Of a stretch of 64,000 nucleotides of DNA, positions 1-64,000 are shown in pieces. The stretch spans positions 549,191-613,190 of the forward strand of contig NZ_BMLV01000002.1 of NCBI RefSeq assembly GCF_014645495.1, read 5' to 3'. This stretch comes from Cloacibacterium rupense (GTDB lineage Bacteria; Bacteroidota; Bacteroidia; Flavobacteriales; Weeksellaceae). Below the pieces are notes generated by a model. That model did not search any database, was not told the DNA's origin, and was given only the letters and a program-made list of their open reading frames with translations. Every line of letters starts with the position of its first letter. Positions within the stretch are counted from its first letter, which is position 1. The position numbers and the translations under genes are program-made.

Positions 1-196
1 ATAAACCGTCTAATTCTATTTTATTAGGAACGTTCATGGTTCCATAGATTTCTGGGTTTATAATTTTCAACAAGTTTCTTAAGCTCTCTCCCGATACTCC
101 TGAAGGCTTAAAAAATCCTCTGTAAAATAAGTGTCTCATAGAGACGTACAGTCTTTCAATAGCTTCTGTTGTTTCTCTTGCTCTAGAATTTGCCAT
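1..196 (-). CDS. Conserved protein of unknown function, N-terminal part only
   Basis: An ATG on the minus strand at 196 opens a frame that runs off the left edge, giving 65 complete codons beginning MANSRARETTEAIERLYVSM. The peptide is charged and soluble, with no signal peptide or membrane segment. The frame is clean and its codon use matches the neighbouring genes. I do not recognise a catalytic motif. It is divergent from glnN, with a 261-bp AT-rich spacer between them. The rest of the gene lies outside the window. Confidence 0.7.
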   Translation of the reverse strand, partial: MANSRARETTEAIERLYVSMRHLFYRGFFKPSGVSGESLRNLLKIINPEIYGTMNVPNKIELDGL

Positions 197-432
197 ATTG
201 TTGTTGTTAAGATAAAAGTCTGCAAAGATGCAAAAAATATTTCAAATTATGAAGGATTAGGTTTAAAATATTAACCTTAAGGGTTTTGGGATGAAGAGTC
301 GTGTTAAAAATTTATTAAAAATTTAGATAGCTTCCCTTTGATTAATGTTGTTTTTAATATTAAATTTAATTCATTTTACAAATATACCCCTAAAAAAGAT
401 GGGGTAATTTTAATTTGTATTTAAAAAATTGT

Positions 433-440
433 TAATTTTG
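433..440 (+). promoter_or_regulatory. Candidate -7 box of glnN
   Basis: TAATTTTG matches the Bacteroidota -7 consensus TAnnTTTG and ends 17 nt before the ATG at 458. A TTTG at 414-417 could be the -33 element, but the 15-nt spacing is shorter than usual. The rest of the 197-457 spacer is AT-rich with no other clear signal. Confidence 0.4.
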
Positions 441-457
441 TCAAAAATATATTGCCG

Positions 458-2653
458 ATGTCAACATTGAGATTTAAAGCGTTAGAAACGCTACCATTCA
501 AAAATTTCAGGAAAGAGAATAATGTAGAGATTCCTGCTAAATTATCAGAATTGTTCTGTGAGAACGTATTTTCTGAACAAACAATGAGAGAATATCTTAC
601 CAAAGAAGCATTCTCTTCAATTATTGATGCTATTAAAAAAGGCACAAAAATTCAAAGACACATTGCAGACCAAGTAGCTGTAGCGATGAAAGATTGGGCG
701 ATGTCTAAAGGCGTTACTCACTATACACACTGGTTTCAGCCATTAACTGGGGCAACTGCAGAAAAACACGATTCATTTTTTACACCAATAGAAGGAGGTA
801 GAGCTATTGAAAGATTCAGCGGAGGTATGCTTATTCAACAAGAGCCAGATGCGTCTTCTTTCCCTAATGGTGGAATTAGAAATACATTCGAAGCTAGAGG
901 TTATACCGCATGGGACCCTACTTCTCCTGCTTTTATTATGGGAACTACTCTTTGTATTCCTTCTATCTTTATTTCTTACACTGGTGAAACATTAGATTAT
1001 AAAGCACCTTTATTAAGAGCTTTGCATTCAGTAGACGAAGCGGCTACTTCAGTGATGCATTATTTTGATAAAAATGTAGAAAAAGTAACGCCTACTCTAG
1101 GTTGGGAGCAAGAATATTTCTTAATAGATTCTGCATTACACCAATCAAGACCAGATTTAGTATTAACAGGTAAAACATTATTAGGTCACGCTCCTGCAAA
1201 AGGACAACAATTAGATGACCATTATTTCGGTTCTATTCCAACTAGAGTTATGAACTTTATGAAGGAGCTAGAGATTGAATGTATGAAATTAGGTATTCCT
1301 GTTACAACTCGTCATAATGAGGTAGCTCCTAATCAGTTTGAGCTTGCTCCTATGTTTGAGGAAGTAAACGTAGCCATCGACCACAATTCATTATTAATGG
1401 ATGTAATGGGAAGAGTAGCTAATAAACACCACTTCAAAGTATTATTACACGAAAAACCATTTGCGGGAATTAACGGTAGTGGTAAGCACAATAACTGGTC
1501 TCTAGCGACAAACACTGGAGAAAATTTATTAAGCCCAGGTAAAAATCCTAAGAAAAATCTACAGTTTTTAACTTTCTTTATCAATACCATTAAAGCGGTT
1601 TATGAATATGCAGATCTTTTAAGAGCTAGTATCGCTTCTGCTAATAATGACCATAGACTAGGAGCTAACGAAGCGCCGCCTGCTATCATCTCAGTATTTA
1701 TTGGTTCTCAGTTGTACAAAGTGCTTAATGAGCTAGAAAAAGTAACTGATGGTAAACTTTCTCCTGAAGAAAAAACAGAACTTAAACTAAATGTAGTAGG
1801 AAAAATTCCTGAAATTTTATTAGATAATACCGATAGAAACAGAACTTCTCCATTTGCATTTACAGGAAATAAATTCGAAATCAGAGCGGTAGGTTCTTCT
1901 GCTAACTGTGCAGAACCTATGACTGTAATGAATGCAATTATGGCAAAACAATTAAGAGATTTCAAGGTAGAAGTTGATGCTCTTATTGAAAAAGGTCTTA
2001 AGAAAGATGAAGCTATCTTTAATGTACTTAGAGAATACATCAAACAATCTAAAAACATTATGTTTGAAGGTGACGGATATTCTGATGATTGGGCAAAAGA
2101 GGCTAAAAAAAGAGGTTTAAGCAATCTAAAAACTACTCCAGAAGCTCTTAAAAAAGAGATGGATAAAAAGTTTGTAGAATTGTATGAAGAACTAGGTATT
2201 TACTCTCACAGAGAAGTAGAAGCTAGAAACGAAATCAAATTAGAAAAATATTCTACAACCATTGATATTGAAGCTAGAGTAATTGCTGATATTGCTAGAA
2301 ACCACATCATTCCTGCTGCATTAAACTATCAAAACAGATTAATAGAAAATGTAAAAGGACTAAAAGATATTTTCAGCGAAAAAGAATTCAAAGCTATTGC
2401 TAAAGAACAATTGAGCTTAATTACTCAGATTTCTGAAAATGTTTCTAAAATTAAATTAGGAGTAGAAGAATTACTTGTCGCTAAAGAAAAAGCAAAAGGA
2501 ACTTCTGATAGTCAAAAACAAGCGGAAGCATATTGTTTTAATGTTAAAACTTTATTTGATGGAATCAGAGAAGCATCAGACGCATTAGAAATGATGGTAG
2601 ATGATGAGCTTTGGCCATTAACCAAGTACAGAGAAATGTTATTCACAAGATAA
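458..2653 (+). CDS. glnN: Glutamine synthetase type III (GlnN)
   Basis: Makes glutamine from glutamate, ammonia and ATP in the cytoplasm. The 731-residue length is typical of type III enzymes, against about 470 for type I. Family motifs are visible: GSGKHNNWS near residue 340, NDHRLGANEAPPAIIS near 395, and a FEIRAVGSSANCAEPMTV segment near 475. The frame is open from a TTG at 452, but the ATG at 458 (MSTLRFKALE) fits the family N-terminus better. The gene stands alone, with its own -7 box upstream and a strong terminator at 2665. The assignment rests on full-length similarity remembered from the family and is firm. Confidence 0.95.
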   Translation: MSTLRFKALETLPFKNFRKENNVEIPAKLSELFCENVFSEQTMREYLTKEAFSSIIDAIKKGTKIQRHIADQVAVAMKDWAMSKGVTHYTHWFQPLTGATAEKHDSFFTPIEGGRAIERFSGGMLIQQEPDASSFPNGGIRNTFEARGYTAWDPTSPAFIMGTTLCIPSIFISYTGETLDYKAPLLRALHSVDEAATSVMHYFDKNVEKVTPTLGWEQEYFLIDSALHQSRPDLVLTGKTLLGHAPAKGQQLDDHYFGSIPTRVMNFMKELEIECMKLGIPVTTRHNEVAPNQFELAPMFEEVNVAIDHNSLLMDVMGRVANKHHFKVLLHEKPFAGINGSGKHNNWSLATNTGENLLSPGKNPKKNLQFLTFFINTIKAVYEYADLLRASIASANNDHRLGANEAPPAIISVFIGSQLYKVLNELEKVTDGKLSPEEKTELKLNVVGKIPEILLDNTDRNRTSPFAFTGNKFEIRAVGSSANCAEPMTVMNAIMAKQLRDFKVEVDALIEKGLKKDEAIFNVLREYIKQSKNIMFEGDGYSDDWAKEAKKRGLSNLKTTPEALKKEMDKKFVELYEELGIYSHREVEARNEIKLEKYSTTIDIEARVIADIARNHIIPAALNYQNRLIENVKGLKDIFSEKEFKAIAKEQLSLITQISENVSKIKLGVEELLVAKEKAKGTSDSQKQAEAYCFNVKTLFDGIREASDALEMMVDDELWPLTKYREMLFTR

Positions 2654-2664
2654 TTTCTTATAAG

Positions 2665-2692
2665 TCCCTCTCAATCGAGAGGGATTTTTTTT
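2665..2692 (+). terminator. Rho-independent terminator of glnN
   Basis: Perfect 8-bp stem TCCCTCTC/GAGAGGGA with an AATC loop, followed by eight T residues, 11 nt after the glnN stop codon. Confidence 0.9.
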
Positions 2693-2698
2693 CAAACA

Positions 2699-3160
2699 AT
2701 GGAAGAAAATTTCAAAATAATAAGAACCAATTCAGAAAATATTGATTTTACAAAATTGGTCAAAGATTTAGACCTGTTTTTGGCCGATATTGACGGAGAA
2801 GAACATTCTTTCTATGCTCAGTTTAACAAGATTACTACTATTAAGCATTGTGTAGTTCTGTATGTTAATGATTCGCCAGTATCTTGTGGAGCTTTTAAAT
2901 TGTATCAAAATGAAAAGGTTGAAGTTAAAAGAATGTACACCAAACCAGAGTTTAGAGGATATAATTTTGCTAAAAAAGTTTTAGAAGAATTAGAAAATTG
3001 GGCATTAGAAGAAGGCTTTTCTAAATGCATTTTAGAAACGGGGAAAAAACAAAAATCAGCAGTGAAATTATATCAAAAAATGGGATACAATATCATACCA
3101 AACTACGGTCAATACAAAGAAATTGAGAATAGTATATGCTTTGAAAAGGTTCTGAAATAG
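2699..3160 (+). CDS. GNAT family N-acetyltransferase
   Basis: A 153-residue protein with the GNAT fold pattern: a substrate-side N-terminal half, then VEVKRMYTKPEFRGYNFAKK (the beta4/acetyl-CoA pyrophosphate-loop region, near residues 80-100), and the C-terminal SAVKLYQKMGYNII segment typical of the final strand-helix unit. It should transfer an acetyl group from acetyl-CoA to an amine; the substrate cannot be read from sequence. The ATG lies only 7 nt after the glnN terminator T-run, and I see no clean TAnnTTTG box, so expression may rely on readthrough. Confidence 0.85.
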   Translation: MEENFKIIRTNSENIDFTKLVKDLDLFLADIDGEEHSFYAQFNKITTIKHCVVLYVNDSPVSCGAFKLYQNEKVEVKRMYTKPEFRGYNFAKKVLEELENWALEEGFSKCILETGKKQKSAVKLYQKMGYNIIPNYGQYKEIENSICFEKVLK

Positions 3161-3296
3161 AATTGGTTAAGTATATTTTAGAATTTAAATAGGATGAACC
3201 ATATCTTAAAAACCAGAGCATTATAGACAGGTCTTATGTAATTTGTAGATGAGGTCTATTTTATGTTAAAATTTCTTAAAAAAATAAAATTGAGTG

Positions 3297-3331
3297 CAAC
3301 CGAAAATAGAGCCTTTCCGGTTGTTTTTTTT
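3297..3331 (+). terminator. Terminator-like stem-loop downstream of the GNAT gene
   Basis: CAACCG at 3297-3302 pairs with CGGTTG at 3318-3323 and is followed by nine T residues. It lies 136 nt past the GNAT stop, so either the GNAT mRNA has a long 3' tail or a short separate transcript ends here. The rest of 3161-3455 is AT-rich without an obvious gene. Confidence 0.55.
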
Positions 3332-3414
3332 TAACATATTAATTGCAAATGTTAAAAAATGTTAAATCTTTTTTAAGACTGATAAATGTCAACACCAAAA
3401 AAAATCAGATATTA

Positions 3415-3422
3415 TACATTTG
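3415..3422 (+). promoter_or_regulatory. -7 box of the NlpC/P60 lipoprotein gene
   Basis: TACATTTG is an exact TAnnTTTG match, 33 nt before the ATG at 3456. The alternative TTG start at 3420 lies inside this box, which argues against it. No clear -33 TTG at the usual distance. Confidence 0.5.
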
Positions 3423-3455
3423 TCCCGTCTAAGAAAAGAAATAACAAGTAATAAT

Positions 3456-4097
3456 ATGAAGAAAAGAGTTTTCATTTACACGATTGCGATGATATCGTTT
3501 TTCTCTTTGCAGTCATGTGTTACCAACTATGTAGTTTCTACACCTACTCAATACAAAACTAATGCCAATCTAGAGGAAATAGACACAAAAAACCTTACCG
3601 CAGCTAATAAAAGCACCTATAATAGTTACAATGTCAATTTTGCCAATGCGCAAAAATCTGAACTAGCAGCAGCTATTACAAGTGCTATTTCATTAGAAAA
3701 AACAATAGATGATATTTTGGGTGAGGCAAATACTTACCTTGGCACTCCTTATAGATTTGGAGGAACCACTAGAAATGGAATAGACTGCTCAGCTTTTGTA
3801 CTCAATGTGTTTGGGGAAACCACAGGTATAGAACTCCCTAGAGTTGCAGCAGAACAGGCTCAATTAGGTGAAAGAGTAGAAAAACAAGAACTTCAAAAAG
3901 GTGATTTAGTTTTTTTCTCACAAGGAGGTAGAATTTCTCACGTAGGAATTGTGCAAGAAGTAAGCGCAGATGGGGATATAAAATTTATACACGCCGCTAC
4001 TTCTAGAGGAGTAATGATTTCATCATTAAATGATTCCTATTGGGGGAGAAAGTTTAGATTTGCAAAAAGAATTATAAAACAACAACCGCAACAGTAA
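3456..4097 (+). CDS. NlpC/P60 family lipoprotein (C40 peptidase)
   Basis: A 213-residue cell-wall hydrolase expected to cut peptidoglycan stem peptides from the outer membrane's inner face. The N-terminus (MKKRVFIYTIAM, hydrophobic stretch, then LQSC) is a lipoprotein signal with a lipobox cysteine. The C-terminal half is NlpC/P60: catalytic Cys in GIDCSAF near residue 111, His in SHVGIV near 161, and a third polar residue in IHAATS near 178. The ATG at 3456 is chosen over a TTG at 3420 because only it starts the signal peptide and the TTG lies in the -7 box. It faces the mre/rod operon across a shared terminator. Confidence 0.9.
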   Translation: MKKRVFIYTIAMISFFSLQSCVTNYVVSTPTQYKTNANLEEIDTKNLTAANKSTYNSYNVNFANAQKSELAAAITSAISLEKTIDDILGEANTYLGTPYRFGGTTRNGIDCSAFVLNVFGETTGIELPRVAAEQAQLGERVEKQELQKGDLVFFSQGGRISHVGIVQEVSADGDIKFIHAATSRGVMISSLNDSYWGRKFRFAKRIIKQQPQQ

Positions 4098-4116
4098 ATA
4101 ATTGATTTAATAAAAA

Positions 4117-4146
4117 AATCCTCCAAATTAATTAATTTGGAGGATT
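4117..4146. terminator. Bidirectional terminator between the NlpC gene and rodA
   Basis: A perfect 30-bp palindrome with arms AATCCTCCAAATTAA, flanked by A residues on the left and T residues on the right, sits between two converging genes and can stop transcription from both sides. Confidence 0.9.
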
Positions 4147-4152
4147 TTTGTT

Positions 4153-5382
4153 TTATACCAATGAATTCTTATCTGTATAGTTGAGTTTAAAGAAAATAGC
4201 GGTCATGATAGAAAAGGCTAAAAAAGAGCTTCCTCCGTAACTGAAATAGGGCAAAGGTATTCCCACGGTAGGGAAAAGGCCCATTACCATTCCAAGATTG
4301 ATGGCGAAATGCATCAATAAAACACCTGCAAAACAATAACCGAAAACCCTACTAAAAGTTGTTTTCTGTGTTTCGGCAAGGTAATAAATTCTACCAATGA
4401 AAATGGCATAAAAAATAACCAGTAGTGAACTTCCGAAAAATCCCCATTCTTCTCCTACCGTACAAAAAATGTAATCTGTTTCTTGCTCTGGCACAAATTT
4501 TCCCTGCGTAACAGAGCCTTCTTTGTATCCTTTACCCCAAAAACCTCCAGAACCAATAGCTGTTTTAGAATAAAGCAAGTTGTAACCAGAGGTATCTCTG
4601 AATGCTTTTTCGCCTTTGTAGAGCACTTCTATTCTCTCCCTTTGGTGTTTAGGTAGTTTTTCAAGAATTTTAGGTGTACCATAGCTTATACCTGACAAAA
4701 GTAAAAAGCCTCCTGCAAATGAAGCAATGGTAGGAATGGTCCATATAATTCTATTAAAATTAAAAAACAGAAAAATTGCCAGTATAATAAATAATCCTAA
4801 AATAATATATATTGGATTAAAAGCGATGGAAAGTAAAAAAACGCTGGCTAAAATAAAACCAATCCCAAACAGCCATCCGCTCAGCCCTTCTCTATATAAA
4901 GCGATAATGAAGGTAGTAAAAACAAGCAAAGAACCTACATCTGGAATGCTAAGAACAGCAACCGCAGGAATTCCTATGATGGCAAAAGTAGTCAATAAAG
5001 ATTTTCTATTATTCCAATTAAAATCTGGCCCAGAAACATAACTTGCAAGCATAAGTGAAACTCCAATTTTGGCAAATTCTACAGGTTGTATGGTAAAACC
5101 ACCTATTTTATACCAATTTTTTTGTCCTTTTATTTCACTACCTAATACATGCAAACCAAGTAAAGAAATGACACCAAGGATAAAAAATACAACAGCAAAG
5201 TTTTCGAAAAACTTGCTTCTCATCATAAAAATAATAAGGCCTACGAATAAAGAGATAAAGAAGAAAATCAATTGTTTTTCTCCAAGTCCACTATCAACAC
5301 TATAAATGTTGACAACCGCAAAAATAGAAATGGCGAGATATAAAAAAATGCCAAGCTTATCTAGTCCTTCTGCCCATTTCAT
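4153..5382 (-). CDS. rodA: Peptidoglycan glycosyltransferase RodA (SEDS family)
   Basis: A 409-residue polytopic membrane protein that polymerises lipid II during side-wall growth, working with the PBP2 encoded next to it. About ten hydrophobic segments are visible, with the SEDS signatures EEWGFFGS in a large loop near residue 310 and GIPLPYFSYGGSS near the C-terminus. It begins one base after the mrdA stop and is the last gene of mreB-mreC-mreD-mrdA-rodA. Its paralogue FtsW is encoded at 26810-28042; position beside mrdA identifies this copy as RodA. Confidence 0.95.
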   Translation of the reverse strand: MKWAEGLDKLGIFLYLAISIFAVVNIYSVDSGLGEKQLIFFFISLFVGLIIFMMRSKFFENFAVVFFILGVISLLGLHVLGSEIKGQKNWYKIGGFTIQPVEFAKIGVSLMLASYVSGPDFNWNNRKSLLTTFAIIGIPAVAVLSIPDVGSLLVFTTFIIALYREGLSGWLFGIGFILASVFLLSIAFNPIYIILGLFIILAIFLFFNFNRIIWTIPTIASFAGGFLLLSGISYGTPKILEKLPKHQRERIEVLYKGEKAFRDTSGYNLLYSKTAIGSGGFWGKGYKEGSVTQGKFVPEQETDYIFCTVGEEWGFFGSSLLVIFYAIFIGRIYYLAETQKTTFSRVFGYCFAGVLLMHFAINLGMVMGLFPTVGIPLPYFSYGGSSFLAFSIMTAIFFKLNYTDKNSLV

Positions 5383-5383
5383 T

Positions 5384-7360
5384 TTAAGTTAATTTTTTAG
5401 TTTTTTTATTTTTATTATCATTCCTTTTATTCAGTTGTTGTAAACTGTCTTGCAGTTTTTTAAGCCTTATAGAATCTAAATCTTCTTTGGGTTTGCCATG
5501 TTCTTTGTACCATTGTCTCTTGTATTCACCCATGAAACTGGCATTAATCATTTTTTTATAAAGATGTTCTCTTTTTAGCGTTCCTGTGATATATTTTTCT
5601 GCAATTACAGTACACGCTGGCCCTGCCCAAGTTGCCCCGAAGCCAGCATGCTCCATCACAGCAGCTACTACAATTTTGGGTTTGTCTGCTGGAGCGATTA
5701 GAGTAAAAATAGAATTATCTTTTCCTTGCGGTACTTGTGCGGTTCCAGTTTTAGCTAATTGGGTAAAATCACTTGATTTTAGGCTAGCTCCAGTGCCTCT
5801 AAGCATCACGGCTTCCATACCCTTCATAACCAAATCATAATATTTCTGATTTTGAACTTTGGTAAGATGTTTTTTCTTAAATCTTGGGTCAGGGTTAGGC
5901 TTTCCGTCTATAGATTTTACAATATGTGGAGTGTAGTACCAACCTTTATTGGCAATAGCTGCGGTGTAATTGGCTAACTGAAGAGGTGTGATTAGAACAT
6001 CGCCTTGCCCCATACCGTTAAAAATAGAACCATTTTGAGTGTATAAAGGATTCCAATTTTTTGATTTTAGATTGCTTCTTTTTTCATAAAATTCACCACT
6101 CGGTATTCTTCCTTTTGCGCCAACTGCTAAATCATTATTCATGAATTTATTAAGACCAAAACTTTCCATGATTTCTTTCCATTCATTCACTCCTTTGGTA
6201 GGGTTACCTGGATATTTATTCATGATAGAGATAAATGCATAAGAGAAATAGCAGTTACTAGAAACTTGGATGGAAGGAATCAAAGGTTCTGCACCACCGT
6301 GACCTTTTATACTTAAACCTCTATAGTAAAAACCTCTTCCGCATGGAAAAATAGTGTTTTCATCCATTACACCCATTTGCATAGCCGCAAGAGCAGTTAA
6401 TAATTTAAAAGTAGAACCAGGTGGATAAGCTGCTTGTAGAGCTCTATCAAAAGTTGGCTTATTGTCATAAAGGGTGTCTTTTGATAATCGGTAAATATTC
6501 TTTTTCTTTTGAGGACCTGTAAATAAGTTAGGGTCAATGTCTGGACCTGTGGCAAGTACTAAGATTTCTCCGTTATTAGGGTCTAGTGCAACAATGGCCC
6601 CGTGTTTATTGACCAGCATTTCTTCTGCCATTCTTTGCAAATCATAGTCTATGGTAAGGGTAAGGTCTTTTCCTGAAACTACATCTTTATCTAGACTTCC
6701 GTTTTTGTATGAACCTACATTCCTTAATCTAATGTCTTTTTGAATATATTTCATCCCCTTTTCACCTCTTAATTCCTTTTCGTATGACCTTTCTACACCT
6801 GTAATTCCGGCAATATCACCAGGAAGATAATAAGTAGAATCTCTTTTGATGTAGTTTTCGTTTACTTGATTGGTATATCCTAATAAATTACCAGAGGTAG
6901 TAACTTCATACTTCCTTTGTGGACGTTCTACGATGCTAAATGCAGGGTATTTGAAAATAATTTCTTGAATTCTCGCAATTTCTTCTCTACTCATATCACT
7001 CATAAAAGTCATTGGGGTAAGCCTTGAGTAGTATTTATCTTTTTTGAGAGCTTCTACTTTGTTGATAAAATCTTTTTTGGTAATTCTTAAAAGATTACAA
7101 AAGCCAAGCGTATCAAAATCTGGCTTCATGAGATTTTGTGTAAAAGAAATCTCATAAGAAGGTTGATTGCCTACCAGAATTTTGCCGTTTCGGTCAAAAA
7201 TAATTCCTCTTTGTGGGATTACATATTCTATTTTGATAGATGTATTCGCAGCATTTAATGCATATCTATCTGTAAATAACTGTAAATAAGCCAATCTTGC
7301 TACAAAAATAATAGCAATGATAAATATGGTAATGGTAATTTTAATATAGGCAGGTTTCAA
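5384..7360 (-). CDS. mrdA: Penicillin-binding protein 2 (elongasome transpeptidase)
   Basis: A 658-residue class B PBP that cross-links peptidoglycan in the elongasome. One N-terminal membrane anchor is followed by the PBP dimerisation domain and a transpeptidase domain with STFK (near residue 317), SSN (near 366) and KTGTA (near 538). The only plausible start is TTG at 7360, whose bases overlap the mreD stop by 4 nt, so translation is probably coupled. A lysine/asparagine-rich tail follows the catalytic domain. It lies between mreD and rodA, the standard arrangement. Confidence 0.95.
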   Translation of the reverse strand: MKPAYIKITITIFIIAIIFVARLAYLQLFTDRYALNAANTSIKIEYVIPQRGIIFDRNGKILVGNQPSYEISFTQNLMKPDFDTLGFCNLLRITKKDFINKVEALKKDKYYSRLTPMTFMSDMSREEIARIQEIIFKYPAFSIVERPQRKYEVTTSGNLLGYTNQVNENYIKRDSTYYLPGDIAGITGVERSYEKELRGEKGMKYIQKDIRLRNVGSYKNGSLDKDVVSGKDLTLTIDYDLQRMAEEMLVNKHGAIVALDPNNGEILVLATGPDIDPNLFTGPQKKKNIYRLSKDTLYDNKPTFDRALQAAYPPGSTFKLLTALAAMQMGVMDENTIFPCGRGFYYRGLSIKGHGGAEPLIPSIQVSSNCYFSYAFISIMNKYPGNPTKGVNEWKEIMESFGLNKFMNNDLAVGAKGRIPSGEFYEKRSNLKSKNWNPLYTQNGSIFNGMGQGDVLITPLQLANYTAAIANKGWYYTPHIVKSIDGKPNPDPRFKKKHLTKVQNQKYYDLVMKGMEAVMLRGTGASLKSSDFTQLAKTGTAQVPQGKDNSIFTLIAPADKPKIVVAAVMEHAGFGATWAGPACTVIAEKYITGTLKREHLYKKMINASFMGEYKRQWYKEHGKPKEDLDSIRLKKLQDSLQQLNKRNDNKNKKTKKLT

Positions 7361-7863
7361 ACTTTTTCTTTGATTTTAAATGCTAATGTGTAGATAAGTA
7401 CAAATATAATTGAAATAACGCTTGTAATTAAAATATTGAGCATAACTTCAAAAAATCTATCGAATTTAAAAAATTCTATGCTTTGTACTAAAAACTGATG
7501 CAAAAAAATACTTGAAAAAATATAAAATAAAAACTGTGACCACTGAAGGTTGTGAAATGAGAAAATATCAGATGATACTTCAGTAGAAGTTTTAAAAATT
7601 ATGGTTCTGAAATAAGCGATCAAAGTTGTGGCAAACGCATTAATCCCCCATGTGCCTAAGAAGGCATCTATTGCCAACCCTAATAAAAAACTTGCAGTTA
7701 AAAAAACATATAAGTTTCTATAAAAAGGATAAAAAAGCACGAAAATGGTGTATATAACAGGGGTGTATTTTCCTGCGATGTCTATTCTATTAAACAAAAA
7801 AATCTGTAGCGCAACAAGCACCATCATCATTACAAGGTCGGTAAAAATGTTTCTACTAATCAT
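7357..7863 (-). CDS. mreD: Rod-shape determining protein MreD
   Basis: A 168-residue, very hydrophobic protein with about five membrane segments. MreD proteins diverge strongly in sequence, and the call leans on size, topology and position between mreC and mrdA. It overlaps mreC by 8 nt and mrdA by 4 nt, indicating translational coupling. The expected role is as part of the MreBCD complex that organises side-wall synthesis at the inner membrane. Confidence 0.85.
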   Translation of the reverse strand: MISRNIFTDLVMMMVLVALQIFLFNRIDIAGKYTPVIYTIFVLFYPFYRNLYVFLTASFLLGLAIDAFLGTWGINAFATTLIAYFRTIIFKTSTEVSSDIFSFHNLQWSQFLFYIFSSIFLHQFLVQSIEFFKFDRFFEVMLNILITSVISIIFVLIYTLAFKIKEKV

Positions 7864-8704
7864 TTTTTATTGCTGCATCTAGCGTGTCTTGAATTTGTTT
7901 AAGTTCTAGTTTTTTTAAATTTCTTACTACGAAAACTTTCTGTAGATTCCCCATTTTTTGGTTCAATTCCACTGAAATGTCCCAATATCCGGTTTTAGAA
8001 TCTACTTCGTATCCTGCAACTCTTCCTATCATCTTCCCTTGTGGAAAAATAGAGGATTTCCCATCAGTTACTACAGTGTCACCTACTTTTAATGGTACAT
8101 ATTTCGGGATGTCTGCCAAATGCATGGTTCTTGAATTGTCTCCTCTCCAAGTAAGCGTTCCAAAATATCCGCTATTTTTGAGGGCGGCATTAATTTTAAT
8201 TTTATTCACACTCAAAATAGATTGAACAAGAGCATAGTTGTTGGTGGTGTTCACAACAATTCCCGCAATGCCATTAGGAGCAATTACGCCCATTTTAGGA
8301 AAAACACCATGTCTTTTTCCTCTGTCTATGGTAAAATAATTGTCTTTTCTGGTGATGCTATTATTCACAATGTCAGCATCAACAAAAGTGTAAATTTGTC
8401 CTCCACCTATAGTGTCGGTAATTCTTCTAAACTGAGGGTTTGCAGACTTGTCTTTACCATAAAGTTCTGACATGAGAGCTTTATTCTGTGCCGTTAAGTC
8501 TTCATTTATTTGCTTTAATTTTAGGTAGCTTGTTCCTTGGTCTATGTACCCTGATATCCAAGCATTGAATGCCGTGGTTTGTGCTGCTAGAAACGATTGT
8601 TGCATTGAATTTCTACTGAAAATCAATGTTACGGCTATTAACTGTAAGAAAAGAAAGAACAGAAATAATCCGTTCTTACTAAACAATCTAATCAAAAAAC
8701 CCAT
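7856..8704 (-). CDS. mreC: Rod-shape determining protein MreC
   Basis: A 282-residue bitopic protein: one N-terminal membrane segment (residues about 10-28), a coiled-coil stretch around 60-90 (LKLKQINEDLTAQNKALMSE), then the periplasmic beta-rich MreC domain with NGIAGIVVNTTNNYALVQSI near 145-165. It links the cytoplasmic MreB filament to PBP2 and RodA. It starts 21 nt after mreB and overlaps mreD. Confidence 0.92.
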   Translation of the reverse strand: MGFLIRLFSKNGLFLFFLFLQLIAVTLIFSRNSMQQSFLAAQTTAFNAWISGYIDQGTSYLKLKQINEDLTAQNKALMSELYGKDKSANPQFRRITDTIGGGQIYTFVDADIVNNSITRKDNYFTIDRGKRHGVFPKMGVIAPNGIAGIVVNTTNNYALVQSILSVNKIKINAALKNSGYFGTLTWRGDNSRTMHLADIPKYVPLKVGDTVVTDGKSSIFPQGKMIGRVAGYEVDSKTGYWDISVELNQKMGNLQKVFVVRNLKKLELKQIQDTLDAAIKND

Positions 8705-8725
8705 TCTTACAGTGGTTTCTTATTA

Positions 8726-9751
8726 TTATTTAATTAGGAAATTGAATTTATCCATATTTTTAAGTGCGATGCCCGTACCACGAACTACCGCTCTCAATGG
8801 ATCTTCTGCTACGAAAACAGGTAAACCTGTTTTTTTGTGAAGTCTATCTGCTAATCCTCTCAATAGTGCACCACCACCAGCTAAATAAATACCTGTTTTG
8901 TAAATATCAGCCGCTAATTCTGGAGGTGTAAGAGAAAGAGTTTCCATTACAGCATCTTCTATTCTGATGATAGATTTATCTAGAGCTCTTGCGATTTCTT
9001 TATAGCCTACCATTATTTCTTTTGGTTTTCCTGTGATAAGGTCTCTACCTTGTACCGGAATGTCTTCTACATCTACATCTAGTTCTTCTACTGCAGAACC
9101 TACTTCTATTTTCACTCTTTCGGCAGTTCTTTCCCCGATGTATAAATTATGATGAGTTCTCAGGTAATAGGCAATATCATTGGTGAAAACGTCTCCTGCG
9201 ATTTTTACAGATTTATCACAAACAATACCTCCAAGAGCTACCACTGCAATTTCTGTAGTACCACCACCTATGTCAATAATCATATTCCCTTCAGGTTTCT
9301 GTACATCTATACCTACACCAATCGCAGCAGCCATTGGTTCGTAGATTAATCTTACTTCTTTAGCGTTTACTTTTTGTGCAGAATCTCTTACTGCACGTTT
9401 TTCAACTTCTGTAATACCAGAAGGAATACAAATCACAATTCTAAGAGCTGGCTGAAAAAGTTTTCCTTTAATACCAGGAATTTGTTTAATAAATTCCTTG
9501 ATCATATGCTCAGAAGCAGCAAAATCTGCGATTACCCCGTCTTTCAGAGGACGTACTGTTTTGATGTCTTCGTGAGTTTTTCCTTGCATGTGTTTAGCCT
9601 GTTCTCCTACGGCAATTGGTTTCCCAGAAGAACGCTCTATAGCTACGATTGACGGCTGGTCAATCACGATTTTATTATTGTGAATGATAAGTGTATTAGC
9701 TGTGCCTAAGTCTATCGCAATTTCTTGCGTGAACATATCAAATAACCCCAT
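8726..9751 (-). CDS. mreB: Rod-shape determining protein MreB (bacterial actin)
   Basis: A 341-residue actin-like ATPase that forms membrane-bound filaments directing lateral wall growth. Visible signatures: IDLGTANTLI (phosphate 1) near residue 14, MIIDIGGGTTEIAVVALGG (phosphate 2) near 157-175, and LAGGGALLRGL (adenosine motif) near 290. An amphipathic N-terminal start (MGLFDMF) is consistent with membrane binding. First gene of the five-gene shape operon, with its own -7 box 24 nt upstream. Confidence 0.97.
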   Translation of the reverse strand: MGLFDMFTQEIAIDLGTANTLIIHNNKIVIDQPSIVAIERSSGKPIAVGEQAKHMQGKTHEDIKTVRPLKDGVIADFAASEHMIKEFIKQIPGIKGKLFQPALRIVICIPSGITEVEKRAVRDSAQKVNAKEVRLIYEPMAAAIGVGIDVQKPEGNMIIDIGGGTTEIAVVALGGIVCDKSVKIAGDVFTNDIAYYLRTHHNLYIGERTAERVKIEVGSAVEELDVDVEDIPVQGRDLITGKPKEIMVGYKEIARALDKSIIRIEDAVMETLSLTPPELAADIYKTGIYLAGGGALLRGLADRLHKKTGLPVFVAEDPLRAVVRGTGIALKNMDKFNFLIK

Positions 9752-9775
9752 TTTTCTACTATAAATTTTAGTTTA

Positions 9776-9783
9776 CAAAGATA
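9776..9783 (-). promoter_or_regulatory. -7 box of the mreBCD-mrdA-rodA operon
   Basis: Read on the minus strand this is TATCTTTG, an exact TAnnTTTG match 24 nt from the mreB start codon. No -33 TTG at the usual spacing. Confidence 0.45.
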
Positions 9784-9951
9784 TAAATTTAAACGCATTC
9801 TAAATAGAGGAAAATAAAAAAAATAGTTAAAATTTTATTAAATTCTAAATGCTTATTGTATTTTTAAACTTTAAACTTTCAATTTTATTTTTACTTCTTT
9901 GAAAATTAAATAAAGTATTGATGATTTTTTAATTAAATTACAGTAAATCAG

Positions 9952-10365
9952 ATGATTAAATTAATATCAGCAGAGGAGACTTATCCTGTAAGAAAAGCAG
10001 TTCTCAGAAAAGAGTTTCCAGATGAGCCGCATCAATTTAGTGGCGATTTAGATCCTGATACTTTTCATTTGGGCTATTTCGAAGAGAATGAAATAAAAGG
10101 CATAGTCACCATTATGAAAAATGGCAGTGTCGCTCAGCTAAGAGGGATGGCAGTTTCTGAAGACTGTCAAGGAAAAGGCTTCGGGAAAATGCTTATACAG
10201 AAAGCAGAAGATATTTTACGAAAGGACAAGATTTCTAAAATCTGGATGAACGCCAGAGAAAAAGCAGTTCCTTTTTATGAAAAATGCGGTTATAAAATAG
10301 AAGGCGAAATTTTCATCATAAAACCCATTGGTTTTCATTATTTGATGGCAAAATATTTTGATTGA
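9952..10365 (+). CDS. GNAT family N-acetyltransferase
   Basis: A 137-residue acetyltransferase. The acetyl-CoA motif is clear: AQLRGMAVSEDCQGKGFGKM (residues about 62-82, with the Q/R-x-x-G-x-G/A pyrophosphate loop), followed by MNAREKAVPFYEKCGYKIEG near 102-120. Related family members act on small metabolites or protein termini; the substrate is not evident. It precedes hemA by 72 nt on the same strand, but hemA has its own -7 box, so an operon is not required. Confidence 0.88.
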   Translation: MIKLISAEETYPVRKAVLRKEFPDEPHQFSGDLDPDTFHLGYFEENEIKGIVTIMKNGSVAQLRGMAVSEDCQGKGFGKMLIQKAEDILRKDKISKIWMNAREKAVPFYEKCGYKIEGEIFIIKPIGFHYLMAKYFD

Positions 10366-10419
10366 TATTATAAAACAAAAGCATATTCAAATTTAGAAGA
10401 TATTTATCAGAATATTGAT

Positions 10420-10427
10420 TAAATTTG
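10420..10427 (+). promoter_or_regulatory. -7 box of the hemACDE operon
   Basis: TAAATTTG exactly matches TAnnTTTG, ending 10 nt before the ATG at 10438. The leader would be very short. No evident -33 element. Confidence 0.5.
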
Positions 10428-10437
10428 CAGATTGATA

Positions 10438-11715
10438 ATGAACGCTCACGTAAAGACATATAACACGCAGAATTTCACGGTTTTAAGCATTAGTTATGAG
10501 AAAGCTAATGCCGAAATCAGAAGTAAATTTGCTTTTTTTGATGAACACATCAAGAGTTTTGTGAATGAAATTCACGACAAAAAGCTGGGTGATGCCTTTG
10601 TGGTTTCTACTTGTAATCGCACCGAAATTTATACCACCACCAACAATTATATGTCTATTGCAGAGATGTATTGCAAGACTGTAGATGTAAGTTTGATGGA
10701 TTTTATGCAGTTTGTGAATGTCATTAAAAACGAAGAAGCACTTAACCATCTTTTCCGAGTTTCTGCAGGTCTAGAAAGTCAAATTTTAGGAGATTTTGAA
10801 ATCATTGGGCAGATTAAAAACGCATATCATCGTTTCAAAAAATACAGAAAATTTAGCAATCCTTATTTAGAAAGAGCCATCAACTTGGCCATTCAAATTT
10901 CTAAAAGAATCAAAAACGAAACAGGAATTTCAAACGGTGCTGCATCTGTTTCTTATGCCGCAGTTCATTATATTTTAAAAACTCAAACTCAAATTTCTGA
11001 TAAAAATATTCTGCTTTTGGGTGTTGGCGAAATCGGACAAAATACTGTAGAAAATTTAGTAAAACACGTTTACAAACCAAAGGTTAAAATTGCTAACCGC
11101 TCTTTCGAAAAGGCAGAAAAAATTGCTGAAAAATATCACATCCCTCAAATTGCTTTTGACAATTTCGAGGATGAATTGAAATCTACAGACATCTTGATTG
11201 TAGCCACTGGTGCGCAAACACCAATCATCTTACCAAAACATTTCCCAAATGGCAAAGAAACTTTGGTGATTGATTTGTCTATTCCTAATAATGTGGACAA
11301 AAATGTAGCTGAGAACAAAGCCGTGAAATTGGTAGATATCGATGAGCTTTCTTCGCACATCGAAGAAACGATGGAGCAGCGCAAAAAAGAAATTCCAAAA
11401 GCAGAAGCCATTATTAAAGAAATGACCAAAGAATTTTTGGTTTGGGAGAAAAAGAGAAAATTTGCCCCAAATATTCATCAATTCAAATCGGCTTTAAAGA
11501 AAATTGAAGACCACGAAATGCATAATTTCCACAGAAAACACAAATATATAGATGTGGATGATATGAAACTAAGTGAAAAAATGATACAGAAAATCACCAA
11601 TAGATTTGCAAAATATATTATCGAAAACCCTCTAAGAGCAGAAGAAATTACCAAACTAATGAACGAGATTTTGGTAGAGCAACCGAAAGAGGAATTTAAT
11701 AAAAAGCATCAGTAG
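10438..11715 (+). CDS. hemA: Glutamyl-tRNA reductase
   Basis: First committed step of C5 tetrapyrrole synthesis: NADPH reduction of glutamyl-tRNA to glutamate-1-semialdehyde. The protein has the catalytic Cys in VVSTCNRTEIY near residue 55, the NADPH domain with ILLLGVGEIGQNT near 195, and a C-terminal dimerisation helix region. The frame is open from TTG 10432, but ATG 10438 (MNAHVKTYN) is the better start. It heads hemA-hemC-hemD-hemE. hemL and hemB are not in this window. Confidence 0.95.
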   Translation: MNAHVKTYNTQNFTVLSISYEKANAEIRSKFAFFDEHIKSFVNEIHDKKLGDAFVVSTCNRTEIYTTTNNYMSIAEMYCKTVDVSLMDFMQFVNVIKNEEALNHLFRVSAGLESQILGDFEIIGQIKNAYHRFKKYRKFSNPYLERAINLAIQISKRIKNETGISNGAASVSYAAVHYILKTQTQISDKNILLLGVGEIGQNTVENLVKHVYKPKVKIANRSFEKAEKIAEKYHIPQIAFDNFEDELKSTDILIVATGAQTPIILPKHFPNGKETLVIDLSIPNNVDKNVAENKAVKLVDIDELSSHIEETMEQRKKEIPKAEAIIKEMTKEFLVWEKKRKFAPNIHQFKSALKKIEDHEMHNFHRKHKYIDVDDMKLSEKMIQKITNRFAKYIIENPLRAEEITKLMNEILVEQPKEEFNKKHQ

Positions 11716-11769
11716 ATTTTAGATTTACGATTTGGGATTTACAAATTTTCAAGAATTTAAATTTTTATC

Positions 11770-12678
11770 ATGATTAAAATAGGCACCAGAAATTCGCCAT
11801 TAGCAATGTGGCAAGCAAAAGAAGTAGAACAAAAATTACAAAATTTAGGTTATGAAACTTCATTGGTTCCCGTGCTTTCTTCTGGTGACAAAAACCTTAA
11901 TCAACCGCTTTATTCTCTAGGAATTACGGGTGTTTTCACCAAAGATTTAGACATTGCTTTGCTCAATAATGAGATTGATATTGCGGTGCATTCTCTGAAA
12001 GATGTTCCTACACTTTTACCTCAAAATATAGAAATTTCAGCGGTTTTAGAAAGGGATTTTCCTCAAGATGTTTTGGTGAGAAAGTCTTCTTCAAAAAATA
12101 AAAATTTAGCAGAACTTAAAATCGCAACCAGCAGTTTGAGAAGACGTGCTTTCTGGCTCGAGCAATTTCCAAATACTGAATTTTCTGACATTAGAGGTAA
12201 TGTACAAACTCGTTTGAAGAAATTAGAAGAAGGCGATTTTGATGCTACACTTTTTTCTTTGGCAGGAATTAAAAGAATGGAAATGAAACTCGATTTTGAA
12301 TTTCTAGAATTTATGATTTCCGCACCTAGTCAAGGAGTTGTAGCGATTGCAAGTAGAATTAATGATGTTGAAACCAGAGAAATTTTACAGCAGATTAATC
12401 ATAAAGAAACTCAAATTTGTGTAGAAATAGAACGCAATTTTCTACGAACTTTAGAAGGTGGCTGTACTGCGCCAATTGGTGCAATTGCAAAATTCGATGA
12501 TAATAGAATTTATTTTAAAGGAAAATTAAGTTCTCTTGATGGGGCTAAAACGCTCAATTTAGTTGAAGAATTTAACTATAACAATTCTGAAAATTTCGGA
12601 GAGAAATTTGCTAAGGCTATTTTGGAAAACGGCGGACAAGAAATGATGAAGATTATAAAATCTGAAATAAAAAATTAA
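11770..12678 (+). CDS. hemC: Porphobilinogen deaminase (hydroxymethylbilane synthase)
   Basis: Condenses four porphobilinogens into hydroxymethylbilane. It has 302 residues, the usual length. Signatures: IKIGTRNSPLAMWQA at the N-terminus, HSLKDVPTLLP near residue 77, TSSLRR and DIRGNVQTRL near 122-145, and the dipyrromethane-cofactor cysteine in LEGGCTAPIGA near 232. It follows hemA by 54 nt and precedes hemD by 15 nt. Confidence 0.97.
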   Translation: MIKIGTRNSPLAMWQAKEVEQKLQNLGYETSLVPVLSSGDKNLNQPLYSLGITGVFTKDLDIALLNNEIDIAVHSLKDVPTLLPQNIEISAVLERDFPQDVLVRKSSSKNKNLAELKIATSSLRRRAFWLEQFPNTEFSDIRGNVQTRLKKLEEGDFDATLFSLAGIKRMEMKLDFEFLEFMISAPSQGVVAIASRINDVETREILQQINHKETQICVEIERNFLRTLEGGCTAPIGAIAKFDDNRIYFKGKLSSLDGAKTLNLVEEFNYNNSENFGEKFAKAILENGGQEMMKIIKSEIKN

Positions 12679-12693
12679 AGAGCCAATTTTCTT

Positions 12694-13374
12694 ATGAAAA
12701 TCCTTTTTACCAAAACAGGCATTGAAAATGAAGTTTCCAAAAAATTGGGAGCAGATTTAGCCTTTGATTTTCAGGATTTTATTAACATAAAACATCTCAA
12801 AACAAAACCATTTGATTTAAAGAATTATTCTCTGATTTTCAGCAGTGTAAATGCAGTGAAATCGTTCTTTAAAAATAAATTTGAACCTCACGAAAATTTC
12901 TTGAATCCTAGAAAGTTCAATAAAATATATACAGTAGGGTTTAAAACAAAATTAGAACTCAGAAAACAAGGTTTCGGAACGTTTAAAGTGACCAAACATG
13001 CTAGTGACTTGGCAGATTTTATTATTGATTACTGCCAAAAAGAAAAATTCCTTCACTTTTGTGGTGATTTGGCTTTAAATATTTTAGATGAAAAACTTCC
13101 TTTGCAAAATATTTCTTACAAAAAAGTTATCATCTACCAAACGAATTTGCTCTACCCGAAAATTTCTGAAAAATATGACGCGGTAGTTTTTTTTAGTCCG
13201 AGTGGAGTTCGTAGTTTTGCGAAGTTTAATTCTTTAGAAAATTTGAAAATCTTTTCTATCGGACAAACTACAGAAAAAGAACTGAAAAAATTCACCCAAA
13301 ATAGAATTTTCACCAGTAAAGAAAGTAATTTAGAAGATTTGTTAAATATTATAAAGCAAAAAGCGGAAAGCTGA
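12694..13374 (+). CDS. hemD: Uroporphyrinogen-III synthase
   Basis: Closes hydroxymethylbilane with inversion of ring D to give uroporphyrinogen III. HemD sequences diverge strongly, so the call uses size (226 residues), the two-lobed Rossmann-like pattern, family motifs such as [12 protein letters not shown] near residue 45 and [12 protein letters not shown] near 165, and the position between hemC and hemE. Confidence 0.88.
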
Positions 13375-13391
13375 TTGCAGAAAGCAATAAA

Positions 13392-14417
13392 ATGATAAAA
13401 AACGACTTATATTTAAGAGCATTACGTGGCGAAACTGTAGAAAGACCACCAGTTTGGATGATGAGACAAGCCGGGAGATATTTGCCAGAATTTATCGCAT
13501 TGCGTGATCAATACGATTTTTTTACCCGTTGTCAAACTCCAGAATTGGCAGCAGAGATTACGGTTCAGCCGATTAGAAGATTTCCGCTAGATGCAGCGAT
13601 TTTATTTTCTGATATTTTGGTAGTTCCACAAGCAATGGGAATTGATTTCAAAATGAAAGAATCCGTTGGTCCTTGGTTAGACACACCCATCAGAACTTTA
13701 GAACAAGTTGAAAATCTGCAAGTTTCTGGTGCGGAAGAAAATCTGAAATACGTTTATGATGCCATCGAAATCACTTTACAAAAATTAGAAAACGAAATTC
13801 CTCTCATTGGTTTTGCAGGTTCACCTTGGACTTTGCTTTGCTACGCAGTAGAAGGAAAAGGCTCTAAATCTTTTGATATTGCGAAGTCATTTTGTTTTAC
13901 TCAACCAGAAGCAGCGCATTTACTTTTACAAAAAATTACAGATGTAACCATTGCTTATCTTAAAAGAAAAGTAAAAAGTGGTGTTTCTGCGGTACAAATT
14001 TTTGATTCTTGGGGCGGAATGCTTTCTCCAGAAGATTATCAAGAGTTTTCTTGGAAATACATCAATCAAATTGTAGAAGCTCTAGCTCCTGAAACTCACG
14101 TTGTGGTTTTTGCTAAAGGTTGTTGGTACGCTTTAGAAGAAATGACAAAATCTAAAGTTTCTGCACTTGGAGTTGATTGGACGATTACTCCAGAATTGGC
14201 AAGAAAATTCACCAATAATTCTATTACACTTCAAGGGAATTTTGATCCTGCAAGATTGCATTCTTCACCAGAAGTGATTAGAAAAATGGTCCACGAAATG
14301 ATAGATAGATTTGGCAAAGATAAATACATTGCCAATCTAGGACACGGAATTTTACCGAATATCCCAGTAGAAAACGCCGAAGCTTTTATAAGAGCGGTGG
14401 TGGAATATAAAAATTAA
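13392..14417 (+). CDS. hemE: Uroporphyrinogen decarboxylase
   Basis: Converts uroporphyrinogen III to coproporphyrinogen III. It has 341 residues with the diagnostic N-terminal [15 protein letters not shown] near residue 18, [13 protein letters not shown] near 72, and [19 protein letters not shown] near 140. Starts 17 nt after the hemD stop; last gene of the hem run. Confidence 0.97.
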
Positions 14418-14439
14418 AACCAATAAAATATCTTTTATA

Positions 14440-15075
14440 ATGAAAAAACTAATGCTATTAGTTGTGCTATTTATTGCACAAATTTCTTTTGCTCAGATAA
14501 TTAATTTGGGTTCAAAATTTTATAAAGCTGAATTAACCATGAGCAATGGTGCTGTAAAAGAAGGTTATGCAGAACCTGTTTCAGTACATAAATCAAGTAT
14601 TAATTTTAAGCCAACGAAAGATGGTAAAAAAGAAATAATTGAGCTAACAAAATTAGAAAAAGTTCACTATTATGATGAAAAAGAAGGTAGAGAAGCTATT
14701 GCTGAAAGGTTATTAGCTAATAATGGAGATTATAAATCAGAAGCGTTTTTATATTTAATTGAATTAGGAGAAATTTCTTTATATTCTCAAACTTCTGCGT
14801 TTTATATTATAACTAATAAGACAATGATTCGTAGAGAGGCAGACATTTCATATTTTTTTAGGTATAAAGATGAAAAAGATGTAACTCTAATAACTATGAA
14901 ATTTGAAGGAGGAATTGGAATTCCAATAGGATTAAAAAAATTCACTAAAAAAGCCATTAAAGATTTCTTTTCTGACAAATGTCCCAAACTAGTGACGGCT
15001 TATGAAAATGATGAAATAAAATTCAAAAAGGATGTTTCTGTTTTCATTGATTATTACGAAAAGAATTGTAAATAA
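14440..15075 (+). CDS. Secreted protein of unknown function
   Basis: A 211-residue protein with a clear Sec signal peptide (MKKLMLLVVLFIAQISFAQ, cleavage expected after the last alanine). The mature part is beta-rich and lysine/glutamate-rich, with no cysteine cluster or catalytic motif I recognise; a conserved-looking segment is KFYKAELTMSNGAVKEGYAE near residues 27-46. It starts 22 nt after hemE and may be co-transcribed with it, although no link to haem is visible. A terminator follows immediately. Confidence 0.8.
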   Translation: MKKLMLLVVLFIAQISFAQIINLGSKFYKAELTMSNGAVKEGYAEPVSVHKSSINFKPTKDGKKEIIELTKLEKVHYYDEKEGREAIAERLLANNGDYKSEAFLYLIELGEISLYSQTSAFYIITNKTMIRREADISYFFRYKDEKDVTLITMKFEGGIGIPIGLKKFTKKAIKDFFSDKCPKLVTAYENDEIKFKKDVSVFIDYYEKNCK

Positions 15076-15081
15076 TAAACT

Positions 15082-15111
15082 AAAAATCCTCAGAAATTTC
15101 TGAGGATTTTT
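15082..15111. terminator. Bidirectional terminator
   Basis: A perfect 30-bp palindrome with arms AAAAATCCTCAGAAA between converging genes; A/T runs on both sides let it act in both directions. Confidence 0.9.
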
Positions 15112-15137
15112 GTTAATGCAAATAAAATAAGAGTCAA

Positions 15138-15770
15138 TTATTTCACTTCGGTGATAAATTTTTCTTTCGGTTTTCTTACTTTCACTAGTTTTTCTAACCA
15201 GTCTTTTTCAGAATCTCTGTAACCCAAAGGTAAAAGTAAAACACTTCTCAATCCTTTTTCTCTCAACCCTAAAATTTCATCTACTTTTTCTGGGCTGAAA
15301 CCTTCCATCGGAGTTGCATCTACACCTTCAAAAGCTGCTGCAATAATCGCAGCACCAAAAGCAATATAAGCTTGTTTTGCAGTGTGTACAAAATTTTCTT
15401 CTGCTGATTTTGGAACATAAGCATTTAAAAGAAAATTTCTGTAATTTTCCCAACCTTCATTAGTCCCACCACGTACTTCGTTGGTTAAATCAAACATATA
15501 ATTGATTCTTTCGGCAGTGTAAGTATCCCAAGCTGCGAAAACTAAAACGTGCGAAGCATCTGCAACTTGTGGTTGATTGCTAGCCGCTTCTTTCAACTGG
15601 TTTTTCACTTCTTGATTGGTTACCACAAAAATCTCAAAAGGTTGTAAACCGCTAGAAGTAGGAGCAAGACGAGCAGCTTCTATAATTCTTTCTACTTTTT
15701 CTTCACTTACTTTTTCGCCATTCATTGCTTTTGCGGCGTATCTCCACTGTAATTTATCTAATAATTCCAT
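15138..15770 (-). CDS. NAD(P)H-dependent nitroreductase/oxidoreductase (NfsB-like)
   Basis: A 210-residue FMN flavoprotein of the nitroreductase family, expected to reduce nitroaromatics or quinones in the cytoplasm. Family features: RYAAKAMNGEKVSEEKVE at the N-terminus, AARLAPTSSGLQPFEIFVV (FMN binding) near residues 35-53, AFGAAIIAAAFEGVDATPMEG near 140-160, and LLPLGYRDSEKDW near 185. The frame is open 21 nt further upstream to 15791, but that extension overlaps the -7 box, so the ATG at 15770 is used. A dyad overlaps its promoter, suggesting repression. Confidence 0.9.
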   Translation of the reverse strand: MELLDKLQWRYAAKAMNGEKVSEEKVERIIEAARLAPTSSGLQPFEIFVVTNQEVKNQLKEAASNQPQVADASHVLVFAAWDTYTAERINYMFDLTNEVRGGTNEGWENYRNFLLNAYVPKSAEENFVHTAKQAYIAFGAAIIAAAFEGVDATPMEGFSPEKVDEILGLREKGLRSVLLLPLGYRDSEKDWLEKLVKVRKPKEKFITEVK

Positions 15771-15788
15771 TTTGTAAAAATTTTTCTG

Positions 15789-15815
15789 CAAAGTTAATAC
15801 GTAAAACTACGTATT
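15789..15815 (-). promoter_or_regulatory. Nitroreductase promoter with overlapping dyad (candidate operator)
   Basis: On the minus strand TAACTTTG (15789-15796) is an exact -7 box 18 nt before the ATG. Directly upstream is a perfect 8-bp dyad AATACGTA-AAAC-TACGTATT (15796-15815). It abuts the -7 box, which is the position of a repressor site. Nitroreductase genes are often controlled by HxlR-, MarR- or TetR-type repressors, but no regulator gene is adjacent. Confidence 0.55.
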
Positions 15816-15878
15816 GTCATTGATTTATGTTAAGAAAGAGATAGAAAAAATGAACCAAGTATACTTGACAATCTTTTA

Positions 15879-15896
15879 TTTATTCAACTCCAAAAG
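15879..15896. repeat. 18-bp direct repeat, copy 1 (matches the 3' end of the GH3 gene)
   Basis: TTTATTCAACTCCAAAAG here is identical to 16458-16475, which encodes the last residues of the GH3 protein. The two copies bracket the secreted-protein gene at 15958-16452. Confidence 0.6.
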
Positions 15897-15957
15897 TGAG
15901 AAATAATATATGTTGAGAAAGGCACAGAAAAAATAATTAAAAATGTGATTTAAAATT

Positions 15958-16452
15958 CTAACCTATCTCTTTTACAATACCATTTAGGCATACAATAAGA
16001 AATTTCACAGTCTGAAAATAATATTTTTTCTTATTTTTCTTCATGAAATCTAAAGTCGTTAATCCATAAAATATAGGAACAACTTTTTGGGAAGATTTAC
16101 ATTTTGGGCAAACAGAAGTTTTATTTTCATCGTATTGACAGTACTTTTTGACAAAAATATTAATAGAGGTGTCTCCGCTTATTTTGATAAGAAAAAGATT
16201 TTTGTCGTAAAATTCATTGTTGATTGTAAATCGATAATCCCCATTTTCAATATTTGAGAATTTGAAATTTCCATCCATATCAGAGGTTGAAAAGTATTCT
16301 TTTTCAGAATTGATTTTTTTAAGTTTTATTTCAAATAGAATTCGGTCATACTTTCTATTAATGAGAGTATCTCGTACTTTTCCGCTTAAACTTTGAGCAT
16401 AAGAAGTTATTGAGAATAGACTTAAAACAAAAATTAGAAGAGGTCTTTTCAT
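15958..16452 (-). CDS. Secreted protein with carboxypeptidase-regulatory-like domain
   Basis: A 164-residue protein. Signal peptide MKRPLLIFVLSLFSITSYAQ is followed at once by SLSGKVRDTLINRKYDRI and DMDGNFKFSNIENGDYRFTI, the pattern of the CarboxypepD_reg-like/Ig-like fold common at the start of Bacteroidota surface proteins (residues 21-105). A CPKCK pair near residue 115 could bind metal or form a disulphide. The C-terminal region is unrecognised. Its ATG overlaps the GH3 stop by one base (TAATG), so it is translationally coupled to that gene. It lies between two copies of an 18-bp repeat. Confidence 0.75.
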   Translation of the reverse strand: MKRPLLIFVLSLFSITSYAQSLSGKVRDTLINRKYDRILFEIKLKKINSEKEYFSTSDMDGNFKFSNIENGDYRFTINNEFYDKNLFLIKISGDTSINIFVKKYCQYDENKTSVCPKCKSSQKVVPIFYGLTTLDFMKKNKKKYYFQTVKFLIVCLNGIVKEIG

Positions 16453-17969
16453 TAGTTTTTATTCAACTCCAAAAGCGGTTCTATGTATTGTCTGTCATTA
16501 CAAAGACGAGGAACTTTATTTTGTCCGCCCAGTTTTCCTCTAGATTCCATCCATTGGTAGAAAAGTTGAGGTTTTGCAGTGTGTATAATCGGCGGGTTAA
16601 GCGTCATATTGAGGTAACGTTTCGCTTCGTAATCAGAGTTTAATGATTTTAAAGTTTCGTCAAAAATTTTAGAAAATTCATCGAAATTAGTTGGATGTTT
16701 GGCAAACTCTAGCAACCATTCGTGTGCGCCAGATTTGCCTTCTCTCATAAAAACAGGAGCCCCTGTGTAATCTAGAATATGAGCTTCGGTAGCATCACAA
16801 GCTTTTTTGAGCGCAGTTTCTACATTGTCTATCATGAGTTCCTCGCCAAAAGCATTAATGTAATGTTTCGTTCTTCCAGAAATCTGAATTCTATGTGGAG
16901 AAAGCGAGGTAAACTTCACCGTATCACCGATTAAGTAACGCCAAAGTCCACCGTTGGTAGAGATTACTACAGCATAATTTTTCCCCAGTTCTACCTCTTC
17001 CAAAGGAATGGCTTGTAGATTATTTCTATCAAATTGCTCCATCGGAATAAATTCGTAGAAAATACCGTAATCTAGCATCAGAAGCATTTCATCACTGCCA
17101 CTTCTGTCTTGAATGCCGAAGAATCCTTCGGAAGCGTTGTAAATTTCGTAGTAATTGATGTCTTTGCCTATGATTTTTCGATATTGCTCTTTGTAAGGTT
17201 TGAAACTAATACCACCGTGGAAGAAAACTTCTAAATTCGGGAAAACCTCTGAAATATTTCCCTTACCTGTTTCTATCAAAATTCTCTGAAGCAAAACCAT
17301 CATCCAACTTGGTACGCCGGTTAAACTGCCTACATCTTGGTTTTTAACTTCAGAAACAATGGCTTTCAGTTTGGTTTCCCATTCAGACATTAATGAGGTT
17401 TTTTTGCTGGGAACGGTAGTAATTTCTATCCAAAAAGGTAAATTTTCTATTAAAATAGCAGATAAATCTCCGAACTTGGTGTTGAAACTCTCATAGAGTT
17501 CTGAGCTGCCTCCTAATCTTAAATTTTTGTTCAAGAAAAGTTGATTATCAGGATGGTTGTTGGCGTAAATAGAGATTAAATCTTTGCCCGCTTTGAAATG
17601 GCAATCTTCTAGACTTTCGTCAGAAATAGGGATGTATTTGCTTTTGGCATTGGTGGTTCCAGATGATTTGGCAAACTGACGAATTACACCTGGCCAAGAA
17701 ACATCTTTGTGGCCTTGTCTTGCTTTTTCTATGTAAGGTTCGAATTCTTCGTAGTTGACGATGGGAACTTGTTGTTGAAAATCTCGATATGATGAGATGT
17801 CTTTGAAGCCGTATTTTTTTCCGTATTCTGTTTCGTCTGCATGGAAAAGCTGAGAAAAAAGCACCCCTTGTTGTGTTTCAATAGGATGATTCATAAAATT
17901 CTGAATTTGGTCTATTCTCTGTCGAATAAACCAATTAACTGCCATATTGAAAAGTGCCTTTGTTGCCAT
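16452..17969 (-). CDS. GH3 auxin-responsive promoter family protein (acyl-adenylating enzyme)
   Basis: A 505-residue ANL-superfamily protein of the GH3 family. In plants GH3 enzymes adenylate jasmonate or auxin and join it to amino acids; the bacterial substrate is unknown. Seen here: RQFAKSSGTTNAKSKYIP near residues 91-108 (nucleotide P-loop motif), YEIYNASEGFFGIQD near 275, and ISGRTKHYINAFGEELM near 368-384 in the C-terminal domain. There is no signal peptide. A -7 box lies 5 bp before the ATG, implying an almost leaderless mRNA. Confidence 0.88.
   Translation of the reverse strand: MATKALFNMAVNWFIRQRIDQIQNFMNHPIETQQGVLFSQLFHADETEYGKKYGFKDISSYRDFQQQVPIVNYEEFEPYIEKARQGHKDVSWPGVIRQFAKSSGTTNAKSKYIPISDESLEDCHFKAGKDLISIYANNHPDNQLFLNKNLRLGGSSELYESFNTKFGDLSAILIENLPFWIEITTVPSKKTSLMSEWETKLKAIVSEVKNQDVGSLTGVPSWMMVLLQRILIETGKGNISEVFPNLEVFFHGGISFKPYKEQYRKIIGKDINYYEIYNASEGFFGIQDRSGSDEMLLMLDYGIFYEFIPMEQFDRNNLQAIPLEEVELGKNYAVVISTNGGLWRYLIGDTVKFTSLSPHRIQISGRTKHYINAFGEELMIDNVETALKKACDATEAHILDYTGAPVFMREGKSGAHEWLLEFAKHPTNFDEFSKIFDETLKSLNSDYEAKRYLNMTLNPPIIHTAKPQLFYQWMESRGKLGGQNKVPRLCNDRQYIEPLLELNKN
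16458..16475. repeat. 18-bp direct repeat, copy 2 (inside the GH3 3' end)
   Basis: Identical to 15879-15896. Here it encodes the GH3 C-terminus (LLELNK). Confidence 0.6.
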
Positions 17970-17973
17970 TGCT

Positions 17974-17981
17974 CAAATTTA
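17974..17981 (-). promoter_or_regulatory. -7 box of the GH3 gene
   Basis: On the minus strand TAAATTTG, an exact TAnnTTTG match. Its centre is 8-9 nt from the first base of the ATG, so the transcript would start at or beside the start codon. Confidence 0.5.
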
Positions 17982-18057
17982 ATAAAAAAACCGAATGAGA
18001 GAAATGAAATGTGGCCTAAATTTTCTGAGTTGCATAATTAAAATTTGAGCTGAATAT

Positions 18058-18185
18058 GCGCGAAGGATGGTAGTGAAAATCCTTTTTAAATTTTATGAGA
18101 GAGGAATAGTGATGGAAAATTTAAAAAGATTGTAACGGACAGCCTGACCTGAGGCGCTGGGAATGTGGCTGTGGAAGGGCGCGCC
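18058..18185. repeat. Structured intergenic element (nested inverted repeats)
   Basis: A locally GC-richer element with nested pairing: outer arms GCGCG (18058-18062) and CGCGC (18180-18184); hairpin AAGGAT/ATCCTT (18063-18068, 18079-18084); a perfect 12-bp stem TTTTTAAATTTT/AAAATTTAAAAA (18083-18094, 18116-18127) around a purine-rich loop; and hairpin GCCT/AGGC (18142-18145, 18152-18155). No reading frame runs through it. The layout resembles a repeat I recall from many flavobacterial intergenic regions (GGAT...ATCCTTTTT, a variable stem, then AAAAAGAT and an AACGGA...AGCC segment). I cannot confirm the family here. Confidence 0.6.
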
Positions 18186-18196
18186 AAAATTTCAAT

Positions 18197-18239
18197 TTTT
18201 TAAAAAATAAAAATCCGCTCTAAAAATTTAGAACGGATT
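18197..18239 (-). terminator. Terminator of the bacilliredoxin gene
   Basis: AATCCG (18212-18217) pairs with CGGATT (18234-18239), with an inner TCTAAA/TTTAGA stem. On the minus strand it is followed by a T-rich run (18197-18211). Confidence 0.85.
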
Positions 18240-18261
18240 GGGTATGTTTACTCAAAAAAAA

Positions 18262-18672
18262 TTAACAAAATTCTTCGTAAGCTGCTTGTAAATTGGCAGC
18301 TATGGCACCAGCAGGATTTCCTTCGATGTGGTGTCTCTCTAGCATGTGCACCAATTCTCCGTCTTTGAAAAGTGCTACACAAGGTGAGCTAGGAGGAAAT
18401 GGAGCGAAGTGTTTTCTAGCTTCTGCCACAGCTTCGGTGTCGAAACCTGCAAAAACAGTGGTTAAATGGTCTGGTTTTTTGTCACCAGTTAATGAATAAA
18501 TTACGCCAGGTCTAGCTGCTCCTGCAGCACAACCGCAAACAGAATTTACCATAACTAGGGTAGTTCCTGATTGTTTAAGCGCTTCGTTTACTTGTTCAGG
18601 TGTGGTAAGGTCTTGGAAACCTTTATCTGTAAGTTCTGCCTTCATGGGCATTACTAATTCTGCTGGATACAT
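18262..18672 (-). CDS. BrxA/BrxB-type bacilliredoxin (YphP family)
   Basis: A 136-residue thioredoxin-fold protein whose active site NSVCGCAAGAARPGV (CGC motif near residues 45-60) is the hallmark of the bacilliredoxin/YphP family (formerly DUF1094). In Bacillus these proteins remove bacillithiol from oxidised proteins; in Bacteroidota the thiol partner is less certain. Length and N-terminus (MYPAELVMPMKAELTDKGF) are standard. It has its own -7 box about 40 nt upstream and its own terminator. Confidence 0.9.
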   Translation of the reverse strand: MYPAELVMPMKAELTDKGFQDLTTPEQVNEALKQSGTTLVMVNSVCGCAAGAARPGVIYSLTGDKKPDHLTTVFAGFDTEAVAEARKHFAPFPPSSPCVALFKDGELVHMLERHHIEGNPAGAIAANLQAAYEEFC

Positions 18673-18712
18673 AATATAATATTTAGTTTAAAGTTGATGA
18701 ATTATTCGTCTG

Positions 18713-18720
18713 CAAATTTA
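18713..18720 (-). promoter_or_regulatory. -7 box of the bacilliredoxin gene
   Basis: TAAATTTG on the minus strand, an exact TAnnTTTG match 40 nt upstream of the ATG. Confidence 0.45.
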
Positions 18721-18803
18721 CTATTAAAATTTTAAAATTTCTATCTAAATATTTTATCAAAAGTATGCCAAAAATCTATTAAGACATTTTGACTCTTTTT
18801 AAA

Positions 18804-18835
18804 AAAAATTGCCAAAGATGTCTTTGGCAATTTTT
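18804..18835 (-). terminator. Terminator after yqeY (end of the ftsZ-side operon)
   Basis: A 15-bp stem: GCCAAAGA/TCTTTGGC extended by AAAAATT/AATTTTT, with a 2-nt loop. On the minus strand it ends in a T-run, 24 nt after the yqeY stop. Confidence 0.9.
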
Positions 18836-18858
18836 GGGTAATTGTACTGAAAATTTAA

Positions 18859-19305
18859 TTAAGATAATAATTTTTTTACCATTTCAGAGATTGATTTTCC
18901 GTCTGATTTTCCGGCTAAAGCTTTGGAAGCAGTTCCCATTACTTTTCCTAAATCTTTGATGGATTCTGCCCCTGTTTCTGCAATTATTTTTTTGATTTCG
19001 GCTTCTAATTCTTCTGCGGAAAGTTGGGCAGGTAAAAACTGCTCTATCACTTTCATTTGCGCAGCTTCTACTTCTGCCAAATCTGTTCTGTTTTGTGCAA
19101 CAAATTGTTCGTAAGAATCTTTGCGCTGTTTAATCATTCTTTGCAAAATGGCAATTTCTTGTTCAGCAGAAACATCGGCTCCTTTGGCTTCAGTTTTTAG
19201 CAAAAGAATTTGAGATTTTACTGCTCTCAGAGAGTCTAGAGCCACTTTGTCTTTTTCTCTCATGGCGGTTTTAATCGCTTCGTTTATGGTAAGTTCTAAT
19301 GACAT
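18859..19305 (-). CDS. yqeY: GatB/YqeY domain protein
   Basis: A 148-residue helical protein matching the YqeY family: REKDKVALDSLRAVKSQI near residues 16-33, a glutamine-rich middle segment, and the C-terminal KDLGKVMGTASKALAGKSDG near 116-136. The C-terminal part is homologous to the tRNA-binding tail domain of GatB. Its cellular role is not settled. It starts 42 nt after ftsZ and is probably the last gene of the division cluster transcript. Confidence 0.92.
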   Translation of the reverse strand: MSLELTINEAIKTAMREKDKVALDSLRAVKSQILLLKTEAKGADVSAEQEIAILQRMIKQRKDSYEQFVAQNRTDLAEVEAAQMKVIEQFLPAQLSAEELEAEIKKIIAETGAESIKDLGKVMGTASKALAGKSDGKSISEMVKKLLS

Positions 19306-19347
19306 TTTATTATGTTTAGGCTTTTAAGATTTAGTTGATAGCAATGA

Positions 19348-21231
19348 TTAATCTACATCTTTGTTCAAAAATTTATTTTCTCTAAGGCTCACTGTCCCGT
19401 TGTTTTCAGAAAGAAAGCTAGAAATTTGCTGTTGAGAAGGGTTTTCTTGACCTATATTGATATTCTTTCTTTTGAATGCAGGAATGGTTTCGAACTCATT
19501 TTCGTTTTCTAAAACTTGGTAACGTGAGTTGAATTCTTTTAGCTTATTTCTTCTTTCCTGAACTTTATCTTGGGCAACATTTTTTTCAATAAATTTGAAT
19601 TCTTCCTTTGCATAAGATTGAGGAGTTTCTGTTGGTTTTACTTCTTCCGTTACAGATTTGAAACTTGGTTTTATTTCATCTGCATCTTTGGTGAACGAAA
19701 AAGTAAATTCTACAGGTCTGTCTTGAACGAAAGTTTTAGTTTCTGTAACTTCAGGTGCTTTTTCCTCTACCTGAAACTTAATCTCTTCCTTTTTTTCTTC
19801 TACAAAAAAGCTAATTTCTTCTGATTTTGGTGTAATTTTCTTTTCTTCTGTTTCAAAAGTGAAAGACTGTGTTTCTATCACTTCTTCGTCATCAAAGTTG
19901 AAAAGTTCTAACACCCCAGATTCTTTTTCTTCTACTTCAAAGGTTTCTGTAAAACTTTCGATAATAGGATTTTCATCTTCGAAGAATTTTATTTCTTCTA
20001 CCTTTTCTTGAACTGCAACTTCTTCTGAATCAAAACTTTGAAAAAATTGGTTGGTAGGGAAGTCTGGTTTTACTTGATCATTTTGGTCATCAAGAAGAAA
20101 AACGTTTTTACTTTCTCTTATTGAAGCATTTTCTTGTGGTTCATTTACAGCACTGCTTTTCCCAAATGGAGATTCTCTTCTAGGTCTATCTGTTGGTGTG
20201 TCTTCTAAAGAATACTTAATTTTTTCTGTAGGACCAGAGTACTTTTGATCTTCTGCAGAAAAACCTGTAGCGATTACTAAAACGCTGATGGCATCTCCCA
20301 ATTCTGGGTCTGTTCCTACCCCAAAAATAATATCTGCAGTGTTGCCCGCTTCACGCTGAATGTGGTCATTGATGGTGCCAATTTCGTCCATGGTAGCTTC
20401 TTCGTTTCCACTTCTGATGAGGAGTAGAACGTTTTTAGCACCTGTGATTTTATTGTCATTCAATAACGGAGAGTCTAGAGCTTTTTTCACCGCTTCTTCT
20501 GCTTTGTTTTCACCAGAAGCAGTACCCGTTGACATTAATGCGGTTCCTGAATTTTGTAATACAGAACGCGCATCACGGAAGTCTATATTTACATCAAAAT
20601 ATCCCGTGATAACTTCAGCCATCCCTTTAGCAGCATTGGCAAGAACTTCATCTGCTTTAGCAAATCCAGATTTGAAACCTAAGTTTCCGAATTGCTGACG
20701 AAGTTTATCGTTATTAATTACAATCAAAGAATCTACATTGTTTCGAAGTTTTTCAAGGCCTAATTCTGCTTGTTCTAGTCTTCTTTTGCCTTCAAAACTG
20801 AATGGTACGGTTACAATACCAATGGTTAAAATGCCCATTTCTTTAGCAATTTTTGCGATAACAGGAGCAGCACCAGTACCCGTACCACCGCCCATACCTG
20901 CGGTAATGAAAACCATTTTGGTACTATGTGATAAGACTGCTTTTATTTCGTCTATGCTTTCTAGAGCAGATTTTTCGCCCACTTCTGGGTCAGCGCCAGC
21001 GCCAAGTCCTTCTGTAATGGTAGCACCTAGCTGAACCTTGGTAGAAATAGGATTGTTATCTAGAGTTTGTGCATCTGTATTACAAATGATAAAATCTACG
21101 CCATTTATTCCTTTCTCGTACATGTGTTTCAGTGCATTGTTACCACCGCCACCTACTCCGATAACTTTGATGATAGATGAAGTTCCCTTTGGTAAGTCAA
21201 ATGAAAATCCTGTATTAAATGTGTTTTCCAT
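19348..21231 (-). CDS. ftsZ: Cell division protein FtsZ with long C-terminal extension
   Basis: Tubulin-like GTPase that forms the Z-ring. The GTPase core spans roughly residues 15-330, with [11 protein letters not shown] near 27 and the tubulin signature [13 protein letters not shown] near 115. The rest is unusually long (627 residues against about 385 in E. coli): a Glu/Lys/Phe-rich, probably disordered linker (about 340-585). [10 protein letters not shown] near 585 resembles the conserved C-terminal peptide that binds FtsA, and about 40 further residues follow it. It lies 42 nt after ftsA. Confidence 0.97.
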
Positions 21232-21272
21232 ATTTCTTGATGTAAATATTATTAAACTATTGTGGTTATGTT

Positions 21273-22649
21273 TTATTCTACTTCTTCGAAGAATTTTTTT
21301 ACTTTTTCTAAAATGGTTTGTCCGAACGTCAGTTTGCTACCTTTCTTTTTTTCTGGCTGAAGTTTTGGCTCTTCTGTTGGCTGAGGTATCGTTTGTTCGA
21401 TAATGGTTTCTGCCGTTTTTGGAGTTTCTTGTACAGGCTCTGGAGTAGGTGTTTCTTCTACATAATACTCTTCAGATTGTTTTTTATCTCTTATCTTCAA
21501 ACTTTCCATTAATAAACCAATAGAAGTTGCAAATTCTGGAGATTTAAGATATTGGTTTTTATCATTGGCAATGTATTCATTAGCAAAACCAATTCTAGCA
21601 TCAAAACCTGTAATATAATTGGCGAGTTGACGAAGATTTTTAAGATTAGAACCACCACCAGTGAGAACAATACCAGCGATGAGTTTTCTCTTTTGTTCGT
21701 AAGCTCCGTAAGCTTTTAGTTCTGTATTTACCATTTCTAGAATTTCTTCTACTCTTGCATTGATAATACTTGCCAAAGATTTCAGCGAAATTTCTTTGTC
21801 TGGTCTTCCGTGTAATCCCGGGATGGTAACATACGTAGAGTCTTTTTCTAAATCTGGAACCGCAGACCCGAATTTTACCTTCAATTGTTCTGCGTGTTTT
21901 TCTATGATAGAACAGCCTTCCTTGATGTCGTCTGTAATTATACCGCCACCATAAGGAATAACACAGGTATGACGAATAATATTGTCTTTGAAAATAGCAA
22001 TATCTGTAGTACCACCACCTATATCTACAATGGCAACACCAGCTTCTTTTTCTTCTTTGGTAAGAACAGCTTCAGAAGAGGCGAGAGGTTCTAGTGTAAG
22101 CGCTTCCATTTCTAGACCCGCTTCTTTTACACATCTTGCAATATTTCTAATGCTTCCCATTTGCCCAACTACCACGTGGAAATTAGCTTCCAAACGCTTG
22201 CCGTGCATCCCGATTGGTTCTTGTATTTCGCCTTCAGAATCTACTTTGTATTCTTGCGGAAGAACGTGGATAATTTCTTCGCCAGGAAGCATAACTAATT
22301 TTTTCACTTGATCTTTCAGCGCTTCTATATCATCTTCGGTGATATAAGCTTCAGGATTTTCTCTCATGATATAATCAGAATGCTGTAAACTACGGATGTG
22401 TTTGCCTGCAATCCCGACGGTTACTTTTTTAATGGGTACGCCAGCAGATTTTTCCGCTTCTGAAATGGCAGCTGTAATAGAGCTAATGGTTTGAGAAATA
22501 TTATTGACAATGCCTTTGTGCACTCCCAAACTTTTACTTTTCCCAACACCCAATACTTCTATTTTGCCATGCGAATTTTTTCTACCAACAATGGCTACTA
22601 TTTTGGTAGTTCCTATATCTAGTCCTACTGAATAATCTTGTGTTTCCAT
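21273..22649 (-). CDS. ftsA: Cell division protein FtsA
   Basis: Actin-family ATPase that anchors FtsZ to the membrane. It has 458 residues. Visible: SVGLDIGTTKIVAIVG at 7-22 (phosphate 1), GVAIVDIGGGTTDIAIF near 204-220 (phosphate 2), and IVLTGGGSNLKNL near 327 (adenosine). A proline/glutamate-rich linker (about 395-440) leads to the C-terminal FGQTILEKVKKFFEEVE, which fits the amphipathic membrane-targeting helix. Sits between ftsQ and ftsZ. Confidence 0.96.
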   Translation of the reverse strand: METQDYSVGLDIGTTKIVAIVGRKNSHGKIEVLGVGKSKSLGVHKGIVNNISQTISSITAAISEAEKSAGVPIKKVTVGIAGKHIRSLQHSDYIMRENPEAYITEDDIEALKDQVKKLVMLPGEEIIHVLPQEYKVDSEGEIQEPIGMHGKRLEANFHVVVGQMGSIRNIARCVKEAGLEMEALTLEPLASSEAVLTKEEKEAGVAIVDIGGGTTDIAIFKDNIIRHTCVIPYGGGIITDDIKEGCSIIEKHAEQLKVKFGSAVPDLEKDSTYVTIPGLHGRPDKEISLKSLASIINARVEEILEMVNTELKAYGAYEQKRKLIAGIVLTGGGSNLKNLRQLANYITGFDARIGFANEYIANDKNQYLKSPEFATSIGLLMESLKIRDKKQSEEYYVEETPTPEPVQETPKTAETIIEQTIPQPTEEPKLQPEKKKGSKLTFGQTILEKVKKFFEEVE

Positions 22650-22668
22650 ATATTGCTGTTCTCTTTTT

Positions 22669-23499
22669 TTACTGTTTTTTTTCTTCTTTTTGTGCTGACT
22701 TTTTTTCTTTCTCTTTTTCTAAAGGTTTTTCTACAATTTCTTGAGGTTTATCTATGAATAGAGAATCTTCCTCAGGTTTGTAACCATCATTGAGTGTAGT
22801 TACAATTTGGTTGTCATATTTCACAGAAATTTTAGAATATTTCTCTGGATTTTGATTCACCAAAAATTTTTCTACAAAAGTCTTAAACCCTTTAATTTTA
22901 AATTCTATATTATTTAAATCTCCCAATTCTACTTTGTAAAGTCCTTCATTGGTAATGAGATTAAAATTGCCATTTTCTTTAGTAATTCCTGCAAAATAAT
23001 TCTTGCAGAAACTGTCTTTGTCTATTTTGTCTATTAATTCTACTAGCTTTAGATATTCTTTTTTCTTCACATCACCCGAAACCAACATACACGGGTGCGA
23101 ATAATTTTTAGAAATAGGGAACTCTACTCCTTTTTTATCTACATAAAATCCTTTACCACCATTATTTAACCTAAATGCAGGAACTCTCTGTAGAATGTCT
23201 AAATGCAGTTTTCCGTCTAAGCTCAGATAAACATTGGCACTATCTACAGCGGGCAGTTCATTAAGTTTTTTTTCTAAACTTGGGATGTCTATATCACCTA
23301 CTTTTTTGGTAGTGTTGTATCTCTCTACAATGGTTTTGATGTCTTTCTCATCTACAAAATAAACGGGAGATTTATCCGACATTTTCACAGAAATATCATC
23401 CAAAGGTTTTTCGTTGAACCTCTTCAAAGAGAAGCTCAATAGAAATCCGAAGATGACTACCGTTACTAATATTTTAAGAATTCTCCACTTGTTTTTCAT
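22669..23499 (-). CDS. ftsQ: Cell division protein FtsQ
   Basis: A 276-residue bitopic protein: short basic N-terminus, one membrane segment at about residues 8-23, then a periplasmic POTRA-like and FtsQ beta domain (SVKMSDKSPVYFVDEKDIKT near 38-57; NNGGKGFYVDKKGVEFPIS near 118-136). The tail is Lys/Glu-rich. FtsQ scaffolds the divisome with FtsL. It lies between murC and ftsA, its normal place. Confidence 0.9.
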   Translation of the reverse strand: MKNKWRILKILVTVVIFGFLLSFSLKRFNEKPLDDISVKMSDKSPVYFVDEKDIKTIVERYNTTKKVGDIDIPSLEKKLNELPAVDSANVYLSLDGKLHLDILQRVPAFRLNNGGKGFYVDKKGVEFPISKNYSHPCMLVSGDVKKKEYLKLVELIDKIDKDSFCKNYFAGITKENGNFNLITNEGLYKVELGDLNNIEFKIKGFKTFVEKFLVNQNPEKYSKISVKYDNQIVTTLNDGYKPEEDSLFIDKPQEIVEKPLEKEKEKKSAQKEEKKQ

Positions 23500-23544
23500 A
23501 ATTGTGCTCCGAGTTTCGTGTCGCGAGTTCCGAGTTTTTATATA

Positions 23545-24900
23545 TTATTTATCTCCTAGCCAGTTCATAATTGGGTCATATAAAGTGTCTATGTTTCCTG
23601 CACCTACCGTTAATAAAATATCAAAATCTTTTTCTTTAATTTTTTCAAAAGCTTGGCTTAAACTACAAACTTCCTTTTTTTCTATTTTTACTTTTTCTAA
23701 TAACCAATCAGAAGTGATTCCTTCGAAATCTTTCTGCAATTCTCTCGCAGGATAAATGTCTAAAAGCAATAATTCATCTGCTGCGTCTAAACTTTCTGCA
23801 AAACCTTCTGCAAAATCTCTGGTTCTGCTGAATAAATGTGGCTGAAACACCACCAAAAGTCTTTTACCAGGATTAAATGTTCTGATAGAACCAATCACTG
23901 CATTTAATTCGGTAGGATGGTGCGCATAATCATCTACATAGATTTTCCCATTGGCGAAACTATGTTTCGTATATCTTCTTTTAATTCCTTTGAAGGTTGA
24001 AATCCCATTTCTAATGGTTTCAAAATCAGCGCCTAAGCTGTGTAAAACAGCAATGGCGGCTGTAGCGTTTTCTACATTATGAATTCCTGGGATTTCCCAA
24101 GAAAATTCTTCTATTTTTCCGTCATAATTAAAATCAAAAAACATTTTTTCTCCTTCTATTCTTAAGTTGTCAGAATAGAAATCTGCCTCTTCGTTTACCG
24201 CATATGTTTTACAAGGTCTGCCAATTTTCACCCCTTTTCTCACAAAAAGTTGGTCATTTTCTGGCACTAAATCTGCAAAATCTCTGAAGCCTTGTTCTAT
24301 GGTTTCGGTGTCTCCATAAATATCAAGATGATCAGCATCTATAGAAGTTACAATCGCCCAATCTGGTGAAAGATTGAGGAAGCTTCTATCATATTCATCA
24401 GCTTCTAGCACAGAAATCTCGGTGCCGTTGTAGATGAAATTTGATTTATAATTTTCTGCAATACCGCCCAAAAACCCTGAAAAAGGAAGATTAGCAACTT
24501 TGCAAAGATGGGCAACCAAACTAGAGGTAGTGGTTTTTCCGTGCGTTCCTGCTACTGAGATACATTCTGTATTTTCGGTAATTAATCCTAAAACTTTGGC
24601 ACGTTTTAAAACTTCAAAACCATTTTGATTGAAATAATCTAAAATTCCTAAAACTTTAATTGCAGGAGTGTAAATGACTAAAGTATTTTCATTGTTTAGT
24701 TCATTAATTTTTTCATTAACAACATCTTCAAAACTGATAGAAATTCCTTCTTTTTGAAGTTCTGTCGTCAATTTGGTTTCTGTTTTATCATAACCCAAAA
24801 CATTCTTACCAGCAGCGTGGAAATACCTTGCCAAAGCAGACATCCCGATGCCACCGATACCTACGAAGTAGAAATTGTTGTATGTGTTTAGGTTTTGCAT
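23545..24900 (-). CDS. murC: UDP-N-acetylmuramate--L-alanine ligase
   Basis: Adds L-alanine to UDP-MurNAc, the first Mur ligase step. It has 451 residues. Motifs: YFVGIGGIGMSALARYF near residue 11, ATP site SVAGTHGKTTTSSLVAHL near 115-132, EADEYDRSFL near 170, and VDDYAHHPTELNAVI near 320. The gene lies downstream of a membrane-protein gene inserted between it and murG. Confidence 0.97.
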   Translation of the reverse strand: MQNLNTYNNFYFVGIGGIGMSALARYFHAAGKNVLGYDKTETKLTTELQKEGISISFEDVVNEKINELNNENTLVIYTPAIKVLGILDYFNQNGFEVLKRAKVLGLITENTECISVAGTHGKTTTSSLVAHLCKVANLPFSGFLGGIAENYKSNFIYNGTEISVLEADEYDRSFLNLSPDWAIVTSIDADHLDIYGDTETIEQGFRDFADLVPENDQLFVRKGVKIGRPCKTYAVNEEADFYSDNLRIEGEKMFFDFNYDGKIEEFSWEIPGIHNVENATAAIAVLHSLGADFETIRNGISTFKGIKRRYTKHSFANGKIYVDDYAHHPTELNAVIGSIRTFNPGKRLLVVFQPHLFSRTRDFAEGFAESLDAADELLLLDIYPARELQKDFEGITSDWLLEKVKIEKKEVCSLSQAFEKIKEKDFDILLTVGAGNIDTLYDPIMNWLGDK

Positions 24901-24912
24901 TTTTTTTAAATT

Positions 24913-25572
24913 TTATCTATTAATTAATATTAATCTTACAATAAACCAAAATATAACTCCAATGATAGAGCATATAAATACGTTTTTTCCGCTTTTTCTG
25001 TCTTCTGTTCCAAAACCATAAATGGTTTCTCCATTTGGAAGCGTCTTTTTATAATTCATTAAATAAAGACCAATAAAAATTCCAATTAGTCCTCCTAAAA
25101 CTGAAAATAAATAACCAATGTAGATTAACCATTTAGGACTAGCTTCTTCGGTTTTCAAATCATCAATTCTTCTCTTATTTATTGCTTTTATAAGGTCAAG
25201 GTTAACTTCTTTTCCCCTTTCTTTTAATATTTTTTGAGCGAGCAAATAGTCAAACTTGTTCCATTCTTCACTCTTTAATACAATTTCAATTAATTCTTCA
25301 TCAGAAAATTCAAAAAGATAATAGTCTTTATTTACATTATCTAAACTTTTGGAAATTAAATCTTCTTCTAATTCTTCAACTTTTTTAAAATTTGCTCTTT
25401 CAATTTTTAAGGCAAATTGTTTGGTGTTGTCGTCATTTCCAAAAGTAGAATCTAACCTTGATGAATTGTCACTTAAAATAAAATCAATCCTATGCTCTTT
25501 CAATATTTCTATTAAATCCAAAGCATCATCTTTAAAAATGAATTTTCTATATGTAGCAAAATTATCCTCCAT
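24913..25572 (-). CDS. Membrane protein of unknown function inside the division cluster
   Basis: A 219-residue protein. Residues 1-150 are charged and soluble; the start (YRKFIFKDDALDLIEILKEH, then IDFILSDNSSRLD) looks like the small alpha/beta module of DUF2007-type proteins, but this is a pattern match only. Two membrane segments follow at about 153-175 and 198-217, separated by a loop with PNGETIYGFG. It sits 12 nt from both murG and murC with no promoter of its own, so it must be co-transcribed with wall genes. Its function is not known to me. Confidence 0.8.
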   Translation of the reverse strand: MEDNFATYRKFIFKDDALDLIEILKEHRIDFILSDNSSRLDSTFGNDDNTKQFALKIERANFKKVEELEEDLISKSLDNVNKDYYLFEFSDEELIEIVLKSEEWNKFDYLLAQKILKERGKEVNLDLIKAINKRRIDDLKTEEASPKWLIYIGYLFSVLGGLIGIFIGLYLMNYKKTLPNGETIYGFGTEDRKSGKNVFICSIIGVIFWFIVRLILINR

Positions 25573-25584
25573 TTAAAGACCAGA

Positions 25585-26718
25585 TTATTTTAATTCTTTA
25601 ATTATTTCATTTACAATGTCTTCCGAAGCTTTTGGTTTGGCAAAAAACTTCAAATTCTGTGACATTTCTTTTCTTACTGTTTCATTTTCACAAATTTCAG
25701 AAAGCGTGTTCCAAAATTTTTCTTTCATTTCGGTGTCTTTCACCATTCTAGCTGCATTTTTTTCAACCAAAGTCATTGCATTTTTGGTCTGGTGGTCTTC
25801 TGCTGCAAACGGAAAAGGAACTAATAAAACTGGCTTTTTCGCCACAGCCAATTCCGAAATCGCAATGGCTCCAGCTCTAGAAACAATTACATCTGCTGCA
25901 GAATAAGCTGTTGCCATATCAGAAATGAATTCCTTGATTTGGATGGAAGCTGGATGTTGGATGCTGGATGAAATTTCAGCAAAATCTAATTTTCCTGTTT
26001 GCCAAATCAGTTGATATCCTTTTTCTTTTAGTTTTTCTAAGTTTTCTTTCCAGCCGTTGTTCAGCGTTCTAGAACCTAACGAACCGCCTACCGAAAGTAT
26101 CGTTAATTTATCTTTTTCTAAACCTAATTTTTCTTTTGCTAAGCCACTGTCAATTAAATCAGTAATCAAATTTTCACGAATAGGATTTCCTAAAAAATGA
26201 ACTTTTGAATTCGGGAAAAATTTTTCCATTTCTGGATAGGCAGTGAAAACAGCTCTTGCTTTCTTTCCGTTGAAAATATTGGTTTTGCCTGGCAATGAAT
26301 TCTGCTCTTGAATAAAAGTAGGAATTCCCATTTTTGCAGCAATAAATAAAGCTGGTCCACTTGCAAAACCACCAGTTCCTACAGCGAAATCTGGTTTAAA
26401 TTCTTTAATTGCTTTTTTAGCTTTAATTAAACTTGAAATCAATTTGAATGGCAAACCGATGTTTTTCAGTAAATTACCTCTGTCAAATCCCGCAATGTTC
26501 AATCCTATGATTTTGAATCCTGCTTGCGGCACTTTTTCCATCTCCATTTTTCCATTAGCACCAATGAACAAAAATTCTGCATCAGGGAAACGTTTTTTAA
26601 TTTCCTGTGCAATGGCAACCGCTGGGAAGATGTGACCACCTGTTCCACCGCCGCTCATTAATACGCGAATTGCTTTTGGCTTTTGGCTACTTGTTTTTTG
26701 TTCTAAATTGTTTGACAT
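25585..26718 (-). CDS. murG: UDP-GlcNAc:lipid I N-acetylglucosaminyltransferase MurG
   Basis: Makes lipid II at the inner face of the membrane. It has 377 residues with the glycine-rich loop RVLMSGGGTGGHIFPAVAIA at 18-37, a second glycine loop LSVGGSLGSRTLNN near 210, and the sugar-nucleotide site SRAGAIAISELA near 282. A 17-residue Gln/Lys-rich leader precedes the conserved core. It follows ftsW across a 91-nt gap containing an 11-bp inverted repeat. Confidence 0.96.
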   Translation of the reverse strand: MSNNLEQKTSSQKPKAIRVLMSGGGTGGHIFPAVAIAQEIKKRFPDAEFLFIGANGKMEMEKVPQAGFKIIGLNIAGFDRGNLLKNIGLPFKLISSLIKAKKAIKEFKPDFAVGTGGFASGPALFIAAKMGIPTFIQEQNSLPGKTNIFNGKKARAVFTAYPEMEKFFPNSKVHFLGNPIRENLITDLIDSGLAKEKLGLEKDKLTILSVGGSLGSRTLNNGWKENLEKLKEKGYQLIWQTGKLDFAEISSSIQHPASIQIKEFISDMATAYSAADVIVSRAGAIAISELAVAKKPVLLVPFPFAAEDHQTKNAMTLVEKNAARMVKDTEMKEKFWNTLSEICENETVRKEMSQNLKFFAKPKASEDIVNEIIKELK

Positions 26719-26737
26719 TTTTATTTTTTTATGATTA

Positions 26738-26786
26738 ATGAATGATAAGTGATGCTTGGTTTTATAGTTGCTTTTTTATCATTCAT
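26738..26786. repeat. Inverted repeat in the ftsW-murG gap
   Basis: ATGAATGATAA (26738-26748) and TTATCATTCAT (26776-26786) are perfect 11-bp arms around a 27-nt loop. There is no T-run in the minus direction, so it is not an obvious terminator. Confidence 0.5.
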
Positions 26787-26809
26787 CAATTATTATTCAT
26801 CATTTATAT

Positions 26810-28042
26810 TTACGCTATATCATTTATTTCTTCAATATTTTGTTTTTTGCCCATTCCTTCTTCATCAAAAACTTGAATTCTAGAGCTTACATTTAAGATG
26901 ATTCCTAACTGCAAATAGGTAACTAACATAGAGGTTCCTCCATAACTTATCAGCGGTAATGGCTGTCCTGTTACAGGAATTAGATTAACCGCAACTGCAA
27001 TATTAACCGCCAATTGTATAAAAATCATAATTCCTAAACTTAGCACCAGTAAACTCCCAAAAAATGCAGGCATTTTGCTGGCTATCATTACAATCCTGAT
27101 CATCATTATAAGATATAAGGTGATGAGGAAAAATGCCCCAATAAAACCATATTCTTCTACTATGATGGCAAAAATAAAATCCGATGCAGACTGTGGAAGC
27201 ATTTGTTTCAATGCAGATTTCCCAGGTCCTTGTCCGGTAATTCCACCATGAACGATGGCAGCTTTTGCTTGGTTGACCTGATAGTTTTTGGCTTTTACAC
27301 TTTCGTCCTCTATTTCTGAGGTTTTCTTAGAATTGGTAAAGGTTTCTATTCGGCTCATCCAAGTGTGTACACGTGAGCTACCGATTAAGTCTGTTTTAAG
27401 GGCTAAAAACAAAAATATTCCTATAAAAACAGTAGAAATCCCTAAAAATCCCAAAATATATTTTAAAGACAATTGCCCGATTACCATTACGATTAAAGAA
27501 ACCATCAAAATCATTAAAGCAGTAGAACCGTTATCTTTTGCAACCAATCCAAACACCAATAAAACCGGTCCGAAAATGTAAAAAATGTTTTCTATAGGTA
27601 GTCTTTCTCTAGTAATTCTCTTGGTTAGATATCTACATAAGTAAATAATCAACATTAAATAAGCAAAACTAGAAGGCTGAAATGAAATAGGCGTGCCTGG
27701 GATTTTCAACCATCGCGAAGCAGAAGCTCCGTCTATTTTCTGGCCTGCAAACATGGTGATTACCAGTAGAATAACCATAATCCCAAGAAGGATGCTGCTC
27801 AGTTTACCGATGTGTTCGTATTTGAAAGCTCCCGCAATAAATCTCATAATTCCTAGACCAAGAAATACAAAAATCATATGCTTCACAACGTGACCAGTAG
27901 TGGTACCATTGTGAACAATGTATTCTAGATTAGAACTAGCCGAATACACGGGAAATACAGAGAATAAGGAGATTAAAATAATCACCATCCAAAGTACTTT
28001 GTCGCCTTTTAGCAGTTCAAATTTGCTTTCTTGTTCTTCCAT
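26810..28042 (-). CDS. ftsW: Peptidoglycan glycosyltransferase FtsW (SEDS family)
   Basis: A 410-residue polytopic protein that polymerises septal peptidoglycan with FtsI. Hydrophobic segments run throughout. SEDS motifs: GASASRWLKIPG near residue 105, VEEYGFIGAFFL near 300, and GQPLPLISYGGTSML near 365. Position between murD and murG marks it as FtsW; the paralogue RodA is at 4153-5382. Confidence 0.96.
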   Translation of the reverse strand: MEEQESKFELLKGDKVLWMVIILISLFSVFPVYSASSNLEYIVHNGTTTGHVVKHMIFVFLGLGIMRFIAGAFKYEHIGKLSSILLGIMVILLVITMFAGQKIDGASASRWLKIPGTPISFQPSSFAYLMLIIYLCRYLTKRITRERLPIENIFYIFGPVLLVFGLVAKDNGSTALMILMVSLIVMVIGQLSLKYILGFLGISTVFIGIFLFLALKTDLIGSSRVHTWMSRIETFTNSKKTSEIEDESVKAKNYQVNQAKAAIVHGGITGQGPGKSALKQMLPQSASDFIFAIIVEEYGFIGAFFLITLYLIMMIRIVMIASKMPAFFGSLLVLSLGIMIFIQLAVNIAVAVNLIPVTGQPLPLISYGGTSMLVTYLQLGIILNVSSRIQVFDEEGMGKKQNIEEINDIA

Positions 28043-28066
28043 TCTTTTACTATTTGCCTTCGGCTT

Positions 28067-29410
28067 TTAGCTTTTTAAAACTTCTTCTTTAAATAATTTT
28101 CCTCTATGCTCGTAATTATCAAATAAATCAAAACTTGCACAGCAAGGAGAAAGTAGCACAGCATCTCCTTTTTCAGCGATAGATTTAGCTGCTTTTACTG
28201 CATCTTCTACACTAGCAGTATCTATGATAACTTCTTTTTTGTCTTTGAAAAAATTGATGATTTTAGAATTGTCTAGTCCCATACAAATGATGGCTTTTAC
28301 TTTCTTTTTTACCAATTCTTCTATTTCGGTATAGTCATTTCCCTTGTCTTTTCCGCCTACAATCCAGACTGTTGGTTGCTTCATACTTTCTAATGCGTAG
28401 TAAGTAGCGTTTACGTTGGTTGCTTTGCTGTCGTTAATGTATTTTACACCGTTTATTTCTGCAAAATTCTCTAATCTGTGCTCCACTGCTTGAAAAGTCA
28501 TTAACGAATGTCTAATGCTTTCATTGCTGATATTCAATAATTTACCAGCGATGGAAGCGGCTAAGCTGTTGGCTACATTGTGAGTTCCCATGATAGAAAG
28601 TTCATCTATTCTCATAGAAAACTCGTCTTGTAGTTTTACATATAATTTTTCTCCTTCGGTATAACCTCCTTCATTTAGTTTTTCTTTCATTGAGAAAGGA
28701 ATTTGCTTCACTCTCAAATCCAATTTTTGAAGCAATTTCTGACTCATTTCATCATCTTTATTATAAATGAAATAATTGTCGTTTTCTTGGTTCTCGGCTA
28801 TTCTGAATTTTGCTAAAGCATATTCTTCATAGTTGTAATTGTATTGGTCTAAATGATCTGGACTCAAATTCAATAATAATGAAATATAAGGTCTAAAATT
28901 CTGAATATCATCTAATTGAAAACTACTTACTTCCAAAACATAATAGTCATAATTTTCTTTGGCAACTTGTAATGCAAAGCTTTTACCTATGTTTCCTCCC
29001 AAACCTACATTCATATTATCATTTTTCAAAATATGATAAATAAGCGAAGTAGTGGTGGTTTTTCCGTTACTTCCGGTAATAGCAATAATCTTAGCATCGG
29101 TAAATTCTGCCCCAAATTCAATCTCAGAAGAAAGTCTGATTCCTTTAGCTTTAATTTTTTGCACCAATTCTGCTTTTTTAGGAATACCTGGAGATTTAAT
29201 TACCCAATCTGCTGCCAGAATTCTTTCCTCATCGTGGTTTTTCTCCTCAAATTCAATAGTGTTTTCCTCTAAAATCTTTTTGTAATTCTCCTTAATTTCT
29301 CCCATATCTGAAAGAAAAACATCTAGACCTTTGGTTTTAGCTAAAATAGCAGCTCCCACACCGCTTTCGCCACCACCTAGAATTACAACTTTTAAATTTT
29401 CTTTGCTCAT
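28067..29410 (-). CDS. murD: UDP-N-acetylmuramoylalanine--D-glutamate ligase
   Basis: Adds D-glutamate in peptidoglycan precursor synthesis. It has 447 residues from the ATG at 29410 (MSKENLKVVILGGGESGVG), preferred over an open frame reaching 29467 because the dinucleotide-type fold begins directly after it. ATP motif AITGSNGKTTTTSLI near residue 113, LNLSPDHLDQY near 183, and C-terminal LLSPCCASFDLFDNYEHRG near 415. Confidence 0.96.
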   Translation of the reverse strand: MSKENLKVVILGGGESGVGAAILAKTKGLDVFLSDMGEIKENYKKILEENTIEFEEKNHDEERILAADWVIKSPGIPKKAELVQKIKAKGIRLSSEIEFGAEFTDAKIIAITGSNGKTTTTSLIYHILKNDNMNVGLGGNIGKSFALQVAKENYDYYVLEVSSFQLDDIQNFRPYISLLLNLSPDHLDQYNYNYEEYALAKFRIAENQENDNYFIYNKDDEMSQKLLQKLDLRVKQIPFSMKEKLNEGGYTEGEKLYVKLQDEFSMRIDELSIMGTHNVANSLAASIAGKLLNISNESIRHSLMTFQAVEHRLENFAEINGVKYINDSKATNVNATYYALESMKQPTVWIVGGKDKGNDYTEIEELVKKKVKAIICMGLDNSKIINFFKDKKEVIIDTASVEDAVKAAKSIAEKGDAVLLSPCCASFDLFDNYEHRGKLFKEEVLKS

Positions 29411-29491
29411 ATTTGTTTTTGTTTGAAATGGTTTGATGTAGTTTGATGTTATCTTTTCAAATTTCATCTTCCAAACATTTTAGTTTTTTTG

Positions 29492-30733
29492 TTATCTTAT
29501 CTTTAGCGTAATTAAACAGATAATGGCAAGCATTACCCCAAGAATAATCATTCTGTTTACAATTTTACTCTCGTGGAAACCATCTAATTGGTAATGATGG
29601 TGCAGTGGAGACATCTTAAACAATCTGTTATTCTGAGCGTATTCTATGCCATATTTTCTTTTTCTATATTTAAAAACTGCTACCTGAAGCATTACGGATA
29701 AATTTTCGATGAGGAAAATGCCACAAAGTACAGGGATTAGTAATTCTTTTCTTAGGATAATTGCCAAAACTGCTATTACTCCGCCCAACATTAAGCTACC
29801 TGTATCTCCCATAAAAACTTGTGCAGGATAAGTATTGTACCAAAAGAAACCGATAGTTGCCCCAATAAGTGCAACGGTAAAAATGGTGGTTTCTCCCATA
29901 TTGGGTAAGAACATAATATTCAGATAATCTGCGAAAATAATGTTCCCAGAGAGATAGGCAAATAAAGCTAAGGTTCCTAGAATAATCACACTGGTTCCGG
30001 AAGCTAGCCCATCTATTCCGTCTGTAATATTGGCACCGTTTGAAACGGCGGTTACTATAAAAATCACCAATGGAATAAATACAAACCAAGCCCATTCATT
30101 TTGTTGTTCTTCATCCATCCAAAATAGAATTTTGCTATAATCAAATTCATTATTTTTCATGAAAGGAACCGTAGAAATAGTTTCTTTTTGAGGAGGAGCA
30201 AAGTTTTGAGCTACATTATTTCTATTGACTACTTGTGCATCTGCATATTTTCTTTTGATGGTAATATCAGGATGAAAATACATAGTTACCCCTACAATTA
30301 GCCCTAAACCAACCTGACCAATTATTTTAAATACTCCACTTAGGCCATCTTTATTTTTCTTAATTTTTTTAAGATAATCATCAATAAACCCAATTCCACC
30401 CATCCAAATCATAGAGACCAATAACAAAACTATGTATACATTGGTGATTCTCGTAAACAATAAAACAGGGATTATTGTAGCAACAATAATAATGAAACCA
30501 CCCATGGTAGGAGTTCCTTCTTTTTGTTTTTGTCCTTCTAGTCCAAGGTCTCTTACCAATTCGCCCATTTGCTTATTTCTAAGAAAATTGATGATTTTCT
30601 TACCATAAACAAGTGCGATAAGCAAAGATAATAACACGGCCATTGCAGCACGAAATGAGATGTATTTCAGTAAATGCAATCCCGGAATGTCTATTCCGTG
30701 GTTGGTAAGGTATTGGTATAGGTAGTATAGCAT
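29492..30733 (-). CDS. mraY: Phospho-MurNAc-pentapeptide transferase MraY
   Basis: Transfers phospho-MurNAc-pentapeptide to undecaprenyl phosphate, giving lipid I. The 413 residues exceed the roughly 360 of E. coli because of an insertion around 170-215 carrying polar residues before a membrane segment, which I recall as usual in Bacteroidota. Signatures: [12 protein letters not shown] near 71, [17 protein letters not shown] near 116, [13 protein letters not shown] near 232, and [10 protein letters not shown] near 377. Confidence 0.96.
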
Positions 30734-30803
30734 AATTTTATCATTTTAGATTTTAGATTTCGGATTTTAAATGTTAAAAAACAATAAAAATCTTAATCAA
30801 AAA

Positions 30804-32264
30804 TTATTTGCTCATCAATTTATATAATTCTATAATCGTTTCTTTGTCATCAAAATGGTGTTTTACGCCATTAATTTCTTGATACGTTTCGTGGCCTTTT
30901 CCAGCAACGAGAACAATGTCTTTGGGTTCGGCGAATTTTATCGCCATTTTTATCGCTTCTTTTCTATCAGGAATTACCGTGAATTTGCTGAAATTCTGCG
31001 GTTCTACTCCTGCTTCAATCTCTTTAATAATTTCCGTAGGATTTTCCGTTCTGGGATTATCTGTAGTTATGATGGACAACGTAGATTTTCTAGTTGCAAT
31101 TTTACCCATTTCTGGTCTCTTGTCGTGGTCTCTGTCTCCTCCACAACCGAAAACGGTAATTAATCTTTCATTTTTTGTACGGATTTCGTTGATGGAATCC
31201 AAAACATTTTCCAAAGCATCTGGAGTGTGAGCGTAATCTACCACGAAGAAAATCCCGCCATCAGATTTCAAAGTTTCAAATCTTCCATTTACTCTTTTTA
31301 AGGTAGAAATTGATTGTAAAACCTCTTCTTCATTAAAACCTAATTCTACTGCGATGGCAAAAGCCAACAACAAATTATAAACATTGAATTTCCCTGTTAA
31401 AGTGGTCCAAAATTCTTTTCCATTAAAATTCAAAAGCATTCCGTTGAAGTCAACTTCCAAAACTTTGCCGTGATAATCTGCCAATGTTTTCAAAGCGTAA
31501 GTTTTTTTCTTTGCTTTGGTATTTTGAAGCATTACATTACCGTTTTTGTCATCTACATTGGTGATGGCAACGGCTGTTTCTGGCAATTCGTCAAAAAATC
31601 TTTTTTTGGTTTTAAGATATTCTTCAAACGTTTTATGATAATCGAGATGGTCATGGGTAAGATTGGTAAAACCAGCCATCGCAAAATGCAACCCTTCAAT
31701 TCTGTCTTGGTGAATTCCGTGTGAAGAAACTTCCATAAAAGCAAATTCACAACCTTTTTCTACTGCTTTTGCCAACATTTGATTCAAGCGAATAACATCT
31801 GGCGTAGTGTGGGTAGAAGGGATAACCTCGTCACCAATTCTATATTCTACGGTAGAAATTAATGCACTTTGATAGCCTAAATTTTTGAAAATATCAAAAA
31901 GTAGAGTCGAAGCTGTAGTTTTTCCATTAGTTCCTGTTACACCAATCAATTTCAAATTCTCTGAAGGATTTCCATAGAAGTTGGAAGCTAATTTTCCTAA
32001 AGTTTTAGAAGAATTTTTAACTTGAATGTAATTGATGTCTTCTGTTAAATTTTCTGGTAAAACTTCACAAACGATGGTTTTTGCACCTTTTTCAATCGCT
32101 GAATTAATATAAGAATGTCCATCTGAAACCGTTCCTTTGATGGCAATATACAGCGAACCTTCGGTAACTTTTCTGCTATCGAAAACGAGTTCTGAAACTT
32201 CTGAATCGAAATTGCCAAAAGTTTCTAAAACTGGGATTTTATGTAATAATTCTCGTAAAATCAT
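30804..32264 (-). CDS. murE: UDP-MurNAc-tripeptide synthetase MurE (meso-diaminopimelate type)
   Basis: Adds the third stem-peptide residue. It has 486 residues with LIGVTGTNGKTTASTLLFD near 105-123, MEVSSHGIHQDRI near 178, and TTDNPRTENPTEI near 402. The DNPR sequence is the known marker for meso-diaminopimelate rather than lysine specificity, consistent with a Gram-negative wall. Its ATG is 2 nt after the stop of a small membrane-protein gene that lies between it and ftsI. Confidence 0.96.
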   Translation of the reverse strand: MILRELLHKIPVLETFGNFDSEVSELVFDSRKVTEGSLYIAIKGTVSDGHSYINSAIEKGAKTIVCEVLPENLTEDINYIQVKNSSKTLGKLASNFYGNPSENLKLIGVTGTNGKTTASTLLFDIFKNLGYQSALISTVEYRIGDEVIPSTHTTPDVIRLNQMLAKAVEKGCEFAFMEVSSHGIHQDRIEGLHFAMAGFTNLTHDHLDYHKTFEEYLKTKKRFFDELPETAVAITNVDDKNGNVMLQNTKAKKKTYALKTLADYHGKVLEVDFNGMLLNFNGKEFWTTLTGKFNVYNLLLAFAIAVELGFNEEEVLQSISTLKRVNGRFETLKSDGGIFFVVDYAHTPDALENVLDSINEIRTKNERLITVFGCGGDRDHDKRPEMGKIATRKSTLSIITTDNPRTENPTEIIKEIEAGVEPQNFSKFTVIPDRKEAIKMAIKFAEPKDIVLVAGKGHETYQEINGVKHHFDDKETIIELYKLMSK

Positions 32265-32266
32265 TT

Positions 32267-32446
32267 TTATTTGAATATCAAATACAAAAAAGTTATGAAT
32301 AAACCTATGAGTAAAAAGTAACTTTGAAAGATTCTTAAATTATTCATCGGATTATCTTCTTTTTTTTCTTTTTCCTTTTCTAATCTTAATTTTAAATAAA
32401 CCAAACCCATCATTATTAATGGTGCTATTGGATAATATTTTTCCAT
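32267..32446 (-). CDS. Small membrane protein between ftsI and murE
   Basis: An ATG at 32446 opens a 59-codon frame ending at 32267. It starts 1 nt after the ftsI stop and ends 2 nt before the murE ATG, so it fills the gap exactly. The product has two hydrophobic segments: PIAPLIMMGLVYLKL near residues 6-20 and SYFLLIGLFITFLYLIF near 42-58. Between them is a highly charged, Lys/Glu-rich hinge (residues 21-33). This looks like a real, translationally coupled gene. The topology (short helix, charged cytoplasmic stretch, second helix) is my inference. I do not recognise a family. Confidence 0.75.
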   Translation of the reverse strand: MEKYYPIAPLIMMGLVYLKLRLEKEKEKKEDNPMNNLRIFQSYFLLIGLFITFLYLIFK

Positions 32447-32447
32447 A

Positions 32448-34475
32448 TTAGTTTTGTAATTCTAAATATATTCTCTGGTTTTTATGAATTACACTACCTT
32501 CTTCGGGAAATTGGTTTCTAATTTTTCCTACGCCTTTGTAATCTACTCTGTATCCTTGGTTTTCTAATTGCGGAATAACATTTTTACCCATTAATCCTTT
32601 TAGATTGGGTAAAACACCGCTTTTCACCTCTACTTTTACATTAGGTTGCATCATTTTTCTAAGGTCTACTTTTTTATTCGCAAGCATCTCTTTTTCAATG
32701 TTTAAAGGTGTTTTTAGGAATACTTTTCCTGCTATTTCTTTAAAAATTGGCGCTGCCACTTTAGCTCCTGAATAACCAATGGATGTATTCGGTTGATTAA
32801 TCATTACGTAACAAGTGTATTTAGGATTGTCTGCTGGGAAAAACCCTGCAAACGCAGCTTGGTATTTACCTGAACTTTTCCAATATTCAAATCTTGCAGT
32901 ACCTGTTTTTCCTGCCAGTTTTATGTTAGGAGTATAAATACTTTTGGCGGTACCTTTTTCTACTGTTTTGGTGAGCATCTTGGTCATTAATTCTATGGCT
33001 TCAGTTGATGCCATTTTATCTACCAAAACTTCAGGTTCTGCTTGATATTCTATTTTTCCATCATTGACAATTTTTTCTATAAACAGAGGTTTTACCATTT
33101 TGCCTTTATTGGCAATCCCGTTGTAGAAAGTGGTGAGCTGCAAAATGCTGAATCTAGAAGAATAGCCGTATGCAAGTGAAGCTAATGCTCCTTTGCTCCA
33201 TTTCTTATTTTCTGGAGTAACAATAGATGGTGCTGCAATACCCGGAAGTTCTATCTGCATTTTATCAAAAAGTTTCCATTTTTTAAAATGTTTTATAAAA
33301 ACTTGTGGGTCGTTGCCATAATATTTGGTAATGAGTTTAGAAGCGCCCACGTTACTAGACTCTGCTAATACATCACTAATGTCATAAATCCCGTTTCCTT
33401 TAACATGAGAATCAGACATTGCTAAATCAAAATATCTCCATTTTCCGTTTCCTACATTTACAGTGGTGCTCTCATCTATAAAGCCGTCATCCATTGCCGC
33501 AAGAAGAGATACCGTTTTGAAAGTAGAACCAGGTTCAGTAGCATCTTTTAAAGAATAATTATAAGCGTCTACATATTTTACGTCATCATCTTGCCCTTCT
33601 TTTCTAAGATTCACCATTGCTCTTATCTTACCTGTTTCTGTTTCCATGACCAACACAGAACCGTGGTCTGCTTCGAAATGAATAAGTTGTTTTTCTAATG
33701 CAGAGTGAGCAATATCTTGAATTCTTAAATCAATGGTGGTGTAAACATCTTTACCATCTATAGGTTCTTTTACTTTCCAATAATCAATAGGCTTCCATTG
33801 AGATGAGTTCACTCTTTGCTCGTATCTAGTGCCATCAGTACCAGATAGATATTTGCTAAAAGCGCCTTCTAAACCAGACTTGCCTATCTCGTTGTCCATT
33901 CCTATAGTTCCAGAGCCAATTTGTGCGGTTGCCAATTCTCTCTTATAGTTTCTTTCAATAATTAAGCAACGGTTTTTCTTAAATTTCCCTGTTTTTTTGT
34001 CTTCTTTACTGAAGATGGGAAATTTTTTAATTCTATCATATTGGTCGAAATCTAGACCTCTGACCAAAGAAAAATATTGATTGTTTTTGTTTTTTTGTTC
34101 ATCAAACATCTTTCTGTAATATGCTCTAGATTTTCCAAACATTTTGCTCAAAGAATCGGTCAAACTTCCAATTTTATTGGTATAGGTGGTGTCTTTGATG
34201 GTTTTGAAATCCACATAGATGTCATACCTCATTACAGTGGTGGCTAAGATAGAGCCATCTGCGGCAAAAAGATTGCCTCTGGCTGCTTTTAATTTGGCTT
34301 CTCTATAGTTGTTGCTGATGAAGTTTTTCTCAATGTCATCTACATTGTTATGCTGTAGGTAGAAAATTCTTCCTAAGAAAACTACAAATACGATGAAAGC
34401 TACCCCTGCAAAAAGGTAACCCCATTTCAACGCTTTAGCACGTTTAGAATCGTATTCATTATTTTTCGCTGTCAT
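32448..34475 (-). CDS. ftsI: Penicillin-binding protein 3 (FtsI) with PASTA domain
   Basis: Septal transpeptidase, 675 residues. One membrane anchor (about 15-38), dimerisation domain, then the transpeptidase with STFK near 317, SSN near 373 and KTGTA near 523. The C-terminal 60 residues (VLPNLKGLMGKNVIPQLENQ onward) form one PASTA domain, seen in many Bacteroidota FtsI proteins but absent from E. coli. Its ATG overlaps the end of ftsL by 17 nt. Confidence 0.96.
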   Translation of the reverse strand: MTAKNNEYDSKRAKALKWGYLFAGVAFIVFVVFLGRIFYLQHNNVDDIEKNFISNNYREAKLKAARGNLFAADGSILATTVMRYDIYVDFKTIKDTTYTNKIGSLTDSLSKMFGKSRAYYRKMFDEQKNKNNQYFSLVRGLDFDQYDRIKKFPIFSKEDKKTGKFKKNRCLIIERNYKRELATAQIGSGTIGMDNEIGKSGLEGAFSKYLSGTDGTRYEQRVNSSQWKPIDYWKVKEPIDGKDVYTTIDLRIQDIAHSALEKQLIHFEADHGSVLVMETETGKIRAMVNLRKEGQDDDVKYVDAYNYSLKDATEPGSTFKTVSLLAAMDDGFIDESTTVNVGNGKWRYFDLAMSDSHVKGNGIYDISDVLAESSNVGASKLITKYYGNDPQVFIKHFKKWKLFDKMQIELPGIAAPSIVTPENKKWSKGALASLAYGYSSRFSILQLTTFYNGIANKGKMVKPLFIEKIVNDGKIEYQAEPEVLVDKMASTEAIELMTKMLTKTVEKGTAKSIYTPNIKLAGKTGTARFEYWKSSGKYQAAFAGFFPADNPKYTCYVMINQPNTSIGYSGAKVAAPIFKEIAGKVFLKTPLNIEKEMLANKKVDLRKMMQPNVKVEVKSGVLPNLKGLMGKNVIPQLENQGYRVDYKGVGKIRNQFPEEGSVIHKNQRIYLELQN

Positions 34476-34830
34476 TTTCTATACTATCTAATTTTATTAA
34501 AAGTTTATGTGGATGATTTTCTAAAGAAACCAGAGAATCTCCCTCCATTTCTTTGCTGAGCTCAGACTCCATTTTTACTTTAATCAGCCTGCTTTGTGCA
34601 TAAGCATTTCTAGATTTATATTCCTCAGCTTGTTCTTTTAATTGGTTCACTCTTTCTATTTTTTGACTCACCAAGTGGTTGCTGTATATCATCACCATCA
34701 TCAGTGCAAAAATGAGCAAGAAGTATTTGTAGTGAACTTTAACTTCATCACGATTCAAGAAATTCCCTTTTACAATGTCTATAAAAGTGAGTTTCTTCTT
34801 GGGTTTATTATATGTTGCTCTTTTTGCCAC
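34459..34830 (-). CDS. ftsL: FtsL-like division protein
   Basis: A 123-residue bitopic protein: basic N-terminus, one membrane segment (about residues 38-55) and a periplasmic coiled coil (KIERVNQLKEQAEEYKSRNA). Size, topology and position between rsmH and ftsI identify it as the FtsL equivalent; sequence conservation is low, as in all FtsL. The frame is open to a TTG at 34869, but that segment is low-complexity, so I prefer the GTG at 34830 (MAKRATYNKPKKK). The 3' end overlaps ftsI. Confidence 0.8.
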   Translation of the reverse strand: MAKRATYNKPKKKLTFIDIVKGNFLNRDEVKVHYKYFLLIFALMMVMIYSNHLVSQKIERVNQLKEQAEEYKSRNAYAQSRLIKVKMESELSKEMEGDSLVSLENHPHKLLIKLDSIENDSEK

Positions 34831-34883
34831 TTTTTTATCAATCTTTTTAATTGAGAAATCACTTATCAATCATCACTTTTCAC

Positions 34884-35777
34884 TTATACTTTAATTCCTA
34901 CTCTCATTTTAGCACTTCTAGCACGAGAATTTTGCTCTACTTCTTCTACGGTTGGGATGATGGCCTTGCTTTTTAACAATTCAAAAGCTTTGGTGTAATT
35001 TCCATAAATGTCTCTTTGAGGCTCACCTTCGAACATTCCGTTTTTTAAAAAACGTTTTACCAATCGATCTTCTAAAGAGTGATAAGAAATAATGACCAAA
35101 CGACCGTCCTTTTTCAAAACATTGAAAGATTGCTGAAGCATTTCTTTCAATACATCCAATTCCTGATTTACCTCTATTCTTATCGCCTGAAAAACCTGGG
35201 CAAAGAATTTGTTTTGTTTAAACTGAGGAATATAACTAAAGATTTTTTTAAGATCTTCTGTGGTATTTATTTTTTTATTTTTTCTGTAATGCACTATTTC
35301 TCTTGCTAACTTTCTGGCTTCTCTCAACTCTCCATAGTAATAAAAAAGGTCTGCCAATTGCTCTTCTTCATAATCATTAATCACTTTTTTGGCGTCTAAA
35401 TTTTGCAAAACATTCATCCTCATGTCTAGCGGAGCGTCACTTCTGGTAGAAAAACCACGTTCTGCAGCATCAAACTGATGAGAAGAAACACCCAAATCTC
35501 CCAAAACACCGTCTACACTAGAAATCCCGTACATTAACAAAGAATTTTCTAAAAATCTAAAATTCTGATTGATGAGCGTAAATCTTTCATCATCGATTGT
35601 GTTATTTAGAGCGTCTAAGTCTTGGTCGAAGCTATATAATTTGCCTTTGTCTGAGAGTCTTTTTAAGATTTCTCTAGAGTGACCGCCTCCTCCGAAAGTT
35701 ACATCTACGTAAATTCCGTCTGGATTGGTAATGAGAGCATCTATGCTTTCGTGTAATAAAACAGGATTGTGGTACAT
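34884..35777 (-). CDS. rsmH: 16S rRNA (cytosine-1402 N4) methyltransferase
   Basis: A 297-residue SAM methyltransferase formerly called MraW. N-terminus MYHNPVLLHESIDALI, SAM loop YVDVTFGGGGHSREIL near 23-38, DLGVSSHQFDAAERGFS near 94-110, and VISYHSLEDRLVKRFLK near 215-231 match the family. It methylates helix 44 of 16S rRNA. Second gene of the mraZ-led cluster. Confidence 0.96.
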   Translation of the reverse strand: MYHNPVLLHESIDALITNPDGIYVDVTFGGGGHSREILKRLSDKGKLYSFDQDLDALNNTIDDERFTLINQNFRFLENSLLMYGISSVDGVLGDLGVSSHQFDAAERGFSTRSDAPLDMRMNVLQNLDAKKVINDYEEEQLADLFYYYGELREARKLAREIVHYRKNKKINTTEDLKKIFSYIPQFKQNKFFAQVFQAIRIEVNQELDVLKEMLQQSFNVLKKDGRLVIISYHSLEDRLVKRFLKNGMFEGEPQRDIYGNYTKAFELLKSKAIIPTVEEVEQNSRARSAKMRVGIKV

Positions 35778-35808
35778 CTAGAGTTATAGGTTTAATGTTC
35801 AAAAAATT

Positions 35809-36273
35809 TTACAGAAGGTCATCAAAACTAATGTTTCCCATCACGTCCTCAGTAAGAGCCCCAAAATCTGCTTCATTGGTTGCAATTACTTTTTCGTAGG
35901 CATCTTTATCCCAAATTTCAAAAAGTTCGCCAGCACCAGAAATTACAATTTCTTTGTTGAGGTTAGCAAATAGTTTCAAGTCTTTTGGGATTAAAATTCT
36001 CTCAGAAGAGTCTAGCTCTACATTTTTTACCCCTGCGGTAAACATTCTGATGAAATCTGCATTTTTTTTAACAAATCGGTTAAGGCCATTTACTTTTTTC
36101 ATCAGGTTCTCCCAAGGCTTCATAGGATAAACTTCTAAGCAATTCTGAAACACAGAACGCTTTACTATAAAGTTCTTATCGCCAGAACTTTGCAGTAATT
36201 TAACCAATGACGAAGGAAGCTTTAATCTGCCTTTGTCATCAATCTTGCACTCATATGTTTCGTAAAAGTTCAT
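35809..36273 (-). CDS. mraZ: Transcriptional regulator MraZ
   Basis: A 154-residue protein made of two SpoVT/AbrB-like MraZ repeats, starting YETYECKIDDKGRLKLPSS and later VELDSSERILIPKDLK. MraZ binds repeated GTGGG boxes before its own gene and represses the division cluster. The start at ATG 36273 is preferred to the TTG at 36285, which lies within the -7 box; an ATG at 36276 is equally possible. Two GTGGG boxes are present upstream. Confidence 0.94.
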   Translation of the reverse strand: MNFYETYECKIDDKGRLKLPSSLVKLLQSSGDKNFIVKRSVFQNCLEVYPMKPWENLMKKVNGLNRFVKKNADFIRMFTAGVKNVELDSSERILIPKDLKLFANLNKEIVISGAGELFEIWDKDAYEKVIATNEADFGALTEDVMGNISFDDLL

Positions 36274-36282
36274 CATTTGGAG

Positions 36283-36325
36283 CAAATTTATATATTATTT
36301 TCTAAAATTTCCCACTTTTTCCCAC
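36283..36325 (-). promoter_or_regulatory. mraZ promoter with MraZ box
   Basis: On the minus strand, TAAATTTG at 36283-36290 is an exact -7 box. Upstream are two GTGGG repeats at 36311-36315 and 36321-36325 (GTGGGAAAAAGTGGG), with the 10-bp period expected of MraZ-binding boxes. They sit where the -33 element should be, so bound MraZ would block the promoter of the whole mraZ-ftsZ cluster. Confidence 0.75.
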
Positions 36326-36504
36326 TTTTATAGTTAATGTTGATAACTTTTTATGAATCATCCTAAATAGACTTAATAGATTGATAGTAAAATACTTAGT
36401 TTGATAATTGATTGGTCAACTCATTGGTTTTCAAAAAATAGAAGCTTTAAATAAAAAATGAAAAGATTAGCATTAAATAAACATTCAATTAATCTTAAAT
36501 TTTG

Positions 36505-36512
36505 TATTTTTG
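36505..36512 (+). promoter_or_regulatory. -7 box of the hydrolase-engB-elaA run
   Basis: TATTTTTG exactly matches TAnnTTTG, 19 nt before the ATG at 36531. A TTG start at 36510 would lie inside the box and is rejected. Confidence 0.5.
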
Positions 36513-36530
36513 CGAGATACACGTCATTTT

Positions 36531-37292
36531 ATGATATTTAGTACAAAAAAAGAAAAAAAATACACCTATTTAGAAAGCGGAGAAGGGCATCCTTTAGTTC
36601 TGTTACATGGTTTGATGGGAGGCTTAAGTAATTTTGAAAAAACCATTTCTTATTTTTCAAGCAGAGGATTTAGAGTGTTTGTTCCGCAACTTCCTATCTA
36701 TGATTTACCTATCCTAAATACTAACCTGAATAGTATTGCAAAATTTGTAGCCAGATTTATTGAAGATAAAATTGGTGAAAAAGTAACATTGGTAGGTAAT
36801 TCTATGGGAGGGCATATAGGTCTTATTCTTACACTAGCACATCCAGAATTGGTGCATTCTCTTGTGCTAACTGGTAGCTCTGGTTTGTACGAAAGAAGTT
36901 TTGGCGAAACTTTCCCAAGAAGAGGCGATAGAGATTATATTAAGAAAAAAACCGAAGAAGTTTTTTATAATCCCGAAGTAGCTACAGAAGAATTAATTGA
37001 CGAAGTTTTCGGAGTGGTGAATGATAGAATGAAGGGAATAAAAACAGTATTATTGGCCAAAAGTGCAATTAAACACAATATGCTACACGATTTGCCGAAA
37101 ATTAAACAACCAACTTGTATTATTTGGGGAAAACAAGATGGAGTAACGCCTCCAGATGTAGCAGAAGAAATGGATAAACAAATCCCTAACTCTGATTTGT
37201 TTTGGATAGACGAATGCGGGCATGCTGCGATGATGGAAAAGCCAGAAGAATTCAATGAAATTCTTTACCAGTGGTTGAAAGATAAGGTATAA
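36531..37292 (+). CDS. Alpha/beta-fold hydrolase
   Basis: A 253-residue cytoplasmic hydrolase. The catalytic triad is readable: nucleophile Ser in VGNSMGGHIG near residue 91, Asp in WGKQDGVTPP near 203, and His in ECGHAAMMEKPEEF near 231; oxyanion region HGLMGGLSNF near 25. It resembles esterases and C-C hydrolases of the same fold; the substrate cannot be inferred. Divergent from mraZ and followed by engB after a 99-bp gap holding a repeat-like hairpin. Confidence 0.9.
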   Translation: MIFSTKKEKKYTYLESGEGHPLVLLHGLMGGLSNFEKTISYFSSRGFRVFVPQLPIYDLPILNTNLNSIAKFVARFIEDKIGEKVTLVGNSMGGHIGLILTLAHPELVHSLVLTGSSGLYERSFGETFPRRGDRDYIKKKTEEVFYNPEVATEELIDEVFGVVNDRMKGIKTVLLAKSAIKHNMLHDLPKIKQPTCIIWGKQDGVTPPDVAEEMDKQIPNSDLFWIDECGHAAMMEKPEEFNEILYQWLKDKV

Positions 37293-37310
37293 AATTTTTA
37301 ATTGAGATAT

Positions 37311-37378
37311 TCTCGCAGATTTGGCAGATTTGGCAGGTTTTCTTAATCGGCTCTTCTGTTAAATATGCGAGATTTTTT
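37311..37378 (+). repeat. Degenerate GCAGATTTGGCAGATT repeat element with hairpin
   Basis: TCTCGCA (37311-37317) pairs with TGCGAGA (37366-37372), followed by TTTTTT. Inside are two tandem copies of GATTTGGCA. The words resemble an intergenic repeat of the form CGCAGATTT...AATCTGCG that I recall from many Flavobacteriia; a related element is at 47380-47430. It could also terminate the hydrolase mRNA. Confidence 0.5.
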
Positions 37379-37391
37379 ATAAAGAAACAAT

Positions 37392-38012
37392 ATGCAAATT
37401 AAAACAGCAATTTTTGTAAAATCTAGCGGAAAATGGCAAGAATGCCCAGAGCCTGAAATCCCTGAATATGCATTTATTGGGAGAAGTAATGTAGGGAAAT
37501 CTTCGCTCATTAATGCGATGATGAATCATAAAGATTTAGCAAAAACATCACAAACCCCTGGTAAAACGCAACTCATCAATCATTTTTTAGTCAATGAAAA
37601 TTGGTATCTTACCGATTTACCAGGATACGGTTATGCCAAGGTTTCTAAAAGTCTAAGAAAAGATTTTGAAAAACTCATCACCAATTATATTCTCAATCGA
37701 AAAAACTTGGTCAATCTTTTTGTTTTAATTGACATAAGACATACTCCGCAAAAAATAGACCTAGAATTTATGGAATGGTGCGGTGAAAACGGCGTTCCTT
37801 TTTCTATTGTGTTCACCAAATTAGACAAATTAAAACCGGGTGCTGCGGATAGAAATGTAGAAATCTATAAAGCCAAACTGCTAGAAACGTGGGAAGAATT
37901 GCCAGATATTTACATCACCTCTGCTGAAAAAAAAGTAGGGGGTGAAGAAATTCTAAAATTTGTAGAAAAAACCAATGATTATTTGGTGAAAAATAAAGTG
38001 AAGTTTCAATAA
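37392..38012 (+). CDS. engB: Ribosome-biogenesis GTPase EngB/YihA
   Basis: A 206-residue TRAFAC GTPase needed for normal 50S assembly. Motifs: G1 [17 protein letters not shown] near residues 28-44, G2 around [12 protein letters not shown] near 55-66, G3 [10 protein letters not shown] near 77, and G4 FTKLDKL near 140. Single domain, standard length. It overlaps the following ElaA-type gene by one base (TAATG), so the two are coupled. Confidence 0.96.
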
Positions 38013-38461
38013 TGAAAGATATTGTTTGGAAAATTAAATCTTTTAAAGAGTTGTCTTCCCAAGAATTGTACGCCATTTTGAAGGTGAGACAAGAGGTTTT
38101 CATTGTAGAACAGACTTGTTTTTACCTTGATGCAGACAGTTATGACCAAAAAGCACTTCACCTTTGGGCGGAAAAAGAAGGCCAAATAGTAGCCTATTGT
38201 AGAATTTTCAATGAAGGAATAAAATATCCCGAAACCTCTATTGGCAGAGTGCTTACACATCCCAGCGCTAGAAATTTGAGTTTAGGAAAAACACTCATGA
38301 GTTTTGCTTTACAAGCGATAGAAACCCAATTTAAGACACGAAAATGCAGGATTTCTGCCCAAGATTATTTATTAAAATTTTATTCTAGTTTTGGTTTTAC
38401 AGATACGGGCAAAAAATACTTAGAAGACGATATACCACATACAGAAATGGTGAGAAATTAA
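38012..38461 (+). CDS. ElaA-type GNAT acetyltransferase
   Basis: A 149-residue protein of the ElaA subgroup: SSQELYAILKVRQEVFIVEQ near 14-33, HLWAEKEGQIVAYCRIF near 50-66, SIGRVLTHPSARNLSLGKTL near 76-95 (acetyl-CoA loop) and ISAQDYLLKFYSSFGF near 115-130. Acetyltransferase by family; the substrate is unknown. Translation is coupled to engB. Its stop codon lies inside the loop of the terminator hairpin at 38447-38472. Confidence 0.9.
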   Translation: MKDIVWKIKSFKELSSQELYAILKVRQEVFIVEQTCFYLDADSYDQKALHLWAEKEGQIVAYCRIFNEGIKYPETSIGRVLTHPSARNLSLGKTLMSFALQAIETQFKTRKCRISAQDYLLKFYSSFGFTDTGKKYLEDDIPHTEMVRN

Positions 38462-38535
38462 ATTCTCACCATTTTTAGTTCTTTACTAGCGTTATGGTAA
38501 AAGAACCGAAGATATAATGATTGGTTTTAGTTTGC
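38440..38535 (-). ncRNA. Candidate small RNA 2 (promoter P2)
   Basis: Predicted minus-strand transcript starting about 41 nt downstream of the P2 palindrome centre. It carries a hairpin GTTCTTTTAC/GTAAAGAAC (one bulge), then the ATGGTGAGAA/TTCTCACCAT stem, which could end it, although the minus-strand T-run there is weak. No usable reading frame: the only ATG is in the last stem. It overlaps the 3' end of the elaA-type gene in antisense. The start follows promoter geometry; the 3' end is uncertain. Confidence 0.4.
38447..38476 (+). terminator. Terminator overlapping the elaA-type stop codon
   Basis: Perfect 10-bp stem ATGGTGAGAA/TTCTCACCAT (38447-38456, 38463-38472) with loop ATTAAA, then TTTT. 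The stop codon TAA (38459-38461) is in the loop and the last three sense codons form the left arm. Confidence 0.85.
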
Positions 38536-38539
38536 GAGT

Positions 38540-38581
38540 CAAAGATAAACTTTAACAATGTTTTGGCACTACGGGAACCCG
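38540..38581 (-). promoter_or_regulatory. Response-regulator-type promoter P2
   Basis: Palindrome CGGGAACCCG at 38572-38581 and, on the minus strand, -7 box TATCTTTG at 38540-38547; centre-to-centre distance 33 bp. Same architecture as P1 and P3; this palindrome is the shortest and probably weakest. Confidence 0.6.
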
Positions 38582-38590
38582 GAAAGCAAG

Positions 38591-38628
38591 AAAAACAAAG
38601 GAGAGAAAATAATTTCCTCACCTTTGTT
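38591..38628 (-). terminator. Terminator of candidate small RNA 1
   Basis: On the minus strand AACAAAGG pairs with CCTTTGTT, continues past one T-T mismatch with GAGGAA/TTTCTC pairing, and ends in TTTTT then CTT. On the plus strand no T-run follows, so the terminator faces minus. Confidence 0.75.
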
Positions 38629-38725
38629 GAAAACTTACTCTATTCAGATGAATTCTAGAAAAAATACCTGCGCTATCTAAAAATTCAAATGATAAGTAAA
38701 AAAGACTATATGAAGTTAAATTACT
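38591..38725 (-). ncRNA. Candidate small RNA 1 (promoter P1)
   Basis: Predicted minus-strand transcript of about 135 nt, from about 41 nt downstream of the P1 palindrome centre to the T-run of a strong terminator. There is no ATG anywhere in it on the transcribed strand, so it is unlikely to encode a protein. The terminator hairpin contains GGTGAG...CTC, a core shared with the hairpin at the end of candidate RNA 2, so the two may be diverged copies. It lies directly 3' of the response regulator gene on the same strand. Confidence 0.55.
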
Positions 38726-38729
38726 GAAT

Positions 38730-38775
38730 CAAAGATAGGAGAAAGGATAATATTAACATTACGGGTACCCGTAAT
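38730..38775 (-). promoter_or_regulatory. Response-regulator-type promoter P1
   Basis: A perfect 18-bp palindrome ATTACGGGTACCCGTAAT at 38758-38775 and a minus-strand -7 box TATCTTTG at 38730-38737, centres 33 bp apart. No -33 TTG is present, as expected if an activator at about -41 replaces it. Confidence 0.7.
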
Positions 38776-38829
38776 AGGAGGAATAAAGTTGCTTTTTTTA
38801 AAAAAAATACGAAAAATTGATTAATAAAA

Positions 38830-39492
38830 CTAAATGATGCCTAAGTCTTTGCATTTAACAATCAATTCAATATTGTTTTTGGCATTGAGGCTTTCTCTCA
38901 TGTCATTCAGTTTTTTTTCCAAAGAACTTAACCCATAAGGTTTTATATCATTTTTTTTGAAATGCTCTTCTATTTCTTGTTGCCTATATCCTTTTGATAG
39001 CATTGTAATGAGCGTGATGTCGTAATCAGAAAATTCAATAGAATTCTTCTTGATACTAAACCTTATCTCTTCAGGCAAATAATATCCTTTTTCTGCAACT
39101 GTAGTGATGGCTTTTTTCAACTCTTTAGCATCGTTTCTGCCTTTGCTTACAAAAGCGTTTACGTTGTATATTTTAAACAAATCTTCTATCGATTTGGGCT
39201 TGTTTTCTATAGAAAAAACAACAACTCTAAGTTCTGGGGCTATCTCTCTAGCTGCTAGAATAAGATGTCTACCTGATTTTATATTCTGTTCAAGATAATC
39301 TTCTTCAAACGATAAATCTGTAATTAATAAGTCATAAGGGTCATTCTCAAAAATAGATTTTTTAATTTTTGCCAAAGCATCATCACAATAGTTGACAAAA
39401 TCATATTGAGTAATTTTTAATTCTTCTAAAGTCTTAATGACACCTAGGTTATAGGTTTCATAATCTTCCGCAATAAGTACTTTTCTAAACAT
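38830..39492 (-). CDS. Response regulator, REC plus LuxR-like output region
   Basis: A 220-residue response regulator. The receiver domain has the acidic pair in VLIAEDYE near residue 9, the phospho-accepting Asp in LLITDLSF near 58, Ser in VVFSIENK near 95 and Lys in FVSKGRND near 116. The C-terminal part (about 150-220; TLITMLSKGYRQQEIEEHF) resembles a LuxR/FixJ helix-turn-helix with a longer linker. It starts 3 nt after the sensor kinase gene and is the obvious partner. An internal promoter (P3) in the kinase 3' end can express it separately. Confidence 0.88.
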   Translation of the reverse strand: MFRKVLIAEDYETYNLGVIKTLEELKITQYDFVNYCDDALAKIKKSIFENDPYDLLITDLSFEEDYLEQNIKSGRHLILAAREIAPELRVVVFSIENKPKSIEDLFKIYNVNAFVSKGRNDAKELKKAITTVAEKGYYLPEEIRFSIKKNSIEFSDYDITLITMLSKGYRQQEIEEHFKKNDIKPYGLSSLEKKLNDMRESLNAKNNIELIVKCKDLGII

Positions 39493-39495
39493 CAG

Positions 39496-41175
39496 TTAAA
39501 TAGGAATATTAAGAGTAACTATTAATCCTCCTTTAGGATTTTTTTCAAAATTAATAACTCCATCGATTGTGGCAATACGGGTTCCCGTATTGCGAAGGCC
39601 TGTTCCAGTTTTTTTTTCTAAATCTTGAATTCCTACGCCATTATCTGTATATTTTATAAAAAGATTTTCTAAATTCTTTTCAAATTTTATAGCGACTAGG
39701 TTGGCAAAACTGTGTTTTTTCATGTTCACCATCAGTTCTTGAAGAACATAGAAAAGCTCTTTTTTCTTCTTCTCAGAAATATTAGTCCATAAGTGCTCTG
39801 TATTCCCAATAATGATTACTTTGATTTCTTCAGAAGAATAAGAACTCAGCATCAAAGATATTTTTTTGTAAAACTCTAGGGAGGCATCTTCAGATGGTTC
39901 GTGGGAGATGTCTCTTGATTTTTCATAGAGATTTTCTAGCTGATCCAGAAGTTTATCTTTAATGACTTCTTCCTTATTCTGAAGTTCTACCATAGTTTGG
40001 TAAAGGCCATTGGCAACTACGTCATGTACTTTTTTAGAATATTTAATTTTAGTATTATTTATCTCTCTTTCTTTTTCTAATTCTAGTATCTTTTTTCTCC
40101 TTTGATACCAAAAATAGCCACCAAAAATGCTAATTAGGAGTAAGAATAATAAAAAGTATAAACGAAGAATTCTATTTTCCTTTTCTACAGTTTCTGTCTT
40201 TAGCTTCTGGTTTTCTATTTGTTTTTTTTCGGTTTCATAACGAATGAGCGCAAACTGATTTTTGGCTTTATTTCTTTCTGTTTGTACGCTGTCTCTTATC
40301 AAATCATATTTTTTGAAAAGTTCTTTAGATTTGATAGGGTTTTCTAGAAAGATGATTTTTTGTAAGGCTTCTAATTGATCATCAGGATTGTTTATTTTTT
40401 GAGCAATTTCATACATTTTTTTGGCATAGAAAAGAGATTTTTGGGCATTTTTTTCTTTGTAATAATCGGCTAAAGTTGCATAACTAGAATTAAGCCCCCA
40501 AGAATCATTTTTCGTTTCTCTTATTTCTAATGACTTCGAAAAATAGGGTAAAGCATTAGCGTTTTTATTCTCAAGAAAATAACTTCTTCCAATATTGTTG
40601 AGGGTTCTAGCATATGAGATGCTGTCTTTGGTTCTGAGAGCTCTAGCGTAATATTCTCTAGCTTTTTGGTAATTTCTTAAACCTAAAAAAGTATTCCCAA
40701 TGTTATTATAATAGATATATTTAGATTCATTATCTTGAGTGGTGTTTAATGCAAGATTATAGTATTTCTGTGCATTATCAAAATTTTCAAGCTCATCATT
40801 GGCAAGCGCTAGATTATTGTAATTTGAAGACTTTAGTTGGTTGGTTATACTGTCATTATTTTTAAGGAACTTTTCTGCTTCTAATGAAGTCTCTATTCCG
40901 CCAAAGAAATCACCATAGTCGGTTTGAATAATTGCCATATTAATGAGACTTTTTGTAATTCCAAGAGTATCATTAATCTTAAGAAAATCGTTTTTAGCAA
41001 TGTTATAATAAACAAAGGCAGAATCATAATTTCCAGAATCTCTATAATCACCAGCTTTAGTGTAATGGGCATTTTTTGTAGGAATAGAAGCTGTTTTTTT
41101 ACTCTTTTCTGAGCAATGAATCAGCGCCAATGCCATAAATAAGAAGAATAAGTTTTTCAAGGTTGTAATTTTCAC
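39496..41175 (-). CDS. TPR-containing sensor histidine kinase (HisKA_3/NarL-type)
   Basis: A 559-residue sensor. The N-terminus (MKITTLKNLFFLFMALALIHC) looks like a lipoprotein or signal sequence; residues about 30-310 are tetratricopeptide repeats (ALANDELENFDNAQKYYNLA; YNNIGNTFLGLRNYQKAREY), placed outside the cytoplasm by one membrane segment near 333-352. The kinase core has H-box KVHDVVANGLYQ near 383, N-box MVNMKKHSFAN near 485, YTDNGVGIQD near 511 and GTGLRNTGTRIAT near 523-535. GTG start; no ATG nearby. The last G-box is encoded by an operator-like palindrome. Confidence 0.9.
   Translation of the reverse strand: MKITTLKNLFFLFMALALIHCSEKSKKTASIPTKNAHYTKAGDYRDSGNYDSAFVYYNIAKNDFLKINDTLGITKSLINMAIIQTDYGDFFGGIETSLEAEKFLKNNDSITNQLKSSNYNNLALANDELENFDNAQKYYNLALNTTQDNESKYIYYNNIGNTFLGLRNYQKAREYYARALRTKDSISYARTLNNIGRSYFLENKNANALPYFSKSLEIRETKNDSWGLNSSYATLADYYKEKNAQKSLFYAKKMYEIAQKINNPDDQLEALQKIIFLENPIKSKELFKKYDLIRDSVQTERNKAKNQFALIRYETEKKQIENQKLKTETVEKENRILRLYFLLFLLLISIFGGYFWYQRRKKILELEKEREINNTKIKYSKKVHDVVANGLYQTMVELQNKEEVIKDKLLDQLENLYEKSRDISHEPSEDASLEFYKKISLMLSSYSSEEIKVIIIGNTEHLWTNISEKKKKELFYVLQELMVNMKKHSFANLVAIKFEKNLENLFIKYTDNGVGIQDLEKKTGTGLRNTGTRIATIDGVINFEKNPKGGLIVTLNIPI
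39546..39593 (-). promoter_or_regulatory. Response-regulator-type promoter P3 inside the kinase gene
   Basis: 10-bp arms GCAATACGGG and CCCGTATTGC around TT (39572-39593) and a minus-strand -7 box TAATTTTG at 39546-39553, centres 33 bp apart. It would start a transcript about 49 nt before the response regulator ATG. The codons used here (CGC, ACG, CGT) are rare in neighbouring genes, where Arg is mostly AGA, suggesting selection on the DNA itself. Confidence 0.7.
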
Positions 41176-41184
41176 ACGAAATTA

Positions 41185-41215
41185 CAAAAAAAGAGCAGAC
41201 AAAAAGTCTGCTCTT
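41185..41215 (-). terminator. Terminator of msrA
   Basis: Perfect 10-bp stem AAGAGCAGAC/GTCTGCTCTT with loop AAAAA; six T residues follow on the minus strand. Confidence 0.92.
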
Positions 41216-41232
41216 ACAATTTTAATTTCGTT

Positions 41233-41871
41233 TTATTTCAACAAACCAAGTTCGCCGAAGTGTTTTTTAAATTTAGCTACTTTTGGGCCAACTACCGCAC
41301 TGCAATAGGGTTGGTTAGGATTTATTTCAAAATAATCTTGGTGGTAGGTCTCGGCACTCCAGAATTTTTCAAAAGGGACAATTTCGGTAACGTATTTGCC
41401 ATTCCATTGTCCAGATTTTTCTGATTTTTCCATAGAAACTATGGCCTCTTCTTTTTGTTTTTCTGAGTGAAAGAAAATGGCAGAGCGATATTGTGTACCT
41501 ATGTCATTTCCTTGTCTGTTAAGCGTGGTAGGGTCGTGAAGAAACCAAAATGCTTCTAATATTTGAGAAAATGAAATCACTTTCGGGTCAAAGGCAATTT
41601 GTACCACTTCGGCATGCCCAGTCTCTCCAGTGCAAACTTCTTCATAAGTTGGGTTTTCTTTATGCCCACCAGAATAACCAGAGGTGACAGATTCTACGCC
41701 TTTCATCATATCAAAACACGCTTCTACACACCAGAAGCATCCTCCTGCAATGGTGGCGTATTCTAAATTTTTGTTTTCCATTTTTTTAGGTTTATTGGGT
41801 TGAGTTTTCGTTTCTTGTCCGTTGCAAGAAAGTAAAATAAAACTCATCAAAAATAAAAAAAACTTCTTCAT
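41233..41871 (-). CDS. msrA: Peptide-methionine (S)-S-oxide reductase, lipoprotein form
   Basis: Repairs oxidised methionine in proteins. The 212 residues begin with a lipoprotein signal ([19 protein letters not shown]), so the enzyme is exported and tethered, unlike cytoplasmic E. coli MsrA. Catalytic Cys in [15 protein letters not shown] near residue 45; substrate-site segments [20 protein letters not shown] near 68-87 and [12 protein letters not shown] near 124; C-terminal [18 protein letters not shown] with a likely resolving Cys near 188. No MsrB domain is fused. A hairpin overlaps its start codon. Confidence 0.95.
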
Positions 41872-41894
41872 TGAACTATAACGAAGAAGTTTTT
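41858..41894 (-). terminator. Hairpin spanning the msrA start codon (terminator or riboregulator)
   Basis: GAAGAAGTTTTT and AAAAACTTCTTC form perfect 12-bp arms (41858-41869, 41883-41894) around a 13-nt loop. On the minus strand the 3' arm is msrA codons 2-5, and a T-run from the signal-peptide codons follows. It lies 19 nt past the stop of the outer-membrane protein gene, so it may end that mRNA, occlude msrA translation, or both. Confidence 0.6.
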
Positions 41895-41913
41895 ATTTTT
41901 ATTTTGTCAATTG

Positions 41914-42444
41914 TTAGAATCTATACCCAATTCCTAGCATACCAGTGCCTACAATTCTGTTGTCTTCGTTCCCAGAAAAGTTTCTGCCAATACCTGTGCT
42001 TACCTCAAACAAAAGATTGTTTTTTAAAGACCATTTTCCTCCGAATTTAAAACCAAGCCCAAATGCTGTATCTCGGTCTGTAGTGTAGTAACTTCCCGTA
42101 TTTGAATAATGATAAGTCTCTACATCTGATGAAGAAATGCTAGCAAAAGCACCGATAAAAAATCCAGAAGCTGTTTTTTTACCAAAGTAGTAGTGATAAT
42201 ACGGGGCAAGTTGAAAGCCACTGCTATCAGAATCTACGACATAATCATCAATGATGAATAATGTATTGACTCCTATTCCTGAATTTTCATTGATAATTCT
42301 TTCGTAAGATAAGTTTCCGATTCCTAAAACAAGGAAAATAGGATTGACCATGATGTCATTCTTTCTATCAATAGAAGAATTTTCTGTTTGTGCGAAAATT
42401 AATGAACTTGCACAAATGGCCAAGAATAAGATTGTTTTTTTCAT
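41914..42444 (-). CDS. Outer-membrane beta-barrel protein
   Basis: A 176-residue secreted protein: signal peptide MKKTILFLAICASSLIFAQ, then alternating hydrophobic strands rich in Tyr/Gly/Phe (FQLAPYYHYYFGKKTASGFF, FGLGFKFGGKWSLKNN) and a C-terminal GTGMLGIGYRF whose terminal Phe is typical of barrels folded by the BAM complex. The size suggests an eight-stranded barrel. Function is unknown. Upstream are an exact -7 box and a perfect FNR-type box, suggesting control by oxygen or redox state. Confidence 0.82.
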   Translation of the reverse strand: MKKTILFLAICASSLIFAQTENSSIDRKNDIMVNPIFLVLGIGNLSYERIINENSGIGVNTLFIIDDYVVDSDSSGFQLAPYYHYYFGKKTASGFFIGAFASISSSDVETYHYSNTGSYYTTDRDTAFGLGFKFGGKWSLKNNLLFEVSTGIGRNFSGNEDNRIVGTGMLGIGYRF

Positions 42445-42461
42445 AAGGTTTTAATTTTAAC

Positions 42462-42505
42462 CAAAAATACTAAATTTTGTGATAATAAATCTTGATTTCA
42501 ATCAA
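42462..42505 (-). promoter_or_regulatory. Promoter with FNR/CRP-type box upstream of the barrel-protein gene
   Basis: TTGATTTCAATCAA at 42492-42505 is a perfect TTGAT-N4-ATCAA FNR-type site, extended to 9-bp arms (AATCTTGAT/ATCAAGATT, 42488-42509). On the minus strand TATTTTTG at 42462-42469 is an exact -7 box 18 nt before the ATG. The centres are 33 bp apart, which puts the box near -41, the class II activator position. Confidence 0.65.
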
Positions 42506-42511
42506 GATTAC

Positions 42512-42542
42512 AAAAAAAACCGAAGATTTTTCTTCGGTTTTT
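42512..42542 (-). terminator. Terminator of secA
   Basis: 12-bp stem AAAAACCGAAGA/TCTTCGGTTTTT with loop TTTT; a T-run follows on the minus strand, 20 nt past the secA stop. Confidence 0.92.
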
Positions 42543-42562
42543 AGAAAAAATTAAAGTTTTTT

Positions 42563-45500
42563 TTATCCTGTTGGGATTTCGCCTTTGAACAAGAAAGAAA
42601 TAATTTCTTTATTCACTTTATCCATCATTTCACTGAATAAGTGGAAAGATTCTTGTTTATAGATTATTAGAGGGTCTTTTTGCTCGTAAACTGCACCCTG
42701 AGATGATTTTCTTAAATCGTCCATCTCTTTTAGGTGGTGTTTCCAGTTTTCATCAATAATCCCAAGGCAAATATTTTTCTCAAAATCGTTAATCATAGAT
42801 TCACAATGGGTATCATAAGCTTCTTTCAGGTCGGTAACAATAGTCATTGTTTTGGTGCCATCAGAGAAAGGAACTTGTACGTTTTTGAACATGTGCCCTT
42901 GTTGCTTGAACACATTTTCTATGATTGGGAACGAGTTGTCTTTTAATAAATTGAGTCTGTTTTTATAATCTTCCTCTGCTTTTTTGAAGAGAATGTCTGT
43001 TAATTCTTTTACAGATTTTGATTTGAACTCTGCTTCAGTAACAGGAGCTTCCATGGTAAAGTATTTGATAATTTCATATTCAAATTCTTTGTATTGGTTG
43101 CCTGCTTTGGTGGCAGAAACGATACTAGCTGCTACATCATAGATTGAGTTGGTAATGTCATATCTTAAATGGTCTCCAAACAATGCATTTTTTCTACGCT
43201 TGTAAATTACATCACGTTGTTTGTTCATTACATCGTCGTACTCTAGCAATCTTTTTCTAATACCGAAGTTGTTTTCTTCTACTTTTTTCTGAGCTCTTTC
43301 TATCGACTTGGTAATCATAGAATGCTGAATTACTTCACCTTCTTTGTGACCCATTTTGTCCATCATTCTAGCGATTCTTTCAGAACCGAAAAGTCTCATT
43401 AAGTTGTCTTCCAGAGAAACATAGAATTGCGAACTACCAGGGTCACCTTGTCTTCCTGCTCTACCTCTTAGCTGTCTGTCAACACGTCTAGAATCGTGTC
43501 TTTCTGTACCAATAATTGCTAGACCTCCATTTTCTTTTACATCTCCTTGTAACTTAATATCGGTACCTCTACCTGCCATATTGGTAGCAATAGTTACTAC
43601 GCCAGCTCTACCTGCTTCTGCTACAATGTCTGCTTCTTTTTTGTGAAGTTTAGCATTCAATACATTGTGCTGAATTTTTCTTAATTGTAAAGCTTTTGAT
43701 AAAAATTGAGAAATTTCTACCGAAGTAGTACCCACCAAAACCGGCCTTCCTTCTGCGGTAAGTCTTTCAATTTCTTCGATTACCGCGTTGAATTTTTCTC
43801 TGTTGGTTTTATAAACTAGGTCTTGTCTGTCATCTCTTACAATAGGTCTATTGGTAGGGATAACTACTACATCTAATTTATAGATTTGCCAAAATTCTCC
43901 AGCTTCCGTTTCGGCAGTACCAGTCATACCAGCCAATTTATTGTACATTCTGAAGTAATTCTGTAATGTAATGGTAGCAAAAGTTTGAGTAGCCGCTTCA
44001 ATTTTTACATTTTCTTTGGCTTCTATCGCTTGGTGAAGACCGTCTGAATAACGTCTACCTTCCATAATACGACCTGTCTGCTCATCTACAATTTTTACTT
44101 CGCCGTCTATTACAACATATTCGTCATCTTTTTCGAAAACAGTATATGCTTTTAGCAATTGACTTAGTGTGTGAATTCTTTCAGATTTTACAGCGTAATC
44201 TCTGAAAAGTTCTTCTTTTTTAGCAAACTCTTCTTCTTTGGTAAGATTTTGAGCTTCTAATTCAGCAATCAAGGTTCCGATATCTTCAAGAACGAAGAAA
44301 TTAGGGTCTTGGTTGCCCTGAGACATATATTCTACCCCTTTATCGGTAAGGTCAATTTGATTGTTTTTTTCGTCGATTACAAAATAAAGGTCTTTATCTA
44401 CAATATGCATTCTTTTGCTATTGTCTTGCATATATTCTCCTTCTGTTTTTTGCAAAAGAACTTTTATTCCTTCCTCAGAAAGGAATTTAATTAAGTGTTT
44501 GTTTTTAGGTAAACCTCTGTATGCTTGTAAAAGTTTGAAACCTCCGTCTGTTTTATTACCCGCAGCAATTAATTTTTTAGCCTCTGCTAAAATATTAGAA
44601 ACCACTTGTTTTTGTACGGTTACAATTCTATCTACAGATGGTTTTAAAAGGTCAAATTCGTGTCTGTCACCTTGAGGAACAGGCCCAGAAATAATCAATG
44701 GAGTTCTAGCGTCATCTATCAATACAGAATCCACCTCGTCTACAATAGCAAAATTTAATTCTCCTTGTACCAATTCTTCAGGTGAAGTCACCATGTTATC
44801 TCTAAGATAATCAAAACCAAATTCATTGTTAGTACCGTAGGTAATGTCTGCTTGGTATGCTTTTCTTCTAGAGTCAGAGTTAGGTTGGTGAAGATCGATA
44901 CAATCGATAGTTAATCCGTGGAACTGATAGATAGGCCCCATCCAAGCGGAGTCTCTTTTGGCCAAGTAATCATTTACGGTAACTACGTGTACGCCTCTTC
45001 CTGGTAGTGCATTTAGGTAGATAGGCAAAGTTCCTACAAGAGTTTTACCTTCACCAGTTGCCATTTCTGCTATTTTACCACTGTGAAGGGCTACACCACC
45101 AATAAACTGGGTGTCATAGTGCACCATATCCCAAACTACTTCTTTACCAGCAGCGTCCCACTTGTTTTTCCAGAAAGCGGTTTCACCTTTTATTTCTACA
45201 AAGTCTTTGGTCGCAGCCAATGCCATATCTAGACTAGTAGGTTTTACAGTAAGACCTCCGTTTTGAGCCAATCTTCTAGCGGTTTCTTTTACGACAGCAA
45301 AAGCTTCCGGAAGAATTTCTGCCAAAACTTTTTCTTCTATCTGATAAGAATCTTTTTTAAGTTCTTCTACTTTACCAAAAAGTTGCTCCTTTTCATCTAC
45401 ATTGCTCGTGTTTTTGATAAGCTCTTTGGTCTCGTTGATTTGTTTGGTGATATCTTCAGTAGCTGCAGCAATTTTCTTTTTGAATTCAAGAGTTTTCCCT

Positions 45501-45637
45501 CTCAATTCATCATCAGAAAGTTGACCAATAGCAGGCTCTACTTTTTTAATTTTGTCAACTACTTTCTTAATTTCTTTTAAGTCTTTGGCATTTTTATCAC
45601 CAAGGAAACTTTTGAGAACTGTATCTAAAAATCCCAT
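42563..45637 (-). CDS. secA: Preprotein translocase ATPase SecA
   Basis: The motor of Sec export. It has 1024 residues. Walker A in [20 protein letters not shown] near 189-208, Walker B region [20 protein letters not shown] near 297-316, and [13 protein letters not shown] and [17 protein letters not shown] near 690-735 (helicase motifs V/VI). A Bacteroidota-type insertion in the first nucleotide domain accounts for the length beyond E. coli's 901. The protein stops at FKGEIPTG, without the Cys-rich zinc tail that binds SecB in E. coli. Confidence 0.97.
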
Positions 45638-45701
45638 AAATAGTAATTTTACTTTTTGCTTCTAGTTGTTCACCATTGGCAAAAAAAGTGAATAATGTTT
45701 C

Positions 45702-45719
45702 ATCCCAATGCTTTGGGAT
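45702..45719. other. Small hairpin in the DUF2795-secA gap
   Basis: ATCCCAA and TTGGGAT arms (7 bp) around TGCT. It is not followed by a T-run on the minus strand, so it is not a simple terminator. It lies in the secA leader about 65 nt before the secA start; a role in control is possible but unproven. Confidence 0.4.
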
Positions 45720-45774
45720 ATCTATAATTTAAATTAAAAAGCTGACAGCTATGTGCCGACAGCTATTATTTTTT

Positions 45775-45996
45775 CTAGTATTCGTCTTCGTTCCAAAGGA
45801 AATCCTCGTCTGTAGGATAATCACTCCAAACTTCTTCTATACTTTCGTAAATCTCTCCTTCGTCTTCAATCGCTTGAAGGTTTTCTACCACTTCCATTGG
45901 TGCACCTGTTCTAATAGCGTAGTCGATTAATTCTGCTTTAGTCATCGGCCAAGGTGCGTCGCTCAAATATGAAGCTAATTCTAATGTCCAGTACAT
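45775..45996 (-). CDS. DUF2795 domain protein
   Basis: A 73-residue acidic protein (MYWTLELASYLSDAPWPMTK, ending in a run of Asp/Glu/Tyr/Trp). The N-terminal two-thirds (residues 3-55; AELIDYAIRTGAPMEVVENL) match the DUF2795 helical domain as I know it. Function unknown. It has an exact -7 box 18 nt before the ATG and precedes secA by 137 nt on the same strand. Confidence 0.85.
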   Translation of the reverse strand: MYWTLELASYLSDAPWPMTKAELIDYAIRTGAPMEVVENLQAIEDEGEIYESIEEVWSDYPTDEDFLWNEDEY

Positions 45997-46013
45997 ATAT
46001 TCTAAATTTTTTG

Positions 46014-46021
46014 CAAATGTA
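46014..46021 (-). promoter_or_regulatory. -7 box of the DUF2795 gene
   Basis: TACATTTG on the minus strand, an exact TAnnTTTG match 18 nt upstream of the ATG at 45996. Confidence 0.5.
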
Positions 46022-46070
46022 AAAAATTAAAAAAAATTCTAAACTTTTTTATTGTTGATTTTCAACTAAT

Positions 46071-47099
46071 TTACTTGTTGTTTCTCAAAAACCATTCCAC
46101 AAAAATTTTTATGCCATTTTGATAGTTGGTTTTTGGCAGATAATTGATGAGGTTTTGAGCTTTGTTAATATCAGCGTTTGTTTTTTGTACGTCTCCCGGT
46201 TGTATCGGCAGATTTCTTTTAAGGGCAGTTTTCCCTAGTTCTGCTTCTATTCCAGAAAGCATTTCGTTGAGTGTAATTACTTGGCTTTCACCTAGATTGA
46301 TGGTTTCGTAAACGTTTTTATTACCTTCTACAAATGCTATAGATTTCACAATACCATCTACAATATCATTGATAAAAGTATAATCTCTAGCGGTAGAACC
46401 ATCACCATAGAATGGGATTTCTTGGTTTTCTGAGATTAATTTGGTGAATTTATGAATCGCCAAATCTGGTCTTTGTCTTGGACCAAAAACGGTAAAAAAT
46501 CTCAAAAATATCATATCTAAACCATACAAATGATGATAAACGTGCCCTAAAATTTCTGTGCATTTTTTAGTAGCTGCATAAGGCGAAATTGGTCGATCTA
46601 CATTATCGGCTTCAGAAAAAGGAATTTTTTCATTATTTCCGTATACGCTTGATGATGAAGCGATTACGTTTTTTTTAACCTCGAATTCTTTACACAATTC
46701 CCAAAGATTCATTGTACCTTTTATGTTTACTTCTTCATAATCAAGCGGTCTTTCTATGGAAGGTCGTACGCCAGCCAACGCAGCTAAATGCACCAAAACA
46801 TCTATTTTATGATTTTTAAAAATCTGGTTTAAAGATTCTTTATCTCTGATGTCTGTATAATATAATTTGTAATTTTCTGAATTTGTTTTTTCTATAAGTT
46901 TCAGAATGTCAGTATCTTTTTCTGTAAAATCAAAATCGGAAGATAAACCTACACTTTCTAATGTATTTTTGACTTTAATTTGATAATCATAGAAATCATC
47001 AAAATTGTCAATATTTATGACAAAATGTCCATCTTTAAGGAGTTGTTCTACCAAATGAGAACCTATAAAACCGGAACCGCCTGTTACTAAATAATTCAT
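46071..47099 (-). CDS. NAD-dependent epimerase, UDP-glucuronate 4-epimerase-like
   Basis: A 342-residue extended short-chain dehydrogenase. Dinucleotide site YLVTGGSGFIGSHLVEQLL at 3-21, catalytic Ser in ASSSSVYGN near 148, YxxxK in SPYAATKKCTE near 172-182, and the FFTVFGPRQRPDLAIHKF segment near 203-220 shared by CapI/GAE-type UDP-glucuronate epimerases. It probably supplies UDP-galacturonate or a related sugar for surface polysaccharide. UDP-glucose 4-epimerase or dehydratase activity cannot be excluded. No glycosyltransferase genes adjoin it. Confidence 0.88.
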   Translation of the reverse strand: MNYLVTGGSGFIGSHLVEQLLKDGHFVINIDNFDDFYDYQIKVKNTLESVGLSSDFDFTEKDTDILKLIEKTNSENYKLYYTDIRDKESLNQIFKNHKIDVLVHLAALAGVRPSIERPLDYEEVNIKGTMNLWELCKEFEVKKNVIASSSSVYGNNEKIPFSEADNVDRPISPYAATKKCTEILGHVYHHLYGLDMIFLRFFTVFGPRQRPDLAIHKFTKLISENQEIPFYGDGSTARDYTFINDIVDGIVKSIAFVEGNKNVYETINLGESQVITLNEMLSGIEAELGKTALKRNLPIQPGDVQKTNADINKAQNLINYLPKTNYQNGIKIFVEWFLRNNK

Positions 47100-47127
47100 T
47101 TGTGGTTTTTTACAAAGAATAGCAAAT

Positions 47128-47319
47128 TTAAGAATTTGAAACCGATTTATCTTTATAAAGGAAATTAAATGTATTTAAAGTTAAAATTAAAATGAAAAAT
47201 GGGATTGAAGTTTTGAAATAGAGATTAGAATCCATAATTCCACCAAAAAAGAGGTAATTTTTAATCCATAAAATCATAAGTAATAAAGACGAGAATAGAA
47301 TCAAATATTTCTTGTTCAA
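47128..47319 (-). CDS. Small membrane protein, possibly 5'-truncated
   Basis: A hydrophobic frame of 63 codons from TTG 47319, ending 28 nt before the epimerase start. The same frame stays open upstream to 47391 and encodes protein-like sequence (IPFWENLFGLILLFISILL) with no ATG, GTG or TTG before a TAG at 47392-47394. That point lies within a repeat-like inverted repeat (47380-47420). The gene may have lost its start to that element, or may use a non-standard start. Three to four membrane segments in all. No family recognised. Confidence 0.4.
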   Translation of the reverse strand: MNKKYLILFSSLLLMILWIKNYLFFGGIMDSNLYFKTSIPFFILILTLNTFNFLYKDKSVSNS

Positions 47320-47379
47320 TAAAATTGAAATGAATAATAAAATCAGCCCAAAAAGATTTTCCCAAAAAGGAATAGTAAA

Positions 47380-47430
47380 ATTTTGCTGATTCTAATATAA
47401 ATCTGCTCAATCAGCAAAATCAGCGAGACA
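47380..47430. repeat. Inverted repeat of the AATCTGC/GCAGATT family
   Basis: ATTTTGCTGAT (47380-47390) and ATCAGCAAAAT (47410-47420) are perfect 11-bp arms. The segment contains AAATCTGCTCAATCAGC and CAGCGAGA, words resembling those at 37311-37372. Confidence 0.5.
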
Positions 47431-47469
47431 ATTAACATCTTTTCCTTATTTTTACTAAAAATTTTCACA

Positions 47470-48264
47470 ATGCAATTCAAAGGACAAATCCTCAAAATGT
47501 CTTCCGTTCTAGGAAATCCAATCAATTATTACCTCAATCTTTCAGGAGATTTAATTTCTATGAATCAACTTTTTGGCAAAAATTTACACCTGAAACACGT
47601 TGGTTATCAATGTGTAAACTGCGGTAAGGATGAGAAGATCTACAGAATGGGGTTTTGTAAAAAATGTTTTTTTGAATCTCCTTATGCAAGTGATACGATT
47701 CTAAAGCCAGAACTTTCTACGGCACATCTCGGCATTGAAGAACGTGATTTAGAAGTTGAAAAAGAAATTCAATTGCAGCCTCATATTGTATATTTGGCTT
47801 ATACTGGCGATGTAAAAGTGGGCGTTACGAGAGAGACGCAAGTTCCTACAAGATGGATTGATCAGGGTGCTACTTTTGCTTTGCCGATTGCAAGAACCGA
47901 AAACCGTTACGAAGCTGGCGTAATAGAAGTAGAACTCAAAAAACATCTTGCCGATAAAACCAATTGGCGAAAAATGCTTCAAGATGATAGAGAAAGCGAA
48001 GTAGATTTATTGGATTTTAGAAACCAAATTGCTGATTTATTTCCGAAAGATTCTAAAAATTTTGCATTAGCAAGTGAAGAAATCGTGAAATTGGACTTTC
48101 CGTATGAAGCGCCAACCAAAATTACTTCTTTTACACTTGACACAAAACCAGAATTTGAAGGGGTTTTGAAAGGAATTAAAGGACAGTATTTATATTTTAA
48201 TGATGGTGATTTTATTAATGTAAGAAGCCACGAAGGTTATGTGATTGAGTTGGACATATCGTGA
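47470..48264 (+). CDS. DUF2797 domain protein with zinc-ribbon-like cysteines
   Basis: A 264-residue cytoplasmic protein. An N-terminal segment (MQFKGQILKMSSVLGNPINY) leads to two Cys pairs, QCVNCGKDEK near 50 and FCKKCFFES near 64, fitting a zinc knuckle, followed by VKVGVTRETQVPTRWIDQGA near 115-134 and a GIY-YIG-like basic region. It matches DUF2797 as I know it; the function is not established. No operon partner on the same strand. Confidence 0.85.
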   Translation: MQFKGQILKMSSVLGNPINYYLNLSGDLISMNQLFGKNLHLKHVGYQCVNCGKDEKIYRMGFCKKCFFESPYASDTILKPELSTAHLGIEERDLEVEKEIQLQPHIVYLAYTGDVKVGVTRETQVPTRWIDQGATFALPIARTENRYEAGVIEVELKKHLADKTNWRKMLQDDRESEVDLLDFRNQIADLFPKDSKNFALASEEIVKLDFPYEAPTKITSFTLDTKPEFEGVLKGIKGQYLYFNDGDFINVRSHEGYVIELDIS

Positions 48265-48317
48265 TTTAATATATAATATTTCGCAAAATCCGATAAAACA
48301 GTCAGATGTTATATATC

Positions 48318-48325
48318 TAAATTTG
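48318..48325 (+). promoter_or_regulatory. -7 box of the AsmA-like gene
   Basis: TAAATTTG, an exact TAnnTTTG match ending 4 nt before the ATG at 48330, so the mRNA would be nearly leaderless. Confidence 0.5.
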
Positions 48326-48329
48326 TAAT

Positions 48330-50432
48330 ATGAAGAGATTTCTAAAAATTTTATTGATTTCGATATTCAGCATCACTGTGATTTTTATGATGGTGGTTTT
48401 GGGATTTAGATTTTGGTTAAAAAATAATCTGCCCCAATACATCAAAGAAAAAACGCCGTACAATATTACTTACAAAGATTTAAAAATCAGATTTTTACAA
48501 GGTGATATTATCGCCAATAAAGTCAATATTTCAAATAAAAACCTAGATAATCAGGAAGTTATTGGTTTAGACGGTTCTATTGATGAAATTTACATTAGCA
48601 ATATGGGAATTTATGATGCATTGGTGAACCAATCGCTAAATTCTAATCAAATTAAACTAAGACAACCGAATTTAAAAATCACTTTAGCAAAACCGACAGA
48701 TAAAAAAAACTTAAAAAAGAAAGCTTCGATTGTCTTTGAAAATGTGGAAATTAATGATGGGAATTTTGAGATTGAAAAACATGACCGTTCGCCATTTTTT
48801 AAAATAAAGAAATTAAGTTTAAGTATTGAAAGTCTGAATCTTGCAGAACATGATGCTGTGCGAAAACTGCCCTTCACGTTTGACAATTATACTATAAAAG
48901 GGAATGATATAGAATGTTTTCCTAATGAAATTTACAAAATTACGGCTAAAAGCATAGACACAAAATCACAGCAAATTTCGGTGAAAGATTTTGCTCTGCT
49001 TCCGCTAATAAGTGAGCAAGATTTTAGTATAAAATATCCTCATCAAAATCTCTTTTTTTTCAATGCCGTGGAAATGATTTTTAAAGACATTGTGCTGAAA
49101 AATAATAAAATAACAATTGATAATGTCGTTTTTTCTCAGCCTAAAATAACGATGTATGCCAATCAATTAAAAAAGAAGGAAAAGAAAAATATATCCACAT
49201 ATGAACTAGATTTAAAAAATATAAATTTAAACAACGCACAATTCAATTTATTAGATTCTAAAGGCAAAGAAAAACTTTTGGTTAAAAATATCAACGCGTC
49301 TATTAAAGAATTTTTTATGAATGAAGAATCAGCAAAAAATAAAATTCCTTTCACATATAAAAATTACAAAATAAGAACAGATGCAGTGGTTTTTAATGCT
49401 AATGAATACTATCGATTTACCTTAAATCGATGGAAGGCAGATGAGAATTCTTGGGACTTAGAAAACTTTTCTATGATTCCTCTGCTCTCTAGGCAAGAAT
49501 TTAGTAAAAGAATTCCAGCAGAAAGAGATTGGTACGATATCAAAATTGCAAAAACCAAAATTTCGGGAATTGATTTTAAATTTTCTAACAATCAGCCCAA
49601 TGTAAAAATAACAAATGTCAACACACAAGGTGTAAAGGCCATCATTTACAGAAGCAAATTTCCAAAAGATGATTTGAGTAGAAAAAAAATGTATTCTGAA
49701 TTGCTGAGAAGTATAAAATTTCCTTTGTTGGTTCAAAATCTGAAAGTTACAGAAGCTTATCTTCAGTACGAAGAAGATAATACCAATGATAATCCTGCTG
49801 GAAAATTGATTTTTTCAAATTTAAATTTGAATGCTCATAACATAAATTCTAATAAAGGTTACCAAAATACTATGGTTCCTGTTGCCATCAATTGTCAACT
49901 AATGAAAACTTCACCCATGAAAGTTAATTGGAGTTTTGATACCGCAAGAAATGATGATTTTTTTAAAATTTCAGGAATTGTTACCAACCTTCCTGCGTCA
50001 CAAGTCAATTGGTTTATAAGGCCTTATCTCAATGTTTCAATTGAAGGTGAAGTCAATCATTTGAATTTTGATTTTAGTGGAAGTAATGCTCAGATTTATG
50101 GTAAAATGAACATGAAGCATCAAAATTTGAAAGTGAATATAATGGATAAAAACACCAAAGAAAAAAAGAAATTGCTAAGTGCTATCGTAAATCTTGTAGT
50201 GAAAGCGAATTCTAATAAATTTCCCGAAAGTGTAGAAGTGAATGTGAAAAGAGACCATACAAAATCTTTTTTCAATCTTTTTTGGAGAGGAATAGAAGAT
50301 GGACTTAAAAAGACCTTAATTCCTAAAGATATTCAAGAAAAAGAAGACAAAATCAAAAAATCAGTAGAAAAAGTAAAGGAAATAAAGAAGGAAACGAAAA
50401 TCCTGAAACATGAAATAAAAGAAACTTTTTAA
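48330..50432 (+). CDS. AsmA-like/DUF748-type envelope protein
   Basis: A 700-residue protein with an N-terminal membrane anchor (residues 1-28; LLISIFSITVIFMMVVLGF) and a long beta-rich body of repeated short strands (DLKIRFLQGDIIANKVNIS; LKNINLNNAQFNLLDSKGK). This is the pattern of AsmA/TamB-type proteins that bridge the periplasm and affect outer-membrane lipid or protein supply. The last 50 residues are a Lys/Glu-rich helix. The exact subfamily (DUF748 or another AsmA-like group) is uncertain. Confidence 0.75.
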   Translation: MKRFLKILLISIFSITVIFMMVVLGFRFWLKNNLPQYIKEKTPYNITYKDLKIRFLQGDIIANKVNISNKNLDNQEVIGLDGSIDEIYISNMGIYDALVNQSLNSNQIKLRQPNLKITLAKPTDKKNLKKKASIVFENVEINDGNFEIEKHDRSPFFKIKKLSLSIESLNLAEHDAVRKLPFTFDNYTIKGNDIECFPNEIYKITAKSIDTKSQQISVKDFALLPLISEQDFSIKYPHQNLFFFNAVEMIFKDIVLKNNKITIDNVVFSQPKITMYANQLKKKEKKNISTYELDLKNINLNNAQFNLLDSKGKEKLLVKNINASIKEFFMNEESAKNKIPFTYKNYKIRTDAVVFNANEYYRFTLNRWKADENSWDLENFSMIPLLSRQEFSKRIPAERDWYDIKIAKTKISGIDFKFSNNQPNVKITNVNTQGVKAIIYRSKFPKDDLSRKKMYSELLRSIKFPLLVQNLKVTEAYLQYEEDNTNDNPAGKLIFSNLNLNAHNINSNKGYQNTMVPVAINCQLMKTSPMKVNWSFDTARNDDFFKISGIVTNLPASQVNWFIRPYLNVSIEGEVNHLNFDFSGSNAQIYGKMNMKHQNLKVNIMDKNTKEKKKLLSAIVNLVVKANSNKFPESVEVNVKRDHTKSFFNLFWRGIEDGLKKTLIPKDIQEKEDKIKKSVEKVKEIKKETKILKHEIKETF

Positions 50433-50439
50433 TAACAAA

Positions 50440-50469
50440 CCCCGCAAATTTATTTGCGGGGCTGATTTT
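50440..50469. terminator. Terminator between converging genes
   Basis: 10-bp stem CCCCGCAAAT/ATTTGCGGGG (50440-50461) with a 2-nt loop, followed by a T-rich stretch on the plus strand; it lies between the AsmA-like gene and the prolyl oligopeptidase gene. Confidence 0.9.
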
Positions 50470-50484
50470 TGGGAAATAATTCAA

Positions 50485-52599
50485 TTATTTTTTTAATTCT
50501 TTAATACCCATTTCATACAACGCAAAGCTCAGAATATCTGTGTTTTCACCAATCACTTGGTCTGTACTTCTACCTGCTCCGTGACCTGCATTAGTTTCAA
50601 TTCTTATTAAAACAGGTTGGTTGCAAGATTGTTTTTCTTGTAATTCTGCCCCGAATTTAAAAGAATGCGCAGGTACCACTCTGTCATCATGGTCGCTTGT
50701 AATTACCATTGTAGAAGGATAGCAAACTCCTTTTTTTACATTATGAACAGGCGAATATGATTTTAAATATTCGAACATTTCTTTGCTGTCTTCCGCAGTT
50801 CCGTAATCATAAGCCCAACCTGCACCAGCAGTAAATTTATTGTATCTCAACATATCCAAAACGCCTACACCAGGAAACGCTACTTTGGCTAAATCTGGTC
50901 TCATGGTCATGGTAGCACCAACCAATAATCCGCCATTAGAACGCCCAGAAAGTGCCATAAATTTTGGAGAAGTGTAACCATTTTTCTGTAAATATTCTCC
51001 AGCAGCTATAAAATCTTCAAAAACGTTTTTCTTTTGTTGTTTTGTGCCTGCATCGTGCCATTTCTTGCCATATTCTCCACCACCTCTTAGATTAGGTACA
51101 GCATAGATTCCGCCGTTTTCCATCCAAATGGCATTCACTACAGAGAAACTTGGAGTAACTGAAATGTTGAAGCCTCCATATCCGTATAAAATGGTAGGGT
51201 TTTTACCGTTGAGTTTCAATCCTTTTTTATAAGAAATCATCATCGGAACTTTTGTGCCATCTTTAGAAGTAAAGAAAACTTGTTCCGAAACGTAATTTTC
51301 TGGGTTAAATTTTACTTTTGGCTTTAGATAAACGTCTGATTTTCCGTTTGCTACATTGAGTTTATAGGTTGTTCCTGGTGTAATGTAGTTGGTGAAAGTA
51401 TAATAAAGTTCTTTATCTTTTTCTTTGCCGCCAAAACCGCCAGCAGTTCCTTTTCCTGGAAGGGTGATTTCTCTAATCAGCTTTCCGTTATAATCGAATT
51501 GTTTTACAAAAGAAACAGCGTCTTTCATATATTTTGCAAAGATATAACCACCACCTGTAGAAACGCTCAATACATTATCTGTTTCTGGAATTACATCTGT
51601 CCAAACGCTAGGGTTATTGATGTTGAATTTCTGTAATTTCATATTCGGAGCGTTTTTGTCTGTAAAAACATAAATTTCGTCTCCTTTAGTGTCTACTACG
51701 TTGGTGTTGTAATCATATCCTTTTTGAATAGGAATGAATTCAGAATTTTTAGTTAAGTCTTTGATGTAGAGCTCGTTTCCGCTGGTGTTTACTGCTGCGT
51801 CTAAAATTAAAAATCTTTCGTCATCCGAAATTCCTGCGGTCATATATCTTCTCTTGAAGCTTTCTCCACCTATAATCAGTTGGTCTTCAGATTGCTTAGT
51901 TCCTAATTTGTGGAAATACACTTTGTGCGTATCAGTCATTCCAGATAAGATGCTGCCTTCCTTCGGTTGGTCGTATTTTGAGTAATAAAAACCTTCGTCT
52001 TTGTACCAAGCTACACTACTAAATTTACAAACAATGGGCTCGTCAAATATTTTTTTGGAAACCGCATCCATTATGATAATTTTGTTCCAATCGCTACCTC
52101 CTTCAGAAATAGAATAAGCAACTAAATTTCCTTTTTTGTTGAATGATAATCCAGATAATGAAGTAGTTCCCTTTTCAGAAAATTGATTAGGGTCTAAAAA
52201 AACTTCGGTGTTTCCTGCTTTGTCTTTTCGGTACAAAACAGATTGAGCTTGCAATCCATCATTTTTATAGAAATAGGTATAATCACCTTCTTCGAAAGGA
52301 GCGGAAATTTTCTCGTAGTTCCAGATGTCTTTTAGCTGAGAACGAATGTCTTCACGAAAAGGAATTTGGGCTAAATAATTTTGAGTAAAACCTACTTCGC
52401 GCTGTACCCAATCTTTGGTGTCATCAGCTCTGTCGTCTTCTAACCAGCGATATGGGTCTTCTACTTTCGTTCCGAAATATTCGTCTGTGTGAGCAACTTT
52501 TTTGGTTTCGGGATATTGATAAGTACTTTTCATATTTTGAGAAGAACAGGAGGCAAGAAATATACTTGCCATAATAATTGAGGAAATTTTCTCTTTCAT
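50485..52599 (-). CDS. Prolyl oligopeptidase family serine peptidase (S9A), lipoprotein
   Basis: Cuts short proline-containing peptides. It has 704 residues from ATG 52599 (MKEKISSIIMASIFLASCSS, a lipoprotein signal with LASC). The N-terminal part carries HTDEYFGTKVEDPYRWLED and a seven-bladed propeller; the C-terminal hydrolase has Ser in GRSNGGLLVGA near 551, Asp in SDHDDRVVP near 636 and His in NAGHGAG near 674. The frame is open to 52653, but that stretch holds the upstream gene's terminator and this gene's -7 box, so the ATG at 52599 is used. Confidence 0.95.
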   Translation of the reverse strand: MKEKISSIIMASIFLASCSSQNMKSTYQYPETKKVAHTDEYFGTKVEDPYRWLEDDRADDTKDWVQREVGFTQNYLAQIPFREDIRSQLKDIWNYEKISAPFEEGDYTYFYKNDGLQAQSVLYRKDKAGNTEVFLDPNQFSEKGTTSLSGLSFNKKGNLVAYSISEGGSDWNKIIIMDAVSKKIFDEPIVCKFSSVAWYKDEGFYYSKYDQPKEGSILSGMTDTHKVYFHKLGTKQSEDQLIIGGESFKRRYMTAGISDDERFLILDAAVNTSGNELYIKDLTKNSEFIPIQKGYDYNTNVVDTKGDEIYVFTDKNAPNMKLQKFNINNPSVWTDVIPETDNVLSVSTGGGYIFAKYMKDAVSFVKQFDYNGKLIREITLPGKGTAGGFGGKEKDKELYYTFTNYITPGTTYKLNVANGKSDVYLKPKVKFNPENYVSEQVFFTSKDGTKVPMMISYKKGLKLNGKNPTILYGYGGFNISVTPSFSVVNAIWMENGGIYAVPNLRGGGEYGKKWHDAGTKQQKKNVFEDFIAAGEYLQKNGYTSPKFMALSGRSNGGLLVGATMTMRPDLAKVAFPGVGVLDMLRYNKFTAGAGWAYDYGTAEDSKEMFEYLKSYSPVHNVKKGVCYPSTMVITSDHDDRVVPAHSFKFGAELQEKQSCNQPVLIRIETNAGHGAGRSTDQVIGENTDILSFALYEMGIKELKK

Positions 52600-52614
52600 T
52601 TTTTCAAATTTTCT

Positions 52615-52622
52615 CAAAATTA
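52615..52622 (-). promoter_or_regulatory. -7 box of the prolyl oligopeptidase gene
   Basis: TAATTTTG on the minus strand, an exact TAnnTTTG match 16 nt upstream of the ATG at 52599. Confidence 0.5.
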
Positions 52623-52624
52623 AA

Positions 52625-52650
52625 CAAAAAAACCGAAGTAATTCTTCGGT
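52625..52650 (-). terminator. Terminator of the T9SS cargo gene
   Basis: ACCGAAG/CTTCGGT stem with a TAATT loop; on the minus strand a run of seven T follows. Confidence 0.85.
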
Positions 52651-52661
52651 CAATGATGTTT

Positions 52662-53840
52662 TTATTTTTTCTCTACTTTAAAATTTTTAAATCCTTTTTC
52701 GTTTTTCACCAGTAAGTAATAAATTCCTTTGGGACATGAAGCAATACTTATTTTAGTTGAATTTGGGATACTTTGCAAAACTTTGCCAGTAGAATCCATT
52801 AATGTTAGATGATAGTTTTCAGAAGAGTCTTCTGATTTTATGTACACAAAATCAGAACTTGGGTTAGGATAAATATTAACAGAAATTTGATTTTTTAAAA
52901 TGTCTTGAGCGCTTAGGTTAGACGCGGTTGCTAACCAAATCACGGAATTGATTAACAACGGCTGGTGATTTCCTGAAGCATCAGAGAAGTAACCATCATA
53001 TAAAGTGTCTCCTGTGTCGCCCGTTCCGTCATCAGGAACAGAGCTATCTCCCAAAGCACAGACTTTGCCACTCCCGTAGTTTGCTGTGGCAAACATCACA
53101 TTAGTAGTTCCTGTAGTAGAAGAGCCTGTTTTATAGACTAAACCTTGTACAGATGAATTGGCTGTTTTGTCAAGAGTCATTGTTGCTCCAGCAGCAAATT
53201 GCATTTGAGTTGGATTTCCTGCCAATCCATGAAGAATGCTGTTGGTAGGAAGATTAGCAAAATTTGAAGTGGTTTGTGAGAAACTCACCAAATCAAATGT
53301 AATTCCGAAAGGATTTGTTTTTACAGAATTGCTAGAGAACAAATCGTTCCAAACAGAAGGTGAGTCTATGCCATCACTATCTCTATCACTGTTGTCATGA
53401 TCAGCAATAATGTATAAGCCACCACCGTTTTTTACAAAATTTATAATAGCTGTTTTCTCAGCTGCAGAAAATTGATTGTTTGGTTCGGTTACAATAAAGA
53501 CTTTATACTTGCCTAGGTCTTGGGTGTTGGTTGTATCTCCATAGGTTATCTTCCCAGAAATTGGCAATGTTTCTACAGTGTATCCCTGTTTTACTAAATC
53601 TACAGCCCAAGCACTAAGAGCACCAGTCCAATAAGTTTCGCTGGTAGAGGCGGTAATTTCGCTTTGTGCAGGGGTGGGAATTCTTTGTGGATTAGATTCT
53701 CCACTAGATTTTGAGTCAGCGTCTATTACCCAATCTGCATTTCCTGCCATTTCGTCTTTGGTTGCGTCAAATAAAATTTTTATTTGCGCATTGGTGTAGT
53801 ATAGTGTAAATATTGCTAGAAAAAGTGTAATTTTCTTCAT
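52662..53840 (-). CDS. Secreted protein with GATase-like domain and type IX sorting signal
   Basis: A 392-residue exported protein. Signal peptide (MKKITLFLAIFTLYYTNAQ), then a domain resembling the class I glutamine-amidotransferase-like/IFT52 fold (KYKVFIVTEPNNQFSAAEK near 115; FVKNGGGLYIIADHDNSDRD near 140-158; ANYGSGKVCALGDSS near 255). No catalytic Cys is evident, so a binding role is more likely than amidotransfer. Residues about 318-392 (ISVNIYPNPSSDFVYIK onward) form a type A T9SS C-terminal domain, so it should cross the outer membrane. It has its own terminator. Confidence 0.85.
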   Translation of the reverse strand: MKKITLFLAIFTLYYTNAQIKILFDATKDEMAGNADWVIDADSKSSGESNPQRIPTPAQSEITASTSETYWTGALSAWAVDLVKQGYTVETLPISGKITYGDTTNTQDLGKYKVFIVTEPNNQFSAAEKTAIINFVKNGGGLYIIADHDNSDRDSDGIDSPSVWNDLFSSNSVKTNPFGITFDLVSFSQTTSNFANLPTNSILHGLAGNPTQMQFAAGATMTLDKTANSSVQGLVYKTGSSTTGTTNVMFATANYGSGKVCALGDSSVPDDGTGDTGDTLYDGYFSDASGNHQPLLINSVIWLATASNLSAQDILKNQISVNIYPNPSSDFVYIKSEDSSENYHLTLMDSTGKVLQSIPNSTKISIASCPKGIYYLLVKNEKGFKNFKVEKK

Positions 53841-53920
53841 GATGATTTTTTAAAAAGGGTAGCGAAGTTAATTAAATTAATCTTTTTGGCAAAGGATCTT
53901 GGCTTAAAACTTTATTAATA

Positions 53921-53948
53921 AAAAAAACCTCAGCAGATGCCGAGGTTT
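53921..53948 (-). terminator. Terminator of rplU-rpmA
   Basis: AAACCTC/GAGGTTT stem with a 10-nt loop; a T-run follows on the minus strand, 21 nt past the rpmA stop. Confidence 0.88.
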
Positions 53949-53969
53949 AATTTCTATATAACGCTTTAA

Positions 53970-54227
53970 TTATGCGTTGGGTTCTACAGATACGAAAGAT
54001 CTGTTATTTGCTTTCTTTCTGAAAACTACTTTACCGTCTACTAATGCAAACAAAGTGTGGTCTTTACCAATACCCACGTTATCACCTGGGTGGTGTTGTG
54101 TACCTCTTTGTCTTACGATAATATTACCAGCAATAGCTTCTTGACCACCGAAAATCTTTACACCTAATCTTTTAGAGTGAGATTCTCTACCGTTTTTGGA
54201 ACTACCAACTCCTTTCTTGTGTGCCAT
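53970..54227 (-). CDS. rpmA: 50S ribosomal protein L27
   Basis: An 85-residue protein with the family start [20 protein letters not shown] and [20 protein letters not shown] near 27-46. L27 reaches towards the peptidyl-transferase centre. There is no cleavable N-terminal extension of the kind found in Firmicutes. Encoded 30 nt after rplU. Confidence 0.98.
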
Positions 54228-54257
54228 TTTGTTTTAAATTTTTATCGTAAATTAATA

Positions 54258-54677
54258 CTATTCTTCAGTTTCTTTTTTAGCAGCTTTTTTAGCAGCTGGT
54301 TTTTTAGCTGGCTCTGCTACTTCTTCAGTTGCTTCTTTTTTAGCAGCTTTTTTAGCTTTTGGAGCTTCAGCACCTGCGATAGAAACAATCTGGATTTGTG
54401 TTAATTGTTGTCTATGTCCGTTTTTCTTAGCATATCCTTTTCTTCTTTTCTTTTTGAAAACGATTACTTTATCAGCTTGAACATGGTCAAGAATTTCCGC
54501 TTCTACAGCGATTCCACTTACAGCCGGGGCACCTACAGTTACTGTTCCGTTTACAGTAAGAAGAACTTTATCAAAAGATACTTTGTCTCCTTTTTCTACT
54601 TTCAAACGGTTTACAAACAACTTTTGGTTTTGCTCAACTTTGTATTGAAGCCCTGCTATCTCTACGATTGCAAACAT
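54258..54677 (-). CDS. rplU: 50S ribosomal protein L21 with Lys/Ala-rich tail
   Basis: Residues 1-103 are ordinary L21 (MFAIVEIAGLQYKVEQNQKL; KVIVFKKKRRKGYAKKNGHR near 70-89). About 36 extra residues follow, built from AKKAAKK/PAKKPAAKK/EATEEVAE units resembling histone H1-type basic tails. The 139 residues exceed the usual 103. First gene of rplU-rpmA, with an exact -7 box 31 nt upstream. Confidence 0.97.
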   Translation of the reverse strand: MFAIVEIAGLQYKVEQNQKLFVNRLKVEKGDKVSFDKVLLTVNGTVTVGAPAVSGIAVEAEILDHVQADKVIVFKKKRRKGYAKKNGHRQQLTQIQIVSIAGAEAPKAKKAAKKEATEEVAEPAKKPAAKKAAKKETEE

Positions 54678-54708
54678 TGTTTATATATTTTTTAGTTAAT
54701 TCGAGGTG

Positions 54709-54716
54709 CAAAAGTA
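54709..54716 (-). promoter_or_regulatory. -7 box of rplU-rpmA
   Basis: On the minus strand TACTTTTG followed by CACC, a textbook Bacteroidota -7 box, 31 nt upstream of the ATG. Confidence 0.6.
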
Positions 54717-54776
54717 AGAAAATTTTTTGAGTTATCCACATTAATGCTAAAATTTTTTATTTAATTTCGAAAATTG

Positions 54777-54784
54777 TACATTTG
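54777..54784 (+). promoter_or_regulatory. -7 box of the acyltransferase gene
   Basis: TACATTTG, an exact TAnnTTTG match 19 nt before the ATG at 54804. It rules out the TTG start at 54774, which would lie upstream of the transcript. Confidence 0.55.
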
Positions 54785-54803
54785 GAAATACTTAATAAAT
54801 GTT

Positions 54804-55916
54804 ATGAAACGAGACCTCTACATCGATTTTGCCAAAGGTTTGGCCACTCTTTCTATTATTTTCATTCACACGGCTTTTTGGAGCGGACAGCTTTATCTCC
54901 CTGCCGAAGTAAGAACATTGAGTTTATTGATAGATGTTCCTGTGTTTTTTGCACTGAGTGGATTAACTTCTGGAAATAATGTAGAAAAAACTTTGTACAG
55001 GCTCTTGAAATTGCAAGTGACCTATATGATTTTCGTGACATTTCTATTCTTTTTAGACGGAATAATGAAATGGGGAATTTTCGGTATTTTAGGAACTGAA
55101 GGAATGCAATCCTATTACACTGTTTTCGGAACTAAATATGGAGTACCCAATCTAAATTCTGCTTTTAATTGGGACATGTTGGGAAATTGGTTTCTCCACA
55201 GTTACAGCAATTGCGATAGTTTTCCAGTGGTGATGGGCAGTTTTTGGTATCTCAAAGTCTATTATATTGTAACGGTTTTCGGAGTTTTGGTTCTAAAGTT
55301 TTTCCCGAAACACGTAAAATGGATAATTGGAGTTTGCCTAGCGCTCACTATTTATTTCAATATTGATAATGATGTGATGAAAAACTTCGCACCGTATTAC
55401 CCAAGCGGACAAGTGGGTTACGTGGCTTATTATTTAGCAGTTTTCCTCATTGCAACTCAATTGAAAGGCAAAAGAATTAAAGACGTTTTCGTGCCAATTC
55501 TGTATGGTTTGGTTGCTTTGAGCTTGGTGATTGTTTTCTGGTATTTCGGAAATGAAGTTTTCTATAAATTCAACAAACAAAAATTCCCTCCGAAAATTCC
55601 TTACATTGTGTGGAGTTTACTGTCTTTATTAACGATTTTTGTTTTGTACAACCGCTTGAAAATTACCAAAGACAATTTTATTAATTACATTGGTAAAAAC
55701 GCAATATTCTACTATTTTGCTCAAGGAATGAGCTCTTCTGTAGTTTATTTTTTAATTCCGCCATTGAAAGACAATGTAAATACCTGGGTTTTGATGGTTA
55801 TGATTTATTTGATAAATGTAGCTTTAGCCATTGTTTTTGCAGAAATTTTGAAAAAAGTGGATCAATTTGGCTGGAAAGTTTTAGAATTTTTGAGAAAGAA
55901 AACTGCAGAAAATTAA
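54804..55916 (+). CDS. Membrane acyltransferase (acyltransferase 3 family)
   Basis: A 370-residue polytopic protein with about ten membrane segments. The N-terminus RDLYIDFAKGLATLSIIFIH carries the conserved Arg/Asp and the His of the acyltransferase-3 family, which O-acylates surface sugars or other envelope molecules using acyl-CoA. The large polar loop of residues 110-140 faces one side. The substrate is unknown. ATG 54804 is chosen because an upstream in-frame TTG precedes the -7 box. miaE follows after 28 nt with its own -7 box. Confidence 0.85.
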   Translation: MKRDLYIDFAKGLATLSIIFIHTAFWSGQLYLPAEVRTLSLLIDVPVFFALSGLTSGNNVEKTLYRLLKLQVTYMIFVTFLFFLDGIMKWGIFGILGTEGMQSYYTVFGTKYGVPNLNSAFNWDMLGNWFLHSYSNCDSFPVVMGSFWYLKVYYIVTVFGVLVLKFFPKHVKWIIGVCLALTIYFNIDNDVMKNFAPYYPSGQVGYVAYYLAVFLIATQLKGKRIKDVFVPILYGLVALSLVIVFWYFGNEVFYKFNKQKFPPKIPYIVWSLLSLLTIFVLYNRLKITKDNFINYIGKNAIFYYFAQGMSSSVVYFLIPPLKDNVNTWVLMVMIYLINVALAIVFAEILKKVDQFGWKVLEFLRKKTAEN

Positions 55917-55918
55917 TG

Positions 55919-55926
55919 TAAATTTG
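55919..55926 (+). promoter_or_regulatory. -7 box of miaE
   Basis: TAAATTTG, an exact TAnnTTTG match 18 nt before the ATG; a possible -33 TTG at 55890-55892 is somewhat far (26 nt). Confidence 0.45.
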
Positions 55927-55944
55927 CAAAAAAATTAGATACAA

Positions 55945-56523
55945 ATGTTCAAATTAAAACTACCAACAGACCCACGTTGGGCCAATATAGCAGAAGAAAA
56001 TATAGAAGAAATCTTGACTGACCACGCTTGGTGCGAACAAAAAGCGGCCACCAATGCCATTGGTCTCATCACCATGATTCCTGAGCATACAGAAATTGTA
56101 ACCGAACTTTTGGCCATCGCTCAAGAGGAAATGGACCACTTCAATCAAGTACACGAAATCATCAAAAAAAGAGGGTATGCTTTGGGCAGAACCAGAAAAG
56201 ATGATTACGTAAATCAACTGTTTAAATTCATCATTCAAGGAAGTAGAGAAGACCTAATTATTGACAAAATGCTCTTCGCTGCCATGATCGAGGCTAGAAG
56301 TTGTGAACGTTTCAAAGTGCTTACAGAAAACATAAAAGACGAAGAACTCAAAGAATTTTACAAAGAATTAATGATTTCTGAAGCCAATCATTACACGACT
56401 TTTATTAGCTTTGCAAGACAACTAGGCGACCCCGAAAAAGTAAACAAACGCTGGGAAGAATGGTTGCAATACGAAGGCGAAATCATAAAATCCTACGGAA
56501 ACAAAGAAACCATACACGGGTAA
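55945..56523 (+). CDS. miaE: tRNA-(ms2)io6A hydroxylase MiaE-like
   Basis: A 192-residue ferritin-like di-iron protein. Metal-ligand pattern: DHAWCEQKAATNAIGL near residue 27, AQEEMDHFNQVHEII near 60-74, EARSCERFKVL near 115 and SEANHYTTFISFARQLG near 148. MiaE hydroxylates the isopentenyl group of modified A37 in tRNA in an oxygen-dependent way. The match to the family is good; whether the substrate is the methylthiolated form is not testable here. Confidence 0.92.
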   Translation: MFKLKLPTDPRWANIAEENIEEILTDHAWCEQKAATNAIGLITMIPEHTEIVTELLAIAQEEMDHFNQVHEIIKKRGYALGRTRKDDYVNQLFKFIIQGSREDLIIDKMLFAAMIEARSCERFKVLTENIKDEELKEFYKELMISEANHYTTFISFARQLGDPEKVNKRWEEWLQYEGEIIKSYGNKETIHG

Positions 56524-56583
56524 ATCAGCGATTTAGGAATTTCGATTTCATTTTTAAATTGTTTCAGTATAATAACTGTTGAA

Positions 56584-57213
56584 GTGAAAAAACCAAGTTT
56601 TGATAATTATTTTAATCTTTTCTTAAAATCTTTTTTTAAGGGATTGATTATCGTAGGTCCTATTGGAGCTACGCTATATATCATTTTTGTGGTTTTTGAT
56701 ACCATTGACAGCCTTATTCCTTTTGATAAATTTTTTCCTTTCCTCAACAGAACTGGGGTGGGATTCATCTCTTTGATTCTTTTTATTTCTGCGGTTGGTT
56801 ATTTTTTTAACAAATTCGTTTTCGGGAAATTTATTTTCGAAAGTCTAGACCATTTCTTAGAAAAAACACCCGGAGTTAAACATATTTATTCCCCTACAAA
56901 GGACGTGATGAGTTCTTTCGTGGGAGATAAAAAGAAATTCAACGTCCCGGTTTGGGTAAAAACCAATGAAAATCCAGAAATCTGGAGAATAGGTTTCCTC
57001 ACCCAAAATGATATGTCAGATGTAGGGTTACCCAATAAAGTAGCGGTTTATTTACCCCATTCTTATGCCATTTCAGGCTGGGTAATAATGACCGATTCTA
57101 CCCATATTTTACCTGTAGAAGGAATGAGCGCCGCAGAAGCGATGAAATTTGCCGTTTCTGGTGGTGTGGCTGGTTTCCACAGTGATAAAAATGTGTTTAA
57201 AGCACCAGAATGA
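56584..57213 (+). CDS. DUF502 family membrane protein
   Basis: A 209-residue protein with two membrane segments (about residues 12-38 and 55-78) and a soluble C-terminal half. Family motifs: FKGLIIVGPIGATLYIIFVV, TPGVKHIYSPTKDVMSSF near 98-115, and VYLPHSYAISGWVIM near 152-166. DUF502 proteins have no settled role. The GTG at 56584 is the only reasonable start. It follows miaE by 60 nt; an AT-rich terminator follows. Confidence 0.88.
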   Translation: MKKPSFDNYFNLFLKSFFKGLIIVGPIGATLYIIFVVFDTIDSLIPFDKFFPFLNRTGVGFISLILFISAVGYFFNKFVFGKFIFESLDHFLEKTPGVKHIYSPTKDVMSSFVGDKKKFNVPVWVKTNENPEIWRIGFLTQNDMSDVGLPNKVAVYLPHSYAISGWVIMTDSTHILPVEGMSAAEAMKFAVSGGVAGFHSDKNVFKAPE

Positions 57214-57230
57214 TTCTAATTAAATAATTG

Positions 57231-57268
57231 AAAAATGAAAGAGTTAATTATTTTCTTTCATTTTTTTA
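57231..57268 (+). terminator. AT-rich terminator after the DUF502 gene
   Basis: 12-bp arms AAAAATGAAAGA (57231-57242) and TCTTTCATTTTT (57254-57265), ending in T residues, 17 nt past the stop. Confidence 0.65.
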
Positions 57269-57312
57269 AGTTTTTAAAAAATTTAATTATTTAATTTTAA
57301 ATTATTCATTTC

Positions 57313-58689
57313 ATGAAACTTCCTTACGCAGAACCATTTAGAATAAAAATGGTCGAAGAAATATATCCTTCTACACGTGAACAGCGCGAAACGTGGCTAA
57401 AAAATGCGCATTATAATTTATTTAATCTAAAATCTTCTCAGGTTTTTATTGATTTGCTTACAGACTCTGGTACAGGAGCTATGAGCGATAAACAATGGGC
57501 AGAAATAATGACCGGAGACGAAAGTTATGCAGGTTCTCGCTCTTTTGACCAATTGCAAAAAAGAGTAGAGCAAATTACTGGTTTTCAACATCTTTTGCCT
57601 ACGCACCAAGGGAGAGCAGCGGAAAATGTCTTGTTCTCTGCCTTAGTAAAAGAAGGGGATGTGGTTCCCGGAAATTCACATTTTGACACCACCAAAGGGC
57701 ATATAGAATTCAGAAAAGCTCACGCTGTAGATTGCACCATAGATGAAGCTTTTGACATAGAAAACCTTCATCCTTTCAAAGGAAATATAGATTTACACAA
57801 ACTAGAAAGCGTTTACCTTTCTCATTCCAAAGAAAATATTCCGTTTTGTCTCATTACGATTACCTGCAATACTTCTGGTGGACAGCCAGTTTCTCTAGAA
57901 AATATAAAAGCAGTAAAAAAACTTTCAGACCAATATGGTATTCCAGTGATTTTTGATTCGGCAAGATTTGCAGAAAATGCATATTTCATTAAAACCAGAG
58001 AAAAAGGACAATCAGAAAGAAGCATCAAAGAAATTTGTAAAGAAATGTTTTCCTACGGAATGGGAATGACCATGAGCTCTAAAAAAGATGGTTTGGTAAA
58101 CATTGGGGGCTTTATCGCTCTTAATAATGAAGAAGTTTTCAAAAAAGCAGCTAATTTTACCATCATCTACGAAGGTTTTATCACCTACGGAGGAATGGCC
58201 GGTAGAGATATGGCAGCTTTGGCTCAAGGACTAGATGAAGCTACGGAATTTGATTATTTGCATAGTAGAATTTCGCAAGTAGAACTGCTTGGTAATCAAT
58301 TGATAGAGTTGGGTGTTCCTGTCCAAAAACCAATAGGCGGTCATGCTGTTTTTGTAGATGCTTTGAAGTTTTTACCCAATGTAAAACGAGAGGAATTCCC
58401 AGCACAGACTCTCGCAATTGAATTGTACAAAGAAGCTGGAATTCGTGGCGTGGAAATTGGAACTATTCTGGCAGACCGTGACCCAGAAACCAGAGAAAAT
58501 AGATATCCTAAATTAGAATTGCTAAGATTGGCAATCCCTAGAAGAACATATACAGATAATCATATTCATTATATTGCTACTGCACTTAAAAATGTTTTTG
58601 ATAGACGTGATGAAATCACAAAAGGCTATCACATCACTTGGGAAAGTGAAATCCTAAGACATTTTACCGTTCAACTAGAAAAAGCTTAA
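57313..58689 (+). CDS. tnaA: Tryptophanase (tryptophan indole-lyase)
   Basis: PLP enzyme that splits tryptophan to indole, pyruvate and ammonia. It has 458 residues. PLP-binding Lys in MSSKKDGLVNIGG near 256, DSARFAENAYFIK near 216-228, and THQGRAAENVLF near 97. The near-identical fold of tyrosine phenol-lyase must be excluded. Here the substrate-side segment reads HFDTTKGH (Asp near 125, as in tryptophanase, where tyrosine phenol-lyase has Thr) and VEIGT near 381 lacks the Arg of tyrosine phenol-lyase. No tnaC-like leader or tryptophan permease is adjacent. Confidence 0.92.
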   Translation: MKLPYAEPFRIKMVEEIYPSTREQRETWLKNAHYNLFNLKSSQVFIDLLTDSGTGAMSDKQWAEIMTGDESYAGSRSFDQLQKRVEQITGFQHLLPTHQGRAAENVLFSALVKEGDVVPGNSHFDTTKGHIEFRKAHAVDCTIDEAFDIENLHPFKGNIDLHKLESVYLSHSKENIPFCLITITCNTSGGQPVSLENIKAVKKLSDQYGIPVIFDSARFAENAYFIKTREKGQSERSIKEICKEMFSYGMGMTMSSKKDGLVNIGGFIALNNEEVFKKAANFTIIYEGFITYGGMAGRDMAALAQGLDEATEFDYLHSRISQVELLGNQLIELGVPVQKPIGGHAVFVDALKFLPNVKREEFPAQTLAIELYKEAGIRGVEIGTILADRDPETRENRYPKLELLRLAIPRRTYTDNHIHYIATALKNVFDRRDEITKGYHITWESEILRHFTVQLEKA

Positions 58690-58696
58690 TAAAAAG

Positions 58697-58720
58697 CCGA
58701 GAAATTTTTCTCGGTTTTTT
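58697..58720. terminator. Bidirectional terminator after tnaA
   Basis: CCGAGAAA/TTTCTCGG stem with a TT loop, A-run before and T-run after. The convergent lipoprotein gene ends at its right edge. Confidence 0.92.
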
Positions 58721-59099
58721 ATTTTAATGTAAAACGAATGGGTTTATAGACTTCTTGACCTTTTACTCTGAAAATGATGCCATTTTCTTCAGATGTTCCT
58801 TCTACTTTGTGGTTTTCAATCTTTCTAGTTTCGGCAATCACTTTGACTTTATACACCAATCCGTTTTTGTTTTCTGAGCTGATAGGATGTTTTATTTTGT
58901 TGATAATCAAAAAAATAGGCTCTGCCTCTTGGCTCAATCCGAAGGTGACTTCATATCCTTTTTCTCCTGAATTGTTGTACGTAGAGTAGCTTGGGTCTAT
59001 TACTTTTGGAATTTCTTTAGATTGAAAAATTTGACAAGAAATAAAGGTAAATGACAAGAAAATTCCAATAATTACGTTTCTGATATAGGTCTTTTTCAT
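58719..59099 (-). CDS. Small lipoprotein of unknown function
   Basis: A 126-residue protein with a lipoprotein signal (MKKTYIRNVIIGIFLSFTFISC) and a beta-rich mature part (YEVTFGLSQEAEPIFLIINK). The frame is open upstream to 59153, but ATG 59099 starts the signal peptide and lies just below an exact -7 box, so it is used. It is divergent from the S41 peptidase gene, the two -7 boxes being back to back. No family recognised. Confidence 0.78.
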   Translation of the reverse strand: MKKTYIRNVIIGIFLSFTFISCQIFQSKEIPKVIDPSYSTYNNSGEKGYEVTFGLSQEAEPIFLIINKIKHPISSENKNGLVYKVKVIAETRKIENHKVEGTSEENGIIFRVKGQEVYKPIRFTLK

Positions 59100-59121
59100 A
59101 AATTTGTTTAAATCAAAAATA
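59099..59121. promoter_or_regulatory. Back-to-back -7 boxes for the lipoprotein and S41 genes
   Basis: Plus strand TAAATTTG at 59099-59106 serves the S41 gene (ATG 59126). Minus strand TATTTTTG at 59114-59121 serves the lipoprotein (ATG 59099). The two transcripts would start within each other's promoter, so the polymerases should interfere. Confidence 0.55.
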
Positions 59122-59125
59122 TAAA

Positions 59126-60622
59126 ATGTATATGTTGAATAAAATAAAAACACTTTTCTTTTTATTAGGAACGTTATTTTTCATCTTTTCTTGTAATAGA
59201 AACGATGATAATGTTGGAGATAACCAGGCAGGTGCCAAACAAGTCAATAATTTTGTTTGGAAAGGGCTTAATTCGTGGTATTATTGGCAGAAGGATGTCA
59301 GTAATTTATCTGATAATTTTGGAAAAAGTAGTCAATATGTAAATTTTGTAAACGCAAAAGAACCAGATGATTTATTCTATGGCTTGCTTTATGATTATCC
59401 CAATACGGATAGATTTTCTTGGATTGTGGATGATGTAGATGCGCTTCAACAACAATTTAGCGGAATTACTAAAGATTCTGGTATCAATTTATCTCTTTTT
59501 TATAAAGATGCTGGAAGAGTAAATGTAGTGGGGATTATCAATTATATTGTTCCTAATTCACCCGCAGCAACCGCAGGTTTAGAAAGAGGAGAAGTGATCT
59601 ATCAAGTGAATGGAGCCAACTTAACCGTTAATAATTATGATCAGCTTTTTAGTGATAGTTTTACTGTGAGTATCGCCCAAACGGTTACTGTAGATACATC
59701 GGGAATCATTACTACTGGTGAGAAAAAGAAAGCCAGCATCACCTCAGTGGTATTACAAGAAAATCCTGTAGCCTATTACCAAAAATATGAAATCAATGGT
59801 AAAAAAATAGGATATTTGGTCTATAACGGTTTCCAATCTGTGTATAATGACGAACTAAATGCTGCTTTTGCACAAATGAAAGCAGATGGCGTTACCGATT
59901 TGGTATTAGACCTAAGGTATAATGGTGGAGGTTCCGTAGAAACTGCTGTCGCACTAGGACAAATGGTGACAGGTAATTTTACAGGCTCGCCTTATGTAAT
60001 TTATGATTTTAATGATAAACACAATGAATACGACGATTCAGAAGTCCTGAAAAACAACGTAAATACCTATAATTTTGTCAATGGACAAACCCAAAACTCT
60101 GGTTCGCAATCGGTCAACAGCCTAGGGCTAACGAAGGTATATGTATTGACCTCTAGAGGAACTGCTTCTGCAAGTGAATTGACGATTAAAGGACTTAGAG
60201 CATATATCAATGTGGTAACGGTAGGTGCAGAAACCTATGGTAAGTTTGTTGGGTCTATTACATTGTATGACGCTCCAAGCTCTGACTATACTTCTTACTC
60301 TGGTAGAAATACCTCTCATAAATGGGCGATGCAACCCATCGTTTTTTCTTACTACAATGGTAAAAAAGAAGCCAATCCTACCAAAGGTGGAATTACGCCA
60401 GACTATGCCATAGATTCTTACTCTTACTTTGGTACACTAAAACAATTCGGGAATACCTCAGACCCTGCGCTTGCAAAAGCTTTAGAATTGATTACAGGAA
60501 CTAAAGTCGGTAGATTATCTTCGGCAAAAAGTAAATTTTCACTCACTAACGATTTCTTAGGAACCAATAAAACCCTAAAAAAATTCGGAACAGAACTGTA
60601 TATAGAGAATTTTAAAAAGTAA
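59126..60622 (+). CDS. S41 family C-terminal processing peptidase with PDZ domain, lipoprotein
   Basis: A 498-residue exported serine protease. Signal and lipobox (LLGTLFFIFSCNRND) give a lipoprotein. A PDZ domain spans about 115-200 (IVPNSPAATAGLERGEVIYQ), followed by the S41 core with DLVLDLRYNGGGSVETAV near 260-277 and the catalytic Ser in LTSRGTASASELTIKGL near 350. It degrades or trims envelope proteins by family role. The start could equally be ATG 59132. Its own terminator follows. Confidence 0.92.
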   Translation: MYMLNKIKTLFFLLGTLFFIFSCNRNDDNVGDNQAGAKQVNNFVWKGLNSWYYWQKDVSNLSDNFGKSSQYVNFVNAKEPDDLFYGLLYDYPNTDRFSWIVDDVDALQQQFSGITKDSGINLSLFYKDAGRVNVVGIINYIVPNSPAATAGLERGEVIYQVNGANLTVNNYDQLFSDSFTVSIAQTVTVDTSGIITTGEKKKASITSVVLQENPVAYYQKYEINGKKIGYLVYNGFQSVYNDELNAAFAQMKADGVTDLVLDLRYNGGGSVETAVALGQMVTGNFTGSPYVIYDFNDKHNEYDDSEVLKNNVNTYNFVNGQTQNSGSQSVNSLGLTKVYVLTSRGTASASELTIKGLRAYINVVTVGAETYGKFVGSITLYDAPSSDYTSYSGRNTSHKWAMQPIVFSYYNGKKEANPTKGGITPDYAIDSYSYFGTLKQFGNTSDPALAKALELITGTKVGRLSSAKSKFSLTNDFLGTNKTLKKFGTELYIENFKK

Positions 60623-60640
60623 TTTCAAAAGATAGACTGA

Positions 60641-60675
60641 AAAACTCCAAGATAATTTCTTGGAGTTTTTTTATT
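60641..60675 (+). terminator. Terminator of the S41 peptidase gene
   Basis: AAAACTCCAAGA/TCTTGGAGTTTT stem with a TAATT loop, followed by a long T-run. Confidence 0.92.
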
Positions 60676-60688
60676 TTTTCAAAAAATA

Positions 60689-60722
60689 TTTGCAGGTTAA
60701 AAATTTTATTCTACATTTGTAG
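60689..60722 (+). promoter_or_regulatory. blaI-blaR1 promoter with BlaI-type operator
   Basis: -33 TTTG at 60689-60692, 19-nt spacer, -7 box TACATTTG at 60712-60719: a complete Bacteroidota promoter. The -7 box lies inside CTACATTTGTAG (60711-60722), a CTACA/TGTAG dyad that contains the TACA/TGTA core of BlaI/MecI operators. Bound BlaI would cover the -7 box, giving autorepression. Confidence 0.8.
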
Positions 60723-60743
60723 AGTTAATTTTAATTTTGTAGA

Positions 60744-61115
60744 ATGAAAGATCAAAAACTTACAGATGCCGAAAAAGATTTAATGGAAATTATCTGGCAA
60801 AAGAACACTGCATTTATGAAGGATATTATAGAAGAATATCCAGAACCAAAACCTGCAACTACTACGATTGCTACTCTTTTGAAAAGAATGCAGAACAAAG
60901 ATTTGATAGGTTATAAAACTTACGGAAATTCTAGAGAATATTTTCCGAAAGTGAGTAAAGAGGTTTATTTCAAAGAAGAAATGAACTCTATGATTGATAA
61001 ATTTTTTAACAGTTCTGCAGCGCAGTTTGCCTCATTTTTTACCTCAAATACAAAAATGTCTCAATCTGAATTGAAAGAACTAAGAGATTTGATAGACCAA
61101 AAAATCGAAAACTAA
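60744..61115 (+). CDS. blaI: BlaI/MecI family transcriptional repressor
   Basis: A 123-residue winged-helix repressor. LTDAEKDLMEIIWQKNTAFM at 5-24, the recognition-helix region PATTTIATLLKRMQNKDLIG near 36-55, and a wing with YKTYGNSREYFPKVS match the family. In staphylococci BlaI is cleaved after the sensor protease BlaR1 detects beta-lactam. The gene overlaps the sensor gene by one base. No beta-lactamase gene adjoins, so the targets may be general envelope genes. Confidence 0.93.
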   Translation: MKDQKLTDAEKDLMEIIWQKNTAFMKDIIEEYPEPKPATTTIATLLKRMQNKDLIGYKTYGNSREYFPKVSKEVYFKEEMNSMIDKFFNSSAAQFASFFTSNTKMSQSELKELRDLIDQKIEN

Positions 61116-62491
61116 TGTTTACCATCGTTTTAAAAATAGTTTTAGTTTCTGCTCTATTATTAACAGTTTACTATATCTTTTTAGAAAGAGAAAAAGTGTT
61201 GAAATTCAATAGGTTTTATCTTTTAGGCTCGTTGGTATTTGCGTATACAGTTCCCTTTATTTCTATTACAATTCCAAATTTTGAAAAATCAAAACCAAAT
61301 TTAATAATAGGAAATGCGCTTCAGCAACAAGCTGTTTTTGTTTCAAATACCGAGCAGAATAATATTGATTGGATGTTTTTAATTCCAATAATATATATAT
61401 CAGTTGCCTTGTTGTTTTTAGTGAAAGCTATTTTTTCTGTTTACAAAATTTTGAATTTAAAAGGACAAACGTTGATGTATCAGCATCAAAAAATTAAAAT
61501 TTTAGAAAAGGAAATTGCTCCATTTAGTTTTTTAGGAACTATCTATTTCAGTAAAAATTGTTGGATTGAAAACAAAATAGACCAAAGAATTTTCTTGCAC
61601 GAAAAACTTCACGTTCAGCAGAAACATAGTTTAGATATTCTTTTGATAGAGATTCTTAAAATTATTACCTGGTTTAATCCGGCGCTGTATTTTTATAAAA
61701 AAGCAATGATGAATAATCACGAATTTTTAGCAGATGAAAATGTGATCAATAATTATTTTGAAGTAAAATCTTACCAACATCTCATTTTAGATGAAATCTC
61801 TCATCATCAAAATTACCAATTAACACACCAATTCAATTTTTATAACACCAAAAAACGATTTATTATGATGACAAAATCAACATCCAAATCAGCTCATCTT
61901 AAAAAGATACTGATTTTACCATTGTTTGCATTCTTTTTTGTAGTTTTTGCAAATAAAAAGCAACCTGAAATTTTAGAAAAAGAAAACTCGGTTTCTGAAA
62001 CTAAATTTTTGATTAAAAGTAATGCAGATACTTTAAAGCAGAAAATGAAGAAAATGGAAAAAGTAAGTAAAAAAAGCAAAAAAGAGCTTTTATCACCGCC
62101 ACCGCCACCACCTTATCCTCATCCAAAATCTAAAGTGAAAAAAGACGAGAAGTTAATTCCGCCACCACCACCAGTGAGTAAAATAGAAGCGCAAACTTTG
62201 GCAGAATTTCCTGGTGGGAATACTCTTTTAAGGCAGAAATTTTCAGAAAATTTTGATACAAGTAAATTAGAAAACACTAAAGGGATGATTAAAGGAACAA
62301 TAAATTTAATTATTTCTGAAGATGGTAAAAGTTACAATGCTAGTTATGATTTTGACAATGAAACTTTTAAAAATGAAGCTAAAAAAGCTATGGATAAGAG
62401 TTTAGAAGGCGTAGTTTGGAAACCGGGAACGCTTAATGGTAAACCAGTAGCTTCTTCTTTAAAGATGCCAATGATGATGAGTTTTCAATAA
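61115..62491 (+). CDS. BlaR1-type M56 membrane metallopeptidase fused to a TonB-like C-terminal domain
   Basis: A 458-residue partner of BlaI. Membrane segments at about 3-20, 33-50, 88-110 and 266-282. The zinc protease site is HEKLH near 162 with third ligand region NNHEFLADEN near 202. A proline-rich stretch (SPPPPPPYPHP and IPPPPPVS, about 325-355) leads to a TonB C-terminal-like domain (residues about 375-458; GTINLIISEDGKSYNASYDF). There is no penicillin-binding sensor domain, so the signal is unlikely to be beta-lactam itself. Coupled to blaI through TAATG. Confidence 0.88.
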   Translation: MFTIVLKIVLVSALLLTVYYIFLEREKVLKFNRFYLLGSLVFAYTVPFISITIPNFEKSKPNLIIGNALQQQAVFVSNTEQNNIDWMFLIPIIYISVALLFLVKAIFSVYKILNLKGQTLMYQHQKIKILEKEIAPFSFLGTIYFSKNCWIENKIDQRIFLHEKLHVQQKHSLDILLIEILKIITWFNPALYFYKKAMMNNHEFLADENVINNYFEVKSYQHLILDEISHHQNYQLTHQFNFYNTKKRFIMMTKSTSKSAHLKKILILPLFAFFFVVFANKKQPEILEKENSVSETKFLIKSNADTLKQKMKKMEKVSKKSKKELLSPPPPPPYPHPKSKVKKDEKLIPPPPPVSKIEAQTLAEFPGGNTLLRQKFSENFDTSKLENTKGMIKGTINLIISEDGKSYNASYDFDNETFKNEAKKAMDKSLEGVVWKPGTLNGKPVASSLKMPMMMSFQ

Positions 62492-62494
62492 AAG

Positions 62495-62530
62495 AAAACC
62501 TTCAAGATTTTAAAATTCTTGAAGGTTTTT
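62495..62530. terminator. Bidirectional terminator
   Basis: 13-bp arms AAAACCTTCAAGA/TCTTGAAGGTTTT (62495-62507, 62517-62529) between converging genes. Confidence 0.9.
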
Positions 62531-62546
62531 TAATAGAATTACAAAA

Positions 62547-63053
62547 TTATTTTGTGATGTCAAATGAAACACCAACGTTTACTGCAAACTGATTGTTCAA
62601 ATTTCTGAAAAGTTGGTCTTTATCGTTGTATTTTGCAATTGGAAACTGCATTTCTGTGAATAATCCAAAACCTTTGTCAAAGAAATATCTTGCACCAAGA
62701 TGACCACCAAAATTCCTTAAACCTAAATTTAATCCTGGGTATATATCAATGTTAGAAGGTAAATCCAATACTTTTCCAAGATTAGCATTAAATCTTGCTT
62801 TTACATCAAATCTATCCCCAAAATCAGGTTTTATACCAGTAATTTCTTTCACTCCCAATAAATACCCTGCTTGTACTCCAATAGAAAAACTTTCTCCCAA
62901 TCCATAATCTAGCGTACTTACAATTCCTGTTCCGCCGTCTTGTAGATTAGCTCCAATTTGGAATTTTACATCATCTTTCCCCTTGAAAGCACTGGTTTGA
63001 GCGCTAACAAATCCTACAGAGAATACAAATAAACTTGCAATTAATTTTTTCAT
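62547..63053 (-). CDS. Outer-membrane beta-barrel protein
   Basis: A 168-residue protein with signal peptide MKKLIASLFVFSVGFVSAQ and alternating amphipathic strands (SIGVQAGYLLGVKEITGI; RNFGGHLGARYFFDKGFGLF; QFAVNVGVSFDITK). Size suggests an eight-stranded barrel. It resembles small OmpA-like barrels common in Chryseobacterium-type genomes; the function is unknown. The sugar dehydrogenase gene ends 74 nt upstream on the same strand. Confidence 0.8.
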   Translation of the reverse strand: MKKLIASLFVFSVGFVSAQTSAFKGKDDVKFQIGANLQDGGTGIVSTLDYGLGESFSIGVQAGYLLGVKEITGIKPDFGDRFDVKARFNANLGKVLDLPSNIDIYPGLNLGLRNFGGHLGARYFFDKGFGLFTEMQFPIAKYNDKDQLFRNLNNQFAVNVGVSFDITK

Positions 63054-63127
63054 AAATCGTTTTTTTTAATTCGTCTGTTTTGCATCAAAAATCATTCCAA
63101 TAAACTAAAAAAAACCTTTATCTAGGG

Positions 63128-64000
63128 CTATTTTTTAGAAATTTTATACAGTTTTCCACTGTCTGTAATGGCATATAAATGACCATCTTTTCCACTTAAA
63201 ACATCCCGAAATCGCTCGCCTTGTTCTTCCAAAAGCCATTCTTCTCCAATAACTTTATGATTTTCTATCACCAATCTGATGATTTTTTCTCCGCCAAGAC
63301 AACCTAAAATCAAATTGTCTTTCCATTCAGGAATACTCCCTGTGTAAAAATCAATTCCACTCATTGAAACCGAGGGGTCCCAATAGTAAATAGGCTGTTC
63401 TAATCCTTCCTTTTTACCAATTCCTTCTCCTATAGTCATCCCAGAATACTCTTCGCCGTAAGTGATGGTGGGCCAACCGTAATTAGCACCAGGTTTTATT
63501 AAATTGACTTCATCTCCGCCTCTAGGTCCCATTTCTGCTTCCCAAAGCTCTCCATTATTAGGATGAATGGCAATGCCCTGAGGATTTCTATGCCCGGTTG
63601 AATAAATTTCTGGTTTCCAACCATTGAAATTAGGATTTCCAGAAGCAGGTTTCCCCTCTTTAGTGATTTTTAAAATTTTACCTAAATAAGAATTTTGATT
63701 TTGAGCCAAAGGTCTGGTTTCTAGGTCTGACCTTTCACCTGTACTTACAAACAAAAATCCTTCTCGGTCAAAAGCCAGTCTGCTCCCAAAATGTTTATCT
63801 CCATCATAAGTTGGGGTTGCCCTGAAAATGATGCTTGGGTTTTCTATTCTTTTTTCATCATCAGACAATTTACCTTTGGCTACCGCCGTGTGATTTCCTC
63901 CAGAGAAAGGTTCAGAGAAAGTCCAATAAAGCATTCTATTGTTTTGAAATTCAGGGTCTAAGGCAATGTCCAGAAGGCCGCCTTGTCCTCTGTTGGCAAC
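63128..64000 (-). CDS. PQQ-dependent sugar dehydrogenase (GdhB/Yli-type), C-terminal part
   Basis: The frame continues past the right edge: upstream of the internal Met at 63934 it reads GQGGLLDIALDPEFQNNR, the family sequence before YWTFSEP, so 63934 is not the start. At least 290 residues are present. Family features of the soluble aldose dehydrogenase six-bladed propeller: HFGSRLAFDREGFLFVSTGE near the start, STGHRNPQGIAIHPNNGELW, EMGPRGGDEVNLIKPGANYG and SMSGIDFYTG. It probably oxidises aldoses in the periplasm with PQQ; PQQ synthesis genes are not in view. Confidence 0.9.
   Translation of the reverse strand, partial: VANRGQGGLLDIALDPEFQNNRMLYWTFSEPFSGGNHTAVAKGKLSDDEKRIENPSIIFRATPTYDGDKHFGSRLAFDREGFLFVSTGERSDLETRPLAQNQNSYLGKILKITKEGKPASGNPNFNGWKPEIYSTGHRNPQGIAIHPNNGELWEAEMGPRGGDEVNLIKPGANYGWPTITYGEEYSGMTIGEGIGKKEGLEQPIYYWDPSVSMSGIDFYTGSIPEWKDNLILGCLGGEKIIRLVIENHKVIGEEWLLEEQGERFRDVLSGKDGHLYAITDSGKLYKISKK

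What the first reader, a model, noticed from the sequence alone, without database searches (positions are those of the whole stretch)
38540..39593. Three CGGG-N2-CCCG palindromes, each exactly 33 bp from a TAnnTTTG box, around a two-component system
Palindrome centres at 38766.5, 38576.5 and 39582.5 are each 33 bp upstream, on the minus strand, of exact -7 boxes centred at 38733.5, 38543.5 and 39549.5 (TATCTTTG, TATCTTTG, TAATTTTG). Such identical spacing three times in 1.1 kb, all on the kinase/regulator strand, is very unlikely by chance. It places the palindrome near -41, the class II activator position, and no -33 element is needed. The simplest reading is a regulon of the adjacent LuxR-like response regulator (38830-39492), including its own promoter. 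I know of no described system of this form in Flavobacteriia.
Basis: partly seen in the sequence, partly recalled or inferred. Interest (0 to 1): 0.85.

Follow-up and report, generated by a model that had tools for sequence, protein, structure and literature searches.

The report
Sensor switch controlling antiviral defence genes
Three repeated DNA signs beside a bacterial sensor gene pair turn out to belong to a promoter type shared by many related bacteria, where it sits in front of many different antivirus defence genes, so the pair probably works as a common on-switch for immunity; this is inferred from sequences and has not been tested in cells.

Summary
The three CGGG-N2-CCCG palindromes are local versions of TTACGG-N4-CCGTAA, 33 bp (centre to centre) upstream of TAnnTTTG. 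In 80 named loci encoding a relative of the regulator, all 127 same-strand boxes found 15-79 bp from a palindrome sit at exactly 33. The exact element occurs in 156 of 172 regulator-positive and 3 of 74 regulator-negative family genomes, and in 28 of 31 versus 0 of 265 across the phylum. The regulator is RcsB-like, beside a TPR histidine kinase. Elsewhere the element precedes defence operons: Cas9, Gabija, restriction-modification, CBASS, Kiwa, Wadjet, Hachiman, Shango; 25 of 68 sites have a PADLOC hit in the first two genes. Best reading: a two-component activator of an anti-phage regulon, working like pseudomonad Gac/Rsm defence control but directly at promoters. In the window's own genome only the three local sites exist: autoregulation, a small RNA, and a probable relic. 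Phage contigs carry the element too (109 stretches against 20 for a reversed control). Nothing was tested experimentally.

The parts
39496..41175 (-). Sensor histidine kinase: N-terminal signal-like segment ending in Cys, TPR repeats, transmembrane segment (by eye), H-box SKKVHDVVANGLYQ, HATPase_c
   Evidence: TPR; HATPase_c 25.5 bits, just under its cut-off; H-box in 79 of 80 kinases incl. window; an ORF over 250 aa ends next to the regulator start in 79 of 80 named loci
38830..39492 (-). RcsB/NarL-like response regulator, proposed activator
   Evidence: (E9, D10, D59, K117 invariant in 54 sequences)
39575..39590 (.). Palindrome ATACGGGTTCCCGTAT inside the kinase coding end; proposed activator site for the regulator's own promoter
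   Evidence: synonymous-codon constraint in homologues
39546..39553 (-). -7 box TAATTTTG, 33 bp from the palindrome centre
38759..38774 (.). Full palindrome TTACGGGTACCCGTAA downstream of the regulator gene
   Evidence: 0 mismatches
38730..38737 (-). -7 box TATCTTTG, 33 bp from the palindrome centre
38591..38725 (-). Predicted small noncoding transcript ending in a terminator-like hairpin (about 38595-38628 plus T-run); conserved in 5 genomes of the genus
   Evidence: 38582-38725 folded, z -4.48; no ORF of 10 or more codons common to all five; two of the five share a similar 18-22 codon one; found only in loci of these 5 genomes
38569..38584 (.). Imperfect palindrome TTCCGGGTTCCCGTAG; probable relic of a promoter whose gene is gone here
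   Evidence: 2 mismatches; borderline leader similarity to the first site of G006
38540..38547 (-). -7 box TATCTTTG of the imperfect site

Best explanation
The kinase at 39496-41175 and the RcsB-like regulator at 38830-39492 form a two-component system. The phosphorylated regulator (inferred) binds TTACGGN4CCGTAA as a dimer (inferred) and activates promoters that have only a TAnnTTTG -7 box 33 bp away, touching RNA polymerase from about -41 (inferred from the fixed spacing). It activates its own gene from a site hidden in the kinase coding end. In relatives (Chryseobacterium, Flavobacteriales of other families, Pedobacter, Chitinophaga; order names recalled) the same element occurs beside the regulator, and in the family and order genomes examined it also sits before scattered anti-phage operons and small cassette genes, so the system acts as a common on-switch for immunity, probably answering a danger or envelope signal sensed by the TPR domain (signal unknown). 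In the window's genome the visible targets are the regulator and a small RNA.
For: 127 of 127 same-strand boxes at 33 bp in 80 named loci, against 5 scattered boxes on the other strand. Genome-wide in 12 regulator-positive genomes 49 of 59 palindrome-box pairs have gap 21 (= 33), in 12 negative genomes 0 of 2 (binomial 4e-63). Co-occurrence: family 156/172 vs 3/74, Fisher 6.5e-42; within genus g26 13/14 vs 3/22; phylum 28/31 vs 0/265. Reversed-pattern control 0 in all 246 family genomes and 0 in all 296 phylum genomes. Codons: Thr ACG 58 of 58 (background 13%), Arg CGT 67 of 76 (16%) at the site inside kinase genes (related sequences, so not independent). Regulon: 25 of 68 sites with a PADLOC hit in the first two genes against 25 model hits (11 model names), each in one gene, among 118 random genes. 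Fisher: 1.2e-5 if 11 control genes hit, 0.008 if that is doubled because a site has two genes, 0.026 at the bound of 25 genes. Also Cas9, type I R-M, type IV restriction, putAbiC. Fold RcsB-like, pLDDT 90.6.
Against: No binding, expression or phage data. 43 of the 68 sites lack a PADLOC hit in what was tested; five of these have no ORF by my rule, two of which (L180, L181) lie beside a regulator gene. Some sites precede non-defence genes (Tex-like proteins, SH3-like lipoproteins, DUF4236). 16 regulator-positive family genomes lack an exact element and 3 regulator-negative ones have it. The window's own genome has no element elsewhere. Pfam GerE is not detected. At the strictest control bound the defence enrichment is weak (p 0.026). 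The sites come from a truncated listing, mainly of genus g20.
Confidence: 0.82

Rival explanations
1. The palindrome is bound by another transcription factor that merely travels with this two-component system.
For: Binding was not tested; 3 of 74 regulator-negative family genomes carry the exact element.
Against: The element tracks the regulator inside genera and across the phylum (0 of 265 without it), is beside it in 75 of 80 named loci, and a LuxR-type dimer suits a 16-bp palindrome near -41 (recalled).
Confidence: 0.08
2. The system is a local autoregulated device; defence genes carry the element only because islands copied it along and it has no immune function.
For: In the window's genome only local sites exist; regulator-negative G031 has near-matching sites, one before a type IV restriction gene, so sites may travel with cargo. 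The enrichment for defence genes is modest at the strictest control bound.
Against: Palindrome, 33-bp spacing and box are all kept before unrelated defence operons in regulator-positive genomes, and the exact element is absent from 71 of 74 regulator-negative family genomes, which suggests selection.
Confidence: 0.1
3. It is a general stress or antagonism regulon (envelope damage, rival bacteria) with phage defence as one arm, as for Gac/Rsm in Pseudomonas.
For: Non-defence cargo: SH3-like lipoproteins, TerD, DUF1508, YidD, DUF4236; periplasmic TPR sensor (inferred).
Against: The recognisable large operons are mainly anti-phage. This rival overlaps the main reading and differs mainly in the signal and breadth.
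Confidence: 0.4
4. The sites bind a repressor rather than an activator.
For: Palindromes can serve either role.
Against: The site lies upstream of the box at a rigid 33 bp and there is no conserved -33 element, as expected for activator-dependent promoters.
Confidence: 0.05

Closest known systems
Gac/Rsm regulatory pathway of Pseudomonas as defence coordinator (PMC11888443; abstract, passages and Discussion seen)
   Same: One two-component system raises many unlinked anti-phage and anti-bacterial systems; GacA is a LuxR-type regulator (recalled) acting through sRNAs, and an sRNA-like output exists in the window's genus
   Different: Gac/Rsm acts through sRNAs and RsmA after transcription; here the element sits directly before each defence operon, in another phylum, beside a TPR kinase
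RcsB (NarL/FixJ response regulators; PDB 6eo2, 6eo3, 5vxn, 5w43)
   Same: Best sequence and fold relative (E 4.7e-12; Foldseek E 3.3e-9, TMq up to 0.67)
   Different: About 20% identity; different site, kinase and targets
Response_reg_2 / HEF_HK two-component-like pairs next to R-M systems (PMC8011034; abstract and outline seen)
   Same: Two-component-like genes linked to restriction-modification
   Different: Defined by gene neighbourhood and other Pfam domains; its abstract describes no operator or genome-wide regulon

Membership tests
NarL/FixJ (LuxR-type) response regulators | Receiver with acidic pair, phospho-Asp and Lys | tested here: met
   E9, D10, D59, K117 invariant in 54 sequences; Pfam Response_reg only 20.8 bits, cut-off 30.2
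NarL/FixJ (LuxR-type) response regulators | C-terminal GerE-type helix-turn-helix | tested here: inconclusive
   Pfam finds none; the model has five C-terminal helices and aligns over its length with RcsB
HisKA_3-like sensor kinases | H-box and HATPase in a kinase beside the regulator | tested here: inconclusive
   H-box in 79 of 80 kinases; HATPase_c 1.9e-5, 25.5 bits against a 26.4 cut-off; HisKA_3 not reported
Class II activator-dependent promoters | Operator at a fixed distance upstream of the -7/-10 box, near -41 | tested here: met
   33 bp in 127 of 127, 49 of 59 genome-wide; the start point itself is inferred
Class II activator-dependent promoters | Activator contacts RNA polymerase and raises transcription | not testable with these tools
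   Needs binding and transcription assays
Gac/Rsm pathway | RsmA/CsrA-type RNA-binding protein titrated by sRNAs | not tested
   No search for CsrA was made; sites lie directly before target genes
Response_reg_2 / HEF_HK pairs | Pfam PF19192 and PF19191 domains | tested here: not met
   Pfam gives Response_reg, TPR and HATPase_c, not these

The most novel reading that the evidence does not exclude
A dedicated two-component system of Bacteroidota is a master activator of immunity: one operator-promoter element plugs CRISPR-Cas, restriction, CBASS, Gabija, Kiwa, Wadjet, Hachiman, Shango and small cassette genes into one signal. Phages have taken up the same promoter to time small genes of their own (candidate counter-defence or lysogeny control, including repressor-like genes) to the host's alarm.
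Probability: 0.5. Interest if true: 0.96.

Novelty: new variant of a known kind. Interest (0 to 1): 0.9.

Why it matters
How unlinked defence systems are switched on together is little known outside pseudomonads; the Discussion of PMC11888443 says that pathways coordinating defence in other phyla may well await discovery. This element gives a candidate with a searchable signature: it predicts which genes belong to the immune regulon, points to possible new defence genes (43 of 68 sites lack a PADLOC hit in what was tested), and makes the signal testable in Chryseobacterium or Flavobacterium. If phages use the same promoter, their downstream small genes are candidates for counter-defence.

Tried and rejected
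Chance or coding by-product: rejected by shuffles, exact spacing and codon bias. Known RNA family at the intergenic region: none at Rfam gathering scores. A structured RNA beyond its terminator: only the terminator stem is predicted in common, with 3 pairs changed on both sides in 5 sequences. The RNA in other genera: among 293 loci held, nhmmer found it only in loci of the five genomes, plus one weak partial match at E 0.89. A missed regulator in six element-bearing genomes (G089, G190, G202 with exact elements; G031, G003, G015 with near ones): only weak matches, best 1.2e-12. Relic idea for 38572: leader alignment score 33 against a shuffled maximum of 31, borderline. Literature: searches listed no description of this element or of a defence regulon of this kind in Bacteroidota; I saw listings only, apart from the two papers named.

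Rows dropped before counts: the 68 sites are all exact matches in 66 regions that I chose from the truncated listing, leaving out sites that I knew to be near a regulator gene, two near contig ends (G097 C54 and C79), and those of G016 and G025 fetched earlier. A later check showed that two of the 68 (L180, L181) do lie beside a regulator gene, so 66 are away from one; all 25 hits are among those 66. PADLOC was run protein by protein on 40 of the 82 operon proteins, mostly one per site and chosen by me (18 of 40 with E up to 1e-12); the others were scanned only in the tally. From that I took L182 (listed there) and assigned by eye four type III R-M sites (L188, L214, L216, L224) and two further Shango sites (L205, L241); the four and the three Shango proteins are each mutually similar. 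Several small proteins that looked non-defence were not scanned singly. Control genes were counted per gene and at the looser 1e-10. One search counts only complete first ORFs after full-palindrome viral sites; one search used 135 of the 148 proteins listed.
Full report
Observation. The three palindromes and boxes are where the finding puts them, on the minus strand, each 33 bp apart centre to centre. CGGGNNCCCG was expected 0.06 times in the window and none of 100 shuffles reached three. The upstream site lies in the last part of the kinase gene; the other two lie between the regulator gene and a convergent acetyltransferase gene.

Conservation near the regulator. A search of 59 related genomes gave 17 good homologues of the regulator, the window's own included. 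Fourteen of these 17 loci have at least one palindrome-box pair at exactly 33 bp; one has 32 and two have none. The shared motif is TTACGGNNNNCCGTAA. In 80 named loci, the best of a larger capped set from one scan (Chryseobacterium, Epilithonimonas, Empedobacter, Elizabethkingia, Pedobacter, Hufsiella, Chitinophaga and others), all 127 boxes found 15-79 bp downstream of a palindrome in the direction of the regulator gene sit at 33; the other direction has five boxes, at 21, 31 and 55. Seventy-five of 80 loci have a pair; both Empedobacter loci have none. The upstream copy starts 82-123 bp before the start codon and the first downstream copy 0-282 bp after the stop.

DNA-level selection inside a gene. 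In 76 kinases in which I found the motif, the codons that form the upstream palindrome are nearly fixed: Asn AAT 76 of 76, Thr ACG 58 of 58 against 13% in the same genes, Arg CGT 67 of 76 against 16%. Protein constraint alone does not explain this, though the sequences are related and not independent.

Genome-wide link. In 246 genomes of the family the exact element occurs in 159 and the regulator in 172: both 156, regulator only 16, element only 3, neither 71; the reversed pattern gave 0 (the cross-table is my reading of the two lists). Within genus g26 the split is 13 of 14 against 3 of 22. Across 296 genomes of the phylum the element occurs in 28 and the regulator (E up to 1e-25) in 31; all 28 are among the 31. 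With the gap left free from 8 to 38, 49 of 59 pairs in 12 regulator-positive genomes have gap 21, while 12 negative genomes have two pairs, none at 21. These genomes are related, so p-values are only a guide; the within-genus contrast is the better control.

Promoter anatomy. In 68 exact sites (66 of them away from a regulator gene) there is no conserved -33 element: positions between palindrome and box carry at most 0.48 bits. The first start codon is at a median of 35 nt after the box in the 63 sites with an ORF. By established knowledge of Bacteroidota promoters (recalled) a TAnnTTTG box lies near -7, which puts the palindrome near -41, the place of LuxR-type class II activators (recalled).

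What the element controls. I first read the downstream genes. PADLOC then found, in the first two genes of the operon, Gabija GajA (L186, L203), type III restriction-modification (four sites, by eye from the tally), Kiwa (L206, L219), a CBASS cyclase (L212; one prokaryotic STING domain is in the set), Wadjet JetA (L223), Hachiman HamA (L227), Shango (L233, and two by eye), type II methyltransferases (L207, L213), IetS-like (L197), PD-Lambda-1 (L237) and candidate families PDC-S06, M22A, S26 and M36A (L182, L192, L217, L236), with weaker or partial hits at L185, L190 and L225: 25 of 68 sites. Among 118 genes of random regions, 25 models (11 names) each hit one gene; 82 operon proteins drew hits from 283 models. 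Sites with at most one mismatch in other genomes precede Cas9 (L094), HsdM as second ORF (L075), an HsdR-like protein (L078), type IV restriction (L095, in a regulator-negative genome) and putAbiC (L082); five of the ten proteins had no PADLOC hit. Not all targets are defence: Tex-like proteins three times, SH3-like lipoproteins (by eye), DUF4236 and others. Directly after the regulator a varying cassette of small genes is common; by eye a DUF1508 protein and an HSDR_N/PD-(D/E)XK protein recur (Pfam run on one example each).

The proteins. The regulator has a canonical receiver; its AlphaFold2 model (pLDDT 90.6) has a receiver and a C-terminal helical domain and matches RcsB best by sequence and fold. 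An ORF of over 250 aa ends next to the regulator start in 79 of 80 named loci; with the window's kinase, 79 of 80 such proteins have the SKKVHDVVANG-type H-box (L100 lacks it). TPR repeats were shown for the window's kinase. A simple lipobox pattern fits 43 of the 80 N-termini, many of which may be cut short by my start choice, and not the window's own; a periplasmic TPR sensor is inferred.

This genome. Only the three local sites are found at up to two mismatches; at three mismatches seven more places appear against six for the reversed control. The first site would drive the regulator. The second would drive a roughly 135-nt RNA ending in a terminator-like hairpin, conserved in five genomes of the genus; no ORF of ten or more codons is common to all five, although two share a similar 18-22 codon one. 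The third is imperfect and has no gene before the convergent neighbour; its leader resembles, at a borderline score, that of a small gene in G006, so I take it as a relic.

Phages. The exact element is in 109 stretches of IMG/VR contigs against 20 for the reversed pattern; some stretches come from one contig and some phages are near relatives. Of 115 matches 71 have the full 16-bp palindrome, where about 12 would be expected from base composition. Of 59 complete first ORFs 46 have at most 112 aa, and 14 begin 4 nt after the box; three look like phage repressors by eye. Neighbours include endolysin, terminase, head protease and repressor families. Some contigs may include host flanks, and function is unknown.

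Known or new. PMC11888443 (abstract, passages, Discussion) shows one pathway, Gac/Rsm, coordinating anti-phage and anti-bacterial defence in pseudomonads and speculates that pathways in other phyla await discovery. Searches listed no such report for Bacteroidota; the library lacks most subscription papers and preprints. The parts (two-component system, class II activation) are of a known kind; the direct defence regulon in this phylum is the new part.

Shown versus inferred. Shown by sequence: the element, its spacing, its conservation, its link to the regulator, and its place before defence genes. Inferred: binding, activation, phosphorylation, the signal, and any effect on phage.

Noticed in passing
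L294-L402 (viral contigs): The same palindrome-33-box promoter sits before small phage genes, including a 66-aa family (7 loci), a 43-aa membrane protein (4) and repressor-like genes.
   Followed up: partly
18044-18153 +: Rfam match Flavo-1 RNA, 60.4 bits.
   Followed up: no
L108, L113, L127, L130, L135, L141, L145: Tandem second regulator gene after the downstream element, 38 nt from the box in six of the seven, further off in L108.
   Followed up: no
L095 (G031): A genome without the regulator keeps two near-matching elements about 10 kb apart and facing each other, one before a type IV restriction gene and one before a small Cys-rich gene, suggesting that elements travel with cargo.
   Followed up: partly
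L115:5795-5998 and similar: Recurring small Cys-rich protein of about 66-73 aa (YYVN..AQ..GDHEVH..C) without a Pfam family, often first under the element after the regulator.
   Followed up: no
L403: One regulator homologue (40% identity) on an 18.5-kb viral contig.
   Followed up: no
L200, L211, L217: Tex-like RNA-binding protein gene first under the element in three genomes; role in defence not tested.
   Followed up: no
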